In this document: piece after piece, positions 1 through 64,000 of the stretch
Position numbering within the stretch: the stretch's first letter is position 1
How the letters are laid out: each line of letters starts with the position of its first letter
Source: Cuniculiplasma divulgatum
Lineage (GTDB): Archaea > Thermoplasmatota > Thermoplasmata > Thermoplasmatales > Thermoplasmataceae
DNA length: 64,000 nt
NCBI GenBank assembly: GCA_031200235.1
Contig: CP133595.1
Location: 1,302,001 to 1,366,000 of the forward strand
Direction of reading: 5' to 3'
Position numbers and translations under genes: made by a program
The notes under the pieces: generated by a model
What the model was told of the DNA's origin: nothing
Database searches by the model: none
The model's input: only the letters and a program-made list of their open reading frames with translations

Positions 1-1372
1 CAACAGGAAGATAAAGCTTGAGCGCCTCAAGAACATCTCTTTTCTCCACCAGTGGCTGTTCCTTGGACACAGCTATGTCTCCAGCTGCCCTGATAAGACC
101 ACCAAGTTCCCTCAATCTGAGTGTCAGAGAATGATCCTTACCATCAACCTGTTTTGCCCTCCTAGCGCCTTCTTCCACAATTACGCTGGCGGCTTCAAGC
201 GTCATGTGCGGTATTTTCCCGTCCATTATTATCTCCTGAGCTATGAACTGAAGGTATTTCATGCGATTGACAGGAGTATCCGGCATTGCTATTTCCATCA
301 ATATCTCATAGCCATTTCCGACTATCCTGGACCTCAGGGGGCTCAGTATGTACTGGAGATCCTGTATGTTGCACGCCGCTACCAGAATAAAGTCAGCAGG
401 CACGTGATCCACCCTGACACTTGCTCCTGCACTCTGTGGATTGCGCCCTGTTATTGGAAAACTTTTTTCCTGCATTGCTGTCAGAATGAACCTCTGGAGG
501 TTTCCTAGATGTGTAATCTCATCTATGAACAGTACGCCTTCATGGGATTCATGCACAGATCCTGGAATTACTCTTTCATATGGAAGTGTGCCCAGCTGTG
601 GATGGCCACCGTAAGGATCGTGCCTGACGTCACCCAGTAGTTCAGTCTCACTGGCTCCAGTTGCCAGCACAAATGGATTGCGATCTATGGGAACTATGAT
701 CTTGCTGGGGCTCTTCTTCTCCATTTTCCTTCTGCGTTCAAGGGTCTTCTCATCAAGTATCCGTATACGATCTCCAAATCTCTCGTAGACAATGACTTCC
801 TCGCGTTCACCAACTCTCCTGGTGGAAGTGACTTTTTCTGTGTTGTTCTGGACGCCAAATGCGGCGCCTATCACGTTGAATACGTCTCCAAATGGCCCCT
901 GGGTTTGCGCCTGTACCTTGGGATTATTGCAGTTAGGACAGACCGCATCAGTTGGAAGGGAGAAGAACCCGCACCTTGGGCACCTGTATCCAAGCCTTTC
1001 GGCTACGGATGCTGGTGCATCCCGTGGATCTATAACCTCACCCTCAACCATGTTCATCTCATCCTTTTCCTGCTTGATCTGGATTCCGGTCTTGACCTCA
1101 ACAAATGGTCTTTCTGGATACTGCGGATTGTGCACCACCCTGATTTCTTCTTTCGGCCTTGGGAGATAGAATGAGATTGCCTGGGCAATCATTGATTTTC
1201 CCACACCTGGAGGACCAACCAGAAGAAGGTGTCTCCTCTGCTTTGCAGCTATCTGGGCCATCTTGACGGCCTCATCCTGTCCTATCACCCTGTCGAGAGG
1301 ATTCGACGGGATAGGTATCTGGGAGGTATCTGAATACTCTCCCATATCTGAATTCAAATATGACGTTCCCAT
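1..1372 (-). CDS. lonB: Lon-family ATP-dependent protease with zinc ribbon (5' part, cut by window edge)
   Basis: This is the N-terminal ~457 residues of an archaeal Lon-type AAA+ protease; the serine-lysine protease domain lies beyond the left edge. Visible are Walker A (GPPGVGKS, about residues 51-58), Walker B (VLFIDE, about 279-284), the sensor region AACNIQDL and the start of the lid. Between the Walker motifs, where classical archaeal LonB carries two membrane helices, there is instead a zinc ribbon with Cys131, Cys134, Cys145 and Cys148, so this protein looks soluble. The start is either ATG 1372, overlapping the end of dnaG by 19 bases, or ATG 1345 just after it. Co-transcription with dnaG is inferred. 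Family certain, exact subtype inferred because the protease domain is not seen. Confidence 0.88.
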   Translation of the reverse strand, partial: MGTSYLNSDMGEYSDTSQIPIPSNPLDRVIGQDEAVKMAQIAAKQRRHLLLVGPPGVGKSMIAQAISFYLPRPKEEIRVVHNPQYPERPFVEVKTGIQIKQEKDEMNMVEGEVIDPRDAPASVAERLGYRCPRCGFFSLPTDAVCPNCNNPKVQAQTQGPFGDVFNVIGAAFGVQNNTEKVTSTRRVGEREEVIVYERFGDRIRILDEKTLERRRKMEKKSPSKIIVPIDRNPFVLATGASETELLGDVRHDPYGGHPQLGTLPYERVIPGSVHESHEGVLFIDEITHLGNLQRFILTAMQEKSFPITGRNPQSAGASVRVDHVPADFILVAACNIQDLQYILSPLRSRIVGNGYEILMEIAMPDTPVNRMKYLQFIAQEIIMDGKIPHMTLEAASVIVEEGARRAKQVDGKDHSLTLRLRELGGLIRAAGDIAVSKEQPLVEKRDVLEALKLYLPV

Positions 1373-2745
1373 GAAACTACCTTTACCTCCATGGGCTTCT
1401 TCGTGATGTGGCCCAACTTGGCGCCATATATGTTCTTCACGCCTTTCTTGAAAGCCACGTCGATAAGCCTCTGGGATATAACTCCGCCCGTGATTATTGT
1501 ATCACCCGAATCAAGCTCCTCCATCCTGTCAACAGCTTCAGAAACCGGATAGGAAGCAATGATCTTGCCCTCGGCGTCATATATCTCTGTGAGCTTGTCC
1601 CTGGTAAGTTCGTTTCCGTGCTTCTCGACAGATCTGGGATTGCTCAGGCTGAACTCTTCCTCCTTTTCAGGTTCTGGTTCTGATTTCGGTTCCGGCGGTG
1701 CTTCACTTTCCACAGCCTGTGGCTGAGGTTCCTCCACAACCTGTCTCGGTTGCCTTCTCTCTTTCTGGGGGCGCTCTTCTTTAACTTCCTCTATGACAAC
1801 CCTGGCGTTCTTTATCTCAGTCAGTGATTTTGCCTCCTCGTATCCGCGTTTCTGCTGAGATTTCGTATGGTTCTCCGTGGAATTCTTCTCAGTGAGTTCC
1901 TTCAGCTCCTCGGCCATTCCCCTCATGGACAGGTACTGTTCAATGGGAGTCTTGTACCTGAGTGCCTTGACTATTTGCTTGTATGTCAGCTCTTCAACTT
2001 CTGTTCCAGGGGGTGCTCTGGCCACAAAATCAATTTCAGCCACCTGAAGCATCTCCTTCAGGATCAGATCTCCACCCCTGTCTCCATCGAGGAATACGGT
2101 AACCGTCCTCTCTCTGGAGAGTTTCTGTACGGTTTTAGGAATGTTCGTCCCCTGGACGGCGATTGTGTTCTTGATGCCGTACCTGAGCAGGTTCAGAACA
2201 TCGCTTCTTCCCTCAACTACGATTATTGAATCGGAATCCTTGATGGCTGGCCCGGCTGGAAGGTGTTCATCGCCATATGTGAGTATTTCGCCTTTCTCGA
2301 CTTCTTCTCGCACCGAGGCAACGATGCTTTCGCTGACACTTTTGCCGCTTTCACTCATTTTCTTATAAAGGGCTTCGGCACGTTCAACGATCTTCTGCCT
2401 CTTCTGGATCCTTACATCCTCTATACTCTCAATCTCAACCTTGGCCTTGCATGGGCCTATGCGGTCTATTGTCTCCAGGGACGCTGCTAATATGGAGCTT
2501 TCGACCTGGTCGAGTCCTGAGGGTATGAGTGCAAAACCCTCTGTCCGGCCTTTCTTGCTATCTATCTCTACTTCGATTCTTCCTATTTTTCCACTTTTCT
2601 GCAAGTCTCTTAAATCTAGTTCCTCGCCAAGAAGTCCTTCGGTCTGGCCGAATATGGCCCCGACTACGTCGGGTTTCTCAACCACCCCATCCGTAAAAAT
2701 CTTGGCTTTGATCAGATATTTTGTTAAATTTGGATCTACATTCAT
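1354..2745 (-). CDS. dnaG: Archaeal DnaG-like primase / exosome subunit
   Basis: Archaeal DnaG carries a TOPRIM domain and in archaea is a structural subunit of the RNA exosome with reported primase activity. The TOPRIM domain is seen around residues 165-245, with the catalytic Glu in the VVEGRSDVLNL stretch and the DGDRGGD acidic motif. A Glu/Pro/Lys-rich linker (about residues 285-375) separates it from a conserved C-terminal domain. Start ATG 2745 is preferred: an AGGTG ribosome-binding site lies about 8 bases upstream, and the GTG at 2754 is part of that site. A TATA-like sequence lies near 2830-2842. The Lon gene follows with an overlap, suggesting one transcript. Confidence 0.95.
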   Translation of the reverse strand: MNVDPNLTKYLIKAKIFTDGVVEKPDVVGAIFGQTEGLLGEELDLRDLQKSGKIGRIEVEIDSKKGRTEGFALIPSGLDQVESSILAASLETIDRIGPCKAKVEIESIEDVRIQKRQKIVERAEALYKKMSESGKSVSESIVASVREEVEKGEILTYGDEHLPAGPAIKDSDSIIVVEGRSDVLNLLRYGIKNTIAVQGTNIPKTVQKLSRERTVTVFLDGDRGGDLILKEMLQVAEIDFVARAPPGTEVEELTYKQIVKALRYKTPIEQYLSMRGMAEELKELTEKNSTENHTKSQQKRGYEEAKSLTEIKNARVVIEEVKEERPQKERRQPRQVVEEPQPQAVESEAPPEPKSEPEPEKEEEFSLSNPRSVEKHGNELTRDKLTEIYDAEGKIIASYPVSEAVDRMEELDSGDTIITGGVISQRLIDVAFKKGVKNIYGAKLGHITKKPMEVKVVSWERHI

Positions 2746-2907
2746 TATGATCACCTGAATAACGCATAATGGAATTAATCACGGAAACGTCCCTTTTCCT
2801 ATTAATCACCATCGCGTTCAGATGTTTTGATAATATATAACATATTCGCTGCGATCTTTTTTGCGAAAACGTAAATTGCATAACCATTCATGAGCCCAGT
2901 TGATAAA

Positions 2908-2918
2908 CTTAAATATGG
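2908..2918 (+). promoter_or_regulatory. TATA box for the endonuclease IV-like gene
   Basis: CTTAAATATGG is centred about 28 bases before the ATG at 2942, which would place transcription start at or just before the start codon (leaderless mRNA). It shares the intergenic space with the divergent dnaG promoter. Confidence 0.6.
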
Positions 2919-2941
2919 TTTGGATATAGTGTAGTCGCATT

Positions 2942-3964
2942 ATGATCAGGTTTGGAATAGCTGGGATTCCTCTAACCAGCAAAGGGAGAACTTTTATAGA
3001 ATCAGTTGAGGACGCACATAACCTTGGGCTGAATGCTCTCGAGGTTCAGATGCTTCGTGTAAATGTCGAGGAAAGGCCTGCCCTGGATTATGCAGGCATG
3101 CATCCAAGAGACATAGATTCTTCCATCATTGTTGACGTGCTGAGGCAGGATGAGGAGGGCAATTATGTGGGAGTCGGAATTGAGACAGAAATTGAAGAAG
3201 ACGACATCGTTCAGGAGCTTTTCTGGAACATGGCAAGAAATTTCGACGATCTCACTGACGGAGGCAATCTTGCACGTGAACTTGATGTCAGGCTCTCAAT
3301 GCATGCGCCATACTACATGGACCTTTTAAATCCGGAGGAAATGGGCGAGAGATCCTACAACCACCTGAAGTGGACCCTAATGATAGGGAGGGCAATGAAG
3401 GCAGGCAGAGTTATAACACATACCGGATTTTACCACGGGAACAAGAAAGAAAGCCTGAAGAAAGCAGTAGAGGTTTATGAAGAGATAAGCACAAAGTATT
3501 CTCATGACGCCGGTTATCCGTATATCGGAGTTGAATCATCTGGTAAAACAGAGATTTTTGGAACTGTACCGGACCTTATGTCTCTCTCCAAGAAGGTGAA
3601 GAATATTGAGCCCATACTCAACTTCCCCCACGTACACTCCATCACCGGAGGTTCTCTAATAGAGATAAAGGATTTCGATGCAGTTATCAGCGAATTCAAA
3701 AAATACAGCAAGACTGACATTTACACGGAATTTGCGGGGGTGGAGTACGAAGGGAACAATGAGACAAAGCTCACTGCAATCAAGCACGGGGACCTCAAGT
3801 TTGAGACACTTGCCGAGACCATGATCGATCTTGACAGCGATATGACAGTTATTTCATGCTCGCCCCTGCTGGAGCATGATGCACAGTACATGCAGCTCAT
3901 ATATCTTAGGGCGCTTTCCAAGAAGTTCCAGAAGAAGACCCCAATGAAGAGGGCTACTGCGTAG
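2942..3964 (+). CDS. Endonuclease IV-like TIM-barrel protein
   Basis: The 340-residue protein has the shape of the AP-endonuclease-2 superfamily (endonuclease IV and sugar-phosphate isomerases), a TIM barrel with a metal cluster. Metal-site candidates appear in the expected order: HAPYYMD in the first third, the THTGFYHGN segment, Glu in YIGVESSGK, the His pair in NFPHVHS, Glu in YTEFAGVEY, and His in KHGDLKFE. It could be a DNA repair nuclease acting on abasic sites or a family member with another substrate; the zinc-ligand pattern is not identical to bacterial Nfo. A near-optimal TATA box and no leader precede it. A small conserved-looking gene follows after 10 bases. Confidence 0.75.
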   Translation: MIRFGIAGIPLTSKGRTFIESVEDAHNLGLNALEVQMLRVNVEERPALDYAGMHPRDIDSSIIVDVLRQDEEGNYVGVGIETEIEEDDIVQELFWNMARNFDDLTDGGNLARELDVRLSMHAPYYMDLLNPEEMGERSYNHLKWTLMIGRAMKAGRVITHTGFYHGNKKESLKKAVEVYEEISTKYSHDAGYPYIGVESSGKTEIFGTVPDLMSLSKKVKNIEPILNFPHVHSITGGSLIEIKDFDAVISEFKKYSKTDIYTEFAGVEYEGNNETKLTAIKHGDLKFETLAETMIDLDSDMTVISCSPLLEHDAQYMQLIYLRALSKKFQKKTPMKRATA

Positions 3965-3974
3965 GTGAAGATGG

Positions 3975-4268
3975 ATGGGAAGGAATTATCCGGTCAAGAA
4001 GGGAATAAAACTCTCAACTGAATATATACTGGAAAAAGCAACAGAAACAGCCCAGAATGTGAAAGTTTCTGGAGACCATGTTATGTGCGCTATTCCAGGC
4101 ATAAAATCCATAGACATGTGGATCGAAGGCAAGGAGCTTATGGTGGAAACCGTCAACGATGAAAAGCCTCAGGACCCCCTGGAAACAGTACGAATATATA
4201 ACAGGCTCATAGAGAATATAACTGGACTATCGTCAAAAGAAAGAAAAAAGAAAATGTCTAAAATTTAG
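3975..4268 (+). CDS. Small protein of unknown function
   Basis: A 97-residue protein directly downstream of the TIM-barrel gene, with an AGGTGA ribosome-binding site at about 3963-3968. It is a compact alpha/beta-looking sequence with a basic tail (ERKKKMSK) and no membrane segment, and contains a single Cys. It faintly resembles small archaeal DUF5611-type proteins, but I cannot confirm this. Its position suggests cotranscription with the endonuclease IV-like gene. Function unknown. Confidence 0.7.
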   Translation: MGRNYPVKKGIKLSTEYILEKATETAQNVKVSGDHVMCAIPGIKSIDMWIEGKELMVETVNDEKPQDPLETVRIYNRLIENITGLSSKERKKKMSKI

Positions 4269-4288
4269 ATCTAACCCTGCAAAAAAGG

Positions 4289-4561
4289 TTACTTGTATTT
4301 TATTTTGCTTGAGGCTCTGAAGACAAATTTCTTCTTGGATGGAACCTCTATTATCTTTCTGGTCTGGGGGTTCCTTGCCTTTCTAGCCTGCTGGGTTTTC
4401 CTCTCGAAGATGCCAAAGCCTGCCAGGTTGATCTTGGTGTTTGACCTGTCGGCCTCAGAGACAACGGTGTCCAGGAAGGTCTTGATCACATTTCTCGCAA
4501 CCTTCTGTGTCGTGTTGGTCTTCTTAGCAACTGTCTTAGAGAGCTCACTTATTCCTACCAT
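4289..4561 (-). CDS. hta: HU-family histone-like protein HTa
   Basis: This 90-residue protein is a bacterial-type HU/IHF fold protein: N-terminal helices (SELSKTVAKKTN), the beta-arm region with the family signature NLAGFGIFERK followed by RKARNPQTRK, and a basic C-terminus. In Thermoplasma the homologue HTa is the main chromatin protein and is thought to come from bacteria, replacing archaeal histones. The gene is strongly led: GGAGGG at 4567-4572 sits 5 bases before the ATG, and an AT-rich promoter (TTTTAATATAA, near 4594-4607) precedes it. Complete, with all DNA-binding arm residues present. Confidence 0.96.
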   Translation of the reverse strand: MVGISELSKTVAKKTNTTQKVARNVIKTFLDTVVSEADRSNTKINLAGFGIFERKTQQARKARNPQTRKIIEVPSKKKFVFRASSKIKYK

Positions 4562-4862
4562 GTCATCCCTCCAGTAAGATAATATAATTAGTTATATTAA
4601 AATATTTGTGTTGTGTTTTTTCCGGAAATCCGAAACTATGGGTTCGTGAGTTATATCAAAATTATAATAAATATAATTGAATTTTATAAAGCCTATTTTA
4701 AATATTTCAATGTTTCCATGATTAGCTTAGCCAGCCGCTTTTTCACACTAACATGACACTTGTCTGACCTTAAATCAGGCAAAAAATCGTATGTTTATGA
4801 AATCATAAAAATCTTGAAGCGTGTATTCATGTTTACATATCATCTTGCACGCAAATAAATTC
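4562..4862 (-). promoter_or_regulatory. AT-rich upstream region of HTa gene
   Basis: About 300 bases without a gene. The part next to HTa holds its Shine-Dalgarno sequence (4567-4572) and TATA-like tracts (about 4594-4607). The rest (4610-4862) is very AT-rich, with no open frame, tRNA or strong hairpin that I can see; the 3' end of the MFS gene borders it. Confidence 0.55.
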
Positions 4863-6086
4863 TTATGAATTGTTCCCATCTGTTGATACTCCCGGTGCAG
4901 GGATGAGCTTTCCAAGAAATCTTGAAATGATTGCCATCAGGAAACACATTCCGGCAATAATTCCCCACAGGAGAAGGGGCGTGCCGTGAAACAATTCAAG
5001 AAGGCCTGTTCCAAGGAATGGTGACAGTGGGAATATAAAGCTGAACACCGCAGAACTGAATCCAAAATATCTTCCCCTCATTTCCTCAGGAGCCAATCGT
5101 GAAATGAATACCTGGGAAAACTGTGCGGTCATGTTCTCGCCAATTGTGAGAAGTACCACATTGAGAACAAGGAGCGCAAAGGCTCCTGTCAGGCCAAAGA
5201 CTATATCAGAGAGGGCATAGAGGAGAAGTCCTATGGAATAGGCAGTCACCTCCCCAAATCTTTTGCCAAGTGCGTTTATCCTGAACTGGAAAAGTATTAC
5301 AATGACGGTATTAACAGCATAAAGGCCCGTTATGAGGAAAGTGCTGTAATGGTAGCGAGAGGCCAGGTAAAGTGGAAGCATTGGGCTCTCATAAATGTTT
5401 GATACCAGTGCTGAAAGAGCCAGAACCATTGAAACCACAAAAAGAATCCTGACATTGCTGATCCCAGTCTGACGCTCATGCACTGCCGCCTTTCCGTGAT
5501 CACTGTGAAAAGTTTCCGGTATGTACTTGAAAACTATGAAGACTTCGGCAAGTGATCCTATGATTGGTGCAATAAAATAAAGAGAAGGGTTCACCAGTGA
5601 CGTAAGGCCAGAGAATATCAGCCCAATTCCAATTCCGGCATTGGAGAATACCCGTACTGTGCTGAAAAATCCAACTCTCGCGGATTCAGTGGAGAGATCT
5701 GTGAGTATTGCGTTGTAGAGATTATACTGTATCTGGCTGAGGATTGTTGTTGACACCATGGCAGCAAACAGCATGAATACGGGTAGATTCATGCTTACAC
5801 ACAAATAGAGTCCCACAAAGGCAAGGGAAAGAATTGCGGGCAGCAATATTGCAAGTCTTCGTCTGCCGTGCAAATCCATGTGCTTTCCAAACACGAGGGA
5901 AAATGGGACAGTTATGATTGACTGGAGAAGGAAAAAAATCCCGATATCTATATAGCTGAGTCTTCTGGACTGTAGAAGGTATATTGAAAGAAGTATCCAC
6001 AGAGGGTATCTGGTGAAACCCCGGATCAGATCGGCAAAAGATATGGCAAGGAGAGACCGGGGCATATGTGATTTGCTGTTCCGCAT
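4863..6086 (-). CDS. MFS transporter
   Basis: A 407-residue polytopic protein with about 12 hydrophobic segments in two halves, matching the major facilitator superfamily. The loop between helices 2 and 3 carries a GKHMDLHGRRRL stretch, the typical MFS motif A (G-x3-D-x2-G-R-R), and a related loop (GKRFGEVTAY) occurs in the second half, followed near the end by EEMRGRYFGF. The substrate cannot be told; drug or sugar efflux/uptake are both possible. It stands alone, divergent from spermidine synthase, with about 280 bases between. Confidence 0.85.
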   Translation of the reverse strand: MRNSKSHMPRSLLAISFADLIRGFTRYPLWILLSIYLLQSRRLSYIDIGIFFLLQSIITVPFSLVFGKHMDLHGRRRLAILLPAILSLAFVGLYLCVSMNLPVFMLFAAMVSTTILSQIQYNLYNAILTDLSTESARVGFFSTVRVFSNAGIGIGLIFSGLTSLVNPSLYFIAPIIGSLAEVFIVFKYIPETFHSDHGKAAVHERQTGISNVRILFVVSMVLALSALVSNIYESPMLPLYLASRYHYSTFLITGLYAVNTVIVILFQFRINALGKRFGEVTAYSIGLLLYALSDIVFGLTGAFALLVLNVVLLTIGENMTAQFSQVFISRLAPEEMRGRYFGFSSAVFSFIFPLSPFLGTGLLELFHGTPLLLWGIIAGMCFLMAIISRFLGKLIPAPGVSTDGNNS

Positions 6087-6338
6087 GCTAAAGCATTCCG
6101 TATTGTACAGGCAGTATTAGTGGCTTTCTTCCCGGAATGGCTGGCATCCGCACAGCAATGCTGGAGACTGCAGCCGAACGCCGGTTTCTGTGCCACGGCC
6201 AGAAGTTCACGCCCCGGGCAGCTTTTCATTCTACTGGCAAAAGCCCATAACTCAAGATCTCCCTCGATTTTCAGGGAAACTCCTGAGCAGTCCAGTATGG
6301 TTTGCCCTGACAGGGAGTGGAACACGTGCTCGCATATG

Positions 6339-6346
6339 TTAAATAG
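6339..6346 (+). promoter_or_regulatory. TATA box for spermidine synthase
   Basis: TTAAATAG lies 21-28 bases before the GTG start at 6367, the spacing expected for a leaderless archaeal transcript. The rest of the 280-base divergent region (6087-6338) shows open frames, but none with coding character. Confidence 0.6.
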
Positions 6347-6366
6347 AAACTTCGCATTGAAGAGGC

Positions 6367-7191
6367 GTGAAACTGATAGAAAACTGGTTCTCGGAAAGGT
6401 ATTCAGACAATCTGCAACTATCCTTCAGGGTTCAGGATCAGCTGCTCTCTGTAAAGACAGATTATCAGAGGATCGATGTTTTTGAAACCTATGACTTCGG
6501 GAAACTGCTTACAATTGATGGAACGGTGCAACTGACAGAAAGGGATGAATTTGTCTACCACGAGATGATAACCATGGTGCCCTACTATCTGGCATCCCGA
6601 AAGCCCCAGAAGGCATTGATCATAGGTGGGGGAGATGGCGGTACTGCCGGGCAACTCCTTAAACTGGGATTCCATAGCGTTGTCAATGTGGAGATAGACA
6701 CACAGGTGGTGGAGGTGTCAAAGAAATATTTCCCTGACCTCTACAGGCCGCTGACCGACAAAAAAGTTGAGCTTATCATTGACGACGGCGTGAAGTACAT
6801 AAGGAAGACAGACCGGAAATTTGACCTGGTCATAGTGGATTCCACAGATCCGGTTGGCCCAGCCGAAGGCCTGTTCATGAAGGACTTCTACGCTTCAATA
6901 AAGAACATTCTGACTGACAGCGGGATAGTGGTGACCCAGTCAGGCTCTCCTTTCTACCAGCCAAAGGCACTTCAGATGGCACATTCTGGCATGAGTGAGG
7001 TTTTTGGATATGTCAGAACGTATACTGCATTTATTCCTACCTACCCGAGCGGATTCTGGTCATTTACCATGGCTTCAGATTATGATTGCAAAGGACGCCT
7101 TGAGAACATAAATCCCGGGAAATACTTCAATTCTGATGTCCTCATGGGGGCGTTTTCATTGCCCGAGTTTGTAAAGGAACTTATTAAGTAG
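6367..7191 (+). CDS. speE: Spermidine synthase family aminopropyltransferase
   Basis: SpeE transfers the aminopropyl group of decarboxylated S-adenosylmethionine to putrescine or, in some thermophiles, agmatine or longer amines. The 274-residue protein has the N-terminal beta-strand domain ([22 protein letters not shown]), the nucleotide-binding [17 protein letters not shown] motif, and the catalytic segment [16 protein letters not shown] with the acidic DSTDP, followed by FYxxIK and [10 protein letters not shown] near the end. All typical active-site segments are present. It starts with GTG, with a TATA box in leaderless position, and has no operon partner on its strand. Confidence 0.93.
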
Positions 7192-7383
7192 AGTAATCTA
7201 AAGATCACTGGCATAAAATTCCAGAATCTTCTTTTCTTTATTTCATCAGGACCAGAATGAATTTACCGGTCATTTGACTGAAATACTCATAATATTTCTG
7301 ATAGCAAAATAGACAATGGCATCAGCATGCTGTAGAAGCAAATGAACCGTTCAATATGATAATACTATTCTATCAGGGAATAT

Positions 7384-7758
7384 TTACCTGATCTTCCATT
7401 TCTCCATTGCCTGGTTGAGCTGCTGGCCGTACCTTGGTCCAAGATCGCGAGCAAGCTTCTGGAGTTCTTTAATATTCTTGACAAAGGTGTATTTGCTGTC
7501 GCTGGAGATAAGGTCCTCGAAACGCTTTGTCTGCGTTGCAATCTTCAGAGACAGGTAAAAGAAAGTGAAGGCAACAACAAGGCTCACGGCAAAGATCCAG
7601 TATTCCCAGTTGCCGGTGGAAAGCAGTGATAGTCCTGACTTTATGATGGCATCATTCCTGGTCACAAGGTCATTCACGGTGATAAGAAGGAATACAGCGC
7701 CGATGGCGAACAGGACAACGTAAAGGTAAAACTGGTAATTTTTCCAAGTATCTTGCAT
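7384..7758 (-). CDS. Small two-helix membrane protein
   Basis: A 124-residue protein with two hydrophobic helices (about residues 9-30 and 50-70) and a basic, soluble C-terminal half that looks helical (FVKNIKELQKLARDLGPRYG). It resembles a small thermoplasmatalean family (DUF3198-like), but this is from memory and unverified. ATG 7758 was chosen because the TATA element at about 7779-7791 (AAATTATATAATAACG on this strand) puts transcription start near 7760; an in-frame ATG at 7767 would lie upstream of it. Convergent with spermidine synthase. Function unknown. Confidence 0.7.
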   Translation of the reverse strand: MQDTWKNYQFYLYVVLFAIGAVFLLITVNDLVTRNDAIIKSGLSLLSTGNWEYWIFAVSLVVAFTFFYLSLKIATQTKRFEDLISSDSKYTFVKNIKELQKLARDLGPRYGQQLNQAMEKWKIR

Positions 7759-7816
7759 GCAGTTCATCAAATAGAACGTTATTATATAATTTCATGCACG
7801 GCATTCGCCATATGGA

Positions 7817-8383
7817 TCAATCATCTGCGGAATCAATGCGTCCGGATTCCGACAGGAATTCCATGAAGGCGGTTACAGCTCTCCGTCTGTGTGATATTGA
7901 ATTCTTTGTGGATACCGGAAGCTGGCCGAGAGTCAGGGATTCACCTTCGGGAATGAAAATGGGATCGTACCCGAAACCACCTTTTCCTGCAATTTCCCGA
8001 GCTAATGAACCGTCAAGGCGGCCGGAAAACTGGTGGAAGCCTGTGCCGTCGTAAAATGTTATCACCGTGAGGAAGAAAGCCTTCCGGTTCAGGCCGTCAA
8101 TAAGCCGCAGAATCCCCGGATTGCCTATGGTATCCTGCACATATGAGGAATAGGGCCCGGGGAAACCGTTCAGGGCAGCAATATAGAGGCCGGTATCCTC
8201 AAGGAAAAATTCCTCTCCAAGAAGCGGCGCCAGCTTCTTTGCGCTGTCAAGAGATACCTCCTCTGTGGTATCAGCCTGTATCTCCTGGTACTTCATCTTC
8301 CTCCACTGAACTTTGAATCCGCCTTTCTCCATTATGCTGCTTATCTCATCATACTTGTGCTGGTTGCTTGTGACAAAAATCAA
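7817..8383 (-). CDS. rdgB: XTP/dITP diphosphatase
   Basis: House-cleaning pyrophosphatase that removes deaminated purine nucleotides (XTP, dITP) before they are built into DNA or RNA. The 188-residue protein has the Ham1/RdgB hallmarks: TSNQHKYDEI at the N-terminus (family T-x-N-x-x-K), the acidic EDTGLYIAALNGFPGPYSSY segment, GGFGYDPIFIP, and the C-terminal SHRRRAV substrate loop. Start ATG 8383 overlaps the stop of the upstream Kae1-Bud32 gene by 4 bases (ATGA type), implying translational coupling. Confidence 0.95.
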   Translation of the reverse strand: MIFVTSNQHKYDEISSIMEKGGFKVQWRKMKYQEIQADTTEEVSLDSAKKLAPLLGEEFFLEDTGLYIAALNGFPGPYSSYVQDTIGNPGILRLIDGLNRKAFFLTVITFYDGTGFHQFSGRLDGSLAREIAGKGGFGYDPIFIPEGESLTLGQLPVSTKNSISHRRRAVTAFMEFLSESGRIDSADD

Positions 8384-9978
8384 ACATATCTCCTCCTTTT
8401 CTCAAGGTCACGGAAGCTTTCCATTATTTCCGGGAAGATATCCATGCCATCCCGGTATCTATCAATGAACCGTTTGAAATATGCATCAGAATCCGGGACA
8501 TGTGTTCTCAGTGATTCCATGAACAGGTAAAGATCAACAGCCATGTCTTCGGGTCTGGCGTCAGTTTTTCCAAGGCTTGCATCAAGAATGTAAGGGCTGG
8601 AATCGCTCTTCATTATTATATTGCCTGCAGTGAAATCACCATGTGAAAGTCCTCCAGTGTGCATTTTCGTAGCGGTTTCAGCGATGGACTCCATCGTACT
8701 GATAGCTCCTTCCATCAGGAGCCTCTCCCTGAGAAGTATACCATCCACATACTCATAAACAATAAGGGAGGCAGGAAAGTCAATGTCATATATCATTGGC
8801 ACAGCTATTCCAAGGTCGTTGAGATGTATCATCATGGTAGCTTCGTTTCTCATTCTGCTCAATCTGATCTGCGAATCCAGTTCAGGATTCCTGTAGGTCT
8901 TTGGTATCCTGTGCTTGAATACAGCCTTTCTGCCCATGTAGTCGCCTATTTCTATGAGAGATTCAGCACCCATGTTGGTCCGGTGCAATACCGCTGAAGG
9001 TTTTATCCATGGAGCCTCAACCTGGTCAATCCTGAACCTCTGATCAACCGTGGAATTTTCAAGGGTGGTGGAATAACCGTTGAGAAACATCTGCATCCCT
9101 GCCTGGGCAATCATGGCTCCATTGTCCATGCAGTACTGGCTGTCGGTTAGAAATGCTCTGATTCCAAGATCCCTGGCCAGTTCCTCTATCATCCCCCTCA
9201 GTCGAAGGTTGCGTGCGACGCCTCCGGCCAGAAGGATCTCCTGCTTGTCAGTCTGGTAGAGACCTCTTTCAAGGACCTCCAAAAGCATTGCAAAAGCATG
9301 TTCCTGTATGCTGAACGATACATTCTCAGGAGATTCCCCCTCCTTCAGATAATGTAAGGCCGCAGTGTACATTCCCGAGAATGATGTGTCCATTCCCTTG
9401 ACTGAATATGGAAGTTGGAGAAGCCTTTTACCGTGGAGAGCAAGCCGCTCTATAACAGGCCCTCCCGGAAAGGGATGCCCCATGTCCCTTGCAATCTTGT
9501 CAAGCAGATTGCCAAGCCCTATATCCATGGTTTCACCAAGAACCCTGTATCTTCCATTGACATGGGCAATTATCTGGGTATTTCCACCTGAAACGTACAG
9601 CAGCATGGGGTCTTCCGATCCGGTGAGTTTTCGGCCGATCTCCACGTGACCGAGGGGATGATTCACACCGATGATGGGCTTACCGGATTTTATGGCAAGA
9701 GTTCTTGCAGCAGTTGCTGCAATCCTGAGGCATGGCCCCAGCCCGGGTCCTCTTGAATAGGCAATGAGATCAAGGTCTTTCAGGGAAAGACCGGACATGG
9801 AAAGAGCTTCAGATATTACTTCAGAAACATGCTCAGCATGATGGATGGCAGCCTCTCTCGGATGTATCCCGCCATTGGGATTCTTATAGGTTCTTGAAGA
9901 ATTTGCAAGTATTCCTTTCTGGTCAACAATGCCACAGCTTATTGTGTGGGCAGTTCCTTCTATTCCGAGAACAATCAT
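8380..9978 (-). CDS. kae1-bud32: Kae1-Bud32 fusion, KEOPS tRNA t6A synthesis and kinase
   Basis: A natural fusion of the two core KEOPS subunits, which make N6-threonylcarbamoyladenosine (t6A37) in ANN-decoding tRNAs. The N-terminal ~325 residues are Kae1/TsaD: VLGIEGTAHT, the metal-binding HHAEH, the YVSGGNTQI nucleotide loop and the GGVARN motif. The C-terminal ~200 residues are Bud32: a Lys in the AVFKHRIPK strand, catalytic HGDFTAGNII and the ILDASLG metal-binding segment. ATG 9978 is chosen because Kae1 homologues begin at this Met-Ile-Val-Leu-Gly; 14 further in-frame codons exist upstream. It overlaps rdgB by 4 bases. Confidence 0.96.
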   Translation of the reverse strand: MIVLGIEGTAHTISCGIVDQKGILANSSRTYKNPNGGIHPREAAIHHAEHVSEVISEALSMSGLSLKDLDLIAYSRGPGLGPCLRIAATAARTLAIKSGKPIIGVNHPLGHVEIGRKLTGSEDPMLLYVSGGNTQIIAHVNGRYRVLGETMDIGLGNLLDKIARDMGHPFPGGPVIERLALHGKRLLQLPYSVKGMDTSFSGMYTAALHYLKEGESPENVSFSIQEHAFAMLLEVLERGLYQTDKQEILLAGGVARNLRLRGMIEELARDLGIRAFLTDSQYCMDNGAMIAQAGMQMFLNGYSTTLENSTVDQRFRIDQVEAPWIKPSAVLHRTNMGAESLIEIGDYMGRKAVFKHRIPKTYRNPELDSQIRLSRMRNEATMMIHLNDLGIAVPMIYDIDFPASLIVYEYVDGILLRERLLMEGAISTMESIAETATKMHTGGLSHGDFTAGNIIMKSDSSPYILDASLGKTDARPEDMAVDLYLFMESLRTHVPDSDAYFKRFIDRYRDGMDIFPEIMESFRDLEKRRRYV

Positions 9979-10171
9979 CCTTCTGGCAGGGATTTTCTCA
10001 TGAGTAATTAGGTTTCGCAAAAACTGTGCCTGTCTATCCTGAGAACCGCGGTCATGCCGGAACTTAACCCAAAACTGAGCACCATTTCTATGGTCGCATC
10101 ACCATCTTACTGGAAGGCGTAAACGTCAATACCTCACATCAAGATAGGATACCCTAAAATGTTAAGTTAAC

Positions 10172-10180
10172 TCTTTAAGT
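10172..10180 (+). promoter_or_regulatory. TATA box for the formate dehydrogenase operon
   Basis: CTTTAAGTA lies about 27 bases before ATG 10203, consistent with a leaderless transcript. A second TATA-like ATTTATAC (10193-10200) is too close to the start to drive a full-length mRNA. Confidence 0.5.
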
Positions 10181-10202
10181 ATGGACCCGTGCATTTATAC
10201 CC

Positions 10203-11666
10203 ATGATGCACCTGCAAACCAGATCCAGTGAGGAGATAAGATCGTTTTATACGCTGAATGATGGTCTTCCTCAGAAAGCAGAATGTTCCGGTACTGCATG
10301 CTTTGTGGCCAGCAAATCCATGGGTATCCCGCTTCCCCATAAGGGCAGCGGGCATGAAAGAATTTACTGCCTGGGAAAGTGCTTCAGTGCCCCAGCTTCA
10401 ACAGAGGATTCCGGTGCTCCCAGAATTGCAAATTTCTCAAGGAAATCGGTCCTGGTGGAACCACTCATGAAACATCCTTACGAATCCCTGGATCAATACA
10501 CCAGTGAAAGTGGGATGTCCGGCCTGAAAGTGGCCTTATCAATGGATCAGGATTCAGTGATCAGCGAGGTTGAGAAATCAGGACTGCGTGGCAGAGGCGG
10601 CGCCGGTTTTCCTACAGGGATAAAATGGAGATCAGTGGCAAAGGAGAAGGCCGGAAAAAAGTATGTGGTGATGAACGGGGACGAAGGAGATCCGGGATCC
10701 TATATCGACAGGTTCCTGATGGAGTATAACCCATATGCGCTGATTGAATCAATGATAATCTGCGGCTATGCAGTTGGTGCTTCAGTGGGGTACGCATACA
10801 TCAGGGCTGAGTACCCTGAAGCCATAAGAAAATTTGTCAGTGCTGCAAGGGAAATGGCCTCTGCAGGATTTCTGGGCAGAGATGTGATGGGTTCCGGTTT
10901 CCAATTTGATCTCGAAGTTGTGCAGGGAAAAGGCAGCTACATATGTGGAGAGGAAACCGCCCTTATGAGATCCATAGAGGGCCTGAGGCCGGAAGTTTCC
11001 GTAAGGCCTCCGTATCCCACTGAGAAAGGACTGTTTGGAAACCCTACAGTCATAGATAACGTTGAAACACTGGCAAATATTCCATGGATAATCCGGAATG
11101 GCCACCAGGCATACAGCGAACTGGGATACGGAAAGAGCAGGGGGACGAAGCTTCTTTCCCTCAACTCACTATTTGTTAATCCGGGAATTTACGAGGTGGA
11201 GTTTGGCACTCCACTGGAGACAATATTCTATGAGATCGGCGGAGGAATGAAGCACGGCTCCATCAAGGGAGTAATGGTTGGCGGTCCTCTGTCCGGAATA
11301 ATGGTTCCGGATGAGTTCAAGACAAGACTTGACTATGAGGAGATAAGGAAGGCTGGGGCTTCCCTGGGACATGGCGGAATAATCGCTTTCGATGAAGCCA
11401 CAGGAATAGGCGATCTCCTTGAACATGTGGCCACATTTGCCGCAGATGAATCATGCGGAAAATGCACGCCCTGCCGTCTTGGGACTGCTGAATTGAGCCG
11501 GATGTTCCGAAAAGATTCCGGCAGCAGTCTTGATTACGCAAGGTTCGAGAGAGATGTGGAATCACTTGCGACCGGAAGCCTGTGTGGCCTTGGGACCGGA
11601 ATGGCAGAATTTGCAAGAAGTGCCAAGATAAAGTTCAGTTATGAGGTGAAATCATGTTTCATGTAA
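10203..11666 (+). CDS. NuoE/NuoF-like NAD-binding subunit of formate dehydrogenase
   Basis: The protein passes electrons between NAD(H) through FMN and iron-sulfur clusters, as in the beta subunit of soluble NAD-dependent formate dehydrogenases. Residues 25-65 form a shortened NuoE-type [2Fe-2S] motif (Cys28, Cys33, Cys56, Cys60). Residues ~90-390 are NuoF: GLRGRGGAGFPTGIKW binds NADH/FMN, and NGDEGDPGSY follows. The [4Fe-4S] site is SCGKCTPCRLGT (Cys418, 421, 424) with a fourth ligand near Cys461. Its stop overlaps the FdhA-like start by 13 bases, so the two are clearly one operon. A full thioredoxin-like NuoE domain is missing. Confidence 0.9.
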   Translation: MMHLQTRSSEEIRSFYTLNDGLPQKAECSGTACFVASKSMGIPLPHKGSGHERIYCLGKCFSAPASTEDSGAPRIANFSRKSVLVEPLMKHPYESLDQYTSESGMSGLKVALSMDQDSVISEVEKSGLRGRGGAGFPTGIKWRSVAKEKAGKKYVVMNGDEGDPGSYIDRFLMEYNPYALIESMIICGYAVGASVGYAYIRAEYPEAIRKFVSAAREMASAGFLGRDVMGSGFQFDLEVVQGKGSYICGEETALMRSIEGLRPEVSVRPPYPTEKGLFGNPTVIDNVETLANIPWIIRNGHQAYSELGYGKSRGTKLLSLNSLFVNPGIYEVEFGTPLETIFYEIGGGMKHGSIKGVMVGGPLSGIMVPDEFKTRLDYEEIRKAGASLGHGGIIAFDEATGIGDLLEHVATFAADESCGKCTPCRLGTAELSRMFRKDSGSSLDYARFERDVESLATGSLCGLGTGMAEFARSAKIKFSYEVKSCFM

Positions 11667-14323
11667 AGATTGATGGGAAGGATCTTGAATTCGAGAAACC
11701 ACTGTCAATACTGGAGGCCGCCAGAACAGCGGGAATTGAGATACCCTCACTTTGTTATGATCAGAGGCTGGAAGCATACGGTGGCTGCAGGCTCTGCCTG
11801 GTTCAGGTGGAGGGCCACGGGCGGCCTGATGCTTCTTGCACCACAACCATAACTGATGGCATGAAGATCAGCACTTCCACAGAATCCATAAGGGAGACAC
11901 GCAGGAATCTCCTTGAAATGATGGTTCAGGAAAAAGGCATGGATACCGGTGGGCTGGACACCAGGAAGGATTTCTACAGGTACCTTGTGGATTACGGTGT
12001 TGTGCGTGACGATTCCAGAGCAGATATGACCCCAGCACGGGATTCAACTGGGCACCCATTCATATCAGTGGACATGACAAAGTGCATTGACTGCTACCGG
12101 TGCGTGAGAATCTGCGATGAGGTTCAGGGGCAGTTTGTATGGCGCAAGTGGAACAGGGGGCACCAGGTCGAAATCCGCCCCGATGTGGGCAACAGCCTTC
12201 TGGAAAGCTCCTGTGTCAGCTGTGGAGCCTGTTCTGACACATGCCCTACAGGAGCAATTGAGGACGTGTCGGTCATAATGCATGGATACCCGGAAAAATA
12301 TACACGGAGCGTCTGCCCCTACTGTGGGACAGGCTGCGAGATCAGCATAGGCACACGGGATGACAGGATTGTGGAAATCCTGCCTGTCCTTGACTCCCCT
12401 GTGAGCAAGGGGCATCTCTGCGTTAAGGGCAGGTACTCATTTGGATTCGTGGATTCACCAGACAGGGTAACCGACCCCATGATCAGGAGGAACGGCATCT
12501 GGCAGAAAGCCACATGGGATGAGGCTCTGGAGCTGGTTGCGTCTGAATTCTCACGAATACTGAAGGAATCAGGTCCTGACAGCATAGGAATCCTGGGGTC
12601 ATCAAGAGCAACAAACGAGGAGAACTACCTGACCCAGAAATTCGCCAGGACAGTCATAGGAACAAACAACGTTGATGGATGTGCACGGGTCTGCCATGCT
12701 CCCACCGCAGGCGGAATGGGAGCACTTCTGGGTACGGGCGCTGCTACCAACTCTTTCGATGACATCGAGATGGCCAGCACATTCCTCATAGTTGGCGCCA
12801 ATCCCACTGAAAACCATCCAATAGTGGGAGCCAGGATTAAGCAGCAGGTTCTCTCAGGCTCAAAACTCATAGTTATAGATCCAAGAAAGACCGAACTTGC
12901 ATCAATGGCCGACTATCACCTGCAGATCAGGCCAGGCACTGACATACCGCTGATCAATGCCATGGCAAACGCCATAGTGGAGGCGAAAGCAATGGATCAG
13001 GATTTTCTGAACCATCGTGTTTCTGGCTCTGAGGATTATCTGGCAGAAATATCCAGATGGACACCGGAGAAGGCTGCCGAGGTCTGTGGCGTGGATGCTC
13101 ACACCATAAGGGAAGCAGCATTGCTGTATGCAACTGGCGGACCTGCCATGATGTTCCACGGTCTCGGAATCACCGAGCATGTTCAGGGAACAGAGGGAGT
13201 GATGTCGCTGGTTGATCTGGCACTCCTGACAGGAAACATTGGAAAAAGGGGATCGGGCGTGAATCCCCTGAGAGGGCAGAACAATGTCCAGGGCTCCGCC
13301 CACATGGGCGTGGAACCGTCAAAGCTTACGGGATACGTAACGCTGGATGCCGGGAGGGAAAAATTCCAGGAAGTATGGGGAGCGGAAATTCCAACCACCA
13401 GAGGTAAGGATGAAATGGAACTCATTGACGCTTCACTTGCAGGAACAGTGAAATCGCTGTGGGTCATAGGCTGGGATGTGTACATGACAAATCCCGACAT
13501 GAACACCACAGCAAGGGCGTTCTCAAACCTGGAGTTCGTGGTGATCCAGGATCTGTTCATGAATGAGACAGCCAGGAAATTCGGCAATGTGTTTCTGCCT
13601 GCTGTTTCATCCTACGAAAAGGACGGTACATTCATGAATTCAGAAAGAAGGGTGCAGCGCGTCAGGAAGGCATTGAATCCCAGGGGTAACTCCAGAGCTG
13701 ACTGGGAAATCATAAGGGATCTGGCTGGAAGAATGGGAAAGGGAAGACTGTTTGATTACGGAACTCCAGAGGATATCTGGAACGAAATCCGCAAAGTATG
13801 GGATGCCGGCAGCGGAATATCCTATCCCCGGATGGAGAGTGGTGGAATCCAGTGGCCGTGCTACAGTGAAGATTCCCCGGGAACACAGGTGCTCCATGTG
13901 GATGCTTTCTCACTTGGCAGAACCACCAGGATAAGGCCCATAAGCTATCGTCCCACGCCGGAGAAGGTCTCACAGGATTATCCTATTCTCCTGAGCACTG
14001 GCAGATCACTGTTCCAGTTCAACGCGGCAACAATGACGGGCAGGTCCGGAAATGATCGTCTGAGGGATGCAGATATCATCCAGATATCGCCAGCAGATGC
14101 GAAAAAGCTGGCAATTTCCCAGGGAGAGGAGGTTCAGGTTGTGAGCGCATACGGTAGTTCCAGGATAAGGGCATCAATCGATGAGGGTATTGTGCCCGGG
14201 ACAGCATTTGCCACATTCAACAGGCCGGAGACAGAGCTGAACCGCATAACCGGGGACCAGAGAGACAATCTTCAGCATACTCCTGAATACAAGGTGACTG
14301 CGGTGAGAATTGATAAAATCTGA
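11654..14323 (+). CDS. fdhA: Formate dehydrogenase alpha subunit, NuoG-like N-terminus
   Basis: Molybdenum/tungsten bis-pterin oxidoreductase of the FdhA type. Domains in order: a [2Fe-2S] ferredoxin domain (residues 1-80; CYD, GGCRLC, SC), a His-free NuoG-like linker, two [4Fe-4S] clusters (CIDCYRCVRICD and CVSCGACSDTC, ~135-200), then the catalytic domain with its own cluster (CPYCGTGC...LCVKG) and pterin-binding regions. The metal ligand is Cys347 in RVCHAP, a cysteine and not selenocysteine. The C-terminal ~110 residues are the molybdopterin-dinucleotide-binding domain. The arrangement matches soluble NAD-dependent formate dehydrogenase; related oxidoreductases cannot be fully excluded. 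No formate transporter or FdhD lies nearby. Confidence 0.9.
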   Translation: MFHVKIDGKDLEFEKPLSILEAARTAGIEIPSLCYDQRLEAYGGCRLCLVQVEGHGRPDASCTTTITDGMKISTSTESIRETRRNLLEMMVQEKGMDTGGLDTRKDFYRYLVDYGVVRDDSRADMTPARDSTGHPFISVDMTKCIDCYRCVRICDEVQGQFVWRKWNRGHQVEIRPDVGNSLLESSCVSCGACSDTCPTGAIEDVSVIMHGYPEKYTRSVCPYCGTGCEISIGTRDDRIVEILPVLDSPVSKGHLCVKGRYSFGFVDSPDRVTDPMIRRNGIWQKATWDEALELVASEFSRILKESGPDSIGILGSSRATNEENYLTQKFARTVIGTNNVDGCARVCHAPTAGGMGALLGTGAATNSFDDIEMASTFLIVGANPTENHPIVGARIKQQVLSGSKLIVIDPRKTELASMADYHLQIRPGTDIPLINAMANAIVEAKAMDQDFLNHRVSGSEDYLAEISRWTPEKAAEVCGVDAHTIREAALLYATGGPAMMFHGLGITEHVQGTEGVMSLVDLALLTGNIGKRGSGVNPLRGQNNVQGSAHMGVEPSKLTGYVTLDAGREKFQEVWGAEIPTTRGKDEMELIDASLAGTVKSLWVIGWDVYMTNPDMNTTARAFSNLEFVVIQDLFMNETARKFGNVFLPAVSSYEKDGTFMNSERRVQRVRKALNPRGNSRADWEIIRDLAGRMGKGRLFDYGTPEDIWNEIRKVWDAGSGISYPRMESGGIQWPCYSEDSPGTQVLHVDAFSLGRTTRIRPISYRPTPEKVSQDYPILLSTGRSLFQFNAATMTGRSGNDRLRDADIIQISPADAKKLAISQGEEVQVVSAYGSSRIRASIDEGIVPGTAFATFNRPETELNRITGDQRDNLQHTPEYKVTAVRIDKI

Positions 14324-14409
14324 CCCCGCAGCCGTTATGAACCGCGGTCTGTAAATAAGGGGCCAGTGAATCTGCCGGTTGCCCATGTGCCATGCTCAGC
14401 ACCAGCAAA

Positions 14410-14436
14410 GGCACCGTATCTGGTAATGTTGGTGCC
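14410..14436. other. Hairpin between fdhA and the S6e gene
   Basis: GGCACC and GGTGCC can pair as a 6-base stem around a 15-base loop. It lies just upstream of the S6e TATA box and downstream of fdhA; it could help 3' end formation of the formate dehydrogenase mRNA, but no long U tract follows directly. Confidence 0.3.
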
Positions 14437-14444
14437 CCAAAGAT

Positions 14445-14513
14445 ATTATAAATGAGTTTATCATAAAGTAGAACCTTAAAGGACCTAAAGGTCTTCAAGA
14501 ATTCATAAGGGGT
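14445..14513 (+). promoter_or_regulatory. Promoter, operator-like repeats and ribosome-binding site of S6e
   Basis: TATA-like ATTATAAATG at 14445-14454 places transcription start near 14475. Exactly there sit two adjacent near-identical palindromic units, ACCTTAAAGG (14473-14482) and ACCTAAAGGT (14483-14492). AAGGGGT at 14507-14513 is the Shine-Dalgarno sequence for ATG 14519. Confidence 0.5.
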
Positions 14514-14518
14514 AATAT

Positions 14519-14902
14519 ATGGCAAATTCAGTTGCAATAATAGCTGACTCAAAAAACGGAAAGACGTACAAGAGGGAAGTAAGTCCAGAGAACCTGAACT
14601 CGCTTACCGGCAGGAAGATTGGCGACGAGGTGGACGGTGTCTTTTTCGAGCTGCCCGGGTATAAGCTTAAAATCACAGGCGGCAGCACAAACGATGGTTT
14701 TCCCATGAAGCAGGATCTTCAGATCAGCGGTAAGAAAAAGATCCTCAGGACATACAGCCAGGGAAAGAGATCCAAGATCGGATACAGAAAGAGAGTTACC
14801 TACAGGGGAGCAATAATCGGGCCTGATGTTGCCCAGCTCAACCTGAAGGTTGTCCAGTACGGACCAAACCCTCTGGAACCGGAAACAGAGAAGAAGGAGT
14901 AA
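14519..14902 (+). CDS. rps6e: 30S ribosomal protein S6e
   Basis: Small-subunit ribosomal protein found in archaea and eukaryotes. The 127-residue sequence has the typical N-terminal VAIIADSKNGKTYKREV and the central TGGSTNDGFPMKQDL segment that defines S6e, followed by the basic RKRVTYRG. A clear Shine-Dalgarno precedes the ATG. The aIF2-gamma gene starts 1 base after its stop, a conserved archaeal pairing. Confidence 0.97.
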   Translation: MANSVAIIADSKNGKTYKREVSPENLNSLTGRKIGDEVDGVFFELPGYKLKITGGSTNDGFPMKQDLQISGKKKILRTYSQGKRSKIGYRKRVTYRGAIIGPDVAQLNLKVVQYGPNPLEPETEKKE

Positions 14903-14903
14903 G

Positions 14904-16133
14904 ATGGAAAAGCTTCCACAGCCATCTGTCAATATTGGCATGGTGGGCCACGTAGATCACGGAAAGAGCACTCTTACAAAGGCACTCACCGGCACAAAAA
15001 CTGACATTCATTCTGAGGAGATAAAGAGAGGAATATCAATAAAGCTGGGTTACGCCGAGACGCCTGTTTATTCCTGCACAGACCAGAATGGTGAGATTTT
15101 CTATTCAAGGGAAGAATCATGCCCTGATGCTAAGCTCGTGAAGGTCATTTCCTTTGTGGACGCTCCTGGACATGAAACTCTCATGGCAACAATGCTGTCG
15201 GGATCATCCATAATGAACGGCGCACTCCTTGTTATTGCAGCCAATGAGAAATGTCCGCAGCCCCAGACCAGGGAACACCTGATCGCCCTTGAGATCATGG
15301 GGATTAAAAACATCATTGTTGTTCAGAACAAGATTGACCTTGTAACAAGGGAAAGGGCGGAGGAAAGCTACAGGGAAATCAAGCAGTTTCTGAAGGGCAG
15401 CCTGGCTGAGAATTCCCCGGTGATTCCAGTTAGTGCATACCATAACTCAAACATAGATGTGCTGCTAAAGGCAATCATTGATTACATCCCGGACCCGAAG
15501 TTTTCCGAGAAGGATGCTCCAAGGATGTATGTTGCAAGGTCTTTTGACGTGAACAAGCCAGGTACTCCGCCGCAGAAACTCAAGGGAGGAGTGCTGGGTG
15601 GATCACTTGTTCAGGGAATGCTATCAGTGGGGGACGAGATCGAAATAGTCCCCGGCCTTCAGGTGAGCCGTGGTGGAAAGCAATCGTGGGAGAATGTAAT
15701 TACAACCATAACGACCCTTATGGCAGGAAAGAACAGCTACGAATCCATAAGGCCGGGAGGGCTGGCCGCTGTAGGAACAGAACTTGATCCGTACCTTACC
15801 AAGGGAGATTCATTCACAGGCAGGGTTGTGGGTAAGAAGGGAAATGTTCCTCCAACAGTATTCGGCATGCTTGTTGATTCCAATCTCCTGAAGCGTGTTG
15901 TAGGCTTCCAGGAAGAGCAGAAGGTTGATCCCATAAGGTCAAAGGAGAACCTCATGCTTACAGTTGGTACAGCTAACACGGTTGGGGTTGTCACGACGGC
16001 AAAAGATTCAAAAATTGAGATCGCACTGAAATATCCTGTTGCCGCCTACGAAGGGGAACGCATAGCAATCGGAAGGCGCATAAGCAACAGATGGCGCCTC
16101 ATCGGCTATGGAAACATTGTATCACTGAGCTGA
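14904..16133 (+). CDS. eif2g: Translation initiation factor aIF2 subunit gamma
   Basis: GTPase subunit of aIF2, which carries initiator Met-tRNA to the small subunit. The 409-residue protein has the G1 loop GHVDHGKST, the switch II DAPGHE, NKID and a SAYH segment, then the two EF-Tu-like beta-barrel domains. The zinc-knuckle region after switch I is reduced: only two cysteines (YSCTD and ESCPD) remain of the four usually seen. ATG 14904 matches homologue length; earlier in-frame codons run into S6e. Its 3' end overlaps the convergent glycosylase gene by 12 bases. Confidence 0.95.
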   Translation: MEKLPQPSVNIGMVGHVDHGKSTLTKALTGTKTDIHSEEIKRGISIKLGYAETPVYSCTDQNGEIFYSREESCPDAKLVKVISFVDAPGHETLMATMLSGSSIMNGALLVIAANEKCPQPQTREHLIALEIMGIKNIIVVQNKIDLVTRERAEESYREIKQFLKGSLAENSPVIPVSAYHNSNIDVLLKAIIDYIPDPKFSEKDAPRMYVARSFDVNKPGTPPQKLKGGVLGGSLVQGMLSVGDEIEIVPGLQVSRGGKQSWENVITTITTLMAGKNSYESIRPGGLAAVGTELDPYLTKGDSFTGRVVGKKGNVPPTVFGMLVDSNLLKRVVGFQEEQKVDPIRSKENLMLTVGTANTVGVVTTAKDSKIEIALKYPVAAYEGERIAIGRRISNRWRLIGYGNIVSLS

Positions 16134-16787
16134 TTGATCTGCATTGCTGACCGCATAGGCACACACTTTATTTACCGGGCAATCTCTGCAAAGCGGCCTG
16201 GTGCGGCAGTAATCCTTGCCAAGATATACAATCATTCCATGGAAATTCTTCAGGGCCTCCGTATCGCCGTCCAGGAAAAGGTGAACCGCTGACTTTATGC
16301 TTTTCAGATCCGGCCTGTCCATGATGCCCGTCCTCTGGAAAATCCTGGTGGTATATTTGTCCACCACAAAAACCGGTTTGCCGAGGGCATACAGAAGAAT
16401 GGAATCAAGGGTCTCCTGCCCGACTCCCTTGATGTTCTTCAGGAAATTTGATGTTTCATCATATGCCTCCATTGCCATTGCTTCCACCGATCCATATTTT
16501 CGGAGAATTGCACATGCCAGATCCTTCAGCCTTGCAGCCTTCTGGCGGTAGAATCCTGAGCTTCTCACGGCAACTTCCAGATCTTCAGTTGACATTGAAC
16601 ATATCCGCTTCAGGCTTACAGGCCCACCTTCCTTCAGTGACTGTATTGCTTTCTCCACATTGGTCCACGAGGTGTTCTGGGTTAGTATTGTTCCAACTAT
16701 CACCTCATCAGGAGAATCTGCCGGCCACCATCCCGTTGTACCGTACCTGGCGTAAAGAATTTTATACAGATTCTCTGCAGTAACCAT
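16122..16787 (-). CDS. Endonuclease III / MagIII-like DNA glycosylase
   Basis: A helix-hairpin-helix base-excision glycosylase of about 221 residues. The HhH motif reads KGVGQETLDS and is followed by FVVDKYTTR with the catalytic Asp. The Lys that gives endonuclease III its lyase activity (GVGRKT) is replaced by Gln-Glu, as in monofunctional 3-methyladenine glycosylases of the MagIII group. Four cysteines (C-x5-C-x2-C-x5-C) near the C-terminus would hold a [4Fe-4S] cluster with slightly shorter spacing than Nth. The start is taken at ATG 16787, where similarity begins; an in-frame extension of 18 codons is hydrophobic and unlikely. Substrate is inferred. Confidence 0.85.
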   Translation of the reverse strand: MVTAENLYKILYARYGTTGWWPADSPDEVIVGTILTQNTSWTNVEKAIQSLKEGGPVSLKRICSMSTEDLEVAVRSSGFYRQKAARLKDLACAILRKYGSVEAMAMEAYDETSNFLKNIKGVGQETLDSILLYALGKPVFVVDKYTTRIFQRTGIMDRPDLKSIKSAVHLFLDGDTEALKNFHGMIVYLGKDYCRTRPLCRDCPVNKVCAYAVSNADQSAQ

Positions 16788-16905
16788 GGCATGGCAGAAA
16801 ACTAACAGAAATATTACTGTTGGGTATGGCAGTGTATCCAAGTGTGACGAAAACCGACATTGTGTGCAGAAAAATGTATATGGATCATTTGATATTGGAA
16901 AAGCA

Positions 16906-16913
16906 TTATTAAT
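16906..16913 (+). promoter_or_regulatory. TATA box of the fixCX-etfBA operon
   Basis: TTATTAAT is centred about 25 bases before ATG 16934, indicating a leaderless mRNA for FixC. Confidence 0.55.
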
Positions 16914-16933
16914 CGATCTTCAATTCTGGATCA

Positions 16934-18226
16934 ATGAGCGAATTCGACGTTATTGTTGTTGGGGCAGGGCCTGCAGGTTCATCTGCCGCCATTAAAATGG
17001 CATCTCAGGGTCTCAAGGTACTGCTTGTTGAAAGAGGTGATCCTGTGGGAAGCAAGAACGTCTCAGGAGGCATACTCTGGGGAAACGATCTGGCTTCCAT
17101 AATACCTGACTGGGAGAAAAGCGCCCCCCTGGAACGCTACGTTGAAAGGAAGGTAACCTCATTCCTCACAACTGATTCCGAGATAGCCATAGATTTCAAG
17201 ACAAAAAAATTCCAGGAGAAAAAGACCGGATATTCCGTATTAAGGACCAGGCTTGACAGTTTCCTGGCAAGGAAAGCAGCCCAGGCTGGAGCCATGGTTG
17301 TCACAGGCGTTACCGTTGACAGCCTGGCCATGAAGGATGGGCGCGTCATCGGAGTTGTCAATGAGGGCGAGACAATTACGGCGGACTGCGTGATCCTGGC
17401 TGAAGGCCCGAATCCGCGGGTTGCAATGGCTGCGGGCCTGGTGGGCAAACCCAATGACAGGACCGTGGGAATCGGGGTAAAGCACGTTTACAAGCTTGGC
17501 GAGAATGTCATAAACGAGAGATTCAACCTCAGGGGAAACGCGGGATTTGCAGGCGAATACGTTCTCAGTTTCCTTGAGGGGGACGTCTATGCCGGAGGTT
17601 TTCTGTACACAAACAAGGACACGGTATCAATGGGCGTGGTGATAAACATGGCAACCCTGAGAAAGAATGGCAATACACACTCCTTCGACATAATGGAGAA
17701 GTTTGCCCAGCACCCATTCATTTCAAGCCTTGTTGAGGGCGGGCAGCTGCAGGAATACAGTGCCCACTTTGTATACGAGGGTGGATACGAGGATATGCCA
17801 AGGGCATATGGAAACGGCTACATGCTGGTAGGCGACACGGCTGGATTTTCCTTCAGCAATGGGATGATTCTGCAGGGGATGAACTATGCAATCAGTTCGG
17901 GAATCCTGGCAGGAGAAGCAGCCATAGAGGCCAGGAAGGATAACGACTTCAGTGCAGAATCCCTTTCAAGATACCAGAAAAAGCTGGACAATTCGCCAGC
18001 GGTGCTGGACAAGAAGAATTTCCAGGGCATAAGCAATGTGGTGTGGAGTCCGATGGTGCACAGGGCCATGCCTGCACTTCTGGAATCCTCCCTGTATTCA
18101 ATGCTCTACGAGAGTGGAAACCCCAAGAAACACCTTAGCCAGATAATGATGAAAAGCCTGAAATCATCAGGAATGAGCAGCAAAGACCTGATGCTACAGG
18201 GATACAGACTGATGAGGAGGATGTAA
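16934..18226 (+). CDS. fixC: Electron-transfer flavoprotein-quinone oxidoreductase FixC
   Basis: FAD-dependent membrane-associated dehydrogenase that hands electrons from EtfAB to quinone. The 430-residue protein begins with the Rossmann FAD motif VVGAGPAGSSAAIKMA and a typical ETF-QO segment (RGDPVGSKNVSGG); a second FAD contact is YMLVGDTAGFSFSNGM near residue 300. It lacks the C-terminal ferredoxin domain, which is supplied by FixX encoded immediately after it (stop and start abut). Peripheral membrane binding is inferred from the family. Confidence 0.93.
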   Translation: MSEFDVIVVGAGPAGSSAAIKMASQGLKVLLVERGDPVGSKNVSGGILWGNDLASIIPDWEKSAPLERYVERKVTSFLTTDSEIAIDFKTKKFQEKKTGYSVLRTRLDSFLARKAAQAGAMVVTGVTVDSLAMKDGRVIGVVNEGETITADCVILAEGPNPRVAMAAGLVGKPNDRTVGIGVKHVYKLGENVINERFNLRGNAGFAGEYVLSFLEGDVYAGGFLYTNKDTVSMGVVINMATLRKNGNTHSFDIMEKFAQHPFISSLVEGGQLQEYSAHFVYEGGYEDMPRAYGNGYMLVGDTAGFSFSNGMILQGMNYAISSGILAGEAAIEARKDNDFSAESLSRYQKKLDNSPAVLDKKNFQGISNVVWSPMVHRAMPALLESSLYSMLYESGNPKKHLSQIMMKSLKSSGMSSKDLMLQGYRLMRRM

Positions 18227-18499
18227 ATGGAAATAGAAGAGAAGCTTGCTTTACTGAACTACAAAACAGATCCGGAATATGAGCACATTACAATCAACCC
18301 GAAGATTTGCGAGACATGCCCGGACCACTTCTGCACCTTTGCCTGCCCGGCAAAGTGCTACACGCTCATTGAAGGCAGAATCAACTTCAAGTACGAGGAC
18401 TGTGTGGAATGCGGCACATGCGATGTGGCATGTGCACATGGCAGTGTTATGTGGACAAACCCCAAGGACGGGCACGGAATAAAGTACAAATTCGGGTGA
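18227..18499 (+). CDS. fixX: Ferredoxin-like protein FixX
   Basis: The 90-residue iron-sulfur partner of FixC. Clustered cysteines (CETCPDHFC...CPAKC and CVECGTCDVAC) fit a ferredoxin fold with one [4Fe-4S] cluster as in the ETF-QO C-terminal domain. It starts directly after the fixC stop, without a gap. Confidence 0.93.
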   Translation: MEIEEKLALLNYKTDPEYEHITINPKICETCPDHFCTFACPAKCYTLIEGRINFKYEDCVECGTCDVACAHGSVMWTNPKDGHGIKYKFG

Positions 18500-18504
18500 T
18501 CAGG

Positions 18505-19302
18505 TTGGCATTGGAAATAATCGTAATGGTGAAACAGGTTCCGGACAGCCAGGAGGTCGTCATAGACCCAGTAACAATGAACCTTAACAGGAGCCTCACG
18601 AGAAATGTTACAAACAGGGCGGACGAGAACGCACTGGAAGCCGCCCTTCAGATCAAGGACAAGACCGATGCGCATGTCACGGTAGTTTCAATGGGCCCGC
18701 CGCAGGCCGAAACCACCATGATAGAGTGCCTGGCCAGGGGTGCAGACAGGGCCATACTGGCTTCAGACCGGTTCTTCGGTGGGGCTGATACATATCCTAC
18801 GGGCCTCACACTTGCAGCAACAATAAAGGCCATAGGAAAATTCGACATAATATTCGCCGGTGAGGAAACCTCAGATTCCAGTACAGGGCATGTTGGGCCG
18901 GGAGTTGCGGAATTCCTGGACATAGACCAGATCACATATGCCAGCAAAGTTGAGTACAAGGACGGATTTGTCACAGCAGAGAGGGAACTGGAAGACGGAA
19001 CTGAAGTTGTGAGAGTGCCAACGCCTGTTCTCGTCACAGTGCTCCTGAACTCAAATGTTCCAAGGAGGCAGACCCTGAGAAGGAAGATCGATGCCATAAG
19101 GCAGGGTTTTGAAAGCTGGGATCACGACAAGGTGGGTCTGCAGCCCGAATGGGTGGGAGTCCGCGGTTCACCAACAATTGTCAGGAAAATGAGGCCCATC
19201 AAGGAGAAGGAGCGGGCGGCCAAGAAAGTCGACATTGCCGGCATACCTGACCTTGTGAAGGAACTTTACCAGAAAGGCGTCATAAAGGTGGAGAGTGAAT
19301 AA
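18505..19302 (+). CDS. etfB: Electron transfer flavoprotein beta subunit
   Basis: EtfB (FixA) pairs with EtfA to carry electrons from acyl-CoA and related dehydrogenases to FixCX. It has the family core: IVMVKQVPDSQEV near the start, NRADENALEAAL, and the AMP/FAD-region VVSMGPPQAET. TTG 18505 is chosen: it gives the typical Ala-Leu-Glu-Ile-Ile start, with GGTGATCAGG just before it; ATG 18526 would cut the first strand. Longer frames read back through fixX. Its end overlaps etfA by 8 bases. Confidence 0.92.
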   Translation: MALEIIVMVKQVPDSQEVVIDPVTMNLNRSLTRNVTNRADENALEAALQIKDKTDAHVTVVSMGPPQAETTMIECLARGADRAILASDRFFGGADTYPTGLTLAATIKAIGKFDIIFAGEETSDSSTGHVGPGVAEFLDIDQITYASKVEYKDGFVTAERELEDGTEVVRVPTPVLVTVLLNSNVPRRQTLRRKIDAIRQGFESWDHDKVGLQPEWVGVRGSPTIVRKMRPIKEKERAAKKVDIAGIPDLVKELYQKGVIKVESE

Positions 19303-20377
19303 AGTGGCTGGAATAAAGTTTGCAGCACCTGCTGCTGACCTCAATGAATACAAGAATGTGTTCGTTTTCCTTGAGACCAGGGAAGACAGGCTCATGCGCC
19401 CCGCCCTTGAAATGATAGGTGTGGGTAAGAGGATGGCCGAAAAGGTGAATGAAAAGCTTGTATGTGTTCTTCTTGGCGGCGACATAAAGGATCAGGCAAA
19501 GGAGGCCGTTTCATACGGCTGTGATATTGTCCTTGGTGCTGAATCTCCCGTTCTGAGCACATACAGGACGCTGCCGTATTCCCACATCATTGCTGACTTT
19601 GTCAGGCAGGAGAAGCCAAACATATTCCTGATTCCAGCAACAAGGAACGGGCGTGATCTGGCGTCTCGCATTGCAGTGAGCTGCCAGGCCGGAGTAACGG
19701 CCGACTGCACGGAACTGGACATAGAGCAGGACACAAGGATACTGAGCGCCAACCGTCCAACATATGGGGAGAGCATGCTGGCCGAGATACTGTGCAGGAA
19801 GCACAGGCCGCAGATGGCCACAGCAAGACCAGGCATATTCCCTGTACCGGAAAAGATCAAATCCCACAAGGGGGAGATACGCATAAAGGAAGTCACTGTT
19901 GACAAATCAATGCTCAAGAAAGAAGTGCTGGAATTCAGGAAAAAAGAAGTTGTGGACCTCACGGCGGCAAAAGTCGTTGTATCCGGCGGCATGGGCCTTG
20001 GCAAACCTCAGGGTTTCTCACTCATAGGCCAGCTTGCCAGTGAGTTGAATGGTGTTGTTGGTGCAACCAGACCGGCAGTGGATATGGGCTGGATCACACG
20101 CGATCACCAGGTGGGCCAGACGGGGCAGACTGTGAGGCCGAGACTGTACCTTGCCGTGGGCATATCAGGGAAGATTCAGCATATCATGGGCATGAAGAAC
20201 AGCGAGACAATAGTTTCCGTAAACACAGATCCCAATGCGGAGATAACAAAATACTCGGATTATGTCATAACTGAGGATCTGTATAAAGCTGTCCCTGTGC
20301 TTCTGGAGGAGATAAAGAAACTGAAGAAGTCGCCCCCACCACTGGTTCAGGAAGCCAGCAGCACACCAGCACAGTAA
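19295..20377 (+). CDS. etfA: Electron transfer flavoprotein alpha subunit
   Basis: EtfA (FixB), about 360 residues. The N-terminal half is the alpha/beta domain shared with EtfB; the C-terminal half binds FAD, seen in VVSGGMGLGKPQGFSLIGQLA, GATRPAVDMGWI, the VGQTGQTVRPRLYLAVGISG stretch (split here by its start) and the NTDPNAEI end motif. GTG 19295 overlaps the etfB stop; a second GTG at 19304 is equally possible. Together with fixC, fixX and etfB it forms a four-gene operon. Confidence 0.93.
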   Translation: MNKVAGIKFAAPAADLNEYKNVFVFLETREDRLMRPALEMIGVGKRMAEKVNEKLVCVLLGGDIKDQAKEAVSYGCDIVLGAESPVLSTYRTLPYSHIIADFVRQEKPNIFLIPATRNGRDLASRIAVSCQAGVTADCTELDIEQDTRILSANRPTYGESMLAEILCRKHRPQMATARPGIFPVPEKIKSHKGEIRIKEVTVDKSMLKKEVLEFRKKEVVDLTAAKVVVSGGMGLGKPQGFSLIGQLASELNGVVGATRPAVDMGWITRDHQVGQTGQTVRPRLYLAVGISGKIQHIMGMKNSETIVSVNTDPNAEITKYSDYVITEDLYKAVPVLLEEIKKLKKSPPPLVQEASSTPAQ

Positions 20378-20455
20378 TTATAGATTTTCATACCATTTTA
20401 CCAATCTTTTATTCATAACTGCATTCTGTTTTTCCACCACGTTCAATCAAAATAA

Positions 20456-20463
20456 TTTTAATT
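20456..20463 (+). promoter_or_regulatory. TATA box of small leaderless gene
   Basis: TTTTAATT is centred 25 bases before the TTG at 20484, in the right place for a transcript starting at that codon. Confidence 0.45.
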
Positions 20464-20483
20464 ACAGTGATTATGACATACCA

Positions 20484-20639
20484 TTGGCAAAAACTGTTGT
20501 GGTTCAGCGTTTCGGAAAGGACTCCAAACTGACGCTGCATCAGGTCATGCGCTACATGGAAGATTACAGGGACACCCATCCAACCAGGGACATATTCTTC
20601 GACGGGGACAGGTTTGCCCTCTGCTATGTGAAGAAATGA
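20484..20639 (+). CDS. 51-residue protein, TTG start, unknown function
   Basis: A short gene that fits exactly between etfA and the convergent thrS, its stop ending one base before the thrS stop. The frame is open and has coding-like composition (VVVQRFGKDSKLT, then YMEDYRDTHPTRDIFFDG). No ATG or GTG is available in frame near the front; TTG 20484 coincides with the transcription start predicted from the TATA element at 20456-20463. No membrane segment; charged alpha/beta character. I do not recognise the family. Confidence 0.6.
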   Translation: MAKTVVVQRFGKDSKLTLHQVMRYMEDYRDTHPTRDIFFDGDRFALCYVKK

Positions 20640-22658
20640 TCAGATGGTCTGTTCAACGCTGCATTTCTCAATTTCCTTCAGTATCTTCTCCCTGAACTTA
20701 TCCAGAGGAACAACTGAGGTCCTGTCCTTCCTGTTTCTGACTGAAACCGATCTTCCCTGCTCCTCTCTCTCGCCCACAACGAGAATGTAGGAAGGCCTCA
20801 TCTGCCTTATGATCTTGATCTTCTTGTTCATGGTCTCCGTGCCGATGTCGGCCCTTGCCCTGATCCCGCTCCCCTTCAGGTACTTCTCGACCTCAATGGC
20901 ATATTCATTGAATTTCTCGCTGACGGGCACGATGTACGCCTGCAGTGGAGCAAGCCAGGTGGGAAATTTTCCGGCAAAGTGTTCTATGAGGATTGCCATG
21001 AATCTCTCATATGACCCGAAGATGGCCCTGTGAATCATTATGATCCTGTCATGCTTGCTTTCGCTGTTTATGTAGTATAATCCGAAATTCGTTGGCATGA
21101 AGAAGTCAACCTGTATTGTGGAGAGCTGCCACATCCTTCCAAGCGCATCCCTGACGTGAACGTCTATCTTTGGCCCGTAGAAGGCTGCCTCTCCGGGATT
21201 CTCCGCATATTCAAGGCCGGATTGGTCAAGAGCCTGCCTCAGCTGATCTGTAGCCGTATCCCATGTGCTGAAATCCGGTGAAAGATCTGTGGAGCCACAG
21301 TTGGGGCATACAAGTTCCTCCTCCATGGCAGCCTTCCTGGCCTCCACGTCCGTACCGCACCTGTTGCAGTGGTACGTGATAAGGTAGTTCTCAGGGCTGT
21401 TCTTGTCAATGACGCTGAGATCGAAGGTCATGTCAACATGGCCAAGTATGCCAGAGAATGTGGCCTTCACCATCTCCATTATGGATTTCACCTCTCCCAC
21501 GATCTGGTCGAAACGCATGAAACCGTGGCCATCGTCTATTGTGAACATCCTGGGTCTCGTGAGGCCTCCCACTTCACCTGATTTCTCGTACCTGTATACA
21601 GTTCCGGGCTCGCAGTATTTCACAGGCAGTTCCCTGTAGCTCTTTGGTGTCCGCTCGAATATTGTTATGTGCCCCGGGCAGTTCATCGGCTTCACTCCGT
21701 AGCTGTCCCCATCGCTCAGGGTGAAGAGGTACATGTTGGGCTTGTACTTGGCGTAATGGCCGGACTGCTTCCATATGACATCCCGGTAGATGTGGGGCGT
21801 GGATACCTCCTCCCATCCGTACTGCCTGTTGAGTCTTGCCATGAAGTTCATGAGTTCCTGCCGGATGATCATTCCGTTTGGAGTATAGAACGGGAATCCC
21901 GGGGCCCTTTGGGAATTGAACACCAGCAAATCCATTTCCTGTGCGATCTTTCTGTGGTCACGCTTCAGAGCCTCCTCCCTGTTCTTCAGGTATTCCTTCA
22001 GGGACTTCTCATCTGGAAAAGATGTGCCGTATATCCTCACAAGCATTGGGCGGTTTTCATCCGCCTTATAATGCGTGCTTGCAATGGACAGGAGCCGAAA
22101 TGCCTTGAGGTAACCTGTGGACGGCACGTGGGGCCCCCTGCAGAAATCAACAAAGTCGCCCTGCCTGTAAACAGTTGAGGAACCGCCCTCTGGAACATTT
22201 TCCATTATCTTGTCAAGTTTGTACTGATTCCAGGCAAAAAGTTTCAGCAACTCCTCTCTGGAGAGTTCCTCCCTTTTCACCGTTATGTTCAGGGATGCAA
22301 TCTGGTGCATCCTTTCCTCAATCCGCTCCAGATCTTCCTGATTTACCGGCTTCATGTCAATATCGTAGTAGAATCCATCATCCGTTGGAGGACCTGCATT
22401 TGGCCTGGCATCAGGAAAAAGTTCCAGGACTGCCTGAGCCAGAAGATGCGCCGTGGAGTGCCTTAATATTTTCAGCCCCCGGGGGCTGTCTGGAAAGATG
22501 GGCTCCAGAGTGGTATCCTGCTTCGCAATTGTGGACAGATCGTATTCAGCACCGTCCACCAGTGCCGCTATGGCATTCTTCACTCCTGAGGCTTTCAGGG
22601 CATCAGCAAAACTGACTCCCTTCTTTGCCACGATTTTTCCAGAATCCTTCTGAGGCAT
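20640..22658 (-). CDS. thrS: Threonyl-tRNA synthetase, bacterial type with zinc-ribbon insertion
   Basis: Charges tRNA-Thr. The protein (672 residues) has the TGS-like N-terminus, the editing domain of bacterial/eukaryotic type (HSTAHLLAQA and HYKADENRP), and the class II core: motif 2 around GTVYRYEKSG, zinc ligands in MNCPGH, DDGHGF and MIHRAIFGSYERF, and an anticodon-binding C-terminus. Unlike most archaea it does not use the D-aminoacyl-deacylase-type editing domain. Residues about 431-455 form an extra zinc ribbon (CNRC...CPNC) inside the catalytic domain. ATG 22658 follows a TTATACAA box about 21 bases upstream. Confidence 0.94.
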   Translation of the reverse strand: MPQKDSGKIVAKKGVSFADALKASGVKNAIAALVDGAEYDLSTIAKQDTTLEPIFPDSPRGLKILRHSTAHLLAQAVLELFPDARPNAGPPTDDGFYYDIDMKPVNQEDLERIEERMHQIASLNITVKREELSREELLKLFAWNQYKLDKIMENVPEGGSSTVYRQGDFVDFCRGPHVPSTGYLKAFRLLSIASTHYKADENRPMLVRIYGTSFPDEKSLKEYLKNREEALKRDHRKIAQEMDLLVFNSQRAPGFPFYTPNGMIIRQELMNFMARLNRQYGWEEVSTPHIYRDVIWKQSGHYAKYKPNMYLFTLSDGDSYGVKPMNCPGHITIFERTPKSYRELPVKYCEPGTVYRYEKSGEVGGLTRPRMFTIDDGHGFMRFDQIVGEVKSIMEMVKATFSGILGHVDMTFDLSVIDKNSPENYLITYHCNRCGTDVEARKAAMEEELVCPNCGSTDLSPDFSTWDTATDQLRQALDQSGLEYAENPGEAAFYGPKIDVHVRDALGRMWQLSTIQVDFFMPTNFGLYYINSESKHDRIIMIHRAIFGSYERFMAILIEHFAGKFPTWLAPLQAYIVPVSEKFNEYAIEVEKYLKGSGIRARADIGTETMNKKIKIIRQMRPSYILVVGEREEQGRSVSVRNRKDRTSVVPLDKFREKILKEIEKCSVEQTI

Positions 22659-22696
22659 CAATGGGTTAAATTTAATTTGTATAAGAATGTTCCAGC

Positions 22697-24202
22697 CTAT
22701 TCCCCGAGTGAATCGGCCATCCTGACAAGTTCTTCTGAACCCATTATGCTCAGGACCTTCTCCATGTCAAGGTACGGCGGCCTGTCGTTATTCAGCGGAG
22801 GGATCTTCTTTCTCAGGATATCCCTTATGGCAGAGACCCTGGCCGAAATTTTATCCTTCACAAATTCCAGAGCCTGGGCTCCCAGCAGGAACTCAATTGC
22901 AACTATGGCCTCAAGATTGTTGTTGATCTCTATGAGCTTGGTGGCCGCGTTTGTCCCCATGCTCACATGGTCCTCCTGGTTTGCACATGTTGGTATTGTA
23001 TCTGCAGAAGATGGATTCGCCAGCGTCTTGTTCCTGTTGCACAGTGCAGCGGCGGTGTACTGAGGTATCATATATCCCGAGTTAAGGCCGCTGTCAGCCA
23101 CAAGAAACGCCGGAAGCCCGCTCAGCGAAGTGTCGGTGATCCTGGCAATCCTGCGCTCAATCATGTTGCCCAGATCCGTCAGGGCAATGCCAAGAAAATC
23201 AGATGCAAATGCAACCGGTTCACCATGGAAATTGCCCACGGAAACATATTCGTCACCGTTGACCAGTGGATTATCGGTAACGGAATTTATTTCCCGTGAA
23301 ATTACCTCGCTCACATAATTCAGGGTGTCAAGGACGGCGCCGTATACCTGCGGAATGCATCTGAGCGTGTATGGGTCCTGTACCTTGGTCCTGTTGGATT
23401 TCTCAACATTCTCGCTTCCGCTTATGAGGTTTCTCATGACCTCTGCAACAAACTGCTGCCCTGGATGGGGCCTGGTTGCGATGGCCCACTGGGTGAACGC
23501 CTTGGAGGTACCCTTAAGCGCCTCAAAACTGAGGGAGGATGAAAGCAGCGACTCCCTGAAGGTGAGGTACGATCTGTGAAGCTCGTAGGCAAGGATCCCT
23601 GAAATTGTTGAGGTTCCGTTTATAAACGCTACGCCTTCCTTTTCCCTGAATTTGAAGGGCTTTATGCCAACCGAGGAGAGAAACTGGGCTGCAGGTATTC
23701 TCTTCCCATCAACATCCAGGGTTTCCCCTTCACCCATCATGGCCAGAGCCACATGAGCCAGTGGGGCAAGATCACCGCTTGCCCCCACGGATCCAAAGGT
23801 TGGCACAAAGGGGTAGAATCCATTGTTTAGGAGATCCACAAGGGTGAGCACAAGTTCCTTCCTGACGCCAGAAAAACCCTTCACCAGGCTGTTGGCGCGG
23901 ACTAGCATCATTGACCTGACGTGGGATTCCGACATGGGCTTTCCAAACCCTGATGAATGGCTTCTTATGAGGTTTGACTGGAGGTTTCCCATGTCCTTCT
24001 CAGATATTTCCACATTCAGAAGACTGCCAAAGCCTGTGTTGACGCCGTAGATCTTCTTCCCTCCTTCAGTTAGATGAAGGAGTGATCTATGGGATCTGTC
24101 CACATTTTCGAGGGCCTCATCTGATATTTCGACTTTTTCGCCTTTGCTGGCAACCTTGAAAATATCCTCAACCGTCAGGGATGATCCATCAATTATTATC
24201 AT
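22697..24202 (-). CDS. hutH: Histidine ammonia-lyase
   Basis: Converts L-histidine to urocanate and ammonia. The 501-residue protein has the conserved GSVGASGDLAPLAH, in which Ala-Ser-Gly cyclises to the MIO electrophile, an N-terminal YGVNTGFG loop with the catalytic Tyr, and NGTSTISG and QDPYTLRCIPQ segments. No other hut genes lie nearby. A TATA element at 24225-24236 gives a leaderless start at ATG 24202. Confidence 0.95.
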   Translation of the reverse strand: MIIIDGSSLTVEDIFKVASKGEKVEISDEALENVDRSHRSLLHLTEGGKKIYGVNTGFGSLLNVEISEKDMGNLQSNLIRSHSSGFGKPMSESHVRSMMLVRANSLVKGFSGVRKELVLTLVDLLNNGFYPFVPTFGSVGASGDLAPLAHVALAMMGEGETLDVDGKRIPAAQFLSSVGIKPFKFREKEGVAFINGTSTISGILAYELHRSYLTFRESLLSSSLSFEALKGTSKAFTQWAIATRPHPGQQFVAEVMRNLISGSENVEKSNRTKVQDPYTLRCIPQVYGAVLDTLNYVSEVISREINSVTDNPLVNGDEYVSVGNFHGEPVAFASDFLGIALTDLGNMIERRIARITDTSLSGLPAFLVADSGLNSGYMIPQYTAAALCNRNKTLANPSSADTIPTCANQEDHVSMGTNAATKLIEINNNLEAIVAIEFLLGAQALEFVKDKISARVSAIRDILRKKIPPLNNDRPPYLDMEKVLSIMGSEELVRMADSLGE

Positions 24203-24489
24203 GCCTCTAGATTGTTTACCATGCGTTAAATATTTCTCAGATGCTTAGTACAATGTTGGACAGCTGCTTCATCATTTTAAAATCATGGCAATACCGTGAG
24301 GTTAGCGCGCATTATGGGAGCGGCCTTGAACGTGATCATTCAAGATCGCCCTGTGCTGTTTCGGGCAACTCTGGACAAAATATGAAGGCAATTATCCAGA
24401 ATTTTGCATAAATTTTATTCCATTAATATCAGCCAATTGCTGATCCTTAATCTTAAGAGTTAAGAATAAGTGGTTCATTTGTTCGACAT

Positions 24490-24606
24490 ATGGATAAGCC
24501 GATACACTCGATGCCAGAGCTAATAGATGAAATGGCCGAAAATTTAAGGGTGTTTTGGAAAGATAAGACTACCCTGGCACCTAAGGGAGAATGTCTACAC
24601 ACTTGA
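24490..24606 (+). CDS. Possible 38-residue protein
   Basis: A short frame starting at ATG 24490 about 25 bases after a TTAAGAATA element. It begins with Met-Asp-Lys-Pro-Ile and contains the charged stretch ELIDEMAENLRVFWKDK. No similarity recognised; it may be a gene remnant or chance. Confidence 0.2.
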   Translation: MDKPIHSMPELIDEMAENLRVFWKDKTTLAPKGECLHT

Positions 24607-24743
24607 ACTCTACCTTTGTTAATCATGCCAACACGAGCAGCATCAATCGTTTTATCTTAAGAGGGGAAGGAGCATGGAGAGTACTGGACCCCATCATATT
24701 TGCTCTCGAATGCCCATTGAAGGTTTTAGTTATTACTGTTACA

Positions 24744-24758
24744 ATATATATATATATA
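24744..24758 (+). promoter_or_regulatory. Alternating T-A promoter element
   Basis: An uninterrupted alternating TA tract ending 20 bases before ATG 24779. It fits a TATA box for a leaderless mRNA; being easily melted it may give strong or loosely regulated transcription. Confidence 0.55.
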
Positions 24759-24778
24759 CCAAACTTTTTTTGATTCTT

Positions 24779-26017
24779 ATGAAGAAACGGTTAAAGTTTT
24801 TAGGTGTTACATTCATGGCTTTACTGATGATATTGCTTGCCTTTTCCGGGGCTGCACATAATGCAACACCACGTAGCAATGGCAGAGCGGTGGATAATCT
24901 ATCTGGAATCATGCCATTCAACTCCGCTAAGCAGAATGTTGCAATAAACGGCAGGATAGCATTTTTGAATGAACAGGAAATTCACGATTTACAGAAATTC
25001 ATGATCTACAATCTTGTCCATTATGGCACACATCACAGCATCCTTGACCAGCTAAAATACAAAGCAGATCTGAACTTTATATCCTGGTATACTCATAACT
25101 ATGAACTGATTCCCCCTTCAAGCAGGGGCATCGGTCAGCAGAATGCCAGCGTCATTCTCTCGCTTTGGGAAAAAGGCAGCCCCGAAGCAAAGGCAGATTT
25201 ACAAGCCGTTGCGGACTACAAGTTGAAACAGATTTCGCAGGACAATCAAATCGATGTTTTGCATGTAGAGAAAAGTCGTCTTGGCGTACTAATATCCAAT
25301 CAAACGATTGTATGTAACAGCCAAACCATTTACAAACTGACATACAGGTATTCTGAAAATAATCAGACTCTCATATATGCTTTGATATTTAATAATGGTG
25401 AATATACTCCCATAGACCCATATTTCTGGCTGAACGACTTTACAGTCTACTGGGGATGGGGAGGTCTCATATCAGGAACCAGCTACAACATTTACATGAA
25501 TTTTACTAATTTTTACAATGCAAATGCTTACAAGAACTTCATTGTAAACGCACTAACCCTAGACGCTCTTATTACTGACCTAATTTCTGGAGTTGTTTGG
25601 GGCGCACTTGGTGGCATAATTGGAATAGAAGGATATACTTTTGCGGCGCTTTTAACTGGTATCGTTTCCAATGTAGTATCTGATGTGACAGGAGTAGTAA
25701 GCCTTTTAGAGCTTGCAAAAAATGTGAATACACTGTTCAGTAACGAGTGGGACTCAACACACAGCTTCTATGTGGCATTCACGCTAAACAACTGGGAATG
25801 GGGACTGGTACCAGAGTTTTCTGTTTGGGGTCTGAATTATCCAGAAAAGAGCCTTTTTCCGGTCTTCAAACAAGTAGAACCCATCACAGGGGGAGACGCA
25901 GCGCAGAACTTCATAACTCTCTTCAACCAGGTCAAGGATGTATACGGAACTAACACCGAACATTACCTGCCTGATCCACCTCAATGGGCAGACGTAGCTC
26001 TATATTTTGAGGGCTGA
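24779..26017 (+). CDS. Secreted protein with long hydrophobic segment, unknown
   Basis: A 412-residue exported protein. Residues 1-28 are a classical signal peptide (Lys-Lys-Arg start, hydrophobic core, AHNA). Residues ~260-310 form an unusually long hydrophobic, Gly/Ala/Val-rich stretch (ALITDLISGVVWGALGGIIG and on), long enough for two membrane-inserting helices, flanked by aromatic, Asn-rich sequence typical of extracellular proteins. No catalytic motif recognised. ATG 24779 is preferred over the longer frame because it directly follows the promoter tract. A small membrane protein gene begins 4 bases after its stop. A membrane-active toxin with its immunity protein is one speculative reading. 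Confidence 0.7.
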   Translation: MKKRLKFLGVTFMALLMILLAFSGAAHNATPRSNGRAVDNLSGIMPFNSAKQNVAINGRIAFLNEQEIHDLQKFMIYNLVHYGTHHSILDQLKYKADLNFISWYTHNYELIPPSSRGIGQQNASVILSLWEKGSPEAKADLQAVADYKLKQISQDNQIDVLHVEKSRLGVLISNQTIVCNSQTIYKLTYRYSENNQTLIYALIFNNGEYTPIDPYFWLNDFTVYWGWGGLISGTSYNIYMNFTNFYNANAYKNFIVNALTLDALITDLISGVVWGALGGIIGIEGYTFAALLTGIVSNVVSDVTGVVSLLELAKNVNTLFSNEWDSTHSFYVAFTLNNWEWGLVPEFSVWGLNYPEKSLFPVFKQVEPITGGDAAQNFITLFNQVKDVYGTNTEHYLPDPPQWADVALYFEG

Positions 26018-26021
26018 TTCA

Positions 26022-26453
26022 ATGATCATTGTGACTTACGGGATAATACTGCTGACAGTTTTCATATATCTGTATTTCCTGATCTTCGCGCTAGCCGAGG
26101 ACAATAGCTGGAAATATATACGAAAGGCCATTGTTATCCCAACCGTGGTTATGTTAAGTTGCTTGGGTGGATCACTAACTGCAGTATACTTAACTAAACC
26201 ATCTCTGGCTAATATCATAGGATGGTCCCCCCTAGGTATATCCCTTATAGTGATGCTACTTAGTTGTTTTATTTGGTGGCCTCTTTCCCTTTGGTCGATT
26301 CAAAGACTGACATTTCCAATTTTTCAGAGCAAATATGGTCTTGAGAAATCTGATTTTAGGGATTTTGCTTCAATGAATATTTTCAATAAGAAGAAGAAAC
26401 TGGAAAGATGGCAGGATAGAAATTCACGGGCTTCATTTGACTTCAAAAAGTGA
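26022..26453 (+). CDS. Small membrane protein paired with the secreted protein
   Basis: A 143-residue protein with three hydrophobic helices (about residues 2-25, 37-58 and 67-93) and a basic cytoplasmic tail (NKKKKLERWQDRNSR). It starts at ATG 26022, four bases after the upstream stop; a TTG at 26007 would overlap. The tight spacing implies one transcript and related roles, for example protection from, export of or anchoring of the upstream product. Family not recognised; AT-rich like its partner. Confidence 0.65.
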   Translation: MIIVTYGIILLTVFIYLYFLIFALAEDNSWKYIRKAIVIPTVVMLSCLGGSLTAVYLTKPSLANIIGWSPLGISLIVMLLSCFIWWPLSLWSIQRLTFPIFQSKYGLEKSDFRDFASMNIFNKKKKLERWQDRNSRASFDFKK

Positions 26454-26785
26454 TCCTATCAATAAACTGTAGAGGTTTCTTTTAACTGGGTTTTTTGATG
26501 TCCCATTCGCGGCGTCATTGATTCGCCTGAATTCAGTTAGTTTTCTTATGAAGCCTTTAGAAGTTTGACAGATGCAGCCAAACTCACGTGCTCTGGCATG
26601 TAAATGCACATACTCTCTTCATCTGAAATGATATAATCAAAAGTAGAATTCTACCCTTAGCCCTCTAGAAATGTGCGCAAATGTCATGATTTTATGTCAA
26701 GTGATTCCAGAATTTCCATGCGGGCCATAAAAACCGTTGCCCAAAATGGCTCTATTAGATTATACGTCTTGTATCTTAATCGATA
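26454..26785. other. Gene-free stretch before tRNA-Gly
   Basis: 332 bases. On the minus strand there are short open stretches around 26540-26650 with coding-like composition but broken by stops and lacking a start, so possibly a decayed gene. No RNA structure or repeat is recognised. Confidence 0.35.
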
Positions 26786-26860
26786 TGCAGGTGCCGGGAT
26801 TTGGACCCGGGTCGAAAGCTTGGAAGGCTCTCGTGCTAGACCAGACTACACTACACCTGC
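26786..26860 (-). tRNA. tRNA-Gly (anticodon TCC)
   Basis: Cloverleaf seen on the minus strand: acceptor stem GCAGGTG/CACCTGC, a D arm GTGT/GCAC, anticodon stem AGAGC/GCTTT with loop CTTCCAA (anticodon TCC, reads GGA), T arm CCGGG TCCAAAT CCCGG, and discriminator A. No intron; CCA is not encoded. Confidence 0.92.
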
Positions 26861-26912
26861 TTCCCTACGGCAATATACACAGGTTTAATTTTTTTTCCAC
26901 GGTTTTCCATAA

Positions 26913-27593
26913 TCAGGTAACTGTTGGCCTGAGTGCAAACTCCACCGGAGTGTTCACAGAAACTTGGGAACTTTGCCAGTGTATATAGAAATCGTACTGT
27001 CCGTTAGTGGGTGAAATGGTCTGATTGAAATAGACATTATCTCCAACCTGGTGGAAATCCTTGACGGCAGAAGGAGCTGCACCGCTCGTGGCATAAGTAA
27101 GGGAAGTAACAGTGAAGTTGTACCTGTAGCTCATGTGCACCATATAGGGGACACTGGTCATGCTTGTATTTATCTCGTATATATTCGACGTGGATGTCAT
27201 GGTGACATAGTGTCCATCATACAGGGCCTGAACGTTCACTACCTGGGGGGCTGAAACAGTGTGAACAGGCGGATTCAGGAATATTATCCAGAAGAGCAGA
27301 AATACTGCGAAGAATATCAGATAATTTATTGCCTTGTGCGATGTTCTTTGCGGGAGTTTGAACCCTATGGATGTAAGAATTTTCCCCAAAAATATGACTA
27401 TAACGAAAAAGAGCAACACTGACAGATAGGTGTAACCCTGAAGCTGCAAATACCCTGCCAGAAGCCCGGCAAGTGCCCCTATGAGGAATATGAACATCAC
27501 AATTACAGCTCTATTTCTTTCTGATCTTACATATTCCACTTCATCAAACTCAGGTTCTTCGAATAACGGAGTGGTTTCCTTAGGCTTTGGCAT
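26913..27593 (-). CDS. Membrane protein with extracellular domain, unknown
   Basis: A 226-residue protein with an acidic cytoplasmic N-terminus (residues 1-28), three hydrophobic helices (about 29-50, 54-76, 88-107) and a C-terminal ~115-residue domain rich in Ser, Thr, Tyr and Asn-x-Thr sites, likely outside the cell. It lies 12 bases behind the tpiA stop on the same strand, so it is probably cotranscribed with triosephosphate isomerase. No family recognised. Confidence 0.7.
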   Translation of the reverse strand: MPKPKETTPLFEEPEFDEVEYVRSERNRAVIVMFIFLIGALAGLLAGYLQLQGYTYLSVLLFFVIVIFLGKILTSIGFKLPQRTSHKAINYLIFFAVFLLFWIIFLNPPVHTVSAPQVVNVQALYDGHYVTMTSTSNIYEINTSMTSVPYMVHMSYRYNFTVTSLTYATSGAAPSAVKDFHQVGDNVYFNQTISPTNGQYDFYIHWQSSQVSVNTPVEFALRPTVT

Positions 27594-27605
27594 GAATACG
27601 TCACC

Positions 27606-28274
27606 TCATTGATTCTCAATTAATGAACTTAACGTCTTGGCAGGTTCCCTGGCAAGAATTATGCCGGAAGCTATGAGAACGCCGTTTGCGCCCAGTTTGA
27701 GGCTCGTTCTGTAATCACTGGGAGTTTTTACGCCAGCGCCGACAATTACTGCCACGCCTGATCTGCTGCAGGTATCCACTACATCTGAAATGATCTCAGG
27801 CCTTGAAGTGGTTACTGACACGTTTCCTCCGATGAGCTCTGGAGGTTCATACGCTATCCAATCGGGCTTCATTGGGGCAAATCTGTATGCCTCGGCAGCA
27901 TTTTCGCAGCAGACAACAGTCCTGAGGCCGCATCTTCTGGAAATGTCAACAGTTTTCCTCAGAATGTCCTCCGTTATCCGCCTTTCCGAATGGTTCAGTA
28001 TTGTGCCTGTAACGCCAAGGTCCAGCAGAGACTGGGGTGAAAACTGGCCGGTATGCGCACCATACTCCACGGGGTCAACATGCTGGCTGTAGAATTCGAA
28101 CTCAGGAAAAGATGAGGCAAGCCTCAAATCAATGGGATTCAGGGCAAAGATAATCTTTACTCCGGGAACCGTCTCCATCCCCACGAATCCTTCAATGAAC
28201 CTCTCAGCATGGGCTGATGATGACTGCCTGTAGTGTTTAAGATTGATTATCACGGTATTTTCAGGATTCTGCAC
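27606..28274 (-). CDS. tpiA: Triosephosphate isomerase, archaeal type
   Basis: Interconverts dihydroxyacetone phosphate and glyceraldehyde 3-phosphate. At 222 residues it is the short, tetramer-type archaeal enzyme. Active-site residues are present: Lys in INLKHY, His in LNHSERR, Glu in AYEPPELIG, and the phosphate-binding VGAGVKTPSDY and ANGVLIASG loops. The start at ATG 28274 is next to the first strand; a membrane-protein gene follows after 12 bases. Confidence 0.95.
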   Translation of the reverse strand: MQNPENTVIINLKHYRQSSSAHAERFIEGFVGMETVPGVKIIFALNPIDLRLASSFPEFEFYSQHVDPVEYGAHTGQFSPQSLLDLGVTGTILNHSERRITEDILRKTVDISRRCGLRTVVCCENAAEAYRFAPMKPDWIAYEPPELIGGNVSVTTSRPEIISDVVDTCSRSGVAVIVGAGVKTPSDYRTSLKLGANGVLIASGIILAREPAKTLSSLIENQ

Positions 28275-28497
28275 TCATGGAGGAGGAACCGATGCAATAT
28301 AGATATTTCTCATTCTGTCTATAATGCGGGAACAATATTGTCATTCAATGGACTTCCTGGTGAGCATAATCCTGCAATTTCAGCAGCAACATTCTGTGAG
28401 AGATTCATGGGGGGTCCAGATATCCCGACATAATCAGGTTGAAGGCAGAAGTGTTCAAATCCGGAGCCAATAGGTTAAATCTTTATGCACATCACAT
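28275..28497. promoter_or_regulatory. Divergent region between tpiA and a small unknown gene
   Basis: Contains a TATA-like TTAAATCTTTA at 28474-28484 for the rightward gene. No RNA or other gene seen. Confidence 0.4.
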
Positions 28498-28509
28498 ATG
28501 GGGAATAAT

Positions 28510-28938
28510 ATGGACATGAAGCATGATCTTGAGGAAGCGGAGCAAAAGGCCAAGAAGAATCTGGATGAACTGGTGGACGTCCGTGAAGTCAGCGAGGCAA
28601 AACTGCTCTCAGGAAATATAGTTAAAATTCTGCTGAACGACCTTTCAGCTACTGACAGGGATAGTGTGGAATATTCCTCTGGAAACGGCAAGTATGTGGT
28701 ATCTTTTGGCTTTGTGGAGGCAAAGATGCCGGACGGTAAATTAGGCGTATTCGAGGAAATACCTGACGATGAAACCATCAAGAATGCGGAGACAGTTGGA
28801 TTCACGGTGATGGGGCTGCATCCAAAGAAGGAGGTGGAGGCAGACTTCCACAGCGATTCAGTTGCCGTAATGCCCGGGACGGAGCTCCGTAGAATATACG
28901 ATTTCCAACTTTCCGTACTCAGGAGTGCCAGCAAGTGA
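28510..28938 (+). CDS. Cytosolic protein of unknown function
   Basis: A 142-residue acidic protein with a helical, Lys/Glu-rich N-terminus (residues 1-40, coiled-coil-like) and a beta-rich C-terminal part. No membrane segment, metal site or known motif. The TATA element at 28474-28484 predicts transcription start near 28504, favouring ATG 28510 over ATG 28498. An exported protein gene follows 64 bases later. Confidence 0.65.
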   Translation: MDMKHDLEEAEQKAKKNLDELVDVREVSEAKLLSGNIVKILLNDLSATDRDSVEYSSGNGKYVVSFGFVEAKMPDGKLGVFEEIPDDETIKNAETVGFTVMGLHPKKEVEADFHSDSVAVMPGTELRRIYDFQLSVLRSASK

Positions 28939-29002
28939 AATCCCATTGCGTGTGAAATGTGAAGGAACGGCAGAATGATATTCCAGAAGGAACGATATTA
29001 AC

Positions 29003-29518
29003 ATGGTCAAAAAAGCCCTTATTGCTATCTTTGCAGTGCTGCTTGTTGCAGGCAGCCTCATGGTTGCTCTTGGGACGCAGGAATCATCCTCCCTGACTCA
29101 CGGGAGTGACAGTTTTGTTCCCAGCGGTTCCGGGAGATACGTTTCACCTCCTCTGAGCATAAATTCCACCTATGTACTTTCAGTTCTTGGTTCAGGTGCA
29201 TTTGTGGTGAACAGTTCAGGTATGGGCGTCATAAATTATACCAATGCCTATGTAGTGGGACTCGCGCCTGCCAGGACACTGAACCTGACAAACAATACTG
29301 AATCAATCTACACCAACCTCCCATCCGGCACTTACTATGTGGTGTATTTCCCTGCTGATTCTCCCCAGCAGGTCAATCCACTTTACAGTGTACAGACCGA
29401 TCCTGGCCTGGCAAACATTCTGAGCACAGTCATAGTGGTGGGTATCTCGATCATCATTGCTTCATTCATAGTGCTGGCTGTTGGATCCTTTATGGGCAGG
29501 GATGACAGGAAGAATTGA
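29003..29518 (+). CDS. Exported protein anchored at both ends
   Basis: A 171-residue protein with an N-terminal signal or anchor helix (residues 5-25), a Ser/Asn-x-Thr-rich extracellular middle of about 105 residues that looks like a small beta domain, a C-terminal membrane helix (about 138-162) and a short basic cytoplasmic tail (GRDDRKN). This resembles archaeal surface proteins of unknown function. Convergent with the Dam gene. Confidence 0.65.
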   Translation: MVKKALIAIFAVLLVAGSLMVALGTQESSSLTHGSDSFVPSGSGRYVSPPLSINSTYVLSVLGSGAFVVNSSGMGVINYTNAYVVGLAPARTLNLTNNTESIYTNLPSGTYYVVYFPADSPQQVNPLYSVQTDPGLANILSTVIVVGISIIIASFIVLAVGSFMGRDDRKN

Positions 29519-29537
29519 TTCCTATTCCATCCATTTC

Positions 29538-30431
29538 TCAGGCTATATTGGAAAAAAAGGCAAAATTCCTGTATAGATTTCCTTCAGGATGCTTGCCCGC
29601 ATTCTGGTTGATGAAGGATTTGGTCCTTCTTGGCTCGCCAAACATGGATGTTATGTAGTCGTCCGAGTTGTTAAGGCTCAGGAAATATTTTCCGTGAATG
29701 CTTTCCAGGATGCCTGCCAGTTCCCTGAAATCCTGCGGCGAAAAATTGTAGCCATACCAGTCCTTTCCAGGATACGGTGGATCCAGATAGAAGAACGTCA
29801 GCGGGGAATCATAGATACGGAATATCTCCCGGAAGTCTCTTCTTTCAATCTTCCAGTTTCGCACGCTACTGTTTATGTTCCCAAAATCAGATACCACCCT
29901 CAGGAAGAAACTGAAAGCACCTTTCTCCTTACCTGTGGCATAAGTATCACCACGCCCTCCGAAGCTGGTGATGGATCTGAAGAGTGTTCTGTAAGCCCCG
30001 GCAAGTTCCCTGTCAATGGAAAGTCCGTCATCGTCACGCCGGGACAGTGCGTACCTGAGTTTACGTATTCTTTCTCCCTTAAGCCCTGCATTCTCACCCT
30101 TTCCGTGTGCCATGCTGGCCGGATCTTTCCCAAGGTTCCTGAAATTATCCGGAAATTCCTTTGCAAACTGGTCAGGCAGGGACAGCAGTAGCAGGTTGTA
30201 AAGATCATCTGGCCTTGACTTGATGATGCGGTACAGTGAAACCAGGTCCTTATCAATTTCATTATACACAATCTCCCTGGCGCCGATGTTCAGCGATACC
30301 AGTCCTGACCCTCCAAAAACATCCACAAATCTCTGCATTCCAGATCTGCGGAACTCCGACACGATGTCAGGCACAATGGCAACTTTCGACCCTGGATATT
30401 TCATGATCCTTATGATACTCATCAACGGCAT
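29538..30431 (-). CDS. D12-class DNA adenine N6-methyltransferase (Dam-like)
   Basis: A 297-residue DNA methylase of the Dam/DpnM type. It has the N-terminal KYPGSK motif, the SAM-binding FVDVFGGSGLVSLN, the EIDKDLV motif and the catalytic LDPPYPG (DPPY). No restriction endonuclease or other modification gene is adjacent, so it looks solitary. ATG 30431 gives the longest form; ATG 30404, with AAGGATC just before it, would begin at Met-Lys-Tyr-Pro and matches where family members usually start. The recognition site cannot be read from sequence. Confidence 0.9.
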   Translation of the reverse strand: MPLMSIIRIMKYPGSKVAIVPDIVSEFRRSGMQRFVDVFGGSGLVSLNIGAREIVYNEIDKDLVSLYRIIKSRPDDLYNLLLLSLPDQFAKEFPDNFRNLGKDPASMAHGKGENAGLKGERIRKLRYALSRRDDDGLSIDRELAGAYRTLFRSITSFGGRGDTYATGKEKGAFSFFLRVVSDFGNINSSVRNWKIERRDFREIFRIYDSPLTFFYLDPPYPGKDWYGYNFSPQDFRELAGILESIHGKYFLSLNNSDDYITSMFGEPRRTKSFINQNAGKHPEGNLYRNFAFFSNIA

Positions 30432-30541
30432 TCTGGTGATTGCTCACCTCTTATTATAAAATATGGAAATGCCCTGACGCTGTCGGGAATGCAGCAATAT
30501 TCGTGTGTTACTTCTGAATAGTCCGAAAAGAACTGATAAAT

Positions 30542-30889
30542 TCAGAAGGAAATCACAGTGAATCCTTCATCAATTTTCGAGTTGACCTCCACTCCGCCCA
30601 GTACGAGATCAATATTCCCAAAAATACTGGATTCATCAAGTCCCTCTGATTCCAGGCTCACCTTGCATGCCTTAACAGTGCAGCCGGTTTTCTTCAGTCC
30701 CTGGATCTGTTCAAGGAACTGGGGAGAGTTTTTCTGTTTCGAATTCAATGCCTGAACGCCCCTGCCGAGAAAGAGGAACTCCAGGGTGCTCTGGGCATTC
30801 TTCACTGCGTTTATTGCAAAGTTAAAGGCAACCATCTCCGCATGAATATTTTCCTTTCCCGTCAGAAGGAGCACAAGAATTTTTGCCAT
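30542..30889 (-). CDS. DsrE-family sulfur-relay-like protein
   Basis: A 115-residue protein of the DsrE/TusD fold: Rossmann-like ILVLLLTGKENIH start, helix, then VEFLFLGRGV-type strand and two cysteines in TGCTVKACK that could bind a persulfide. It is the last gene of an operon after a YeeE/YedE transporter and a 78-residue membrane protein, suggesting it accepts sulfur taken up by the transporter. That role is inferred. Confidence 0.8.
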   Translation of the reverse strand: MAKILVLLLTGKENIHAEMVAFNFAINAVKNAQSTLEFLFLGRGVQALNSKQKNSPQFLEQIQGLKKTGCTVKACKVSLESEGLDESSIFGNIDLVLGGVEVNSKIDEGFTVISF

Positions 30890-30893
30890 TGTT

Positions 30894-31130
30894 TCAATCC
30901 TCCGTCCCGTCGTTGGAATACCCCGGATACTTGGTGCGGTACCATACTGCTGTAAGAAGCAATGCCACGATCATGACAAATCCGGTTATGGCAACCGAAT
31001 TGGGATTTGGATCGTACCCGTTGTATCCTCTCACAGTGAGTGCCGCAACAACCACCACCAGCAGGGACATGAGCCCTGCAAAGCTCTTGATTCCTCTTTC
31101 ACTTTTTCTTTGCGTTTTCTTATCTTCCAT
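30894..31130 (-). CDS. 78-residue membrane protein in sulfur operon
   Basis: Two hydrophobic helices (about residues 18-36 and 48-65) with a charged N-terminus (Glu-Asp-Lys-Lys-Thr-Gln). ATG 31130 lies one base after the yedE stop, and its stop lies 4 bases before dsrE; longer in-frame starts run inside yedE and are rejected. Probably an accessory of the transporter. Confidence 0.7.
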   Translation of the reverse strand: MEDKKTQRKSERGIKSFAGLMSLLVVVVAALTVRGYNGYDPNPNSVAITGFVMIVALLLTAVWYRTKYPGYSNDGTED

Positions 31131-31131
31131 T

Positions 31132-32352
31132 TTAATTCCTCCCTGCTTTTCTCGAGTATATGAACCAGCCGGCAACCAGAAGGCTGATTGCCACGAATAC
31201 GAAGAATTCGATACTGCTGACAGCCATCTGCAGATCACCGCTCAGTATGTGCCCGGAAGCACAGCCATCAGCCATTCTCGCTCCGAACAATACCATAAAG
31301 GATCCACCGAAGACACCCAGCGCCCTCTTAATTTCGCTGTCACCGAACCTCTTCTTCCATGTCTTCGGTACCCATTTGTTGAAGGCCTGGAACCTCCTTG
31401 AAACGAATATTGAGGCAATGAAAGCCCCCATCAGTGTGCCGATATCACTGAATGGCTCCCATCCTATTGTGGAAAAGACAAGCTTGCTGTAGTTGTATGT
31501 GGGGAGCCAGAGGTATCCCACCATCCAGCTGTATGTTGTAGATTCGCCAAATATCTGGTGCAGGAACATTTCAAGAACCACAACCGCACCAATGATGGCA
31601 CCAACGAAGGTTAGAAGCCATCTTAGGTTGTTATTAGGTGCCCAGTGCTGGTTTGCGTTCTTTGCCAGTTTATCTTCAGACCCAATTGGCATGGCACTTC
31701 CCTCTATGAGTGTCTCCGTGGCTTCTCTGTGTTCTGCGAGTTCAGGGCCGGGCATCTGATAATTTTTGTGTGTGCCTATGTATACGCAGCTCTTTCCCCC
31801 TTTGTACCTGGGCAGAAAATAAGCTATACCCATCATGAGTGCCAGCCATCCTATTGAAATGAGAAAGCCGATCTTGAGGTCAGTTCCAACCTTGCCGCCC
31901 AGATATAGCTGACCGAAATTGTATGTGTTCACAAGCCACTGGCCCACTGAAGTCTGGTACAGAAGAGTCCATGCTGCCGCTCCAAGGAGTCCACCGGCCA
32001 CCGCGTAGACTGCCTCTCTCCTGCCTTCGCCGAGAGCCATCCACTCTGTACCTGGGACATAACCGGATATAGCAATGCCAACCCCGAAGATAATCCCACC
32101 TAGCGCCACACCTATCACGTAGTCTGGTTTTATGCCAAAGTGAAAACCCAGACCCAGAGCTGAAAGCCCATATAGGAGAACAGCACCAACACCGATTGCA
32201 ATTGCAATACAGTTTATGAATAGCCGATCTTCCCATTTGGACAGCTTCAGGAGAACATCCGCATTTGATATTCCCCACAATTCAGCAAATCCCCCAATGA
32301 TGGCACCAATGAAAATACCAATCCACAGGGGAGCAGTGACTGTTATTGCCAT
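31132..32352 (-). CDS. yedE: YeeE/YedE family sulfur-compound transporter
   Basis: A 406-residue polytopic protein with about ten hydrophobic helices in two homologous halves. The second half keeps the family signature GARMADGCASGHILSG, whose Cys is thought to contact thiosulfate or a related sulfur species. In the first half the matching motif reads GYVPGTEWMALGEG, with Val where Cys is usual. A hydrophilic loop of about 60 residues joins the halves. ATG 32352 is preferred; a TATA tract (TATATA near 32385) lies upstream. First gene of a three-gene operon with a DsrE-like protein. Substrate inferred. Confidence 0.85.
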   Translation of the reverse strand: MAITVTAPLWIGIFIGAIIGGFAELWGISNADVLLKLSKWEDRLFINCIAIAIGVGAVLLYGLSALGLGFHFGIKPDYVIGVALGGIIFGVGIAISGYVPGTEWMALGEGRREAVYAVAGGLLGAAAWTLLYQTSVGQWLVNTYNFGQLYLGGKVGTDLKIGFLISIGWLALMMGIAYFLPRYKGGKSCVYIGTHKNYQMPGPELAEHREATETLIEGSAMPIGSEDKLAKNANQHWAPNNNLRWLLTFVGAIIGAVVVLEMFLHQIFGESTTYSWMVGYLWLPTYNYSKLVFSTIGWEPFSDIGTLMGAFIASIFVSRRFQAFNKWVPKTWKKRFGDSEIKRALGVFGGSFMVLFGARMADGCASGHILSGDLQMAVSSIEFFVFVAISLLVAGWFIYSRKAGRN

Positions 32353-32535
32353 TTCTATCAATATATAATTGCATGGATGTATATACGTATTCCCATTTAT
32401 GACTATTTATCATTTTTACTACAAATTAACTCAAATGTGATTTTTATTCACCAGTCGCGGTATCAATATTTGTCCTGTCAAAAGAATTGAAATTCAGAAA
32501 AGATGCGTTTAATAGGCAGAATGTTTTAAGCATTC

Positions 32536-33015
32536 ATGGAAGATAATCTGAAGTTTCCGACCTTTGAGTGTGCCATTTCCAATACTGTGGAGAGTTATGA
32601 TTCTGATGTTGAGATGTATTTCATGAATTCCAATCTGCTCTCTGCAAGACTTGCTGAACTTGCCCTTTCCAACAGGGAATTTTCAGGCAACTACAGAAAA
32701 ATGATGAAATATGTCAGTGAACTGGCCGGATCAGTTGTTTCCGGGAAACCTGCACCATCGCACCAGTTTCTCATTGATCTATGCATGGGTCCCGAGACGG
32801 AGCAGGATATGGGTAAGCTTCTTTCTGAAAGCAGGTCTCCAGACACTGCGAAGATCTTCGAAGCCATGCAGTACGTGCGCTTCATGATGTTCTGGTTCGT
32901 AAGAATGTCCAGGGTTGAGAGATTCTCAAGAGGATTCAGCGTAGAAAGATTTCAGGGGCTTCCGTTCCTCAGGCTTGCTCTTGCATACAGGGCAGAAAAA
33001 GTGTCAAAAGCCTGA
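32536..33015 (+). CDS. Helical cytosolic protein, unknown
   Basis: A 159-residue, largely helical protein without membrane segments or known motifs. The C-terminal half is rich in Arg, Phe and Met (MMFWFVRMSRVERFSRGF). It faces the sulfur operon divergently over about 180 bases; a TTTAATAGG element at about 32508 is well placed as promoter. No family recognised. Confidence 0.65.
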   Translation: MEDNLKFPTFECAISNTVESYDSDVEMYFMNSNLLSARLAELALSNREFSGNYRKMMKYVSELAGSVVSGKPAPSHQFLIDLCMGPETEQDMGKLLSESRSPDTAKIFEAMQYVRFMMFWFVRMSRVERFSRGFSVERFQGLPFLRLALAYRAEKVSKA

Positions 33016-33044
33016 ATAAGTTTACCCGGGTCCCAACCCGGTTT

Positions 33045-34019
33045 TCAGAGGGTTGTTATCTTGCCCGTTGTGTCGGAAAGGTAAGCGGCATTAACTGTTT
33101 TTACCACAACTTCACCATCTTTCACTGTGGCTATCCTGGATTTTTCTCCCCTGACCAGTTCAACAAAAGCACGGACCTCATCCTCGTACATATTTCCATC
33201 CCTGAATGTCCTTGTTACTTTTCCATCTATTTCCAAATCCGAGTTCACTGTTGTTGAAAAGACATCCCTGGCCACAGCGGTTGCTTCGGTTCCGTAAACT
33301 ACCAGATCGTTCCTGGGGTGCTTCATGGCTCTGGAAGAGACGGCGTGAGCCATAATACTGCCATATTCCATGGATATAGATTCAGTGGTGTCGATTACGG
33401 CTTTTGCTGGCTGCCTAAATGCCGAGATTTTATCCGGCCTGGCACCAAGCAAAAAATTAATGGTGTCAAGAACGTGTACGCCAGTTCCCATAACGGAACC
33501 ACCACCAACCTTCTCATCTTCTGTCCACCATCTGCGATCCGGATTATCTGATGTTCCCTGTGATAGGCCACCCCATGTTCCGTGAACCATCGTGATTTTT
33601 CCAAGTTTCCCGCTGGAGATCATGTTCCTGATTTCCACAATGGCAGGATGGAATCTCATGTGGAAACCTACTGCAAGATGGTGTCCGGTCTTGGCAGATA
33701 TTCCCACCAGATCTGAGGCGTCTCCGTTGCTGAGCGTCATCTGCTTCTCAAGCAGAACATCCTTGCCATTTTCCATGGATAATCTTGCCTGTTCGTAGTG
33801 CAGAAAATTCGGAGATGCTATGTAAACAGCATCGAAGCCCCCTCTGGAAAAGAACTCATCCAGATCGGAGAATGCGCGTGCCCCATATGCTGCACCCTCC
33901 CTCTCAGCTTTCTTCAGGGTCCTGCTGTATATTGCCGTTATGGAGTTTCCAGAGGACTTAATTGCGGGCATTATCCTGTTTATTGCGTGATTTCCAAGGC
34001 CGATTAATCCAAATTCCAT
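33045..34019 (-). CDS. Gfo/Idh/MocA family oxidoreductase
   Basis: NAD(P)-dependent sugar or cyclitol dehydrogenase family. The 324-residue protein has the Rossmann start GLIGLGNHAINRI, the strand AVYIASPNFLHYEQA, and LLEKQMTLS at the site of the catalytic EKP motif (Pro replaced by Gln). The C-terminal half is the beta-sheet domain with GGSVMGTGVHVLDTINFLLG. ATG 34019 starts at the first strand; upstream in-frame ATGs extend it by up to 10 residues. Substrate not predictable; no sugar operon around it. Confidence 0.88.
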   Translation of the reverse strand: MEFGLIGLGNHAINRIMPAIKSSGNSITAIYSRTLKKAEREGAAYGARAFSDLDEFFSRGGFDAVYIASPNFLHYEQARLSMENGKDVLLEKQMTLSNGDASDLVGISAKTGHHLAVGFHMRFHPAIVEIRNMISSGKLGKITMVHGTWGGLSQGTSDNPDRRWWTEDEKVGGGSVMGTGVHVLDTINFLLGARPDKISAFRQPAKAVIDTTESISMEYGSIMAHAVSSRAMKHPRNDLVVYGTEATAVARDVFSTTVNSDLEIDGKVTRTFRDGNMYEDEVRAFVELVRGEKSRIATVKDGEVVVKTVNAAYLSDTTGKITTL

Positions 34020-34204
34020 TGTTATCATAGTCATGAAGATATACTGCAATATTTACCTGTTGAATTATAGAATTATGAATTAAATCACAGTCCTGGCAAT
34101 TTTATGCAAATCAACTGCACATGCTAATCGGTTTGGAGTTTTCTGGCAAAGAGCACTACCTTAAGGATGTTATTAAATTCATTTTTCGACTTAGACTGCT
34201 GGAA

Positions 34205-35002
34205 TCAGGTGGATGAAAGGAACTGCATCTCCTCAGGTAGGTATGATGGTAGGGCACAGTATGGGTTTGGCAGTCCAAGGTTGGTCACATAGATGAATGA
34301 AAAGTACTCTGATGCTGCTTGGAACCATGCGGCAGACAAACTGGAAACATTAATTGCTATTATGGATGATTCAGCTCTACCAGTTGCATTTGTGATTGTC
34401 GAAAGGTTATCTGCAGGAGGAGCTCCAGGATTCTCATAGAGAACTGTCAAATTGAAGGAATCAGTAATAGTCTTTGGAGCGTAAGTGCCCGGGTTACCAA
34501 CGATATAGTCAAGTCCTGCTGATCTGATTTCCAAAGTAGCATTTCTATAATATTGGGCTCCTGTAGAATTGTCTGAGACTTCATCCATAAAAATTCCCCT
34601 GATCCCATACCAGTGAAGATAGTCATAAGCCTGAAGTCTAACTGTTTTCAGTGATCGTGTGCCGTAGGAGGTATAGACGTATCCTAGCACAGTAATGCCG
34701 GATTTCTCCATAGTGGCAGTGTAGTTTGAATAGGACTGAGAATAATTCAGCCCTGGTCCATTGTCAGGGTTAATAATTACTATCATTGGTACCTCAGAAA
34801 ATTCTGAATGGAGCTGAAACAGGTAATTCCACGAAGCATTCGGGTCAAAGTAAAGAGGAACAATAATGCCAGAATTTGAGTTTTCAATAAAACTACTGGC
34901 TTCATCTTTCAGGTGATCTTCAATCAAAATGGAGGCAGAAACAACTGCGAGTGAGACTATAAGGGCCAAAATTGCAGTTTTCAGGCTGATACTCTTTGCC
35001 AT
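34205..35002 (-). CDS. Exported spherulin-4 (GH135-like) protein
   Basis: A 265-residue protein with an N-terminal signal anchor (residues 8-27) and an extracellular TIM-barrel domain of the spherulation-4 family. Signature segments are all there: IIVPLYFDP, MIVIINPDNGPG, a GYVYTSYGTRS strand, YHLHWYGIRGIFMDE (D and E are the catalytic candidates), VGNPGTY and YENPG. In fungi GH135 members such as Sph3 cut alpha-1,4-galactosaminogalactan. A role in cutting extracellular polysaccharide or cell-surface glycans is inferred. The gene stands alone, AT-rich. Confidence 0.85.
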   Translation of the reverse strand: MAKSISLKTAILALIVSLAVVSASILIEDHLKDEASSFIENSNSGIIVPLYFDPNASWNYLFQLHSEFSEVPMIVIINPDNGPGLNYSQSYSNYTATMEKSGITVLGYVYTSYGTRSLKTVRLQAYDYLHWYGIRGIFMDEVSDNSTGAQYYRNATLEIRSAGLDYIVGNPGTYAPKTITDSFNLTVLYENPGAPPADNLSTITNATGRAESSIIAINVSSLSAAWFQAASEYFSFIYVTNLGLPNPYCALPSYLPEEMQFLSST

Positions 35003-35188
35003 ATGGTTAAGTTTTGATACGTGGAGGAAATAAATCAGTTATTGGTGAACCGCACGGCATGAAATTGAAAAAAGGATTAAATAGCATTCATGATGGTGGA
35101 GGTCTTCAAGGGAATTTGAACAGTTTGGAACCATATCGATGTACTACGGTCTATTTAATGGAACGCATCAATAGGTGTTAGCTCTTTA

Positions 35189-35604
35189 TTATCCAGGATT
35201 AATTCTTAGCCCGAAATTTGCTATTTCCTTTTCCTCTGCTGTAAATTCGGAATCAAAGGTTACAAATGTGTCTGCCTCCAGCATCATGCTGGCTGAAATA
35301 TGTAATATGTCCAGAGTTTTCATTCTTATCCTGACAGCGATTTCGATGGCGTTGTTGATGATTTTGTCCATGTTTACCTCAGGTACTGCAACGTTAATTT
35401 CAGGTAAATAGTCTATTAAGGCTTCAATCTCATCCTCGCTCAGATTCGTTGATCTGGAAAGAACGGATTTCAACTCCGAAACAGTCACCGGGTAAATGTA
35501 ATCATTGACCTTTATTGTCAAATATTTTTACTGCTCTTGCATGATTGACATCTCTACTGTTGAGAAATTAAATTATGACATTTGTATCGATATAATTAAG
35601 TCTA
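35189..35604 (-). pseudogene. vapC: VapC-type PIN toxin, inactivated
   Basis: Right after the VapB gene the minus strand encodes NYIDTNVII, a typical PIN N-terminus with the first catalytic Asp, but it hits a TAA at the next codon, continues in frame as FLNSRDVNHARAVKIFDN, and then needs a frame change near 35525 to enter the remaining PIN sequence (VTVSELKS, LDILHISAS, FVTFDSEF), which is open to 35189. No ATG precedes the domain. So the toxin carries a nonsense codon, a frameshift and no good start. The intact downstream part alone could only begin at TTG 35521 and lacks the first Asp. Confidence 0.8.
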
Positions 35605-35853
35605 ATCCCGGTCCTTTATAGAACTTTCCGATAGGTCATTAGGCAGCTTCGGAAGGCCTCTTTCCTTCCATACTCTAATTATGGCTTGGCTTTTCTCCTT
35701 CCGTTCTACTGTTTTCTTTGCGCTTTGCATCCCATTCTGCATGGTCCATCTCAGGGCATCTGCCTTGCTGGTAGCAAGTTTATACTTTATTAATTTGTCA
35801 ATGAGATCAGATGTGTTATCATCTATTCTTAACGCTATAACGCTTGATACCAT
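35602..35853 (-). CDS. vapB: VapB-like ribbon-helix-helix antitoxin
   Basis: An 83-residue protein with an N-terminal ribbon-helix-helix (VIALRIDDNTSDLIDKLIKY, then ATSKADALRWTMQNG) and a charged C-terminal tail that would wrap a PIN toxin. It lies directly before the broken VapC gene and would have overlapped its start. The open frame is complete. Its promoter region abuts the IS256-family element. Confidence 0.8.
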   Translation of the reverse strand: MVSSVIALRIDDNTSDLIDKLIKYKLATSKADALRWTMQNGMQSAKKTVERKEKSQAIIRVWKERGLPKLPNDLSESSIKDRD

Positions 35854-35923
35854 ATGCTTTCATACGTAAATATTCTATAAATTCTTTCTTAACTATTTCG
35901 ATTTATCTCTTTCCTATGGCTAC

Positions 35924-37191
35924 ATAGCGTCCCGAAAGTTGTGTACTTATAAGGGATACCTCTTCTGGAACATTTCCCTGATCTCGTCCTTGCATTTATA
36001 GAATCCCCTCAGAGATCTCTGTGACCATGCCTCATTTATCTCAGCCGACCTGAGATAGATGATCTTCATGGCGCTCTCCTCTGATGGCAGAGAATCTATT
36101 ATCTTTATCCTGCGCCGTATTTCCTTGTTCATTCGCTCAATCAGATTTGTGGAGTGTATGGATCTCCTTATGGATTCAGGATAATCATGGTACTTGAGCA
36201 ATGTACCCAGGTTCTTCTCCATGTTGTACACAGGCTTTGGGTATTTCGAGGACCATTTATTCTTGAACTCATTGAACTGATTCAGTGCTTCTTCTCTGGT
36301 GCGGGAGAGGAATATTCCCTTGAGATCCGAATCAATCTCATTGCGATCCTGCACCCTCACATGTGATTCAAGATTCCTTGATGCATGTATGGTGCATAAC
36401 TGGAAATCAGCCCTTGGATATAATTGTCTGATCTCCTCCTCTATTCCAGGCAATCCGTCTGCTATGAACAGTAGTGGTTCCTCAACGCCTCTTTCATGGA
36501 GATCCATGAGTACATTGCGGTATGCAATATGGTTCTCAACAGGATTCATGTAGAATCCAAGGATTTCATAATTCCCTGATTCCCGTATTCCCATTGCAAA
36601 TATGACACATTCCTTCTGCACAGTTTCCCTTCTAAGGGAGAAGAACACTGCATCCATGAATATGGCAATGTACCTCTTCTCAAGTGGCCTTGATCGCCAC
36701 TTGCTTATTTCCGGAACTGTTATTTCCGTGATCCTTGATATGGTGGATTTGCTGTATTTATTGTGGAATAATTCTTCCAGTATTTCAGCCATCTTCCTTG
36801 TTGATATTCCCTTTGAATACATGGAGACAACAAGATCGTCTATTCCAATGTTGCGCTGATATGGTTCGAATAAGGCTGTCTGGAATTCATTGCTGCGGTC
36901 CCTTGGAACCCTGAGATCATCTATCTTCCCATATCTTGTACCCATGTCACTCTCGTAGTATCCATTCCTCTGGCCTTCCCTTTCCTCAAGGAAGGCCTGA
37001 ATCTCTCCCTTCATGAGGGATTCCATGAAGCCCTTCACTGTGGTTCTGACTATTTCAGATATCTTTTTATCCAGTTCTTCCATTGTTTATTGCCTCCTGG
37101 TTGGTTCCTGGAGGCATCCTTTTCTTTTTCATGAAATTTCTCTCATGATTATGATCCTGATCTCTTATTTACACAAGATTCGGGATACTAT
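35924..37191 (-). mobile_element. IS256-family insertion sequence
   Basis: About 1.27 kb with imperfect terminal inverted repeats. Left end ATAGCGTCCCGAAAG with TTGTGTA (35924-35946) matches the reverse complement of the right end ATAGTATCCCGAATC with TTGTGTA (37169-37191). It encodes one transposase. No clear target duplication is visible in the flanks (CTATGGCTAC left, CGTGTTGAGG right). Confidence 0.8.
35947..37083 (-). CDS. IS256-family (Mutator) transposase
   Basis: A 378-residue DDE transposase. The catalytic acids are seen in IFMDAVFFSL, FIADGLPGIEE and STNLIERMNKEIRRR, and the CTIHASRN stretch is the conserved C/H motif of the family. The N-terminus has a DNA-binding domain. The frame is intact from end to end, and length is typical, so the element may be active. 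ATG 37083 is followed by Glu-Glu-Leu. Confidence 0.95.
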   Translation of the reverse strand: MEELDKKISEIVRTTVKGFMESLMKGEIQAFLEEREGQRNGYYESDMGTRYGKIDDLRVPRDRSNEFQTALFEPYQRNIGIDDLVVSMYSKGISTRKMAEILEELFHNKYSKSTISRITEITVPEISKWRSRPLEKRYIAIFMDAVFFSLRRETVQKECVIFAMGIRESGNYEILGFYMNPVENHIAYRNVLMDLHERGVEEPLLFIADGLPGIEEEIRQLYPRADFQLCTIHASRNLESHVRVQDRNEIDSDLKGIFLSRTREEALNQFNEFKNKWSSKYPKPVYNMEKNLGTLLKYHDYPESIRRSIHSTNLIERMNKEIRRRIKIIDSLPSEESAMKIIYLRSAEINEAWSQRSLRGFYKCKDEIREMFQKRYPL

Positions 37192-37513
37192 CGTGTTGAG
37201 GGATTTCTTTAAGATAAACAAGGAAGGAATGCCTTCACATTAACCAAACTGCTAAAAGTCTAAAAAATTACTTTTTATCGAAATGCTTGCTCAAATTAGA
37301 GATCCTTGCCTTTAGCCAAATGTAGTCCCTTTTCTCAATGAGGTCGTTGTCTTCCAACTTATGGGTCATCTCAATAAGTTTTGGCTCCATAGAACTCCAC
37401 TTGTACTGGATCCAATCAGATTCAGACAGCATGAGCATGGAGAAACACTTATATAGGGGGAGAGTCAAGGGAGGGGGAGTTTTTAATCTCCTCCTAATTC
37501 CAGAGGTGACCAT

Positions 37514-37816
37514 ATGGTAGGAAAGGGTACATACAGGACAAAGGAGGAGAAGGCAAGGATCGTCATGGAAGTCCTGTCCAATTCGTCCACAATATCAGAG
37601 ATCTGCAGGAAGTACAATGTTGCCTCATCCGCACTGTACAGGTGGAGGGATGAATTCATTGCAGGAGGCACAGCTGCAATGGATCATGGCAGATCCACCG
37701 TTGAAGCATCCCTCCTCAAGGAGATAAACGAACTCAAGGGCATAATCGGGGAACTGACAATAGCAAACGAAACTCTAAAAAAAATTCAAGCCACAAGGAG
37801 AGGTGGGAAGCCATGA
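37514..37816 (+). CDS. IS3-family transposase OrfA
   Basis: A 100-residue helix-turn-helix DNA-binding protein: KARIVMEVL, then ISEICRKYNVASSALYRW as the HTH, and a leucine-zipper-like tail (LLKEINELKGIIGELTIANE). GAGGTGA at 37503-37509 is its ribosome-binding site. A run of eight A (37777-37784) near its end and an ATGA overlap with OrfB suggest that a fused OrfAB can be made by -1 frameshifting. Confidence 0.93.
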   Translation: MVGKGTYRTKEEKARIVMEVLSNSSTISEICRKYNVASSALYRWRDEFIAGGTAAMDHGRSTVEASLLKEINELKGIIGELTIANETLKKIQATRRGGKP

Positions 37817-38685
37817 CTGAGCTCATTGCAAATGGCCTTTCCAAATCCAGATCAGCTTCCCTTACAGGCATTTCCAGATCCATGATATATTACAGGCACA
37901 GGGAAAGGAAACCAGAATACGATGCTGATCTGGAAAGACGCATTTCCGGTATTGTGGAGGAAAGGCCATCATACGGCACAAGGAGGGTGGCAGCAATGAT
38001 CCGCCGCTCCGGTTTCAGGATCGGCAGGAACCGTGTACGAAGACATATGCGCCACATGAACCTTATTGCAGCACATAAGAAGGCTCACAGGAAACATGTG
38101 CCCAGGGCAATCGTTGTTGCCAGACCCAACATCATGTGGGAGACGGATTTCACAAAGATATACATTGACAGCGAGGGGTGGATATATTTCACCGCATACC
38201 TTGATCTCTGCTCAAGGAAGATAAAGGGATATCTCGTATCCCGTATGTCCCGAACAGCTGAAATGATGGAGGCTCTTGACAATGCATTACTTGGTACGTT
38301 CCCTGATATGAATGTGACCGGTCTTATCATACGATCGGATAACGGCTCTCAGTTAACGTCATCTGGTTACGAGAAGCATCTCAGAACACTGGGGATAAAG
38401 CATGAGACAATACACGCACATACCCCTGAGGAGGATGGCCACATTGAATCATACTTCGGGAGATTCAAGGATGACTACATATATACAAGGGAATTTGTCA
38501 GCCTTGAGGACTTCCGGAAGCATATTGAATGGGCTGTATCCGACTACAATACAAAGAGACCGCACTCATCATTGAATTATATGACACCGGAAGAGTTTGA
38601 ATCCGCAATATTGAATGAAGATTTCAAAAAGAAGTGGTTAGAAAAGGAAACTGGGAGGTACAAACATGTTGAATTACTCGAGTGA
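37813..38685 (+). CDS. IS3-family transposase OrfB
   Basis: A 290-residue retroviral-type integrase. The N-terminal HTH_21-like part (ERPSYGTRRVAAMIRR) is followed by the DDE core: WETDFTKIY, IRSDNGSQLTS and EEDGHIESYFGRFKDD, with 35-residue spacing between the last two. Intact. Its ATG overlaps the OrfA stop; upstream in the same frame it is open back to the A8 run, as needed for a frameshift product. Confidence 0.95.
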   Translation: MTELIANGLSKSRSASLTGISRSMIYYRHRERKPEYDADLERRISGIVEERPSYGTRRVAAMIRRSGFRIGRNRVRRHMRHMNLIAAHKKAHRKHVPRAIVVARPNIMWETDFTKIYIDSEGWIYFTAYLDLCSRKIKGYLVSRMSRTAEMMEALDNALLGTFPDMNVTGLIIRSDNGSQLTSSGYEKHLRTLGIKHETIHAHTPEEDGHIESYFGRFKDDYIYTREFVSLEDFRKHIEWAVSDYNTKRPHSSLNYMTPEEFESAILNEDFKKKWLEKETGRYKHVELLE

Positions 38686-38879
38686 ACTCAGAAAACTGTC
38701 TGAAGGAAGTGGGTCCAGATCACCACTCTTTCCTTATTTCCTTCCTTATGGCTATCTGTTCCTCGGTCTCTTTCTTAGGCTGTTCTTTTGCCATATGATA
38801 AAATTCAAATGCGTTATTTAAACCGTATTTTACTGGTTTTGGACAATTTTATTGTTTCCATTGACAATAAATTTTTAAT

Positions 38880-39527
38880 TTGCCTGACCTTGATCAACCA
38901 GTGGAACATTATAACTCTAAAAAGGCAGCTGAAGATTATCATAGGGTATTCACCAAAGATGCTGACAATCCAGAATCAAAGAGAAAAGCAATTCAAAGAT
39001 ACGTGAAGTTCACATCAAAATTGAAACAAGGAGGCCACATTCTGGATGCGGGTTGTGGCACTGGCAGATTTGTGCCTTATTTTGTCAAGAATGGTTTCAC
39101 AGTTACAGGTGTGGACAGCTCAAGCTCAATGATTGAGTTAGCTTCCAAGAACAATCCAATGGCTGAATTCAAGGTCATGGATATACGCCACCTGGATTTT
39201 GTGTCTAATTACTTTGATGGTGTATGGAATATTGCAACCTTGCTTCATTTGGATGAGTCTGGTGTCAAACTTGCACTGCAAGAATTTAAGAGAGTTTTGA
39301 AGGTTAATGGAATCCTGTATATTGCCACAAGAACAAAAGACAAGAGCATAAGCATTATAGAAGAGTCAACGGAAGGGGGAAAGATGGTTGTAAATTACTA
39401 TTCACCTGACAAGTTGCGGGAGTTGTTAGCGAATTCGGGTTTCGAAATAATAGAAATCAACGTTGAACCAGATGATTACTCAAGGCCGTTCGATTATGCC
39501 TTTGTACTTGCCATACCCTCAACTTGA
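38880..39527 (+). CDS. Class I SAM-dependent methyltransferase
   Basis: A 215-residue Rossmann methyltransferase: ILDAGCGTGRFVPYF (motif I), VTGVDSSSSMIELA (motif II), FKVMDIRHLDF, and a motif IV region DGVWNIATLLHL. No substrate domain recognised; small molecules are likely. The start is TTG 38880, with an ATTTTATTG element about 28 bases upstream (leaderless). It is AT-rich, like the surrounding accessory stretch, between an IS and tRNA-Lys. Confidence 0.85.
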   Translation: MPDLDQPVEHYNSKKAAEDYHRVFTKDADNPESKRKAIQRYVKFTSKLKQGGHILDAGCGTGRFVPYFVKNGFTVTGVDSSSSMIELASKNNPMAEFKVMDIRHLDFVSNYFDGVWNIATLLHLDESGVKLALQEFKRVLKVNGILYIATRTKDKSISIIEESTEGGKMVVNYYSPDKLRELLANSGFEIIEINVEPDDYSRPFDYAFVLAIPST

Positions 39528-39750
39528 GATATTGATGAAAGAAATTGTAGTCTTGTACGAACTGCTTCGAAGTCGCCATTAAATCCCTATTCCAACTTTA
39601 TTTAATTCTATTTAAATTTATTAACACAATTTCTTTCAAGCTGGTCTAATCCCAAACTCTCCCACATTTAAAATCAAGAGATGGATACTTTCCTGCAATC
39701 CTATAAAATTCCAACCAAGAAAATACTCATAAAAGTAAACTGGAACCAAG

Positions 39751-39824
39751 CGGGTCCGAGGGGGTTCGAACCCCCGACCTATGGATTAAGAGTCCATCGC
39801 TCTACCTAGCTAAGCTACGGACCC
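39751..39824 (-). tRNA. tRNA-Lys (anticodon CTT)
   Basis: Minus-strand cloverleaf: acceptor GGGTCCG/CGGACCC, D arm GCTT...GAGC, anticodon stem ATGGA/TCCAT with loop CTCTTAA (anticodon CTT), T arm GGGGG TTCGAAC CCCCT with one weak end pair, discriminator G. No intron or encoded CCA. Confidence 0.95.
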
Positions 39825-39891
39825 AGCCATTCCGAATATTTTATCAGCATTTATAACTTATCGTGCCCAGTAGAAATTTGCTTCAATAAAC

Positions 39892-40020
39892 ATTTAAATA
39901 GCTTTTTAGGTTTACCCGATACTTTAACCATACACAATGGGCAATGCAATAATCGCATCCCAGTGAAGTTGGCAAAATTCTGTCCAACTCCTATGTGTAA
40001 CGGTCGTAGGTGATAAAAAA
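39892..40020 (+). promoter_or_regulatory. Promoter and leader of the ribosomal superoperon
   Basis: ATTTAAATAG at 39892-39901 is a good TATA box; transcription should start near 39924, giving an unusual ~97-base leader. The leader holds a 9-codon mini-frame (39937-39966, starting Met-Gly-Asn-Ala) and right after its stop a hairpin AGTTGG/CCAACT (39967-39989). AGGTGAT at 40008-40014 is the ribosome-binding site for L3. Confidence 0.6.
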
Positions 40021-41010
40021 ATGGCAACACCGCATCACCCCAGACGGGGGTCTATGGGATACTACCCTAGGGTACGTTCGAAGAGAATGCAAGGCGATAT
40101 CAGGAGTTGGCCTGAGGTCGATGGAAATGTCAGGATTCAGGCATTTGCAGGATACAAGGTCGGCATGACACACGTGGAAATGACTGATTACAGAAAATTC
40201 AGCACCACAGCCGGTCAAACAATAGCTGCTCCGGTTACTGTGGTGGAAGTTCCGCCTCTGACTGTCGCAGGCATAAGGTATTATGATGAAACAGAACTTG
40301 GCCTGTCAATAGTTTCTGAAAAATGGGCAGAAAACCAGGATAAGGAAATTTTCAGAAGAATTACAAAACAGACCGAAAAGAAAGACCATCCAATGGTAAC
40401 CGAGGTTTCCGAAGTCAGGTTCATAGTTCACACAAATCCGAAGCTGGTAAGCGGGGTACCGTCCAAGGTCCCGGATATCTTTGAAGTGAGGATCGTAGGC
40501 GGGGACGTCAAAGCAAGGATGGCTTATGCTGAAGAGCATCTCGGCAAAGAGCTTCATTTCTCAGATTTTTCCAAGGCAGGAAATTTTGCAGACGTTATAG
40601 GGGTCACAAAAGGTAAAGGTTTTCAGGGGCACGTTAAGAGATTCGGCGTCAAGCTGCTACCAACAAAGAACAGGAAGCACAGGAGAATGATAGGTACTCT
40701 TGGTCCATGGCATCCTGACTGGGTGAGGAATACTGTACCGCAGGCCGGACAGATTGGTACTCATCAGAGAACGGCACACAACATCAGAATTCTCAGGTAT
40801 TCAAAAAACGAGGGAGATCAGGACATTAACGTCAAAGGCGGCTTCACCAATTACGGTCTCGTGAGAACAGAATATGTTCTGATCCACGGATCAGTTCCAG
40901 GAGCTGCAAAGAGACTTATCAAATTCAGAGACCCAGCAAGGCAGAAAACTCCGTCAGTGGAGAACCTGACCATTAGCTACGTCTCCAAGGAATCAAAGCA
41001 GGGTGATTAA
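40021..41010 (+). CDS. rpl3: 50S ribosomal protein L3 (uL3)
   Basis: First gene of the superoperon. Typical archaeal L3 of 329 residues: N-terminal HHPRRGSMGYYPR, and the signature VTKGKGFQGHVKRFGVK with the segment that reaches toward the peptidyl transferase centre, followed by KHRRMIGTLGPWHP. Its stop lies inside the start region of L4 (8-base overlap). Confidence 0.98.
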   Translation: MATPHHPRRGSMGYYPRVRSKRMQGDIRSWPEVDGNVRIQAFAGYKVGMTHVEMTDYRKFSTTAGQTIAAPVTVVEVPPLTVAGIRYYDETELGLSIVSEKWAENQDKEIFRRITKQTEKKDHPMVTEVSEVRFIVHTNPKLVSGVPSKVPDIFEVRIVGGDVKARMAYAEEHLGKELHFSDFSKAGNFADVIGVTKGKGFQGHVKRFGVKLLPTKNRKHRRMIGTLGPWHPDWVRNTVPQAGQIGTHQRTAHNIRILRYSKNEGDQDINVKGGFTNYGLVRTEYVLIHGSVPGAAKRLIKFRDPARQKTPSVENLTISYVSKESKQGD

Positions 41011-41770
41011 ACTGAAAGTAAATTTATATGATACAGATGGAGAAATAAAGGGAGAAATGTCACTTCCTGCAGTATTCGATACACAGTTGAGGCAGGACCT
41101 GATCAGGAAGGCCTTCAGGGCCATAACACTCTCACTCAGACAGCCGTATGGCTCATACCCTCTTGCAGGAATGAGGAGAGTTGGGCAGAACGCAGGACCC
41201 GGTCATGGAACTGCAAGGATACCAAGAACATCTGGTTCCTCACGTGCAGTTCTTCTTGCCAGTTTCGTAGGCGGAAAGAGCGCACACTCACCCAGAACTG
41301 CAAAGGTTCTTTTCAAGGGCATAAACTCCAAGGAGAGAAAGCTGGCGAGAATGAGCGCAATAGCAATGACTGCATCAAGGGAATACGTCAGGAAACGTGG
41401 GCATGTCGTTTCGGAAGAAGTGACTCTTCCGGTTGTAGTCAAGAATGAAATTGAAAACATCAAGAAGACCAAGGATGCGGCTGAAACTCTCAAAAACCTT
41501 GGGCTATACGATGATGTAATCAGGGCCAAGGGGGGCATCAAGATAAGGGCAGGCCGTGGCAAGATGAGGGGAAGAACATACAGGGAACCAAAGAGCATAC
41601 TCATAGTTGGTTCATCAAAGGAAAAACTCAGGGCGTTCTCCACACTTCCTGGCGTAGAGGTTGTATCAACTCACGGGCTCAGCATAAGGAAGCTGGCACC
41701 AGGTGGAGATGGTGGAAGATTGACACTCTTCACTGAATCAGCAATAAAGACTCTGGAGGAGATGGAGTAA
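41003..41770 (+). CDS. rpl4: 50S ribosomal protein L4 (uL4)
   Basis: 255 residues, starting with GTG 41003 inside the end of L3. The extended loop that lines the exit tunnel is visible (MRRVGQNAGPGHGTARIPRT), as is the C-terminal LNIGSSKEKL-type segment (ILIVGSSKEKL). Stop and L23 start share one base (TAATG). Confidence 0.97.
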   Translation: MIKLKVNLYDTDGEIKGEMSLPAVFDTQLRQDLIRKAFRAITLSLRQPYGSYPLAGMRRVGQNAGPGHGTARIPRTSGSSRAVLLASFVGGKSAHSPRTAKVLFKGINSKERKLARMSAIAMTASREYVRKRGHVVSEEVTLPVVVKNEIENIKKTKDAAETLKNLGLYDDVIRAKGGIKIRAGRGKMRGRTYREPKSILIVGSSKEKLRAFSTLPGVEVVSTHGLSIRKLAPGGDGGRLTLFTESAIKTLEEME

Positions 41771-42021
41771 TGGAAGACATCATAATCAGACCAATAGCGA
41801 CAGAAAAAACCATGCTGCAGCTTGAAAAGGAAAATAAAATTGCATTCATAGTCCACAGGAAGAGCAGGAAAGCAGATGTCAAGAAAGAGGTCGAGGAAAA
41901 ATTTTCAGTAAAGGTCACAGACGTAAATATGATCATTACGAAAAATGGCAAAAAGGCCATTGTGACCCTTTCAAAGGAATTCTCTGCAGATGAGATCGCA
42001 GGGAGGATAGGAATATTCTGA
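41770..42021 (+). CDS. rpl23: 50S ribosomal protein L23 (uL23)
   Basis: 83 residues, the short archaeal form. IIIRPIATEKTM and NKIAFIVHRKSRKADVK are the family hallmarks; in the ribosome it sits at the tunnel exit and docks SRP. Translationally coupled to L4 by a one-base overlap. Confidence 0.97.
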   Translation: MEDIIIRPIATEKTMLQLEKENKIAFIVHRKSRKADVKKEVEEKFSVKVTDVNMIITKNGKKAIVTLSKEFSADEIAGRIGIF

Positions 42022-42029
42022 GGTGAAAT

Positions 42030-42722
42030 ATGGGAAAATTAATTATACCGCAAAGAAGAGGAAAGGGAGGACTTGTTTACAGAAGTCCAAGCCACAGGCA
42101 TGTTGGCGAAATTAAGCTCATGCCTGAAGGCAAATACAAAGTAGAAGACGTGATACATGCACCCGGTCGTACTTCACCGGTTCTCGTGCTCAAGGCAGAG
42201 GACGGCAGGAAGATGAATCAGATTGCCTTCAATGGTGCATACAGGGGACAGGAAATCGTCTCGGCACTGGACACAAAGGCCGAGATTGGGAACAGCATGA
42301 TGCTCGGTTCAATTCCCGACGGAAGCTACATCCACAACATTGAAAGCATGCCCGGAGATGGCGGCAAGTTCTGCAGAACCGCAGGCTCAAGTGCCCTGGT
42401 CGTAACTCACGGAGAGAAAGTCGCGGTAAAGCTGCCTTCCGGTAAGATTAAGCAGTTCCATCCTAGCTGCAGGGCCACAATAGGTTTTGTTGCGGGATCT
42501 GGAAGCAAGGATATACCTGTTCTTAAGGCAGGAAAAAATGTCCACTACCTGCAGAGCAAGGCAAAGAGGCCCTACTCTGTAAGAGGCGTTGCAATGAACG
42601 CTGTTAACCATCCGCACGGAGGAGGAAACCATCAGCACGTTGGTAGGCCAAGCACAGTGGGAAGAGGCACACCGCCTGGAAGGAAAGTTGGAAGGCTTTC
42701 ACCTAAGAGGAGGAAACAGTAA
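42030..42722 (+). CDS. rpl2: 50S ribosomal protein L2 (uL2)
   Basis: 230 residues. The C-terminal [18 protein letters not shown] contains the universally conserved His near the peptidyl transferase centre; QRRGKGG at the N-terminus is archaeal. GAGGTGAAAT precedes the ATG. One-base overlap with S19. Confidence 0.98.
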
Positions 42723-43180
42723 TGGCGCAGAACAGACAGGCATCAGTAAAATCCATCAAGAGAAGGGCGAGAAAGTCCCAGAAAATTGTGATGGGACGTG
42801 CAAAGGAATTCTCATACAGGGGGCTTTCGCTTGAGGAGCTGAAGGCACTCCCAATGGAGAAGTTAATGGAGGTTCTACCCGCAAGGGCAAGAAGGACACT
42901 CAAGAGGGAAAAGAACCATGATCAGGCCGTCCTCTATGAGAATCTCTCATCACCCGATGTAACACAATACAAAACACATGTCAGGGATGCAATAATCATC
43001 CCGTCTTTCTTCGGAAAGGTCGTAGAGGTCTACAATGGTAATTCATACGTAAAGTTCGAGATAAGACCGGAGATGCTGGGACATTACCTTGGAGAATTCG
43101 CAATGACAAGAAAGGAAGTCAAGCACTCAGGTCCAGGAGTAGGTGCTACAAGGTCTTCGAAATTCATGCCGCTGAAGTGA
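42722..43180 (+). CDS. rps19: 30S ribosomal protein S19 (uS19)
   Basis: 152 residues with the archaeal N-terminal extension (about 45 residues with YRGLSLEELK). The core HVRDAIIIPSFFGKVVEVYNG and LGEFAMTRKEVKHSGPGVGATRSSK fits S19, which contacts the A-site finger in the head of the small subunit. Confidence 0.98.
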   Translation: MAQNRQASVKSIKRRARKSQKIVMGRAKEFSYRGLSLEELKALPMEKLMEVLPARARRTLKREKNHDQAVLYENLSSPDVTQYKTHVRDAIIIPSFFGKVVEVYNGNSYVKFEIRPEMLGHYLGEFAMTRKEVKHSGPGVGATRSSKFMPLK

Positions 43181-43185
43181 TGTAA

Positions 43186-43635
43186 ATGAAAGGATATGCA
43201 ATAACAGAATTTCCAGAAAGATCCGCAATTGCCAGAGTCAGGGAAGCAGATATATCCCTCAAGGATGCCGTGAATATCGCGCATTTCCTCAGGGGAATGC
43301 CTCTTGACAGGGCAAAAAAGACTCTTGAGAGAGTAATTGCCAAACAGGAGCCGGTGCCCTATTTCAGGTACCTGGATTCCGTTTCACATCGGAAAGGATC
43401 GGGTCCAGGCAGGTATCCAGTAAAGGCGGCAAAATCATTCCTTGAACTAGTCACAAGTGTGGAATCAAATGCAGAATTCAAGAGCCTTGACACTGATTCA
43501 ATAGTCATAAAGCACATAGCAGCATCCAAGGGCAGGATGATAAAGAAATTCACACCAAAGGCTTATGGACGAGCCGGTGCAAACTTCAAGGATCTAATAA
43601 ATCTAGAAATACTGGTAGAGGAGGTCACAGAATGA
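43186..43635 (+). CDS. rpl22: 50S ribosomal protein L22 (uL22)
   Basis: 149 residues. Helical N-terminus ([20 protein letters not shown]) and the long loop that reaches the exit tunnel ([16 protein letters not shown]) are present. It ends 4 bases inside S3. Confidence 0.97.
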
Positions 43636-44294
43636 AGGAGAGAAAATTTATACAGACGACTGTAAACAAGCTTCTGGTGACCGAATTCATCAGGAGAGAG
43701 ACGGAAAGTGCGGGATTCGGTGGAATGGAGATGAAGAGGACGCCATTCGGCACGAACATCACTCTATACGTCAACAAGCCAGGCCTTGTTATCGGAAGGC
43801 GGGGAAGCAAGGTTCAGGAGATAACAGAGACACTCGAAAAGAAGTATAAGGTGGAATCTCCCCAGATCGAAGTGAAGGAAATCGACAACCCTGATCTCAA
43901 CCCTCAGGTCGTTTCCAAGAAGATAGCCCTGTCCCTGGAAAAGGGATGGTCGTACAGAAAAGCCGGGAACACCTCACTGAGAAGAGTAATGGATAGCGGG
44001 GCAAGGGGCGTAATGATAAGGATAGGTGGCAAGATATCCGGTGAAAGAGCCAGATCTCAGAAGTTCACTTTCGGATCAATAAAGTATTCTGGTGAGCCTG
44101 CAAGGGCCGGTATGGACGTCGGGTTCTCAGCTGCAAAGATGAAGCTGGGTATCATTGGAATTTCTGTGAAGATGCTCAGGAAGGATTACAGGCTTCCAGA
44201 TGATATTCACATAGAAATGAAGGCCGTTCCCAAGAAGGAAGTGGAGGTACAAGCAGATGGAAATAAGAGCGAAACAGCTAAGACAGATGAATAA
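43632..44294 (+). CDS. rps3: 30S ribosomal protein S3 (uS3)
   Basis: 220 residues. KH domain with [15 protein letters not shown], then the C-terminal S3 domain ([20 protein letters not shown]). The last ~20 residues are a polar tail. It overlaps L29 by 38 bases. Confidence 0.98.
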
Positions 44295-44460
44295 AGAGGA
44301 AGTTGAGGAGAGACTCAATTCACTCAAGGAATCTCTCCTTAAGGAGAGGGCATCAGTTGCCATGGGCGGTGCTCCTACGAATCCTGGAAAAATCAGGTCA
44401 TTGAGGAGGCAGATAGCCAGGATAAACACCGTCCTGGAATCGGAGGCTACCAGCGAATGA
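44257..44460 (+). CDS. rpl29: 50S ribosomal protein L29 (uL29)
   Basis: 67 residues, two-helix protein ([17 protein letters not shown] and [14 protein letters not shown]) near the tunnel exit. Start ATG 44257 lies within the 3' end of S3, which is long overlap even for this operon, but the Met-Glu-Ile-Arg start is where the family begins. Confidence 0.95.
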
Positions 44461-44756
44461 AGGACAAAAATTTCACAGGATTGCCAAAGGAACTGCAGCC
44501 ATGGGAAGGGTTTACAAGAGACAACCAGACTTTGAAAATTTCCGTCGATAAAAGAAGATACGGGAAGTTCGTCACTATTGTGGACGGAATCGATCCTAAG
44601 TCAGAAAACATCCAGGAAATTGCCAAGGAACTTAAGAAAAAGGTTGCTTCTGGTGGCACAGTGAAGGATGGAAAGACCATTGAACTGCAGGGAGACCACA
44701 GGAACGCCGTGAAAAAATATCTTGAAGATATGGGATTTAAGATTGAGGTCGTGTAA
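44457..44756 (+). CDS. Translation initiation factor aIF1 (SUI1)
   Basis: 99 residues of the SUI1/eIF1 family, which controls start-codon choice on the small subunit. Typical segments: RRYGKFVTIVDGID, and KVASGGTVKDGKTIELQGDH. ATGA overlap with L29 (4 bases), and Rnp1 follows immediately, the usual archaeal order. Confidence 0.96.
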   Translation: MKDKNFTGLPKELQPWEGFTRDNQTLKISVDKRRYGKFVTIVDGIDPKSENIQEIAKELKKKVASGGTVKDGKTIELQGDHRNAVKKYLEDMGFKIEVV

Positions 44757-45059
44757 ATGATTAGCGATTATGTTTCAGATTTCATCGGTCTAAGGGTGAA
44801 GGTAGTGAAGCATTCAAACATTAACAATGTCGGCAAGTCCGGCACAGTGGTGAGAGAAAGCGCCAGAATGATCTCCATAAGCGAGGTCAAGAGGATCATC
44901 CAGATACCCAAGGCCACAGCTGAATTCAGCATGGAAAACGGCACCAGGGCATTCAACATCATTGGAGATGCTGTTGTGATGAGACCTGAAGAGCGTCTGA
45001 AAAACTACAGGAAAATAGCAAAGAATTTGCGAATCGGGAGAGGTGATAAACATTACTAA
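44757..45059 (+). CDS. rnp1: RNase P protein component 1 (Rpp29/Pop4)
   Basis: A 100-residue Sm-like beta-barrel subunit of RNase P that helps tRNA 5' maturation. The FIGLRVKVVKHSN and GKSGTVVRESARMI strands are typical. It abuts aIF1 with no gap and overlaps S17 by 17 bases. Confidence 0.93.
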   Translation: MISDYVSDFIGLRVKVVKHSNINNVGKSGTVVRESARMISISEVKRIIQIPKATAEFSMENGTRAFNIIGDAVVMRPEERLKNYRKIAKNLRIGRGDKHY

Positions 45060-45378
45060 CAATATTGGGCTTGATGTTGTTCCGCCAAAGGAAGAGTGTC
45101 ATGACAGGAAGTGTCCTTTCCATGGGGAACTCAAGGTCAGAGGGCAGGTTATCACTGGAATAGTGGAATCTGCATCCATGATCAAGAGTGCAACAGTGGT
45201 TAAGGAATACAAGAGATACATAAAGAAGTTCGAGAGGAAGGAGACAAAATTCTCCAGATACCATGCGCATGTCCCGGACTGCATTAAGTTGCAGCCTGGA
45301 GACCAGGTGAAGATAGCAGAATGCAGGAAACTGGGAAAGACAATTTCCTTCGTAGTAGTTGAAAAGGTGAATCAATGA
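45043..45378 (+). CDS. rps17: 30S ribosomal protein S17 (uS17)
   Basis: 111 residues, OB-fold. Starts with GTG 45043 inside Rnp1; archaeal N-terminal extension with CHDRKCPFHGEL, then RYIKKFERKETKFSRYHAHVP and CIKLQPGDQVKIAECRKL. 4-base overlap with L14. Confidence 0.96.
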   Translation: MINITNNIGLDVVPPKEECHDRKCPFHGELKVRGQVITGIVESASMIKSATVVKEYKRYIKKFERKETKFSRYHAHVPDCIKLQPGDQVKIAECRKLGKTISFVVVEKVNQ

Positions 45379-45773
45379 AGGGTATAGCAGGAAGACAGCA
45401 CAGAGGATTGCCACTGGGTGCCGTGATGCCGTGCTCTGATAACAGTGGGGCAAAAATAATCAGCCTCATTGACGTGAAAGCCTACCATGGCGTGGCATCC
45501 AGAATACCGGCCGCAGGAGTGGGCGACATGTTCATAGCAAGCGTTAAGAAGGGAACTCCAGAAATGAGAAGCAAAGTTGTCTATGCGGTGGTCATACGGC
45601 AGAGAAGACCCTACAGAAGACCTGATGGGACCATGATACAGTTTGACGAAAATGCAGCTGTGCTTGTTACTCCGGAGGGAGAAGTGCGGGGTTCTGAGAT
45701 AAAGGGACCTGTTGCCAGGGAAGCAGCAGAGAGATGGCCAAGGATAGCGGCCATCGCTTCCACAATAGTTTGA
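45375..45773 (+). CDS. rpl14: 50S ribosomal protein L14 (uL14)
   Basis: 132 residues. LGAVMPCSDNSGAKIISLIDV and VRQRRPYRR-like VVIRQRRPYRRPDG are diagnostic; it forms part of the intersubunit bridge and factor-binding site. Confidence 0.98.
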   Translation: MKGIAGRQHRGLPLGAVMPCSDNSGAKIISLIDVKAYHGVASRIPAAGVGDMFIASVKKGTPEMRSKVVYAVVIRQRRPYRRPDGTMIQFDENAAVLVTPEGEVRGSEIKGPVAREAAERWPRIAAIASTIV

Positions 45774-45781
45774 GGTGAAAA

Positions 45782-46294
45782 ATGTTCAGCAAGATAAATG
45801 TGTCATTAAACTCAGAACTAAGGAAGCGCTATGGCCTCAGATCCTTTGCAGTATCAAAGGGGGATATAGTCAAGATCAAGTCAGGCTCAAGGAAAGGTGA
45901 AGGTGGCAAGGTCATAGGAATCGACCATGTCTCGGGCAGAATCTCAGTTGAGGGAATAACCATCGCAAAGGCAGATGGCAAACAGAAGGAATTCTACATG
46001 GATGCAAGCAACCTCATAATAACCAGGCTTGACCTTTCCCGGCAGGAAAGACTTTCCAGGATAAGGAAGATAGCTGAATTGAAGAAAATCTCCATAGTGG
46101 AACCAACACCTGAAGAGCTGGCGCCTCCTGAGGAGGAGAAAGCAGAGCCCGTTGAAGCAGAACAGGAGGGTTCAGAGGAGACCACACCTGCAGAAGCCCA
46201 AATTGAGGAGCAGGAAAGCGCAGATGAGCCTGCCAGTGACAATGATGAATCACCAGAAGATCTGGATGAGGAGGAAGATAAAGATGATCAATAA
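45782..46294 (+). CDS. rpl24: 50S ribosomal protein L24 (uL24) with acidic tail
   Basis: 170 residues. The first ~105 are normal archaeal L24 with its KOW motif (GDIVKIKSGSRKGEGGKVIG). The last ~64 residues are an added tail with 30 Asp/Glu, also rich in Pro, Ala and Ser and clearly disordered. The S4e gene starts 11 bases before its stop. The tail is inside an otherwise tight operon and reads in one clean frame. Confidence 0.95.
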   Translation: MFSKINVSLNSELRKRYGLRSFAVSKGDIVKIKSGSRKGEGGKVIGIDHVSGRISVEGITIAKADGKQKEFYMDASNLIITRLDLSRQERLSRIRKIAELKKISIVEPTPEELAPPEEEKAEPVEAEQEGSEETTPAEAQIEEQESADEPASDNDESPEDLDEEEDKDDQ

Positions 46295-46991
46295 AACCAA
46301 GAGACTCATGGTATCACGATCCGTTAAGATAGCCAGGAAGGAACACTTCTGGGCTGCAACCCCCACAAGCGGAAGGCACAGCAAGGAGGATTCAGTGCCG
46401 CTGCTTATCGTGATGAGGGACTATCTTAAACACGGTGACAAGGAAAGAGAAATCACCAGAATGCTGAACAACGGCCTGGTGAAGGTGGATGGGAAGGTAG
46501 TGAAAAACAGGAGAACCGCGCTTGGGTTCCTGGATGTGATATCCATAGATTCCCTGAAGCTGTACTACAGGATACTGTTTGACAACAAGGGAAGGCTTAT
46601 CGTACTCCCGGAAGACGAGAAGAACAGCACCCTTAAACCAAAGAAGGTAACAAACAAGATTACTGTCACCGGCGGGAAGACTCAACTGGTCTTCAATGAC
46701 GGCGAGAACCTGATAACAGAAGAGAAGGGCATATCAACAGGAGACGTGGTTCTTATGAAACTCCCCGAAAAGAAGATTGACCAGGTTCTCAAGATGCAAC
46801 CCGGGAACAAGGCCTTCCTCACCGGAGGAGAGCACGTGGGTTCCATAGGCACCATTAAGAAGATTGAGATAAAGGAATCCTCGGGAAAGAACCTTATTCA
46901 TTTCGAGGAGGGCTTTACCACCGTATCGGACTACGCGTTCGTTGTTGGAAGTCCAAAGTACACTTTCCATCTACCTGGAGGTGAGCAGTAA
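46284..46991 (+). CDS. rps4e: 30S ribosomal protein S4e
   Basis: 235 residues. S4 RNA-binding domain, an S4e central domain and a C-terminal KOW segment (EHVGSIGTIKKIEI). ATG 46284 is chosen: homologues begin near Asn-Lys-Thr-Lys-Arg-Leu-Met; a much longer in-frame extension back to 46152 lies antisense in meaning to the L24 tail and is rejected. Confidence 0.95.
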   Translation: MINKTKRLMVSRSVKIARKEHFWAATPTSGRHSKEDSVPLLIVMRDYLKHGDKEREITRMLNNGLVKVDGKVVKNRRTALGFLDVISIDSLKLYYRILFDNKGRLIVLPEDEKNSTLKPKKVTNKITVTGGKTQLVFNDGENLITEEKGISTGDVVLMKLPEKKIDQVLKMQPGNKAFLTGGEHVGSIGTIKKIEIKESSGKNLIHFEEGFTTVSDYAFVVGSPKYTFHLPGGEQ

Positions 46992-47539
46992 TGCCGAGAA
47001 AGAAGCAGGAAGTTACTGCTGAAACTGTAAATGAGATGCGTCAGGTCGTACTGGACAAGGTAGTTGTAAACATCGGTGCAGGCGCAGCAGGAGAAAGACT
47101 CAACAAGGCCGCAAGAGTGGTCGAGATGCTCACGAAGCACAAGCCTGTTTTCACCACTGCAAAGAAGACAGTCAGAGATTTCAACATAAGAAAAGGTCTC
47201 CAGATAGGCACAAAGGTGACCCTGAGGAAGAAGGATGCAGAAGATTTCCTCAAGCGTGCACTCTATGCCAGGGATTTCAAAATCCAGAGCTATTCGTTTG
47301 ATCAGCAGGGAAATGCATACTTCGGAATTCCAGATTATACAGAATTCGAGGGCATGAAATATGATCCTGAGATCGGGATATTCGGCCTGGATGTCGCAGT
47401 AGTGCTCAAGAGAAAGGGTGGTTACAGGGTCCGAAGAAGGAGAATCGAATCCAAGGGCCTGCCAGCTACAATGAAGATTTCTAAGGAAGAATCAATGAAG
47501 TTCCTAGAGGAAAACTTCAAGGTCAATATTATAAGGTGA
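46991..47539 (+). CDS. rpl5: 50S ribosomal protein L5 (uL5)
   Basis: 182 residues. [35 protein letters not shown] and the [21 protein letters not shown] region are typical; binds 5S rRNA. One-base overlap with S4e. Confidence 0.98.
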
Positions 47540-47543
47540 TCAA

Positions 47544-47705
47544 ATGTCACAGGTAAAACTTGAACCAAAGAGAAAATTCGGCCACAAGGAAGGCTGCGTA
47601 AGATGCGGCAGAAAGAGGGGCATGGTCAGAAGGTACGGTCTGAGACTGTGCAGGCAGTGCTTCAGGGAAACAGCCCCGTCGCTGGGCTTCAGGAAGTACA
47701 GTTGA
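47544..47705 (+). CDS. rps14: 30S ribosomal protein S14 (uS14), zinc type
   Basis: A 53-residue protein. Zinc ligands CVRC and CRQC flank a basic stretch, and it ends [12 protein letters not shown] as archaeal S14 does. SD-like AAGGTGATC precedes ATG 47544. Confidence 0.95.
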
Positions 47706-47714
47706 GGTGAATTA

Positions 47715-48104
47715 ATGAGACACGATCCGCTTAATGATATAATTAACAGCATAAAGAACGCATCCAGAATTGGGAAGAGAGAGATAGAGGCAGAACCGGC
47801 AGCAAACCTTATCGGGAGGGTGCTGAAGGTTATGCAGGATTACAACTACCTGAAGAGCTTCGAGGTAGTGGATGAGAATCGGGGCGGCAAGCTGAAGATA
47901 GTTCTCAGCAACACCATAAACAACTGTGGTGTGATAAAGCCGAGACTGCCCGTGAAGAAAGCCAATCTCGACAAGTATGAGGCAAGGTATCTTCCTGCAC
48001 AGGACTTTGGCATTCTCATACTGACCACAACAAAGGGTGTAATGAGTCACATAGAAGCAAGGGAACAGGGTCTTGGAGGAAAGCTCCTGGCTTATGTTTA
48101 TTGA
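47715..48104 (+). CDS. rps8: 30S ribosomal protein S8 (uS8)
   Basis: 129 residues. DPLNDIINSIKNASRIGKRE at the N-terminus and FGILILTTTKGVMSHIEA with GGKLLAYVY at the end are diagnostic. Confidence 0.98.
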   Translation: MRHDPLNDIINSIKNASRIGKREIEAEPAANLIGRVLKVMQDYNYLKSFEVVDENRGGKLKIVLSNTINNCGVIKPRLPVKKANLDKYEARYLPAQDFGILILTTTKGVMSHIEAREQGLGGKLLAYVY

Positions 48105-48116
48105 GGTGTTTGAAAG

Positions 48117-48647
48117 ATGATAGAATGGAAGGAAACGTGGACATATGAGATTCCATCCGGCGTTACCCTTTCTCTCAAGGACGGGGATATATCGGTCAAG
48201 GGCAAGCTTGGCGAGACCAGGCGCGTGTTCAGGGACAATTACGTTCGAGTAGAAAGCGAAGGGAAGAAGGTAAGGATACTCATCAGCAAGGACAACAGGA
48301 GGAACAGAGGTATCTCAGGAACATGGGCCTCAGAGATAAAGAATATGGCAACCGGAGTGCTGAATGGCTTTGAGTATGAGATGAAGATAGACTACACCCA
48401 TTTTCCAATGAGGGTTTCAGTTAAGGGAAACAGCGTACTCATTGAGAATTTCCTGGGCGAGAGATCCCCAAGGACGGCGCTTATAATGGGCAACACCAAA
48501 GTAAGCGTGAAAGGTGACAGGGTTTTCATAAACGGCATTGACAAAAGGGACCTGGGCCACACTGCTGCAAACATTGAGAAGGCAACCATGATAAAGGGAT
48601 TCGATCTGAGGGTATTCCAGGACGGAATATACCTTCTCAAGGAGTGA
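48117..48647 (+). CDS. rpl6: 50S ribosomal protein L6 (uL6)
   Basis: 176 residues in two related domains, starting YEIPSGVTLSLKDGDISVKG; the second holds GNTKVSVKGDRVFINGIDK. Located at the factor-binding site. Confidence 0.97.
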   Translation: MIEWKETWTYEIPSGVTLSLKDGDISVKGKLGETRRVFRDNYVRVESEGKKVRILISKDNRRNRGISGTWASEIKNMATGVLNGFEYEMKIDYTHFPMRVSVKGNSVLIENFLGERSPRTALIMGNTKVSVKGDRVFINGIDKRDLGHTAANIEKATMIKGFDLRVFQDGIYLLKE

Positions 48648-48653
48648 TGATGT

Positions 48654-49061
48654 ATGAGTAACATTAAACCTAAACTCACAGAAACTGAAAAAAAGATGCT
48701 GAAGAGGAAGAACCGGGATGCCATGAGAAGAGTTGAGTTCAGGCGCCAGGAGTGGTTCAGATACAAGAAGCTTGGCGATTCCTGGAGAAAACCCAGAGGA
48801 AAGCATTCAAAGCAGAGAGAACACCAGGCCAGAAGGCCACCGGTTGTTGACGCAGGATTCAGGACAGCAGCCTCCGTAAGGGGCCTGCATCCATCAGGCT
48901 TCAGGGAACAGATGGTCTACACACCATCAGATCTGGAGAAGCTTGACCCCATGCGTGAAGCAGCGAGGATCGGGGCATCAGTCGGATCAAGGAAGAGAGA
49001 AATGATAGAGGAAAAGGCTGCAGAGCTGAACATAAGAGTACTCAACCCGGAGGTGGAGTAA
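48654..49061 (+). CDS. rpl32e: 50S ribosomal protein L32e
   Basis: 135 residues. FRRQEW and [20 protein letters not shown] are the L32e core; [21 protein letters not shown] follows. Archaeal/eukaryotic protein. Confidence 0.97.
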
Positions 49062-49062
49062 C

Positions 49063-49518
49063 ATGAAATTGAACACAGCCAGAAGACTGGCAGCAGATGA
49101 ATTCAAATCCGGGCTATCAAGGGTATGGGTTGACACCAACAGCATAGACCAGGTCATGGAAGCAGCATCAAGGCAGGATATAAGGGACCTCATAAGGAGA
49201 AACGTAATCCAGGTGAAGCAGAAGAAAGGAAATTCAAATGCACGCCTGAAGAAGAGGGTAGTCCAGAGGTCAAAGGAACGAAGAAGAGGGCCTGGTTCAA
49301 TCAAGGGAACAAAATATGCAAGATTCCCAAGAAAGGACAGATGGATTAAAACCATCAGGGCACTCAGGGACGAACTCAGGACAATGAAGAAGGACAACAG
49401 GATTGATGCCAAGACATTCAGGAAGTTCTACGTCCAGGTGAAGGGCGGGAACATACATTCAAGGGCTCAGCTGGTGCAGCACATGAAGTCCTCGGGTTAT
49501 CTGGGTGATCAGAAATGA
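49063..49518 (+). CDS. rpl19e: 50S ribosomal protein L19e
   Basis: 151 residues, mostly helical and basic. LNTARRLAADEFKSGLSRVW and RRRGPGSIKGTKYARFPRK are characteristic. Confidence 0.97.
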   Translation: MKLNTARRLAADEFKSGLSRVWVDTNSIDQVMEAASRQDIRDLIRRNVIQVKQKKGNSNARLKKRVVQRSKERRRGPGSIKGTKYARFPRKDRWIKTIRALRDELRTMKKDNRIDAKTFRKFYVQVKGGNIHSRAQLVQHMKSSGYLGDQK

Positions 49519-50003
49519 TGTACAGTGTGATGAAAAGAAGGAGAGAGGGAGTTACAAACTACCACAAAAGACTGAAGCTCCTGATGTCCGGTCTTCCAAG
49601 ACTGGTGGTCAGGCCATCAAATAAGGGCATGACAGCGCAGCTTGTGAATTACTCGGAGGGAGGAGACGTTGTCATTGCTACTGTCACCGAAAAGTCACTG
49701 AAAAAGCTGGGACTGGAAGTTGACGGGAACAGCGTTCCGGTATCATACCTGGTTGGATATGCACTTGGGCTGAAATGCAAGAAGAAGAAAGTAAAGAATG
49801 CAATACTGGATTCTGGGCGATACAACATAATCAAAGGCGGAAGAATTTCAGCTGTTCTGAAAGGCGTGGTTGATGCCGGGGTCAAGGTGCCCCATGAAGC
49901 ATCCGTGTTCCCCAAGAAGGACAGGCTGAGCGGGAAGCACCTCAAAAACGGTGCAGCAATAAAGATTGACGAAATGAAGAAATTACTGGAGGAAAAGATA
50001 TGA
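49515..50003 (+). CDS. rpl18: 50S ribosomal protein L18 (uL18)
   Basis: 162 residues. RRREGVTNYHKRLKLLMSGLPRLVVR identifies archaeal L18, which binds 5S rRNA. 4-base overlaps with both L19e and S5. Confidence 0.97.
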   Translation: MMYSVMKRRREGVTNYHKRLKLLMSGLPRLVVRPSNKGMTAQLVNYSEGGDVVIATVTEKSLKKLGLEVDGNSVPVSYLVGYALGLKCKKKKVKNAILDSGRYNIIKGGRISAVLKGVVDAGVKVPHEASVFPKKDRLSGKHLKNGAAIKIDEMKKLLEEKI

Positions 50004-50668
50004 GCGAGGAAACCTGGATACCAACCACACAGCTGGGAAAGATGGTTGCATCCGGACAGATTAAAACCATGTCAGAGGCGCTGAGGACAAAACTGCCCCT
50101 GAAGGAATACCAGATAGTGGATTACCTGCTTCCGGAGATAAAGGACGAGGTCATAGACATAGAGCGGGCACAGAGGATGACTGACTCAGGTCGTCGAATG
50201 AATTACTCCGTTACTGCAGTCGTGGGAAACGAGGACGGATTCATAGGCCTCGGCCGGGGGAAGGCAAAGGAGGCTGCTCCTGCCATAAGGAAAGCAATTA
50301 ACAATGCCAAGTTAAACATAATGGAAATCCGCAGGGGATGCGGTTCATGGGAATGCGGATGCGGACGTGCACATTCCCTGCCGTTCCTGGTAAAGGGAAA
50401 GTCAGGATCAGTTGAGGTAACACTCAAGCCTGCACCGCAGGGTGTTGGAAGGGCAGTGGGCGATATTGCCAAGATAGTACTTAGAATGGCGGGAATTGAA
50501 GATGCATGGGGTTTCGCCGATGGGCACACAAAGACAACGGTCAATTACGCCCTGGCGGCCTTTGACGCAATGAGGCAGACATCAAAGATGAAGGTCAATC
50601 AGTCTCTGAAGATCAGTACGCCTATTTACGTGGGGAGTGTAGCAAATGCTGGCAGTAATAAGGATTAG
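50000..50668 (+). CDS. rps5: 30S ribosomal protein S5 (uS5)
   Basis: 222 residues. Double-stranded RNA-binding type domain (YSVTAVVGNEDGFIGLGRGKAK) and the C-terminal domain with GVGRAVGDIAKIVLRMAGIEDAWG. Involved in decoding accuracy. Confidence 0.98.
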   Translation: MSEETWIPTTQLGKMVASGQIKTMSEALRTKLPLKEYQIVDYLLPEIKDEVIDIERAQRMTDSGRRMNYSVTAVVGNEDGFIGLGRGKAKEAAPAIRKAINNAKLNIMEIRRGCGSWECGCGRAHSLPFLVKGKSGSVEVTLKPAPQGVGRAVGDIAKIVLRMAGIEDAWGFADGHTKTTVNYALAAFDAMRQTSKMKVNQSLKISTPIYVGSVANAGSNKD

Positions 50669-51137
50669 AGGAACAACGGGCATAAGGCCGGCAGCAGCAA
50701 AAACTGCCGAACTCATGAGGCTGAACAGGATCAACCATATGGTCCTTGTTGAAGATAACGATGTGAACAGGGGCATGCTGCAGAAAGTCAAGGACTATGT
50801 TACCTGGGGTGAAGTTGATGATGCAACTGTGGAGATGATTCTTAAATACAGGGCTCAGCTCAAGGGCCACAACCCTTTGATGGAAGAAGAGCTGAAGGAT
50901 ATCTCAGGTTACGAGACGTTTAAGGACCTCGCATCTGCAATAAACCAGGGGAAAATCAAATTCAAGGATATCCGTGACATTGTCCCGGTGGTAAGGCTTA
51001 ACCCTCCCAAGGGAGGATACGAGGCTGTCAGGAAACCTGTTGGACAGGGTGGATCTGCAGGTTACAGGGGCAAGGATATCAACAGGCTTATCCTGGCCAT
51101 GCTGAAATCAGGAGTTGATCTAAATGGTAAGAACTAG
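50646..51137 (+). CDS. rpl30: 50S ribosomal protein L30 (uL30)
   Basis: 163 residues, long archaeal form. AVIRIRGTTGIRPAAAKTAELMRL and the NHMVLVEDND strand are typical. Overlaps S5 by 23 and L15 by 14 bases. Confidence 0.97.
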   Translation: MLAVIRIRGTTGIRPAAAKTAELMRLNRINHMVLVEDNDVNRGMLQKVKDYVTWGEVDDATVEMILKYRAQLKGHNPLMEEELKDISGYETFKDLASAINQGKIKFKDIRDIVPVVRLNPPKGGYEAVRKPVGQGGSAGYRGKDINRLILAMLKSGVDLNGKN

Positions 51138-51564
51138 GACAAAGAAACTGAGAGGCGGACATTACGGTCGTGGAATGAAATCCGGCCGTGGAAAAGGTAA
51201 GAAAGGCGGCTCCGGGATGGCAGGACTTGGCAAGCACAGATGGGTCTGGCTCCTGAAGAACGACAGGGACCATTTCGGTGTCCATGGATTCACAAGCCAC
51301 CATCAGGGCAATATAGAAATACCTTTGACACTCAATCAGCTCGATGCAAATCTGAACAGTTTCAGATCACAGGGATTTGCAAAGGAAGAAGGTGGAAAAC
51401 TGGTCGTGGATCTAGGCGCGGCTGGTTATACCAAGCTTCTGGGATCTGGGGACTTCAGGATTAAATCTACCATAAGAGTCGGCAAGGTAACCGAAAAAGC
51501 ATTAAGCAAGCTTTCATCTCAGGGCATTACGGTAGAGACTGATGGCGGACATTCAGAGGAATAA
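51124..51564 (+). CDS. rpl15: 50S ribosomal protein L15 (uL15)
   Basis: 146 residues. RTKKLRGGHYGRGMKSGRGKGKKGGSG at the N-terminus (here split) and the KHRWVWL segment are typical. Overlaps secY by 23 bases. Confidence 0.96.
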   Translation: MVRTRTKKLRGGHYGRGMKSGRGKGKKGGSGMAGLGKHRWVWLLKNDRDHFGVHGFTSHHQGNIEIPLTLNQLDANLNSFRSQGFAKEEGGKLVVDLGAAGYTKLLGSGDFRIKSTIRVGKVTEKALSKLSSQGITVETDGGHSEE

Positions 51565-53302
51565 AGGCGTAGCAATACCCGTTATTGCGGTATACGCCAT
51601 AGTTGTTGCAGCATTTGGCGAGCTTGACCATTACGGTCCTCTGAAGTTATTCGTAGTGGCGCTACTGGTGGCGCCGGTATTTTTCATTTCGTATCTTATT
51701 TTCAGCTATGCTGGGCCAAAGCAAAGTAAACTGTACGGCCTTGAGTATCTTACTTCAAAGCTGCCCGCAGTGAAGAAGGCCAAGGGTCACGTGCAGTTCA
51801 AATACAAGCTGCTGTGGACAGTTGCAGTGGTGCTCCTGTATTTTGCCCTCACGAACATCTACGTGTATGGGCTTAACACCACCCAGTCTGTGGACGTGTT
51901 CGCCTCCTTCAGGGCCATATTCGCAGGCGCTGAAGGTTCTCTTATGGACCTGGGAATAGGCCCAATAGTTACCGCCAGCATAGTCATGCAGCTCTTCGCA
52001 GGAGCAAAGATTTTCAACATAGATCTTCAGGATTCATCTGATAAGGCAATATACCAGGGTGTCCAGAAGCTCCTTGTAATAGTGATGATATTTGTTGAAG
52101 CAATTCCTCAGGCCTTCGGTTATCTGGTGCCGGATACTGCCCTTGTGAACTCACTGGCAGCATTTGCTCCCGGATACGGGCATTTTCTTGCACAGACAAT
52201 CATAGTCGGACAGCTTTTCTTCGGTTCCTACCTGGTATTCCTCATGGATGAAGTTGTCTCCAAATACGGCATAGGATCGGGAATATCACTGTTCATAGCG
52301 GCAGGGGTTTCGCAGCAGCTCGTCACAGGAACAATAAACTGGCTGCCTTCCACCCTGACCTCATCACTTTCACTGACAAATCCACCGGCAGGGGCTATCC
52401 CGAAACTTCTTTACATAATCACGCACGCAAGCTCAGGATATCTCATATCCACAGGTATACCACAGATACTCTTCGAGCCTCCAAACCCCATAGTTGCTCT
52501 GCTGGGGACTCTGCTCATATTCTTCATAGTTGCGTATTTCCAGAGTAGCAAGATTGAACTTCCCATCGCCCATGAACGGGTCAGGGGTGCAAGGGGAAGA
52601 TACCCTCTCCAGCTGCTCTATGCTTCAAATATACCTGTCATACTTGCAACTGCTCTTCTTGCCAATGTATCAATGTGGACACTGCTGTTCTGGAACAGTC
52701 CTGTACTGAGCCATATTCCGCTGCTTGGGCACAATCCACTGCTTGGAGCTTATCCTTCTGCAGCACAGGTCACTGCTCTGAATATCTCCCAGACCACTCC
52801 TACCGGAGGTCTGGCATTTTACCTGTTTTCGCCAAACGGGCTTTCAGACTGGCTGTTTCCCATACTTCAGCCGGGTACCGCACAGAGCGTGCTGTTCGGG
52901 CACACCGCGTGGCAGGAAGGAATTCACGTCCTGGTGTTCCTTGGTTTCATGATCATAGCAAGCGTGATCTTTGCAAAGTTCTGGATTGAAACAACCAATA
53001 TGGGGCCATCCGCTGTTGCAAAGCAGATAATGTCCAGTGGTATGCAGATTCCAGGATTCAGGCGTGATCCCAAGGTCATAGAGCGGGTTTTGAAGAAATA
53101 TATCCCAGCAATAACCGTTTTCAGCGGTGCTGTGGTGGGGTTACTTGCTGCAGGAGCCAATCTCATAGGGACGGTGGGGGATACCAGCGGTACAGGCCTT
53201 CTGCTGGCCGTAGGCATAGTTATACAGTTCTATGAGGCCATGGGCAGGGAACAGTTGATGGAGATGCATCCAGTCATCAGGCAGTTCTTCGTGGGTGGTT
53301 AA
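51542..53302 (+). CDS. secY: Preprotein translocase subunit SecY
   Basis: The protein-conducting channel. 586 residues with ten predicted helices; GIGSGISLFIAAGV and AHERVRGARGRYPLQLLYASNIPV (cytosolic loop with the ribosome/SecA-equivalent contact) are diagnostic. It is longer than many archaeal SecY because of two enlarged external loops, around residues 255-310 and 380-450. Its start lies inside L15, so membrane insertion capacity is tied to ribosome synthesis. Confidence 0.97.
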   Translation: MADIQRNKGVAIPVIAVYAIVVAAFGELDHYGPLKLFVVALLVAPVFFISYLIFSYAGPKQSKLYGLEYLTSKLPAVKKAKGHVQFKYKLLWTVAVVLLYFALTNIYVYGLNTTQSVDVFASFRAIFAGAEGSLMDLGIGPIVTASIVMQLFAGAKIFNIDLQDSSDKAIYQGVQKLLVIVMIFVEAIPQAFGYLVPDTALVNSLAAFAPGYGHFLAQTIIVGQLFFGSYLVFLMDEVVSKYGIGSGISLFIAAGVSQQLVTGTINWLPSTLTSSLSLTNPPAGAIPKLLYIITHASSGYLISTGIPQILFEPPNPIVALLGTLLIFFIVAYFQSSKIELPIAHERVRGARGRYPLQLLYASNIPVILATALLANVSMWTLLFWNSPVLSHIPLLGHNPLLGAYPSAAQVTALNISQTTPTGGLAFYLFSPNGLSDWLFPILQPGTAQSVLFGHTAWQEGIHVLVFLGFMIIASVIFAKFWIETTNMGPSAVAKQIMSSGMQIPGFRRDPKVIERVLKKYIPAITVFSGAVVGLLAAGANLIGTVGDTSGTGLLLAVGIVIQFYEAMGREQLMEMHPVIRQFFVGG

Positions 53303-53857
53303 TTGAGAGTAGTTATATCCGGTGTTGCGGGAGTTGGCAAATCCACCATTCTCGATATAGTTAAGAGCAGGACAAACTACGACATCATCAATTTCGGAAC
53401 CCTGATGTTTGAAATGGCCAGAAACATAAATTTGGTGAGGGACAGGGACGAACTGAGGAAATTACCTGTAGATACACAGATGAACCTGCAGAAAAAGGCT
53501 TCAGCGGCTATTGGAAAGATGAATAATGTGATCATTGATACCCACATGACGATAAAGACACCCGACGGATACCTTCCGGGTCTGCCGGAGTGGGTGCTGA
53601 GGGAGCTGAAAGTTGCATCATACTATCTCATTGAGGCCCTGCCTTCACAGATACTCAGCAGGCGACAACACGACAGCACCAGAAGCCGTGACAGTGATAA
53701 TGAGGAAGACATCAGGCAGCATCAGGAAGTGAACCGCTACTATGCTGCCTCTTATTCAGTCTATACCGGGGCAACAATAACATTCATTCAGAACATTGAT
53801 GGAAAACCTGACATAGCAGCAGAGAATATAGTCAGGAGATTGATGCCTCATGACTGA
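53303..53857 (+). CDS. adkA: Adenylate kinase, archaeal type
   Basis: 184 residues. P-loop SGVAGVGKST, and the AMP-site NFGTLMFEMA segment; QHDSTRSRD-like lid region is short. This archaeal AdkA type is trimeric. TTG 53303 directly follows the secY stop; no ATG is available in frame near it. 8-base overlap with the next gene. Confidence 0.92.
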   Translation: MRVVISGVAGVGKSTILDIVKSRTNYDIINFGTLMFEMARNINLVRDRDELRKLPVDTQMNLQKKASAAIGKMNNVIIDTHMTIKTPDGYLPGLPEWVLRELKVASYYLIEALPSQILSRRQHDSTRSRDSDNEEDIRQHQEVNRYYAASYSVYTGATITFIQNIDGKPDIAAENIVRRLMPHD

Positions 53858-54566
53858 GCAGCAGAAGACAACAATGAACAGGCCCGCTGTTGAAAAAAGC
53901 CAGCAGGCAGCCATGGGCAAGATGATGCGGTTCCAGATGATCTACATGATGGTGAGCATAGTCACCCTTATCGTGATCTTCAACGGAACAATAAGGAACG
54001 ATATTGGAGTTGGCATGAGCGTGGTTCTTGTCCCAACCCTGGGATTCCATTACCAGTTGCCCATATTCACCATCATAGTTGTGGCAATTTTCATTGGGTT
54101 GATAACTTCCATTCCAAGGTATTTCTTCACAGACTGGATTCAGATGGGAAGAATCCAGAACAGGATGAGGGCATTCAACAAGGTGTATTCCCAGGCCATG
54201 AGGTCCCAGCAGAAAGACAAGGTCCAGAAAATGCAGAAAATGAGGATGGAGATGTCCATAGAGCAATCACAGCTCAGCATGAACCAGATGAAGCCGTTGA
54301 TGGTCCTGACAATATTCACTTTGCTGCTCTTCGCCTGGATATATTACTTTGTCACAAGGGTGCCATACCAGATTATAGCATTCCCATGGGACTATAATGT
54401 GAACATAGCAACAGCGCATTTGTGGACATTCCCGTACTGGTTCATAGCAGATATACTTGCCACATCCGCTTTTGGATACCTTGCAACAAGTATAATCAAG
54501 TACTTTGATTTCAGCCACAAGTTGAGGAAAGCGGAAAAATCGGAACGCTATGAGAGTCACAATTAG
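53850..54566 (+). CDS. EMC3/TMCO1/YidC-superfamily insertase (DUF106)
   Basis: 238 residues with three to four helices: one at ~28-48, one at ~67-90, a long cytosolic basic coiled-coil-like stretch (QNRMRAFNKVYSQAMRSQQK, then Met-rich), and helices at ~150-172 and ~200-222. This is the archaeal DUF106 family, homologous to EMC3 and YidC, which inserts membrane proteins. Its place behind secY supports that role. Confidence 0.88.
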   Translation: MTEQQKTTMNRPAVEKSQQAAMGKMMRFQMIYMMVSIVTLIVIFNGTIRNDIGVGMSVVLVPTLGFHYQLPIFTIIVVAIFIGLITSIPRYFFTDWIQMGRIQNRMRAFNKVYSQAMRSQQKDKVQKMQKMRMEMSIEQSQLSMNQMKPLMVLTIFTLLLFAWIYYFVTRVPYQIIAFPWDYNVNIATAHLWTFPYWFIADILATSAFGYLATSIIKYFDFSHKLRKAEKSERYESHN

Positions 54567-55095
54567 TGGCCCCATAGGCAGTGGCAAATCCACTGCAGGC
54601 CGCATCATCTCAGGGATGCTCGGGCTAAAATTTTTCTCTGGTGGTTACTTTTTCAGGGAAAAAGCCTCAACAATGGGCATGACAGTAGAAGAGTTCAATG
54701 TCTATGCCGAAACCCATGAGGCAGTTGATCGTGACCTGGATGCAATGATTGCATCTTTCCTGATGGATAATGACGATGTTGTTGTGGAATCGCGCCTTGC
54801 GGGATGGATCTGCCACCGATCAGGCATTTCCGCATTCAAGGTGTTTCTCAACGCCTCGCTTGATGTCAGATACGCAAGGATAAAGAAGCGTGAGGGAGAC
54901 GAAAGGGATCTCAGGGAAAGGATGGTGGAGAGGGAAGCCTCCGAGGCAAGGAGGTACCTCCAGTATTATGGAATAGATTATTCCGACACCAGCATATACG
55001 ACATGGTTATAGGTTCAGATACACTGACTGCCCAAGAGGTTGCAGAGAGGATTTATGAACGAATCATCGGAGAAGAACAGAGAAAACAGTATTGA
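54550..55095 (+). CDS. cmk: Cytidylate kinase
   Basis: 181 residues. P-loop ISGPIGSGKSTAGRII, FSGGYFFREKA, and DVVVESRLAGWI are the archaeal Cmk pattern; phosphorylates CMP/dCMP. Overlaps the previous gene by 17 and cbf5 by 41 bases. Confidence 0.94.
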   Translation: MRVTISGPIGSGKSTAGRIISGMLGLKFFSGGYFFREKASTMGMTVEEFNVYAETHEAVDRDLDAMIASFLMDNDDVVVESRLAGWICHRSGISAFKVFLNASLDVRYARIKKREGDERDLRERMVEREASEARRYLQYYGIDYSDTSIYDMVIGSDTLTAQEVAERIYERIIGEEQRKQY

Positions 55096-56092
55096 CGGAT
55101 TCGTTGTCATAGACAAGCCAAAGGGCCCCACAAGCCACCAGGTTGATTACTGGGTTAGGCAGATTCTGGACGTTGAGAAAGTCGGCCACATAGGCACACT
55201 TGATCCCAACGCAACTGGGGTTCTGGTAATGGCCATTGGCAAGGCCGTTAAACTCATCGACGTTGCCCACGAATATCCCAAGGAATATGTAACAGTAATG
55301 CGGCTCTACGGAGATTTTGGCCGGGACCAGCTTGAAGCTGCATTTGACCAGTTCAAGGGGGAGATATATCAGCTCCCCCCAATGAAATCGGCCGTTGCAA
55401 GGGCCCTGAGAATCCGCAGGATTTATGAGCTTGAGATAAAGGAGGTGCAGGATCGTCTGGTACTCTACAGGGTAAAGTGTGAATCAGGCACTTACATAAG
55501 GACCCTGTGCATTGACATTGGCTATGTTCTTGGGCCTGGTGCCCAGATGGCTGAACTCAGACGCACTGCCACAGGCCCATTCGATGAATCAATGATCCAC
55601 ACATTGCAGGAACTGTCAGATGCTGCGTACATGAGCAAGAATGGCGATCCTTCCAGGCTTCAGGGAATGATTATACCCATGCTGGAACTCTTCAGGAATG
55701 ATCCGAAGATCGTGGTGAAGCGTACAACTCTATCCAACATAGCCCACGGCTCAGATCTTTTTCCAGGCGGCATAAGGGCCATTACAGGTAAGCCCATGAA
55801 GGGGGACCGGGTTGCTGTGGTAACCGAGGATAATGAGCTGGTGGGGACAGGCAAGATGCTTGTCAATTACGATTCAATAATGGATCTCAAGGTTGTTGAC
55901 TTTGACAGGATACTGCTGGAAAATCCTGATCAGAAGCCTGCCCCGGCAGTTCCAGTAATCCGGGAGCCGCCACGCAGGCCTTCCAGTACTTACCGGAATA
56001 ACAGTGGCGGAGGTCAGAGGCGCAGGCCCCCAATGAGGAACGACAGGCGACCACAGGGAAAGGGATCATATGGAAGGAAGAGGGAAAGATAA
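55055..56092 (+). CDS. cbf5: tRNA/rRNA pseudouridine synthase Cbf5
   Basis: Catalytic subunit of H/ACA RNPs. 345 residues: IDKPKGPTSHQV, catalytic Asp in HIGTLDPNATGVL, CESGTYIRTLC, and a PUA domain from ~250 (DLFPGGI...KGDRVAVV). The last ~45 residues are a basic, Arg/Pro/Gly-rich disordered tail. Start ATG 55055 gives Met-Asn-Glu-Ser-Ser-Glu; an in-frame ATG at 55040 lies further inside cmk. Partner Nop10 is at 61.3 kb. Confidence 0.95.
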   Translation: MNESSEKNRENSIDGFVVIDKPKGPTSHQVDYWVRQILDVEKVGHIGTLDPNATGVLVMAIGKAVKLIDVAHEYPKEYVTVMRLYGDFGRDQLEAAFDQFKGEIYQLPPMKSAVARALRIRRIYELEIKEVQDRLVLYRVKCESGTYIRTLCIDIGYVLGPGAQMAELRRTATGPFDESMIHTLQELSDAAYMSKNGDPSRLQGMIIPMLELFRNDPKIVVKRTTLSNIAHGSDLFPGGIRAITGKPMKGDRVAVVTEDNELVGTGKMLVNYDSIMDLKVVDFDRILLENPDQKPAPAVPVIREPPRRPSSTYRNNSGGGQRRRPPMRNDRRPQGKGSYGRKRER

Positions 56093-56909
56093 GGCCAGCA
56101 AAGTCATGTGGTATGGATACCCAAGGCCAATGGGATTCGCTGTCTTCAGCAATATAGAAGAGGATTACAGCAGGATATTTGATGACCTGAGGAACGGTAA
56201 GATCCCTGAAGCAGAGGTTGTGGACCGCCCAGATCTTCCAGATTTGAGAGCCCTCATGATAGAGTACGCAAAGTACAGGGTGAAGAAGGAATTCCGGGAG
56301 GATCAGTACGTCAGGAAGTTCTATTCCCTTGTACCAGAGATAAACAAATCAATAAACCTGATCCTGGAGAAAGTCATGACATTCGGCCTCATAACAGGAG
56401 TCAACTACAACTCCGATGATCCGTGCCGGTTCTTCACGAACCTTGAGGGACTGGATCTCCCGGAGGACATATCGTCAATGATGTCCCAGATTTCATCATC
56501 TGTTACAGGACTGTGTGCCATGAGATCGTCGCTGATACAGTTTCTGTCAGAGCGGGTCCGGACCATTATGCCCAATACATGCAGGATAGCAGGCGAGGAT
56601 CTGGCAACCGAACTGCTCTTTCATGCGGGCAGTCTCCGCAACCTTGCCCTGATGCCAGCCAGCAGCATACAGGTGCTGGGGGCGGAAAAGGCTCTCTTCA
56701 AGCATTTTGTTTCTGGGACTCCGCCGCCGAAGCATGGCATCCTGTTCCACTACAAGGGAATGTCATCACTACCGGCCAGAAGGCGGGGGCGTGCAGCAAG
56801 GGTCATTGCCGGGAAAATTGCCATAGCCTGCAGGGCAGACCTTTCCAGAGCAATGCTGGACACGGATAAAATGCTTGATCAGATTCGGGAAGTAATGAAC
56901 CGTAAATAG
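56070..56909 (+). CDS. nop5: C/D box RNP protein Nop5 (Nop56/58)
   Basis: Scaffold of C/D RNPs that guide 2'-O-methylation. 279 residues: N-terminal fibrillarin-binding part, coiled-coil, and the NOP domain with SLRNLALMPASSIQVLGAEK and GTPPPKHGILF. It binds L7Ae and guide RNA. ATG 56070 overlaps cbf5; ATG 56106, where Met-Trp-Tyr begins, is equally plausible. The fibrillarin gene that normally sits next to nop5 is not in this window. Confidence 0.93.
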   Translation: MEGRGKDKASKVMWYGYPRPMGFAVFSNIEEDYSRIFDDLRNGKIPEAEVVDRPDLPDLRALMIEYAKYRVKKEFREDQYVRKFYSLVPEINKSINLILEKVMTFGLITGVNYNSDDPCRFFTNLEGLDLPEDISSMMSQISSSVTGLCAMRSSLIQFLSERVRTIMPNTCRIAGEDLATELLFHAGSLRNLALMPASSIQVLGAEKALFKHFVSGTPPPKHGILFHYKGMSSLPARRRGRAARVIAGKIAIACRADLSRAMLDTDKMLDQIREVMNRK

Positions 56910-58364
56910 TCAGGAGGAAAAGCTCTCCAGTTCCTTCTGCCTTAATGTTTTTGCCCTCTCCGGGGTTGGTGCCGGATAATCTCCCGTGAGGCATCCAAGG
57001 CACAGTGAATTCTCGTTCTTCCCTATGCTTCTCACCAGGCCCTGTATGGACACATAACCAAGTGAATCCGATCCTATCTCCTTTCTTATCTCTTCCATGT
57101 CCTTTCCAGATGCCAGGAACTGGTCTCTTGTTTTCATATCCACCCCGAAGTAGCATGGGGCAACTATGGGGGGCGATCCAATCCTTACATGGACCTCAAC
57201 TGCGCCGGCATTCCTGAGGAGTGCCACAATGTGTTTCATGGTGTTTCCCCTCACGATGCTGTCATCCACAAGAATAACTCGCTTACCCTGAAGTTCGGAC
57301 TTAATGGTGTTGAGTTTCAGCACAATGGCCTTCTTTCTGGCTTCCTGGGTAGGCATAATGAATGTCCTGTCAGAAAACCTGTTCTTTATGAGCCCCTCAC
57401 TGTAGGGTATATGTGATTCCATGGAGTATCCAAGTGCCTGTGCCCTTCCCGAATCAGGAACGGGAATGACCACATCCGCCTCCACAGGGTGTTCCCTGGC
57501 AAGCTCACGTCCAAGGCGTATCCTTGATCCAAAAACTTCAACGTTGTCTATGACGCTGTCTGGCCTTGCAAAGTATACGTATTCGAACATGCAGTGGGCT
57601 GTCCGTGGGGCTGGCCGGACAAAAATTGTCTCGGGTCCCCTTTCGGTGATCTCAACGGCCTCTCCCGGTTTCACGTCGCGGATCTTGGCTGCCCCAAGTA
57701 TGTCAAGTGCGCAGGTTTCAGATGCAACTATGAAGTTGCCTCCAAAGCGTCCCATAACTAGCGGCCTGATGCCCAGCGGATCCCTTATGGCGAAGAGCCG
57801 GTCATTTATCATCATTGTAACGGCATAAGCACCCTTGAGCCTGTCCATGGCGATCTTTATGCCGTTCTGTATTCCGTAGGCAGTAATGTCCCTGGCCAGC
57901 TCCATTAGAAGCACTTCTGTGTCCGATGATGTCAGGAAGGTGAGTCCCATTCGCATCATCTCCTCCCTCAGGGCATCCGCATTTGTGATCTCACCGTTAT
58001 GTGACAGAGCTATGTGGCCCAGGGAATTTGACACAAGAAATGGGCCGGCATTCTCCATGGTCTTTGTGCCAGCAGTGGAATATCTGGTGTGTCCTATTCC
58101 AACATTTCCAGAAAGGTAGGAATCCGAATCAGACAATTTGTCGTTGAAGACCTCTGACACAAGACCCATGCCCTTGCGGACATTTATGGTGGAATTAACA
58201 AAAGTCGCAATGCCTGCACTTTCCTGCCCCCGGTGTTGCAGGGTCTTGAGAGATACAAGAAGAACCGGGTATGCCTGATCATCACCGCGGTAACCAACTA
58301 CCGCGCAGTGATCATTTGGCTTTAGCCCATCTATAGGATCTGATTCTTGCTGCTGGGAATCCAC
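56910..58364 (-). CDS. purF: Amidophosphoribosyltransferase PurF
   Basis: Commits PRPP to purine synthesis by adding the amide of glutamine. The catalytic Cys in NDHCAVVG lies about 20 residues from the start, so a short propeptide is removed as in other PurF. GHTRYSTAG and SHNGEI are the glutaminase, and VILVDDSIVRGNTMK is the PRPP loop. A Cys-rich end (LCLGC) fits an iron-sulfur form. GTG 58364 is chosen because AGAGGTG lies 8 bases upstream; GTG 58409 would be an alternative. Either way it begins inside the L37e gene (53-base overlap). Confidence 0.93.
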   Translation of the reverse strand: MDSQQQESDPIDGLKPNDHCAVVGYRGDDQAYPVLLVSLKTLQHRGQESAGIATFVNSTINVRKGMGLVSEVFNDKLSDSDSYLSGNVGIGHTRYSTAGTKTMENAGPFLVSNSLGHIALSHNGEITNADALREEMMRMGLTFLTSSDTEVLLMELARDITAYGIQNGIKIAMDRLKGAYAVTMMINDRLFAIRDPLGIRPLVMGRFGGNFIVASETCALDILGAAKIRDVKPGEAVEITERGPETIFVRPAPRTAHCMFEYVYFARPDSVIDNVEVFGSRIRLGRELAREHPVEADVVIPVPDSGRAQALGYSMESHIPYSEGLIKNRFSDRTFIMPTQEARKKAIVLKLNTIKSELQGKRVILVDDSIVRGNTMKHIVALLRNAGAVEVHVRIGSPPIVAPCYFGVDMKTRDQFLASGKDMEEIRKEIGSDSLGYVSIQGLVRSIGKNENSLCLGCLTGDYPAPTPERAKTLRQKELESFSS

Positions 58365-58476
58365 AGTGAGAGCACCTCTTTTGCCTGACGTGGTATGTGT
58401 GATGACCACATCTGCGGCATGTAACGTGGACCTTCTTGTTGTTCATCTTTCCCATTACTGCTGTTCCATTGCTCAT
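58312..58476 (-). CDS. rpl37e: 50S ribosomal protein L37e
   Basis: A 54-residue zinc protein. CRRCGHHTYHVRQKRCSHCGF gives the four ligands (here described as CRRC and CSHC), and it ends RSYRWAKAK as all L37e do. Its ATGA overlaps the Sm gene stop by 4 bases; purF starts within it in another frame. Confidence 0.96.
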   Translation of the reverse strand: MSNGTAVMGKMNNKKVHVTCRRCGHHTYHVRQKRCSHCGFPAARIRSYRWAKAK

Positions 58477-58727
58477 TGATTATCACCTTTTGATGGAGAT
58501 ACAAATATTACATTGTCGCCGCGAACAAGGATACGCTCAAAGACCCCCTTTGTTTCTCCCCTGATGGTCTCGCCGGCGTTCCTTATGACAAGGTTCATGT
58601 AAACGTCATAACCTTCAAGTATTCCGGAGTAACCCCTGTTACCCTTTACATCCACCATTACGTTCTTCTCTATGGATCCCCTGAGAACGTCCATTGGTTT
58701 TAGTGCACTTGGCTGTGGCTTAGGCAT
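58473..58727 (-). CDS. Sm-like RNA-binding protein (Lsm)
   Basis: 84 residues of Sm fold: DVLRGSIEKNVMVDVKGNRG, then EGYDVYMNLVIRNAGE (Sm1), and ERILVRGDNVIFVSP (Sm2). Forms heptameric rings that bind U-rich RNA. ATG 58727 (Met-Pro-Lys-Pro-Gln) matches family length; longer in-frame codons upstream are not needed. Sm-L37e is a conserved archaeal pair. Confidence 0.95.
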   Translation of the reverse strand: MPKPQPSALKPMDVLRGSIEKNVMVDVKGNRGYSGILEGYDVYMNLVIRNAGETIRGETKGVFERILVRGDNVIFVSPSKGDNQ

Positions 58728-58918
58728 GTCTATTCCCGGCTGAATTGATAGTTCGTATTTAACTATTTGTAGGTTCACAATTTCGGGGCTGGATTGATTC
58801 TTTTAAAGCAGCAGGACCAGGCATAAGGAAAGGAACTGCGGTTCATAGTTCTGATCAACATACACGTGCTATTTCCCTGAACCGAAAATGATTATAATAC
58901 AAACCGGAATTGCGAAGA

Positions 58919-59848
58919 ATGACCATAAAGATACTGGAGAATCCAGCGAAAGAGGTGCGTCCTGCAGGTGCCATACGTTGTGATGTTGCGTGGAAGCTTT
59001 TCGATCCTGATAATATAGGTGATTTCAAAATGGAATCCATGAAAAACATGATCCGATTCACGCAGTGGCTCTGGGCAGATTTATCAAACAGATCAGGGTA
59101 TTTGAGGAAGGATCATGGAAAGGTCGTCTGGATCATTGCCCCTGAACTGACAGAATCCGCCAGGAGCTATCTGGTCAGGATCTGCTCATTCTGGGACACA
59201 GATATACAGGTGTACCGCGGCATTGCCGGCATAAGGGAAACTGAAAATCCTGGAGAGAGGATGTGGATTCCGCCGGTCCAGAACATAATGGCGGGCGGGA
59301 AGCTTGATGCCTCGCAGCTGGCCCTCTATGAAACTGACAGTGGAAGCAGATGCAGCTACCTCTCTCCACTCACCGGTTTCTCCCATGCATTCATGAGAGT
59401 TTATGACATCGAACCTGGGCACACCTATTCACGTCATCACAGCCACACTGCACGGGAAGAGCATTACATTGTGATATCTGGAAGCGGCAGGGCGCGGATC
59501 GCTGACCGGGAAATCCCCATAAATCCAGGGGACATCATTTCCAAGCCAACCGGGCCGGATCTTTCTACACAGATCCTTGCCGCACATGATTCCCCCGTAA
59601 GGATTCTGGACATTGAGATCTGGTCAGATCCATCCAGAAACGACAAGGATGTAGTCGTTTACCCGGATCACAGGGAAATCTGCCTTTTCGGCGGGGGATG
59701 GCACAATACGCTGCCACTGGATTCATTGATGGACGCCGGAGACACCATGCAGCATTATGAAACCGGATACGTGAGGAAAGCCGATGGGACATGGTCTCCA
59801 GCAGTTATCCCGGGCACAAAGGCAAGGGAAGAGGCGGGAATTCAGTAA
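58919..59848 (+). CDS. Cupin-domain protein
   Basis: 309 residues. The first ~130 show no recognised fold. The middle is a cupin barrel (about residues 150-230) with metal-site residues in RHHSHTAREEHYIVISGSG (two His, Glu, His pattern) and the second motif around NPGDIISKPTG, where the last His is shifted. Family members include phosphomannose isomerase type II C-terminal domains and dioxygenases; I cannot assign a reaction. ATG 58919 is preferred over TTG 58910. Stands alone. Confidence 0.7.
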   Translation: MTIKILENPAKEVRPAGAIRCDVAWKLFDPDNIGDFKMESMKNMIRFTQWLWADLSNRSGYLRKDHGKVVWIIAPELTESARSYLVRICSFWDTDIQVYRGIAGIRETENPGERMWIPPVQNIMAGGKLDASQLALYETDSGSRCSYLSPLTGFSHAFMRVYDIEPGHTYSRHHSHTAREEHYIVISGSGRARIADREIPINPGDIISKPTGPDLSTQILAAHDSPVRILDIEIWSDPSRNDKDVVVYPDHREICLFGGGWHNTLPLDSLMDAGDTMQHYETGYVRKADGTWSPAVIPGTKAREEAGIQ

Positions 59849-59933
59849 GGAAAAATTTCAACTTCACATTCACCAATGATCATTTCGGCATAGCATGGGG
59901 AAACAGTAACCATAATTCTATTCGCTTAAGAAA

Positions 59934-60038
59934 ACTTATATTCCTCATTCTAATTCAGCGAGAGCATATCAAGATCCCGGAGATGATGAATCATCAGGGT
60001 TTCAGGATCTTGCCAATCAACAGGTGAAAGTATTGAAA
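59934..60038 (+). promoter_or_regulatory. Promoter and structured leader of the L44e operon
   Basis: ACTTATATT at 59934-59942 is a TATA box; transcription should start near 59964, giving a ~75-base leader. Within it a two-part hairpin forms: outer stem AAGATCC (59971-59977) with GGATCTT (60005-60011), inner stem TGATG (59984-59988) with CATCA (59992-59996). AGGTGA at 60022-60027 is a ribosome-binding site. Confidence 0.6.
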
Positions 60039-60317
60039 ATGCCTAAAGTAATCAAGATGTACTGCCCTTCCTGCAAGAAGCATACGCCTCACGATGTGGA
60101 AAGAGTCAGGAAAAAGAAAGCCAGTGAGTTCAGGGCAGGACAGAGGAGATTCCGCAGAGCCACATCAGGATACGGAGGTTTTCCAAGGCCAAAGTATGAG
60201 GGCCGGGAAAAGCCAACCAAGAGACTTGCTCTGAGATTCAGGTGCCAGACATGCAAAAAGGCAATTACGCCTCCAAGCTTCAGGGCCAAGAAACTGGAAA
60301 TAGTGGAGGTTCAGTGA
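60039..60317 (+). CDS. rpl44e: 50S ribosomal protein L44e
   Basis: 92 residues. Zinc ligands CPSC near the N-terminus and CQTC near the end, and [19 protein letters not shown] in the middle; sits at the E site. ATG 60039 (Met-Pro-Lys-Val-Ile) is the family start; GTG 60024 would overlap the ribosome-binding site. Confidence 0.96.
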
Positions 60318-60318
60318 T

Positions 60319-60519
60319 ATGGCGGACAGCAGATTTGCAAAGCCCAAGAGCATAGGAAACAAGTTCATCAGGATAAAATGCAGGGACTGCGGCAATGAGC
60401 AGGTGACATACACCAAGATATCCTCTGTTGTTGTATGCCACATCTGCAACGCCACCCTTGCAAGGCCAACCGGCGGAACGCTGGATCTGGCCGCGGATAT
60501 TGTCGGAGATCAGCAATGA
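60319..60519 (+). CDS. rps27e: 30S ribosomal protein S27e
   Basis: 66 residues. Zinc ligands CRDC and CHIC around a beta structure, ending ARPTGGTLDL. Starts 1 base after L44e and shares 4 bases with aIF2-alpha. Confidence 0.96.
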   Translation: MADSRFAKPKSIGNKFIRIKCRDCGNEQVTYTKISSVVVCHICNATLARPTGGTLDLAADIVGDQQ

Positions 60520-61271
60520 GCAAAGACCTTCCTGAACCGGGAGAGCTTGTGGTCGTAACCATAAAGGAAGTAAAGAATTTTGGAGCAACGGCCAAGCTGG
60601 AAGAATATCCGGGGCATGAGGGTTTTATCCACATAGCTGAAGTTGCCACCGGCTGGGTAAAACACATAAGGGATTACCTGAGAGAAGGCCAGAAAACGGT
60701 GTGCAAGGTACTGAGCATTGATACAAACAGGGGCAACGTTGAACTTTCCCTGAAAAGGGTCAATGACCACCAGAAGAGAGAGAAGATATCTGAATGGAAG
60801 AATGAGCAGAAAGCTTCCAAGCTTCTTGAGATAGTTGCCAAGCAGCTGAAGAAATCCGTACAGGAATGTGAAGCTGAATTTGCGGATGAACTGAGGCAGA
60901 GGTATGGCAATCTGTATGCTGCGTTCGAGGATGCATCAGCAAGCGAAAACTGGTTCCCGGAAATCAATGAGAAATGGAAAACGGTCTTTGTGAAAATCGC
61001 CCGGGAAAACGTTGTGCTTCCCTATGTTAAAATTGGCGGTACCATAGAAGCATATTCTCTTGCGCCCAACGGGATTCAGATGATCAAGTCCACAATAGAT
61101 CCGGGTGATGAGCCCACCGTTGGCATCCAGTATGCCGGGGCTCCACGATATATCGTGACTGTAACTGACAAGGATTATAAGACTGCCGAAGATACTCTTA
61201 AAAGAGTGGTGCAGAGGATAATGGACAATGCCAAGAAGAACGGCGTTGTGGCCGAATTTGTCAGGAAATGA
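60516..61271 (+). CDS. eif2a: Translation initiation factor aIF2 subunit alpha
   Basis: 251 residues. S1 domain (GELVVVTIKEVKNFGATAKLEEYPGHEG here split, HIAEV, KVLSIDTNRGNVELSLKRV), helical middle and C-terminal alpha/beta domain that binds aIF2-gamma. ATG 60516 with ATGA overlap; longer in-frame codons lie inside S27e. Confidence 0.96.
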   Translation: MSKDLPEPGELVVVTIKEVKNFGATAKLEEYPGHEGFIHIAEVATGWVKHIRDYLREGQKTVCKVLSIDTNRGNVELSLKRVNDHQKREKISEWKNEQKASKLLEIVAKQLKKSVQECEAEFADELRQRYGNLYAAFEDASASENWFPEINEKWKTVFVKIARENVVLPYVKIGGTIEAYSLAPNGIQMIKSTIDPGDEPTVGIQYAGAPRYIVTVTDKDYKTAEDTLKRVVQRIMDNAKKNGVVAEFVRK

Positions 61272-61280
61272 TAAAGCGGT

Positions 61281-61469
61281 ATGCATTCATTGATCAGAAA
61301 GTGCCGCATCTGCAACGCTTATACCATGAAGGAAGTATGCCCTGTATGCGGGCAAAGGACGGATGTAGCTCTTCCGCCTAAGTATTCACCGGTGGACCGG
61401 TTCCAGAGGTTCAGGATAAATTCAGGGGAGGAACATAAACATGGAGAAAATAGTAATCAATCAGTATAA
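61281..61469 (+). CDS. nop10: H/ACA RNP protein Nop10
   Basis: 62 residues. Zinc ribbon IRKCRICNAYTMKEVCPVCG and the basic VDRFQRFR end; binds Cbf5. The last ~15 residues extend past the usual end and overlap the next gene by 29 bases. Confidence 0.93.
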   Translation: MHSLIRKCRICNAYTMKEVCPVCGQRTDVALPPKYSPVDRFQRFRINSGEEHKHGENSNQSV

Positions 61470-62199
61470 GAGGCCGAGGCTGGCAAGCCCGATCCTCATA
61501 GGGGGGCTTCCCGGAATAGGCAACGTGGGGAAGATAGCTGCAGAATATCTTGTGGAAAAGCTGAAAATGGAGAAGTTTGCGGATATCTATTCACAGTACC
61601 TTCCACCCCAGGTTTTCATCGATGATACCGGAGTGGTCAAGCTGGTCAGGAACACTCTCTATTACAAGAAGCTCAAGGGAAGGAGCGACCTGCTCATACT
61701 TGTGGGGGATTTCCAGGGAACCACACAGGAAGGACAGTATGAAATGTCATATCAGATACTTGAACTGGCCAGAAAACTGGAGGTTTCCATGGTCTATACA
61801 CTTGGAGGATACAGCACAGGCAAGATTGTTGAAATTCCACGTGTCCTTGGCGCTGTAACTGACGAATCCCTGGTGAAGACACTTACGGACAGCGGCGTTG
61901 TGTTTCCAAAGGGGGAGCCCGGCGGAGGCATCGTGGGATCAGCGGGCGTAATGCTTGGTCTCGGAAAGGAGCTGTTCAGCATGCAGGGAGCATGTTTAAT
62001 GGGAGAAACTTCCGGGTATTTTGCAGATCCAAAGGGAGCCAAGGAAGTTGTTAAGATCCTGGTGAATCTTCTCAGCCTTGAAGTCGACCTTTCAGACCTT
62101 GAGGAAAGAAGCAAACAGATTGAGCAGATCACGGAGAAGATGCAGGAGGATGTGCAGGGCAAGGTGACCCAGAAAGACGATCTGGGCTACTTTGGATAA
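61441..62199 (+). CDS. PAC2-family protein
   Basis: 252 residues of the PAC2 (proteasome assembly chaperone 2-like) family: LIGGLPGIGNVGKIAAEYLV, YTLGGYSTGK and GGGIVGSAGVMLGLGKE are typical. In archaea it is found next to nop10 and aIF2-alpha; its role is unproven. It ends with a short coiled coil (ERSKQIEQITEKMQED). ATG 61441 is the usual start. Confidence 0.9.
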   Translation: MEKIVINQYKRPRLASPILIGGLPGIGNVGKIAAEYLVEKLKMEKFADIYSQYLPPQVFIDDTGVVKLVRNTLYYKKLKGRSDLLILVGDFQGTTQEGQYEMSYQILELARKLEVSMVYTLGGYSTGKIVEIPRVLGAVTDESLVKTLTDSGVVFPKGEPGGGIVGSAGVMLGLGKELFSMQGACLMGETSGYFADPKGAKEVVKILVNLLSLEVDLSDLEERSKQIEQITEKMQEDVQGKVTQKDDLGYFG

Positions 62200-62371
62200 T
62201 CCCGCATTCCAGTACGGAACCGACATCCTCTCCTCTCTGAAGATGGGAACCTCATTGCTCAAAAGATTGTAAGGCAGAAAAGCATTTCCGTGCACCTCAG
62301 GTGAGTCAATGCCTACGGGAATACAGATAGTTTCCCCGGCAAAGTAATTTAAGGCAAGTGAACATTTTCAG
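62200..62371 (+). promoter_or_regulatory. Promoter region of top6B
   Basis: 172 bases. TAATTTAAGG (62345-62354) is a TATA box centred about 23 bases before ATG 62372, giving a leaderless mRNA. Nothing else recognised. Confidence 0.45.
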
Positions 62372-64000
62372 ATGATGGCTTCAAGGAAATCTACCATATC
62401 CGACTTCAGGGAAGCTTCCATTTCTGAATTTTTTGAAAAGAACAGGCATATACTCGGTTTTGATTCCCCGCAGAAATCGTTATTCATGATTGTAAAGGAG
62501 GCACTGGACAACTCTCTGGATGCCTGCGAGGAATACCAGATTCTGCCGGACATAAAGGTGACAATTGCAAAGCAGAACGATGATGAGTACCTGATCACTG
62601 TGGAGGACAACGGCCCAGGCATCGAAAGAAAACAGGTTCCTGACGTGTTCGGGAAGCTTCTGTACGGATCAAGGTTCCATTCCTTCAAGCAGTCCAGGGG
62701 CCAGCAGGGCATAGGCATCACTGCAGCCATCCTCTATGGGCAGATCACCACGGCCAGGCCTGCGTACATCAAAACAAAGAGAGCCCAGGATGATGTTGCA
62801 TACGAGTTTGAACTTGGCATAAATGTGAAGGAGAACAGGGCACAGATCAATTATGAAAGGCCGGTCATATGGGATGTGACCAGCGGGACTGTTGTGGCAA
62901 TACCAGCAAGGGCGAAGTACCAGACAGGGAGGCAGTCCGTATGGGAGTATATCAGGGAAACGGCAGTGGCCAACCCAAACGCAAACTTCTCCTTCACCGA
63001 TCCAGACGGAAGGACGCTGGAAATAAGGCGCGTTATTGAAACGCCTTCAAAACCCGGAACAGCCATCAAACCGCATCCTTTGGGGCTGGAGATCGGGGAA
63101 ATAAATTCCATGAGCAGGTCCACACATGCAGAGACAATGATGGAATTCCTCAAGGGTGATTTCAACAGGGTGAGCGACAGGATAGCCCAGGAGATCCTGC
63201 AGAAATCCGGCATCAGGCCAGAAGAGAAACCATCAGAGATCACGCTTGAACAGGTGAGGAAGCTCAGGGACGCCTTTAGCCAGGTCAAGCTCATGCCGCC
63301 TCCAACTGATTGCCTGTCACCCCTTGGCCATGAATTTATCATCAAGGGGCTGAAGAACGTTTATGGCGAGAGCAGGCCATCACATTACTCGAAGCCTGTT
63401 GTCAGGCCCATATCAATACACAACGGCAACCCATTTGCGGTTGAAGCAGGCCTAGTCTACGGAGGCGATCTCAGGTCCGATGAACCCGTGAGGGTAGTCA
63501 GGTTTGCGAACAAGGTGCCACTGCTGTACCAGGCAGGAGCGTGTGCCATCACCAGGGCCGTGCAGGAAATGGACTGGAGGCCATATGGCCTCGATCAGAA
63601 AAGCGGCCAGGGAATACCCTTCGGGCCTGCTGTGATCTTCGTCCATGTGTACGGCATAAGAATCCCGTTCACTTCGGAATCCAAGGAAGCCATAGCCTCA
63701 GTTGATGAGATAACAGCAGAGGTCACAATGGCGCTGAAGTCGCTGGGAAGGAGCGTGAAGTCATTCCTTGGAAAGAAGGACCGCAGGAAGAAGGTTTATG
63801 AGAAATTCAGGCTTGTGAGCCTGCTCATCCCCGAGATCGGCAGGAAATCATCCGTCATACTTGGAAAGGATCTTCCTCCACTGGACAGCGTGATTTCCAA
63901 GATCGCCAACGTTGTCTTTGTCACTGAGGACATCATCCATGATGGCGACAGGACACTGTCAAAGGTGAAGGTTATCAATTACACACGTCATCCCGTAAAC
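62372..64000 (+). CDS. top6B: DNA topoisomerase VI subunit B (3' end outside window)
   Basis: 543 codons are inside the window, nearly the whole protein. Topo VI B is the GHKL ATPase half of the type IIB topoisomerase. It shows the N-terminal [17 protein letters not shown], the N box [13 protein letters not shown], the DNGPGI motif, [11 protein letters not shown] (lid), a helix-two-turn-helix stretch and the transducer with the conserved Lys in [13 protein letters not shown]. The A subunit would be expected just beyond the right edge. Confidence 0.95.

Follow-up and report, generated by a model that had tools for sequence, protein, structure and literature searches.

An IS3-family insertion in a small gene beside a tRNA-Lys gene of Cuniculiplasma divulgatum, in a probable remnant of an integrative element

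Introduction

The window analysed here comprises 64,000 nucleotides of the Cuniculiplasma divulgatum genome (GenBank contig CP133595.1, positions 1,302,001 to 1,366,000 of the forward strand), in which an insertion sequence of the IS3 family lies between two copies of the pentanucleotide CCACT. When the flanks of the element are joined with a single copy of CCACT, an open reading frame of 66 residues is obtained on the minus strand, in one frame only, with its start at 38794 and its stop codon ending at 37268. The locus therefore raises the question of whether the two flanking segments are the halves of a genuine gene and, if so, to what kind of genetic unit that gene belonged before it was interrupted. 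The initial annotation had read the arrangement as an IS3-family insertion between CCACT copies that splits a 66-residue gene, and this reading is borne out by the limits of the element and the in-frame junction of its flanks (Table 1); the span that it gave, 37268–38794, corresponds to the start and end of the gene but not to the limits of the element.

Table 1. Features of the interrupted gene and its surroundings, in window coordinates.
Feature	Position	Strand	Remarks
PIN toxin gene	35189–35600	−	Broken by a stop codon and a frameshift
VapB-like antitoxin gene	35602–35853	−	Homologue of L056:4878–5129, which precedes a PIN toxin
Mutator/IS256-family transposase	35947–37083	−	Between the 3' end of the 66-residue gene and the antitoxin
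66-residue gene, 3' part	37268–37401	−	Codons 25–66 plus stop; a single CCACT is assigned to the joined gene
CCACT target duplication, left copy	37397–37401		
IS3-family insertion sequence	37402–38722	+	1321 bp; assigned from ends, length, NF033516 and Pfam HTH_Tnp_1 and rve
OrfA	37514–37816	+	100 residues; helix-turn-helix, IS2-TnpA-like
OrfB	37813–38685	+	290 residues; DDE transposase core
CCACT target duplication, right copy	38723–38727		
66-residue gene, 5' part	38723–38794	−	Codons 1–24
Conserved promoter region of the gene family	38795–38850	−	ACGGTTTAAATA; TATA-like by eye
Class I methyltransferase gene	38880–39527	+	Pfam; separates the promoter from the P' arm
P' arm of the integrative element	39602–39745	−	About 150 bp; arm-model match E 6 × 10−33, this arm being among the sequences from which the model was built
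tRNA-Lys(CTT)	39750–39824	−	Integration target

The interrupted gene

An open frame of 66 codons is insufficient by itself to indicate a gene, since a position picked at random, on a randomly chosen strand, lies within an open frame of that length in 30% of cases in this window, and this frequency lends some credit to the alternative that the two segments are unrelated chance frames. The homologues of the joined protein, a search for which had been proposed as a check, nevertheless contradict this alternative: seven of them, in five genomes besides that of the window, show a gapless alignment over the junction, and the full-length ones cover both halves with no insertion or deletion at that point. 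The dN/dS ratio is well below 1, with values of 0.05–0.20 in all pairs with unsaturated dS and a low dN in the pairs in which dS is saturated, and both halves in the window show many synonymous and few other changes; in these counts stop codons are skipped, the copies in G019 and G051 (G051a and G051b) are partial and those designated G012b and G051b carry a stop. The junction-spanning homologues, which are decisive, and the low dN/dS indicate a real protein gene, and the chance-frame reading, already refuted by the homologues, retains a negligible probability. Homologues matching a single half had been named as grounds for refuting the gene. Copies that match one part alone do occur, but they belong to the same family in truncated form and for that reason do not refute it.

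Eight of 101 related genomes, including that of the window, contain a match to the 66-residue protein. A profile search of the 77 genomes of the family gives 22 matches in 11 genomes (two of the matches being the halves in the window), and the same 11 genomes are returned when the 117 genomes of the order are searched, with no match outside the family. A scan of GTDB contigs locates five loci in three named records, namely UBA447 (DARE01000008.1), the uncultured archaeon ASS_A1 (CP009479.1) and JAJZJZ010000087.1. At least 61 of the 66 positions are present without a stop in four of the 22 matches (in G020, G012, G010 and G051), the copy in G010 reading from TTG. The gene is restricted to this family and mostly decayed. 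No relative was found in a scan of IMG/VR with the gene alignment, so a viral home is not supported.

The insertion sequence

Both open reading frames of the insertion sequence are intact, and its ends are imperfect terminal inverted repeats of the TG..CA type (TGTACTGGATCC and TGATCTGGACCC). OrfA matches HTH_Tnp_1 (PF01527) in Pfam; OrfB scores 218.6 bits with the NCBIfam IS3 model NF033516, against a cut-off of 160, matches rve and rve_3 in Pfam and has a D-(35 residues)-E spacing that is recognizable by eye in its translation. OrfB is in the −1 frame relative to OrfA, with the two frames overlapping in ATGA, and a run of eight A residues lies upstream within a stretch that is open in both frames; since the OrfB frame is open back past this run, a frameshifted OrfAB product is possible. 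Judged by its sequence features, the element is a member of the IS3 family with an IS2-like OrfA, which it resembles in the OrfA/OrfB layout, the helix-turn-helix OrfA, the −1 frame of OrfB with its slippery run, the DDE core, the TG..CA ends and the 5-bp duplication, target duplications in this family being short (3–5 bp); the difference lies in the host, which here is an archaeon of the Thermoplasmatales.

The element is the only copy found in its own genome of 2,006,340 bases. Matches to OrfB occur in 46 of the 101 Thermoplasmatales genomes searched, so the element is not unusual locally, and the four nearest relatives of OrfB are 84–89% identical at the protein level and 85–87% identical at the DNA level over the aligned parts. 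Among five related copies for which both ends were found, one (L026) has a 4-bp duplication and four (L020, L022, L024 and L027) have none, possibly as a result of recombination between copies or of assembly joins. The transposition event itself is ordinary. An open reading frame of 81 residues (37268–37513) starts inside the insertion sequence and continues in frame into the 3' part of the interrupted gene, and a protein in which IS-encoded sequence is fused to residues 25–66 could be made from it.

Age of the insertion

The insertion had been described as recent on the grounds that its flanks show no other damage. Neither half of the gene contains a stop codon or a frameshift, and to this extent the description is loosely fair, but it is weakly supported, as 66 undamaged codons are too few to show that the insertion postdates the split from the nearest sampled congener. 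By a rough estimate, some 15% of changes on the scale of substitutions across 198 bases would disable the frame, and an undamaged gene would exclude only insertion ages above roughly 10% neutral divergence; 'recent' can be accepted only loosely because this bound is similar to the divergence of the flanks from the congener G001, which is 4–11% (89–96% identity). It is this limited power, with few disabling changes expected below the estimated bound, that leaves room for an older insertion with flanks intact by chance, as does the lack of the gene from the genomes searched in the same genus (G001–G004), because of which no empty site is readable in a very close relative. Given the perfect 5-bp duplication, the intact OrfA and OrfB and the undamaged halves, an older insertion nevertheless seems rather unlikely.

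Attachment arms and integrase

The description of the target as a small unknown gene was correct, in that the gene is real and uncharacterised, but incomplete, as the gene probably lies at the att end of an integrative element that targets tRNA genes. Within the extracted sequence, which reached no more than about 1.5 kb to either side and had the same flank for both sets, an intact tRNA gene is present at 11 of 22 loci of the gene versus one of 29 loci of the IS3 OrfB (Fisher P = 1.3 × 10−4). Truncated copies of tRNA-Lys near copies of the gene extend from the anticodon arm (GGACTCTTAAT) through the 3' end into P', a conserved arm of about 150 bp, while at tRNA-Leu sites the repeated part is the 5' half and the P' arm is weaker but recognizable. 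A tRNA-Val target considered for G019 was dropped, the att repeats there being halves of tRNA-Lys.

The tRNA halves are preceded by a second conserved arm, P. A 30-mer from this arm, with up to three mismatches allowed, identifies 11 sites in eight of the 77 genomes (the reversed control gives none), and at all 11 a tRNA half follows P after about 6 bases, with five halves of the Lys type in the sense orientation and six of the Leu type in the antisense orientation. Thirteen of 15 bases are identical between the cores GGACTCTTAATCCAT and GGACCCTAAATCCAT, and this similarity might account for the use of opposite halves of two tRNA genes by one type of attP.

Thirty matches to a model of promoter plus gene start are found in the loci examined; in 25 of them an arm lies upstream on the same strand within 1.5 kb, whereas none has only another geometry and five have no recognizable arm; the distance from the arm to the promoter and gene start is 5–34 bases in eight matches. 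This count leaves out L063 (the same place as L080), L086 and L072, as well as the P-arm loci L120–L125 and L127–L129, which overlap other loci or were not needed (L119 and L126 being kept). Some of these loci had contributed to the arm and promoter models with which they were then searched, so that matches there arise partly by construction; block-shuffled sequence gave no matches.

A search for integrases of PF00589 found nothing close to copies of the gene. The relevant integrase belongs to PF16795 and was found through a 7-kb element in G040, which lies between tRNA-Lys and a P arm and in which the integrase is broken (128 bits). An intact integrase of 324 residues is present in G003, is 67% identical to that of G040 over the C-terminal part and starts ∼170 bases from a P arm and a Leu-type core; in G103 an integrase N-terminus is at the same place beside a P arm. 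G003 has no match to the 66-residue gene, and among the loci examined none combines the integrase, both arms and an intact copy of the gene. In the congener G003, the stretch L114:274–17534 is an element end that carries the intact PF16795-type integrase together with large open reading frames resembling, by eye, restriction-modification and other defence genes; the other end of this element is beyond the contig.

The island in the window

The promoter and gene-start model matches the window at 38850–38726, and in the family of tRNA-targeted integrative elements the 66-residue gene is the first to follow one of the arms. DNA homologous to the region of the methyltransferase gene, which here separates the P' arm from the promoter, adjoins an arm in G006. 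On the other side of the 66-residue gene, the VapB-like antitoxin gene has only marginal Pfam hits of its own, and the copy of this VapBC-like pair in the congener G001 is also damaged, with the break at the same place, so the pair probably died before the split of the two species. The IS256/Mutator-family element (35890–37200), of which the genome contains a second full-length copy (93%) as well as four partial matches, has no obvious target duplication by eye and sits where the homology to G001 ends (35886). This element may have deleted the far att site.

Uninterrupted copies of the gene are found at comparable sites. In G010 the gene is beside a homologous tRNA-Lys, P' arm and ribosomal-protein genes, and DNA similar to the antitoxin stretch of the window lies beyond it; in G020 it is at the tRNA-Lys site between tRNA-Gly and ribosomal genes, with the arm split by an IS66-like open reading frame (named by eye) between the tRNA and the gene. 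The block 35886–39726 is absent from G001, homology stops at tRNA-Lys in G003, and in G004 only about 440 bases separate the end of homology (near 34075) from tRNA-Lys, at a contig end. The genome of the window has no P arm by the 30-base pattern search and no match to the G040-type PF16795 integrase, and no second att copy is found as a self-repeat within the window. The lack of the P arm and of this integrase indicates that the island is a remnant, the membership of which in the family rests on the P' arm, the promoter and the gene.

Taken together, the insertion and its setting in a tRNA-targeted element constitute a probable reading of the locus. The IS3-family element moved into a small gene next to the att site of what is probably a decayed integrative element at tRNA-Lys(CTT); the event duplicated CCACT and knocked out the gene, adding one more dead copy to the family. 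Integration would proceed by crossover in the anticodon loop, catalysed by an SSV-type tyrosine recombinase, with the element carrying a replacement half of the tRNA, and the excised circle would have the order integrase–P–core–P'–66-residue gene, in which the two genes would point outwards from attP. The 66-residue protein would be an accessory or regulatory protein borne by the element and expressed from the P' promoter. The gene would be dispensable once the element is fixed, which would account both for its decay and for the toxin–antitoxin pairs that occur behind the same promoter. A more extensive proposal is that a single attP family (P and P') recognizes the anticodon arm of tRNA-Lys forwards and that of tRNA-Leu backwards through near-identical cores, and that it has a modular P' slot in which one conserved promoter serves either a lineage-specific helical-hairpin protein that is a partner of the integrase or interchangeable toxin–antitoxin pairs; this is speculative and, as it stands, unlikely.

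Comparison with known systems

In SSV-type elements attP lies inside the integrase gene. The present family resembles these elements in the PF16795 integrase of its relatives, in the location of the core at the anticodon arm and in the use of tRNA halves as att repeats, but differs in that the core in G003 lies outside the intact integrase gene. Tycheposons and satellite elements are small tRNA-anchored cargo units with partial tRNA repeats that form arrays and often have no integrase of their own, and at the level of this general description the small tRNA-anchored cargo arrays seen here, which are also often without an integrase, are similar.

According to the accessible text of PMC8371274, within the archaea only integrases of the pTN3-like class use the 5' half of tRNA genes. 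The present family shares the use of the 5' half with the pTN3-like integrases of Thermococcales but differs from them in that the same P arm joins the 5' half of tRNA-Leu (six sites) and the 3' half of tRNA-Lys (five sites); one attP family using both halves would bear on that statement. Islands described in acid-mine archaea show a bias towards flanking tRNA-Leu and tRNA-Val genes and carry toxin–antitoxin cargo, while the present att pair, arms and small gene are not described in the accessible text (PMC12302457). No description of the 66-residue gene or of the P and P' arms was found in the accessible text of the literature searched. A set of small islands in a single archaeal family, with attachment arms that match between two tRNA genes read in opposite senses, would offer a testable system.

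Role of the 66-residue protein

The AlphaFold model of a homologue is a two-helix hairpin (helices 12–41 and 47–64, pLDDT 88), and a fold search with this model in the PDB and BFVD finds nothing that reaches E 0.001. Variants of Rop are among the weak PDB fold hits (E 3.0 and 3.2) but were set aside, a two-helix hairpin being too generic. The best match in PHROGs (E 0.01) is to a family of unknown function, a sequence search of the PDB gives nothing better than E 0.27, and none of the family and fold libraries searched (Pfam, NCBIfam, PHROGs, PDB and BFVD) names a function for the protein. The possibility that it is the N-terminal piece of a split integrase of the SSV type was dropped, as the gene has its own promoter and stop codon and the protein bears no resemblance by eye to an integrase N-terminus.

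That the gene lies next to P', with the integrase on the other side of attP, suggests that its product is accessory or regulatory in function, perhaps a directionality factor, and this role is tentatively favoured. Characterised archaeal integrases act without a directionality factor according to the accessible text of PMC8371274, and a conserved small protein beside attP would bear on that statement. The gene might instead be ordinary cargo gathered at tRNA hot spots and not part of the element machinery: most genomes are without it, most of its copies are decayed, the integrase-bearing G003 lacks it, and foreign gene clusters beside tRNA genes are known in the Thermoplasmatales (PMC2718499, accessible text). 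Ordinary cargo would, however, be expected to vary in place and strand, whereas the promoter and gene start follow P' in a fixed orientation, at the short distances given above for eight matches, at sites of both the Lys and the Leu type. A cargo origin is regarded as about as likely as an accessory or regulatory role, both being quite possible but short of probable.

Of 17 gene starts, mostly truncated, nine have an antitoxin-plus-toxin pair that begins, on the same strand, 28–142 bp further downstream, whereas L066 has an antitoxin-like open reading frame only, L083 a toxin-like one only and six have neither. When five of the nine pairs were scanned with Pfam, all five toxins scored above a cut-off (four PIN and one ParE); among the five antitoxins, two did so with an antitoxin family (VapB and MazE). 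At L062 a decayed copy of the gene is, by eye, followed by a toxin–antitoxin pair. These neighbours raise the alternative that the protein is a stability (addiction-like) factor and that either it or a type II toxin–antitoxin pair is encoded in the slot behind the P' promoter, perhaps for the same job. This is considered improbable, given that no partner gene is conserved by eye beside intact copies, that no toxin or antitoxin family matches the protein and that the six starts without either neighbour do not follow the pattern. A separate arrangement is seen at L064:161–4859, where four repeats of the tRNA-Leu 5' half occur at a spacing of 1.2–1.9 kb with toxin–antitoxin pairs between them, and this array resembles a cassette array.
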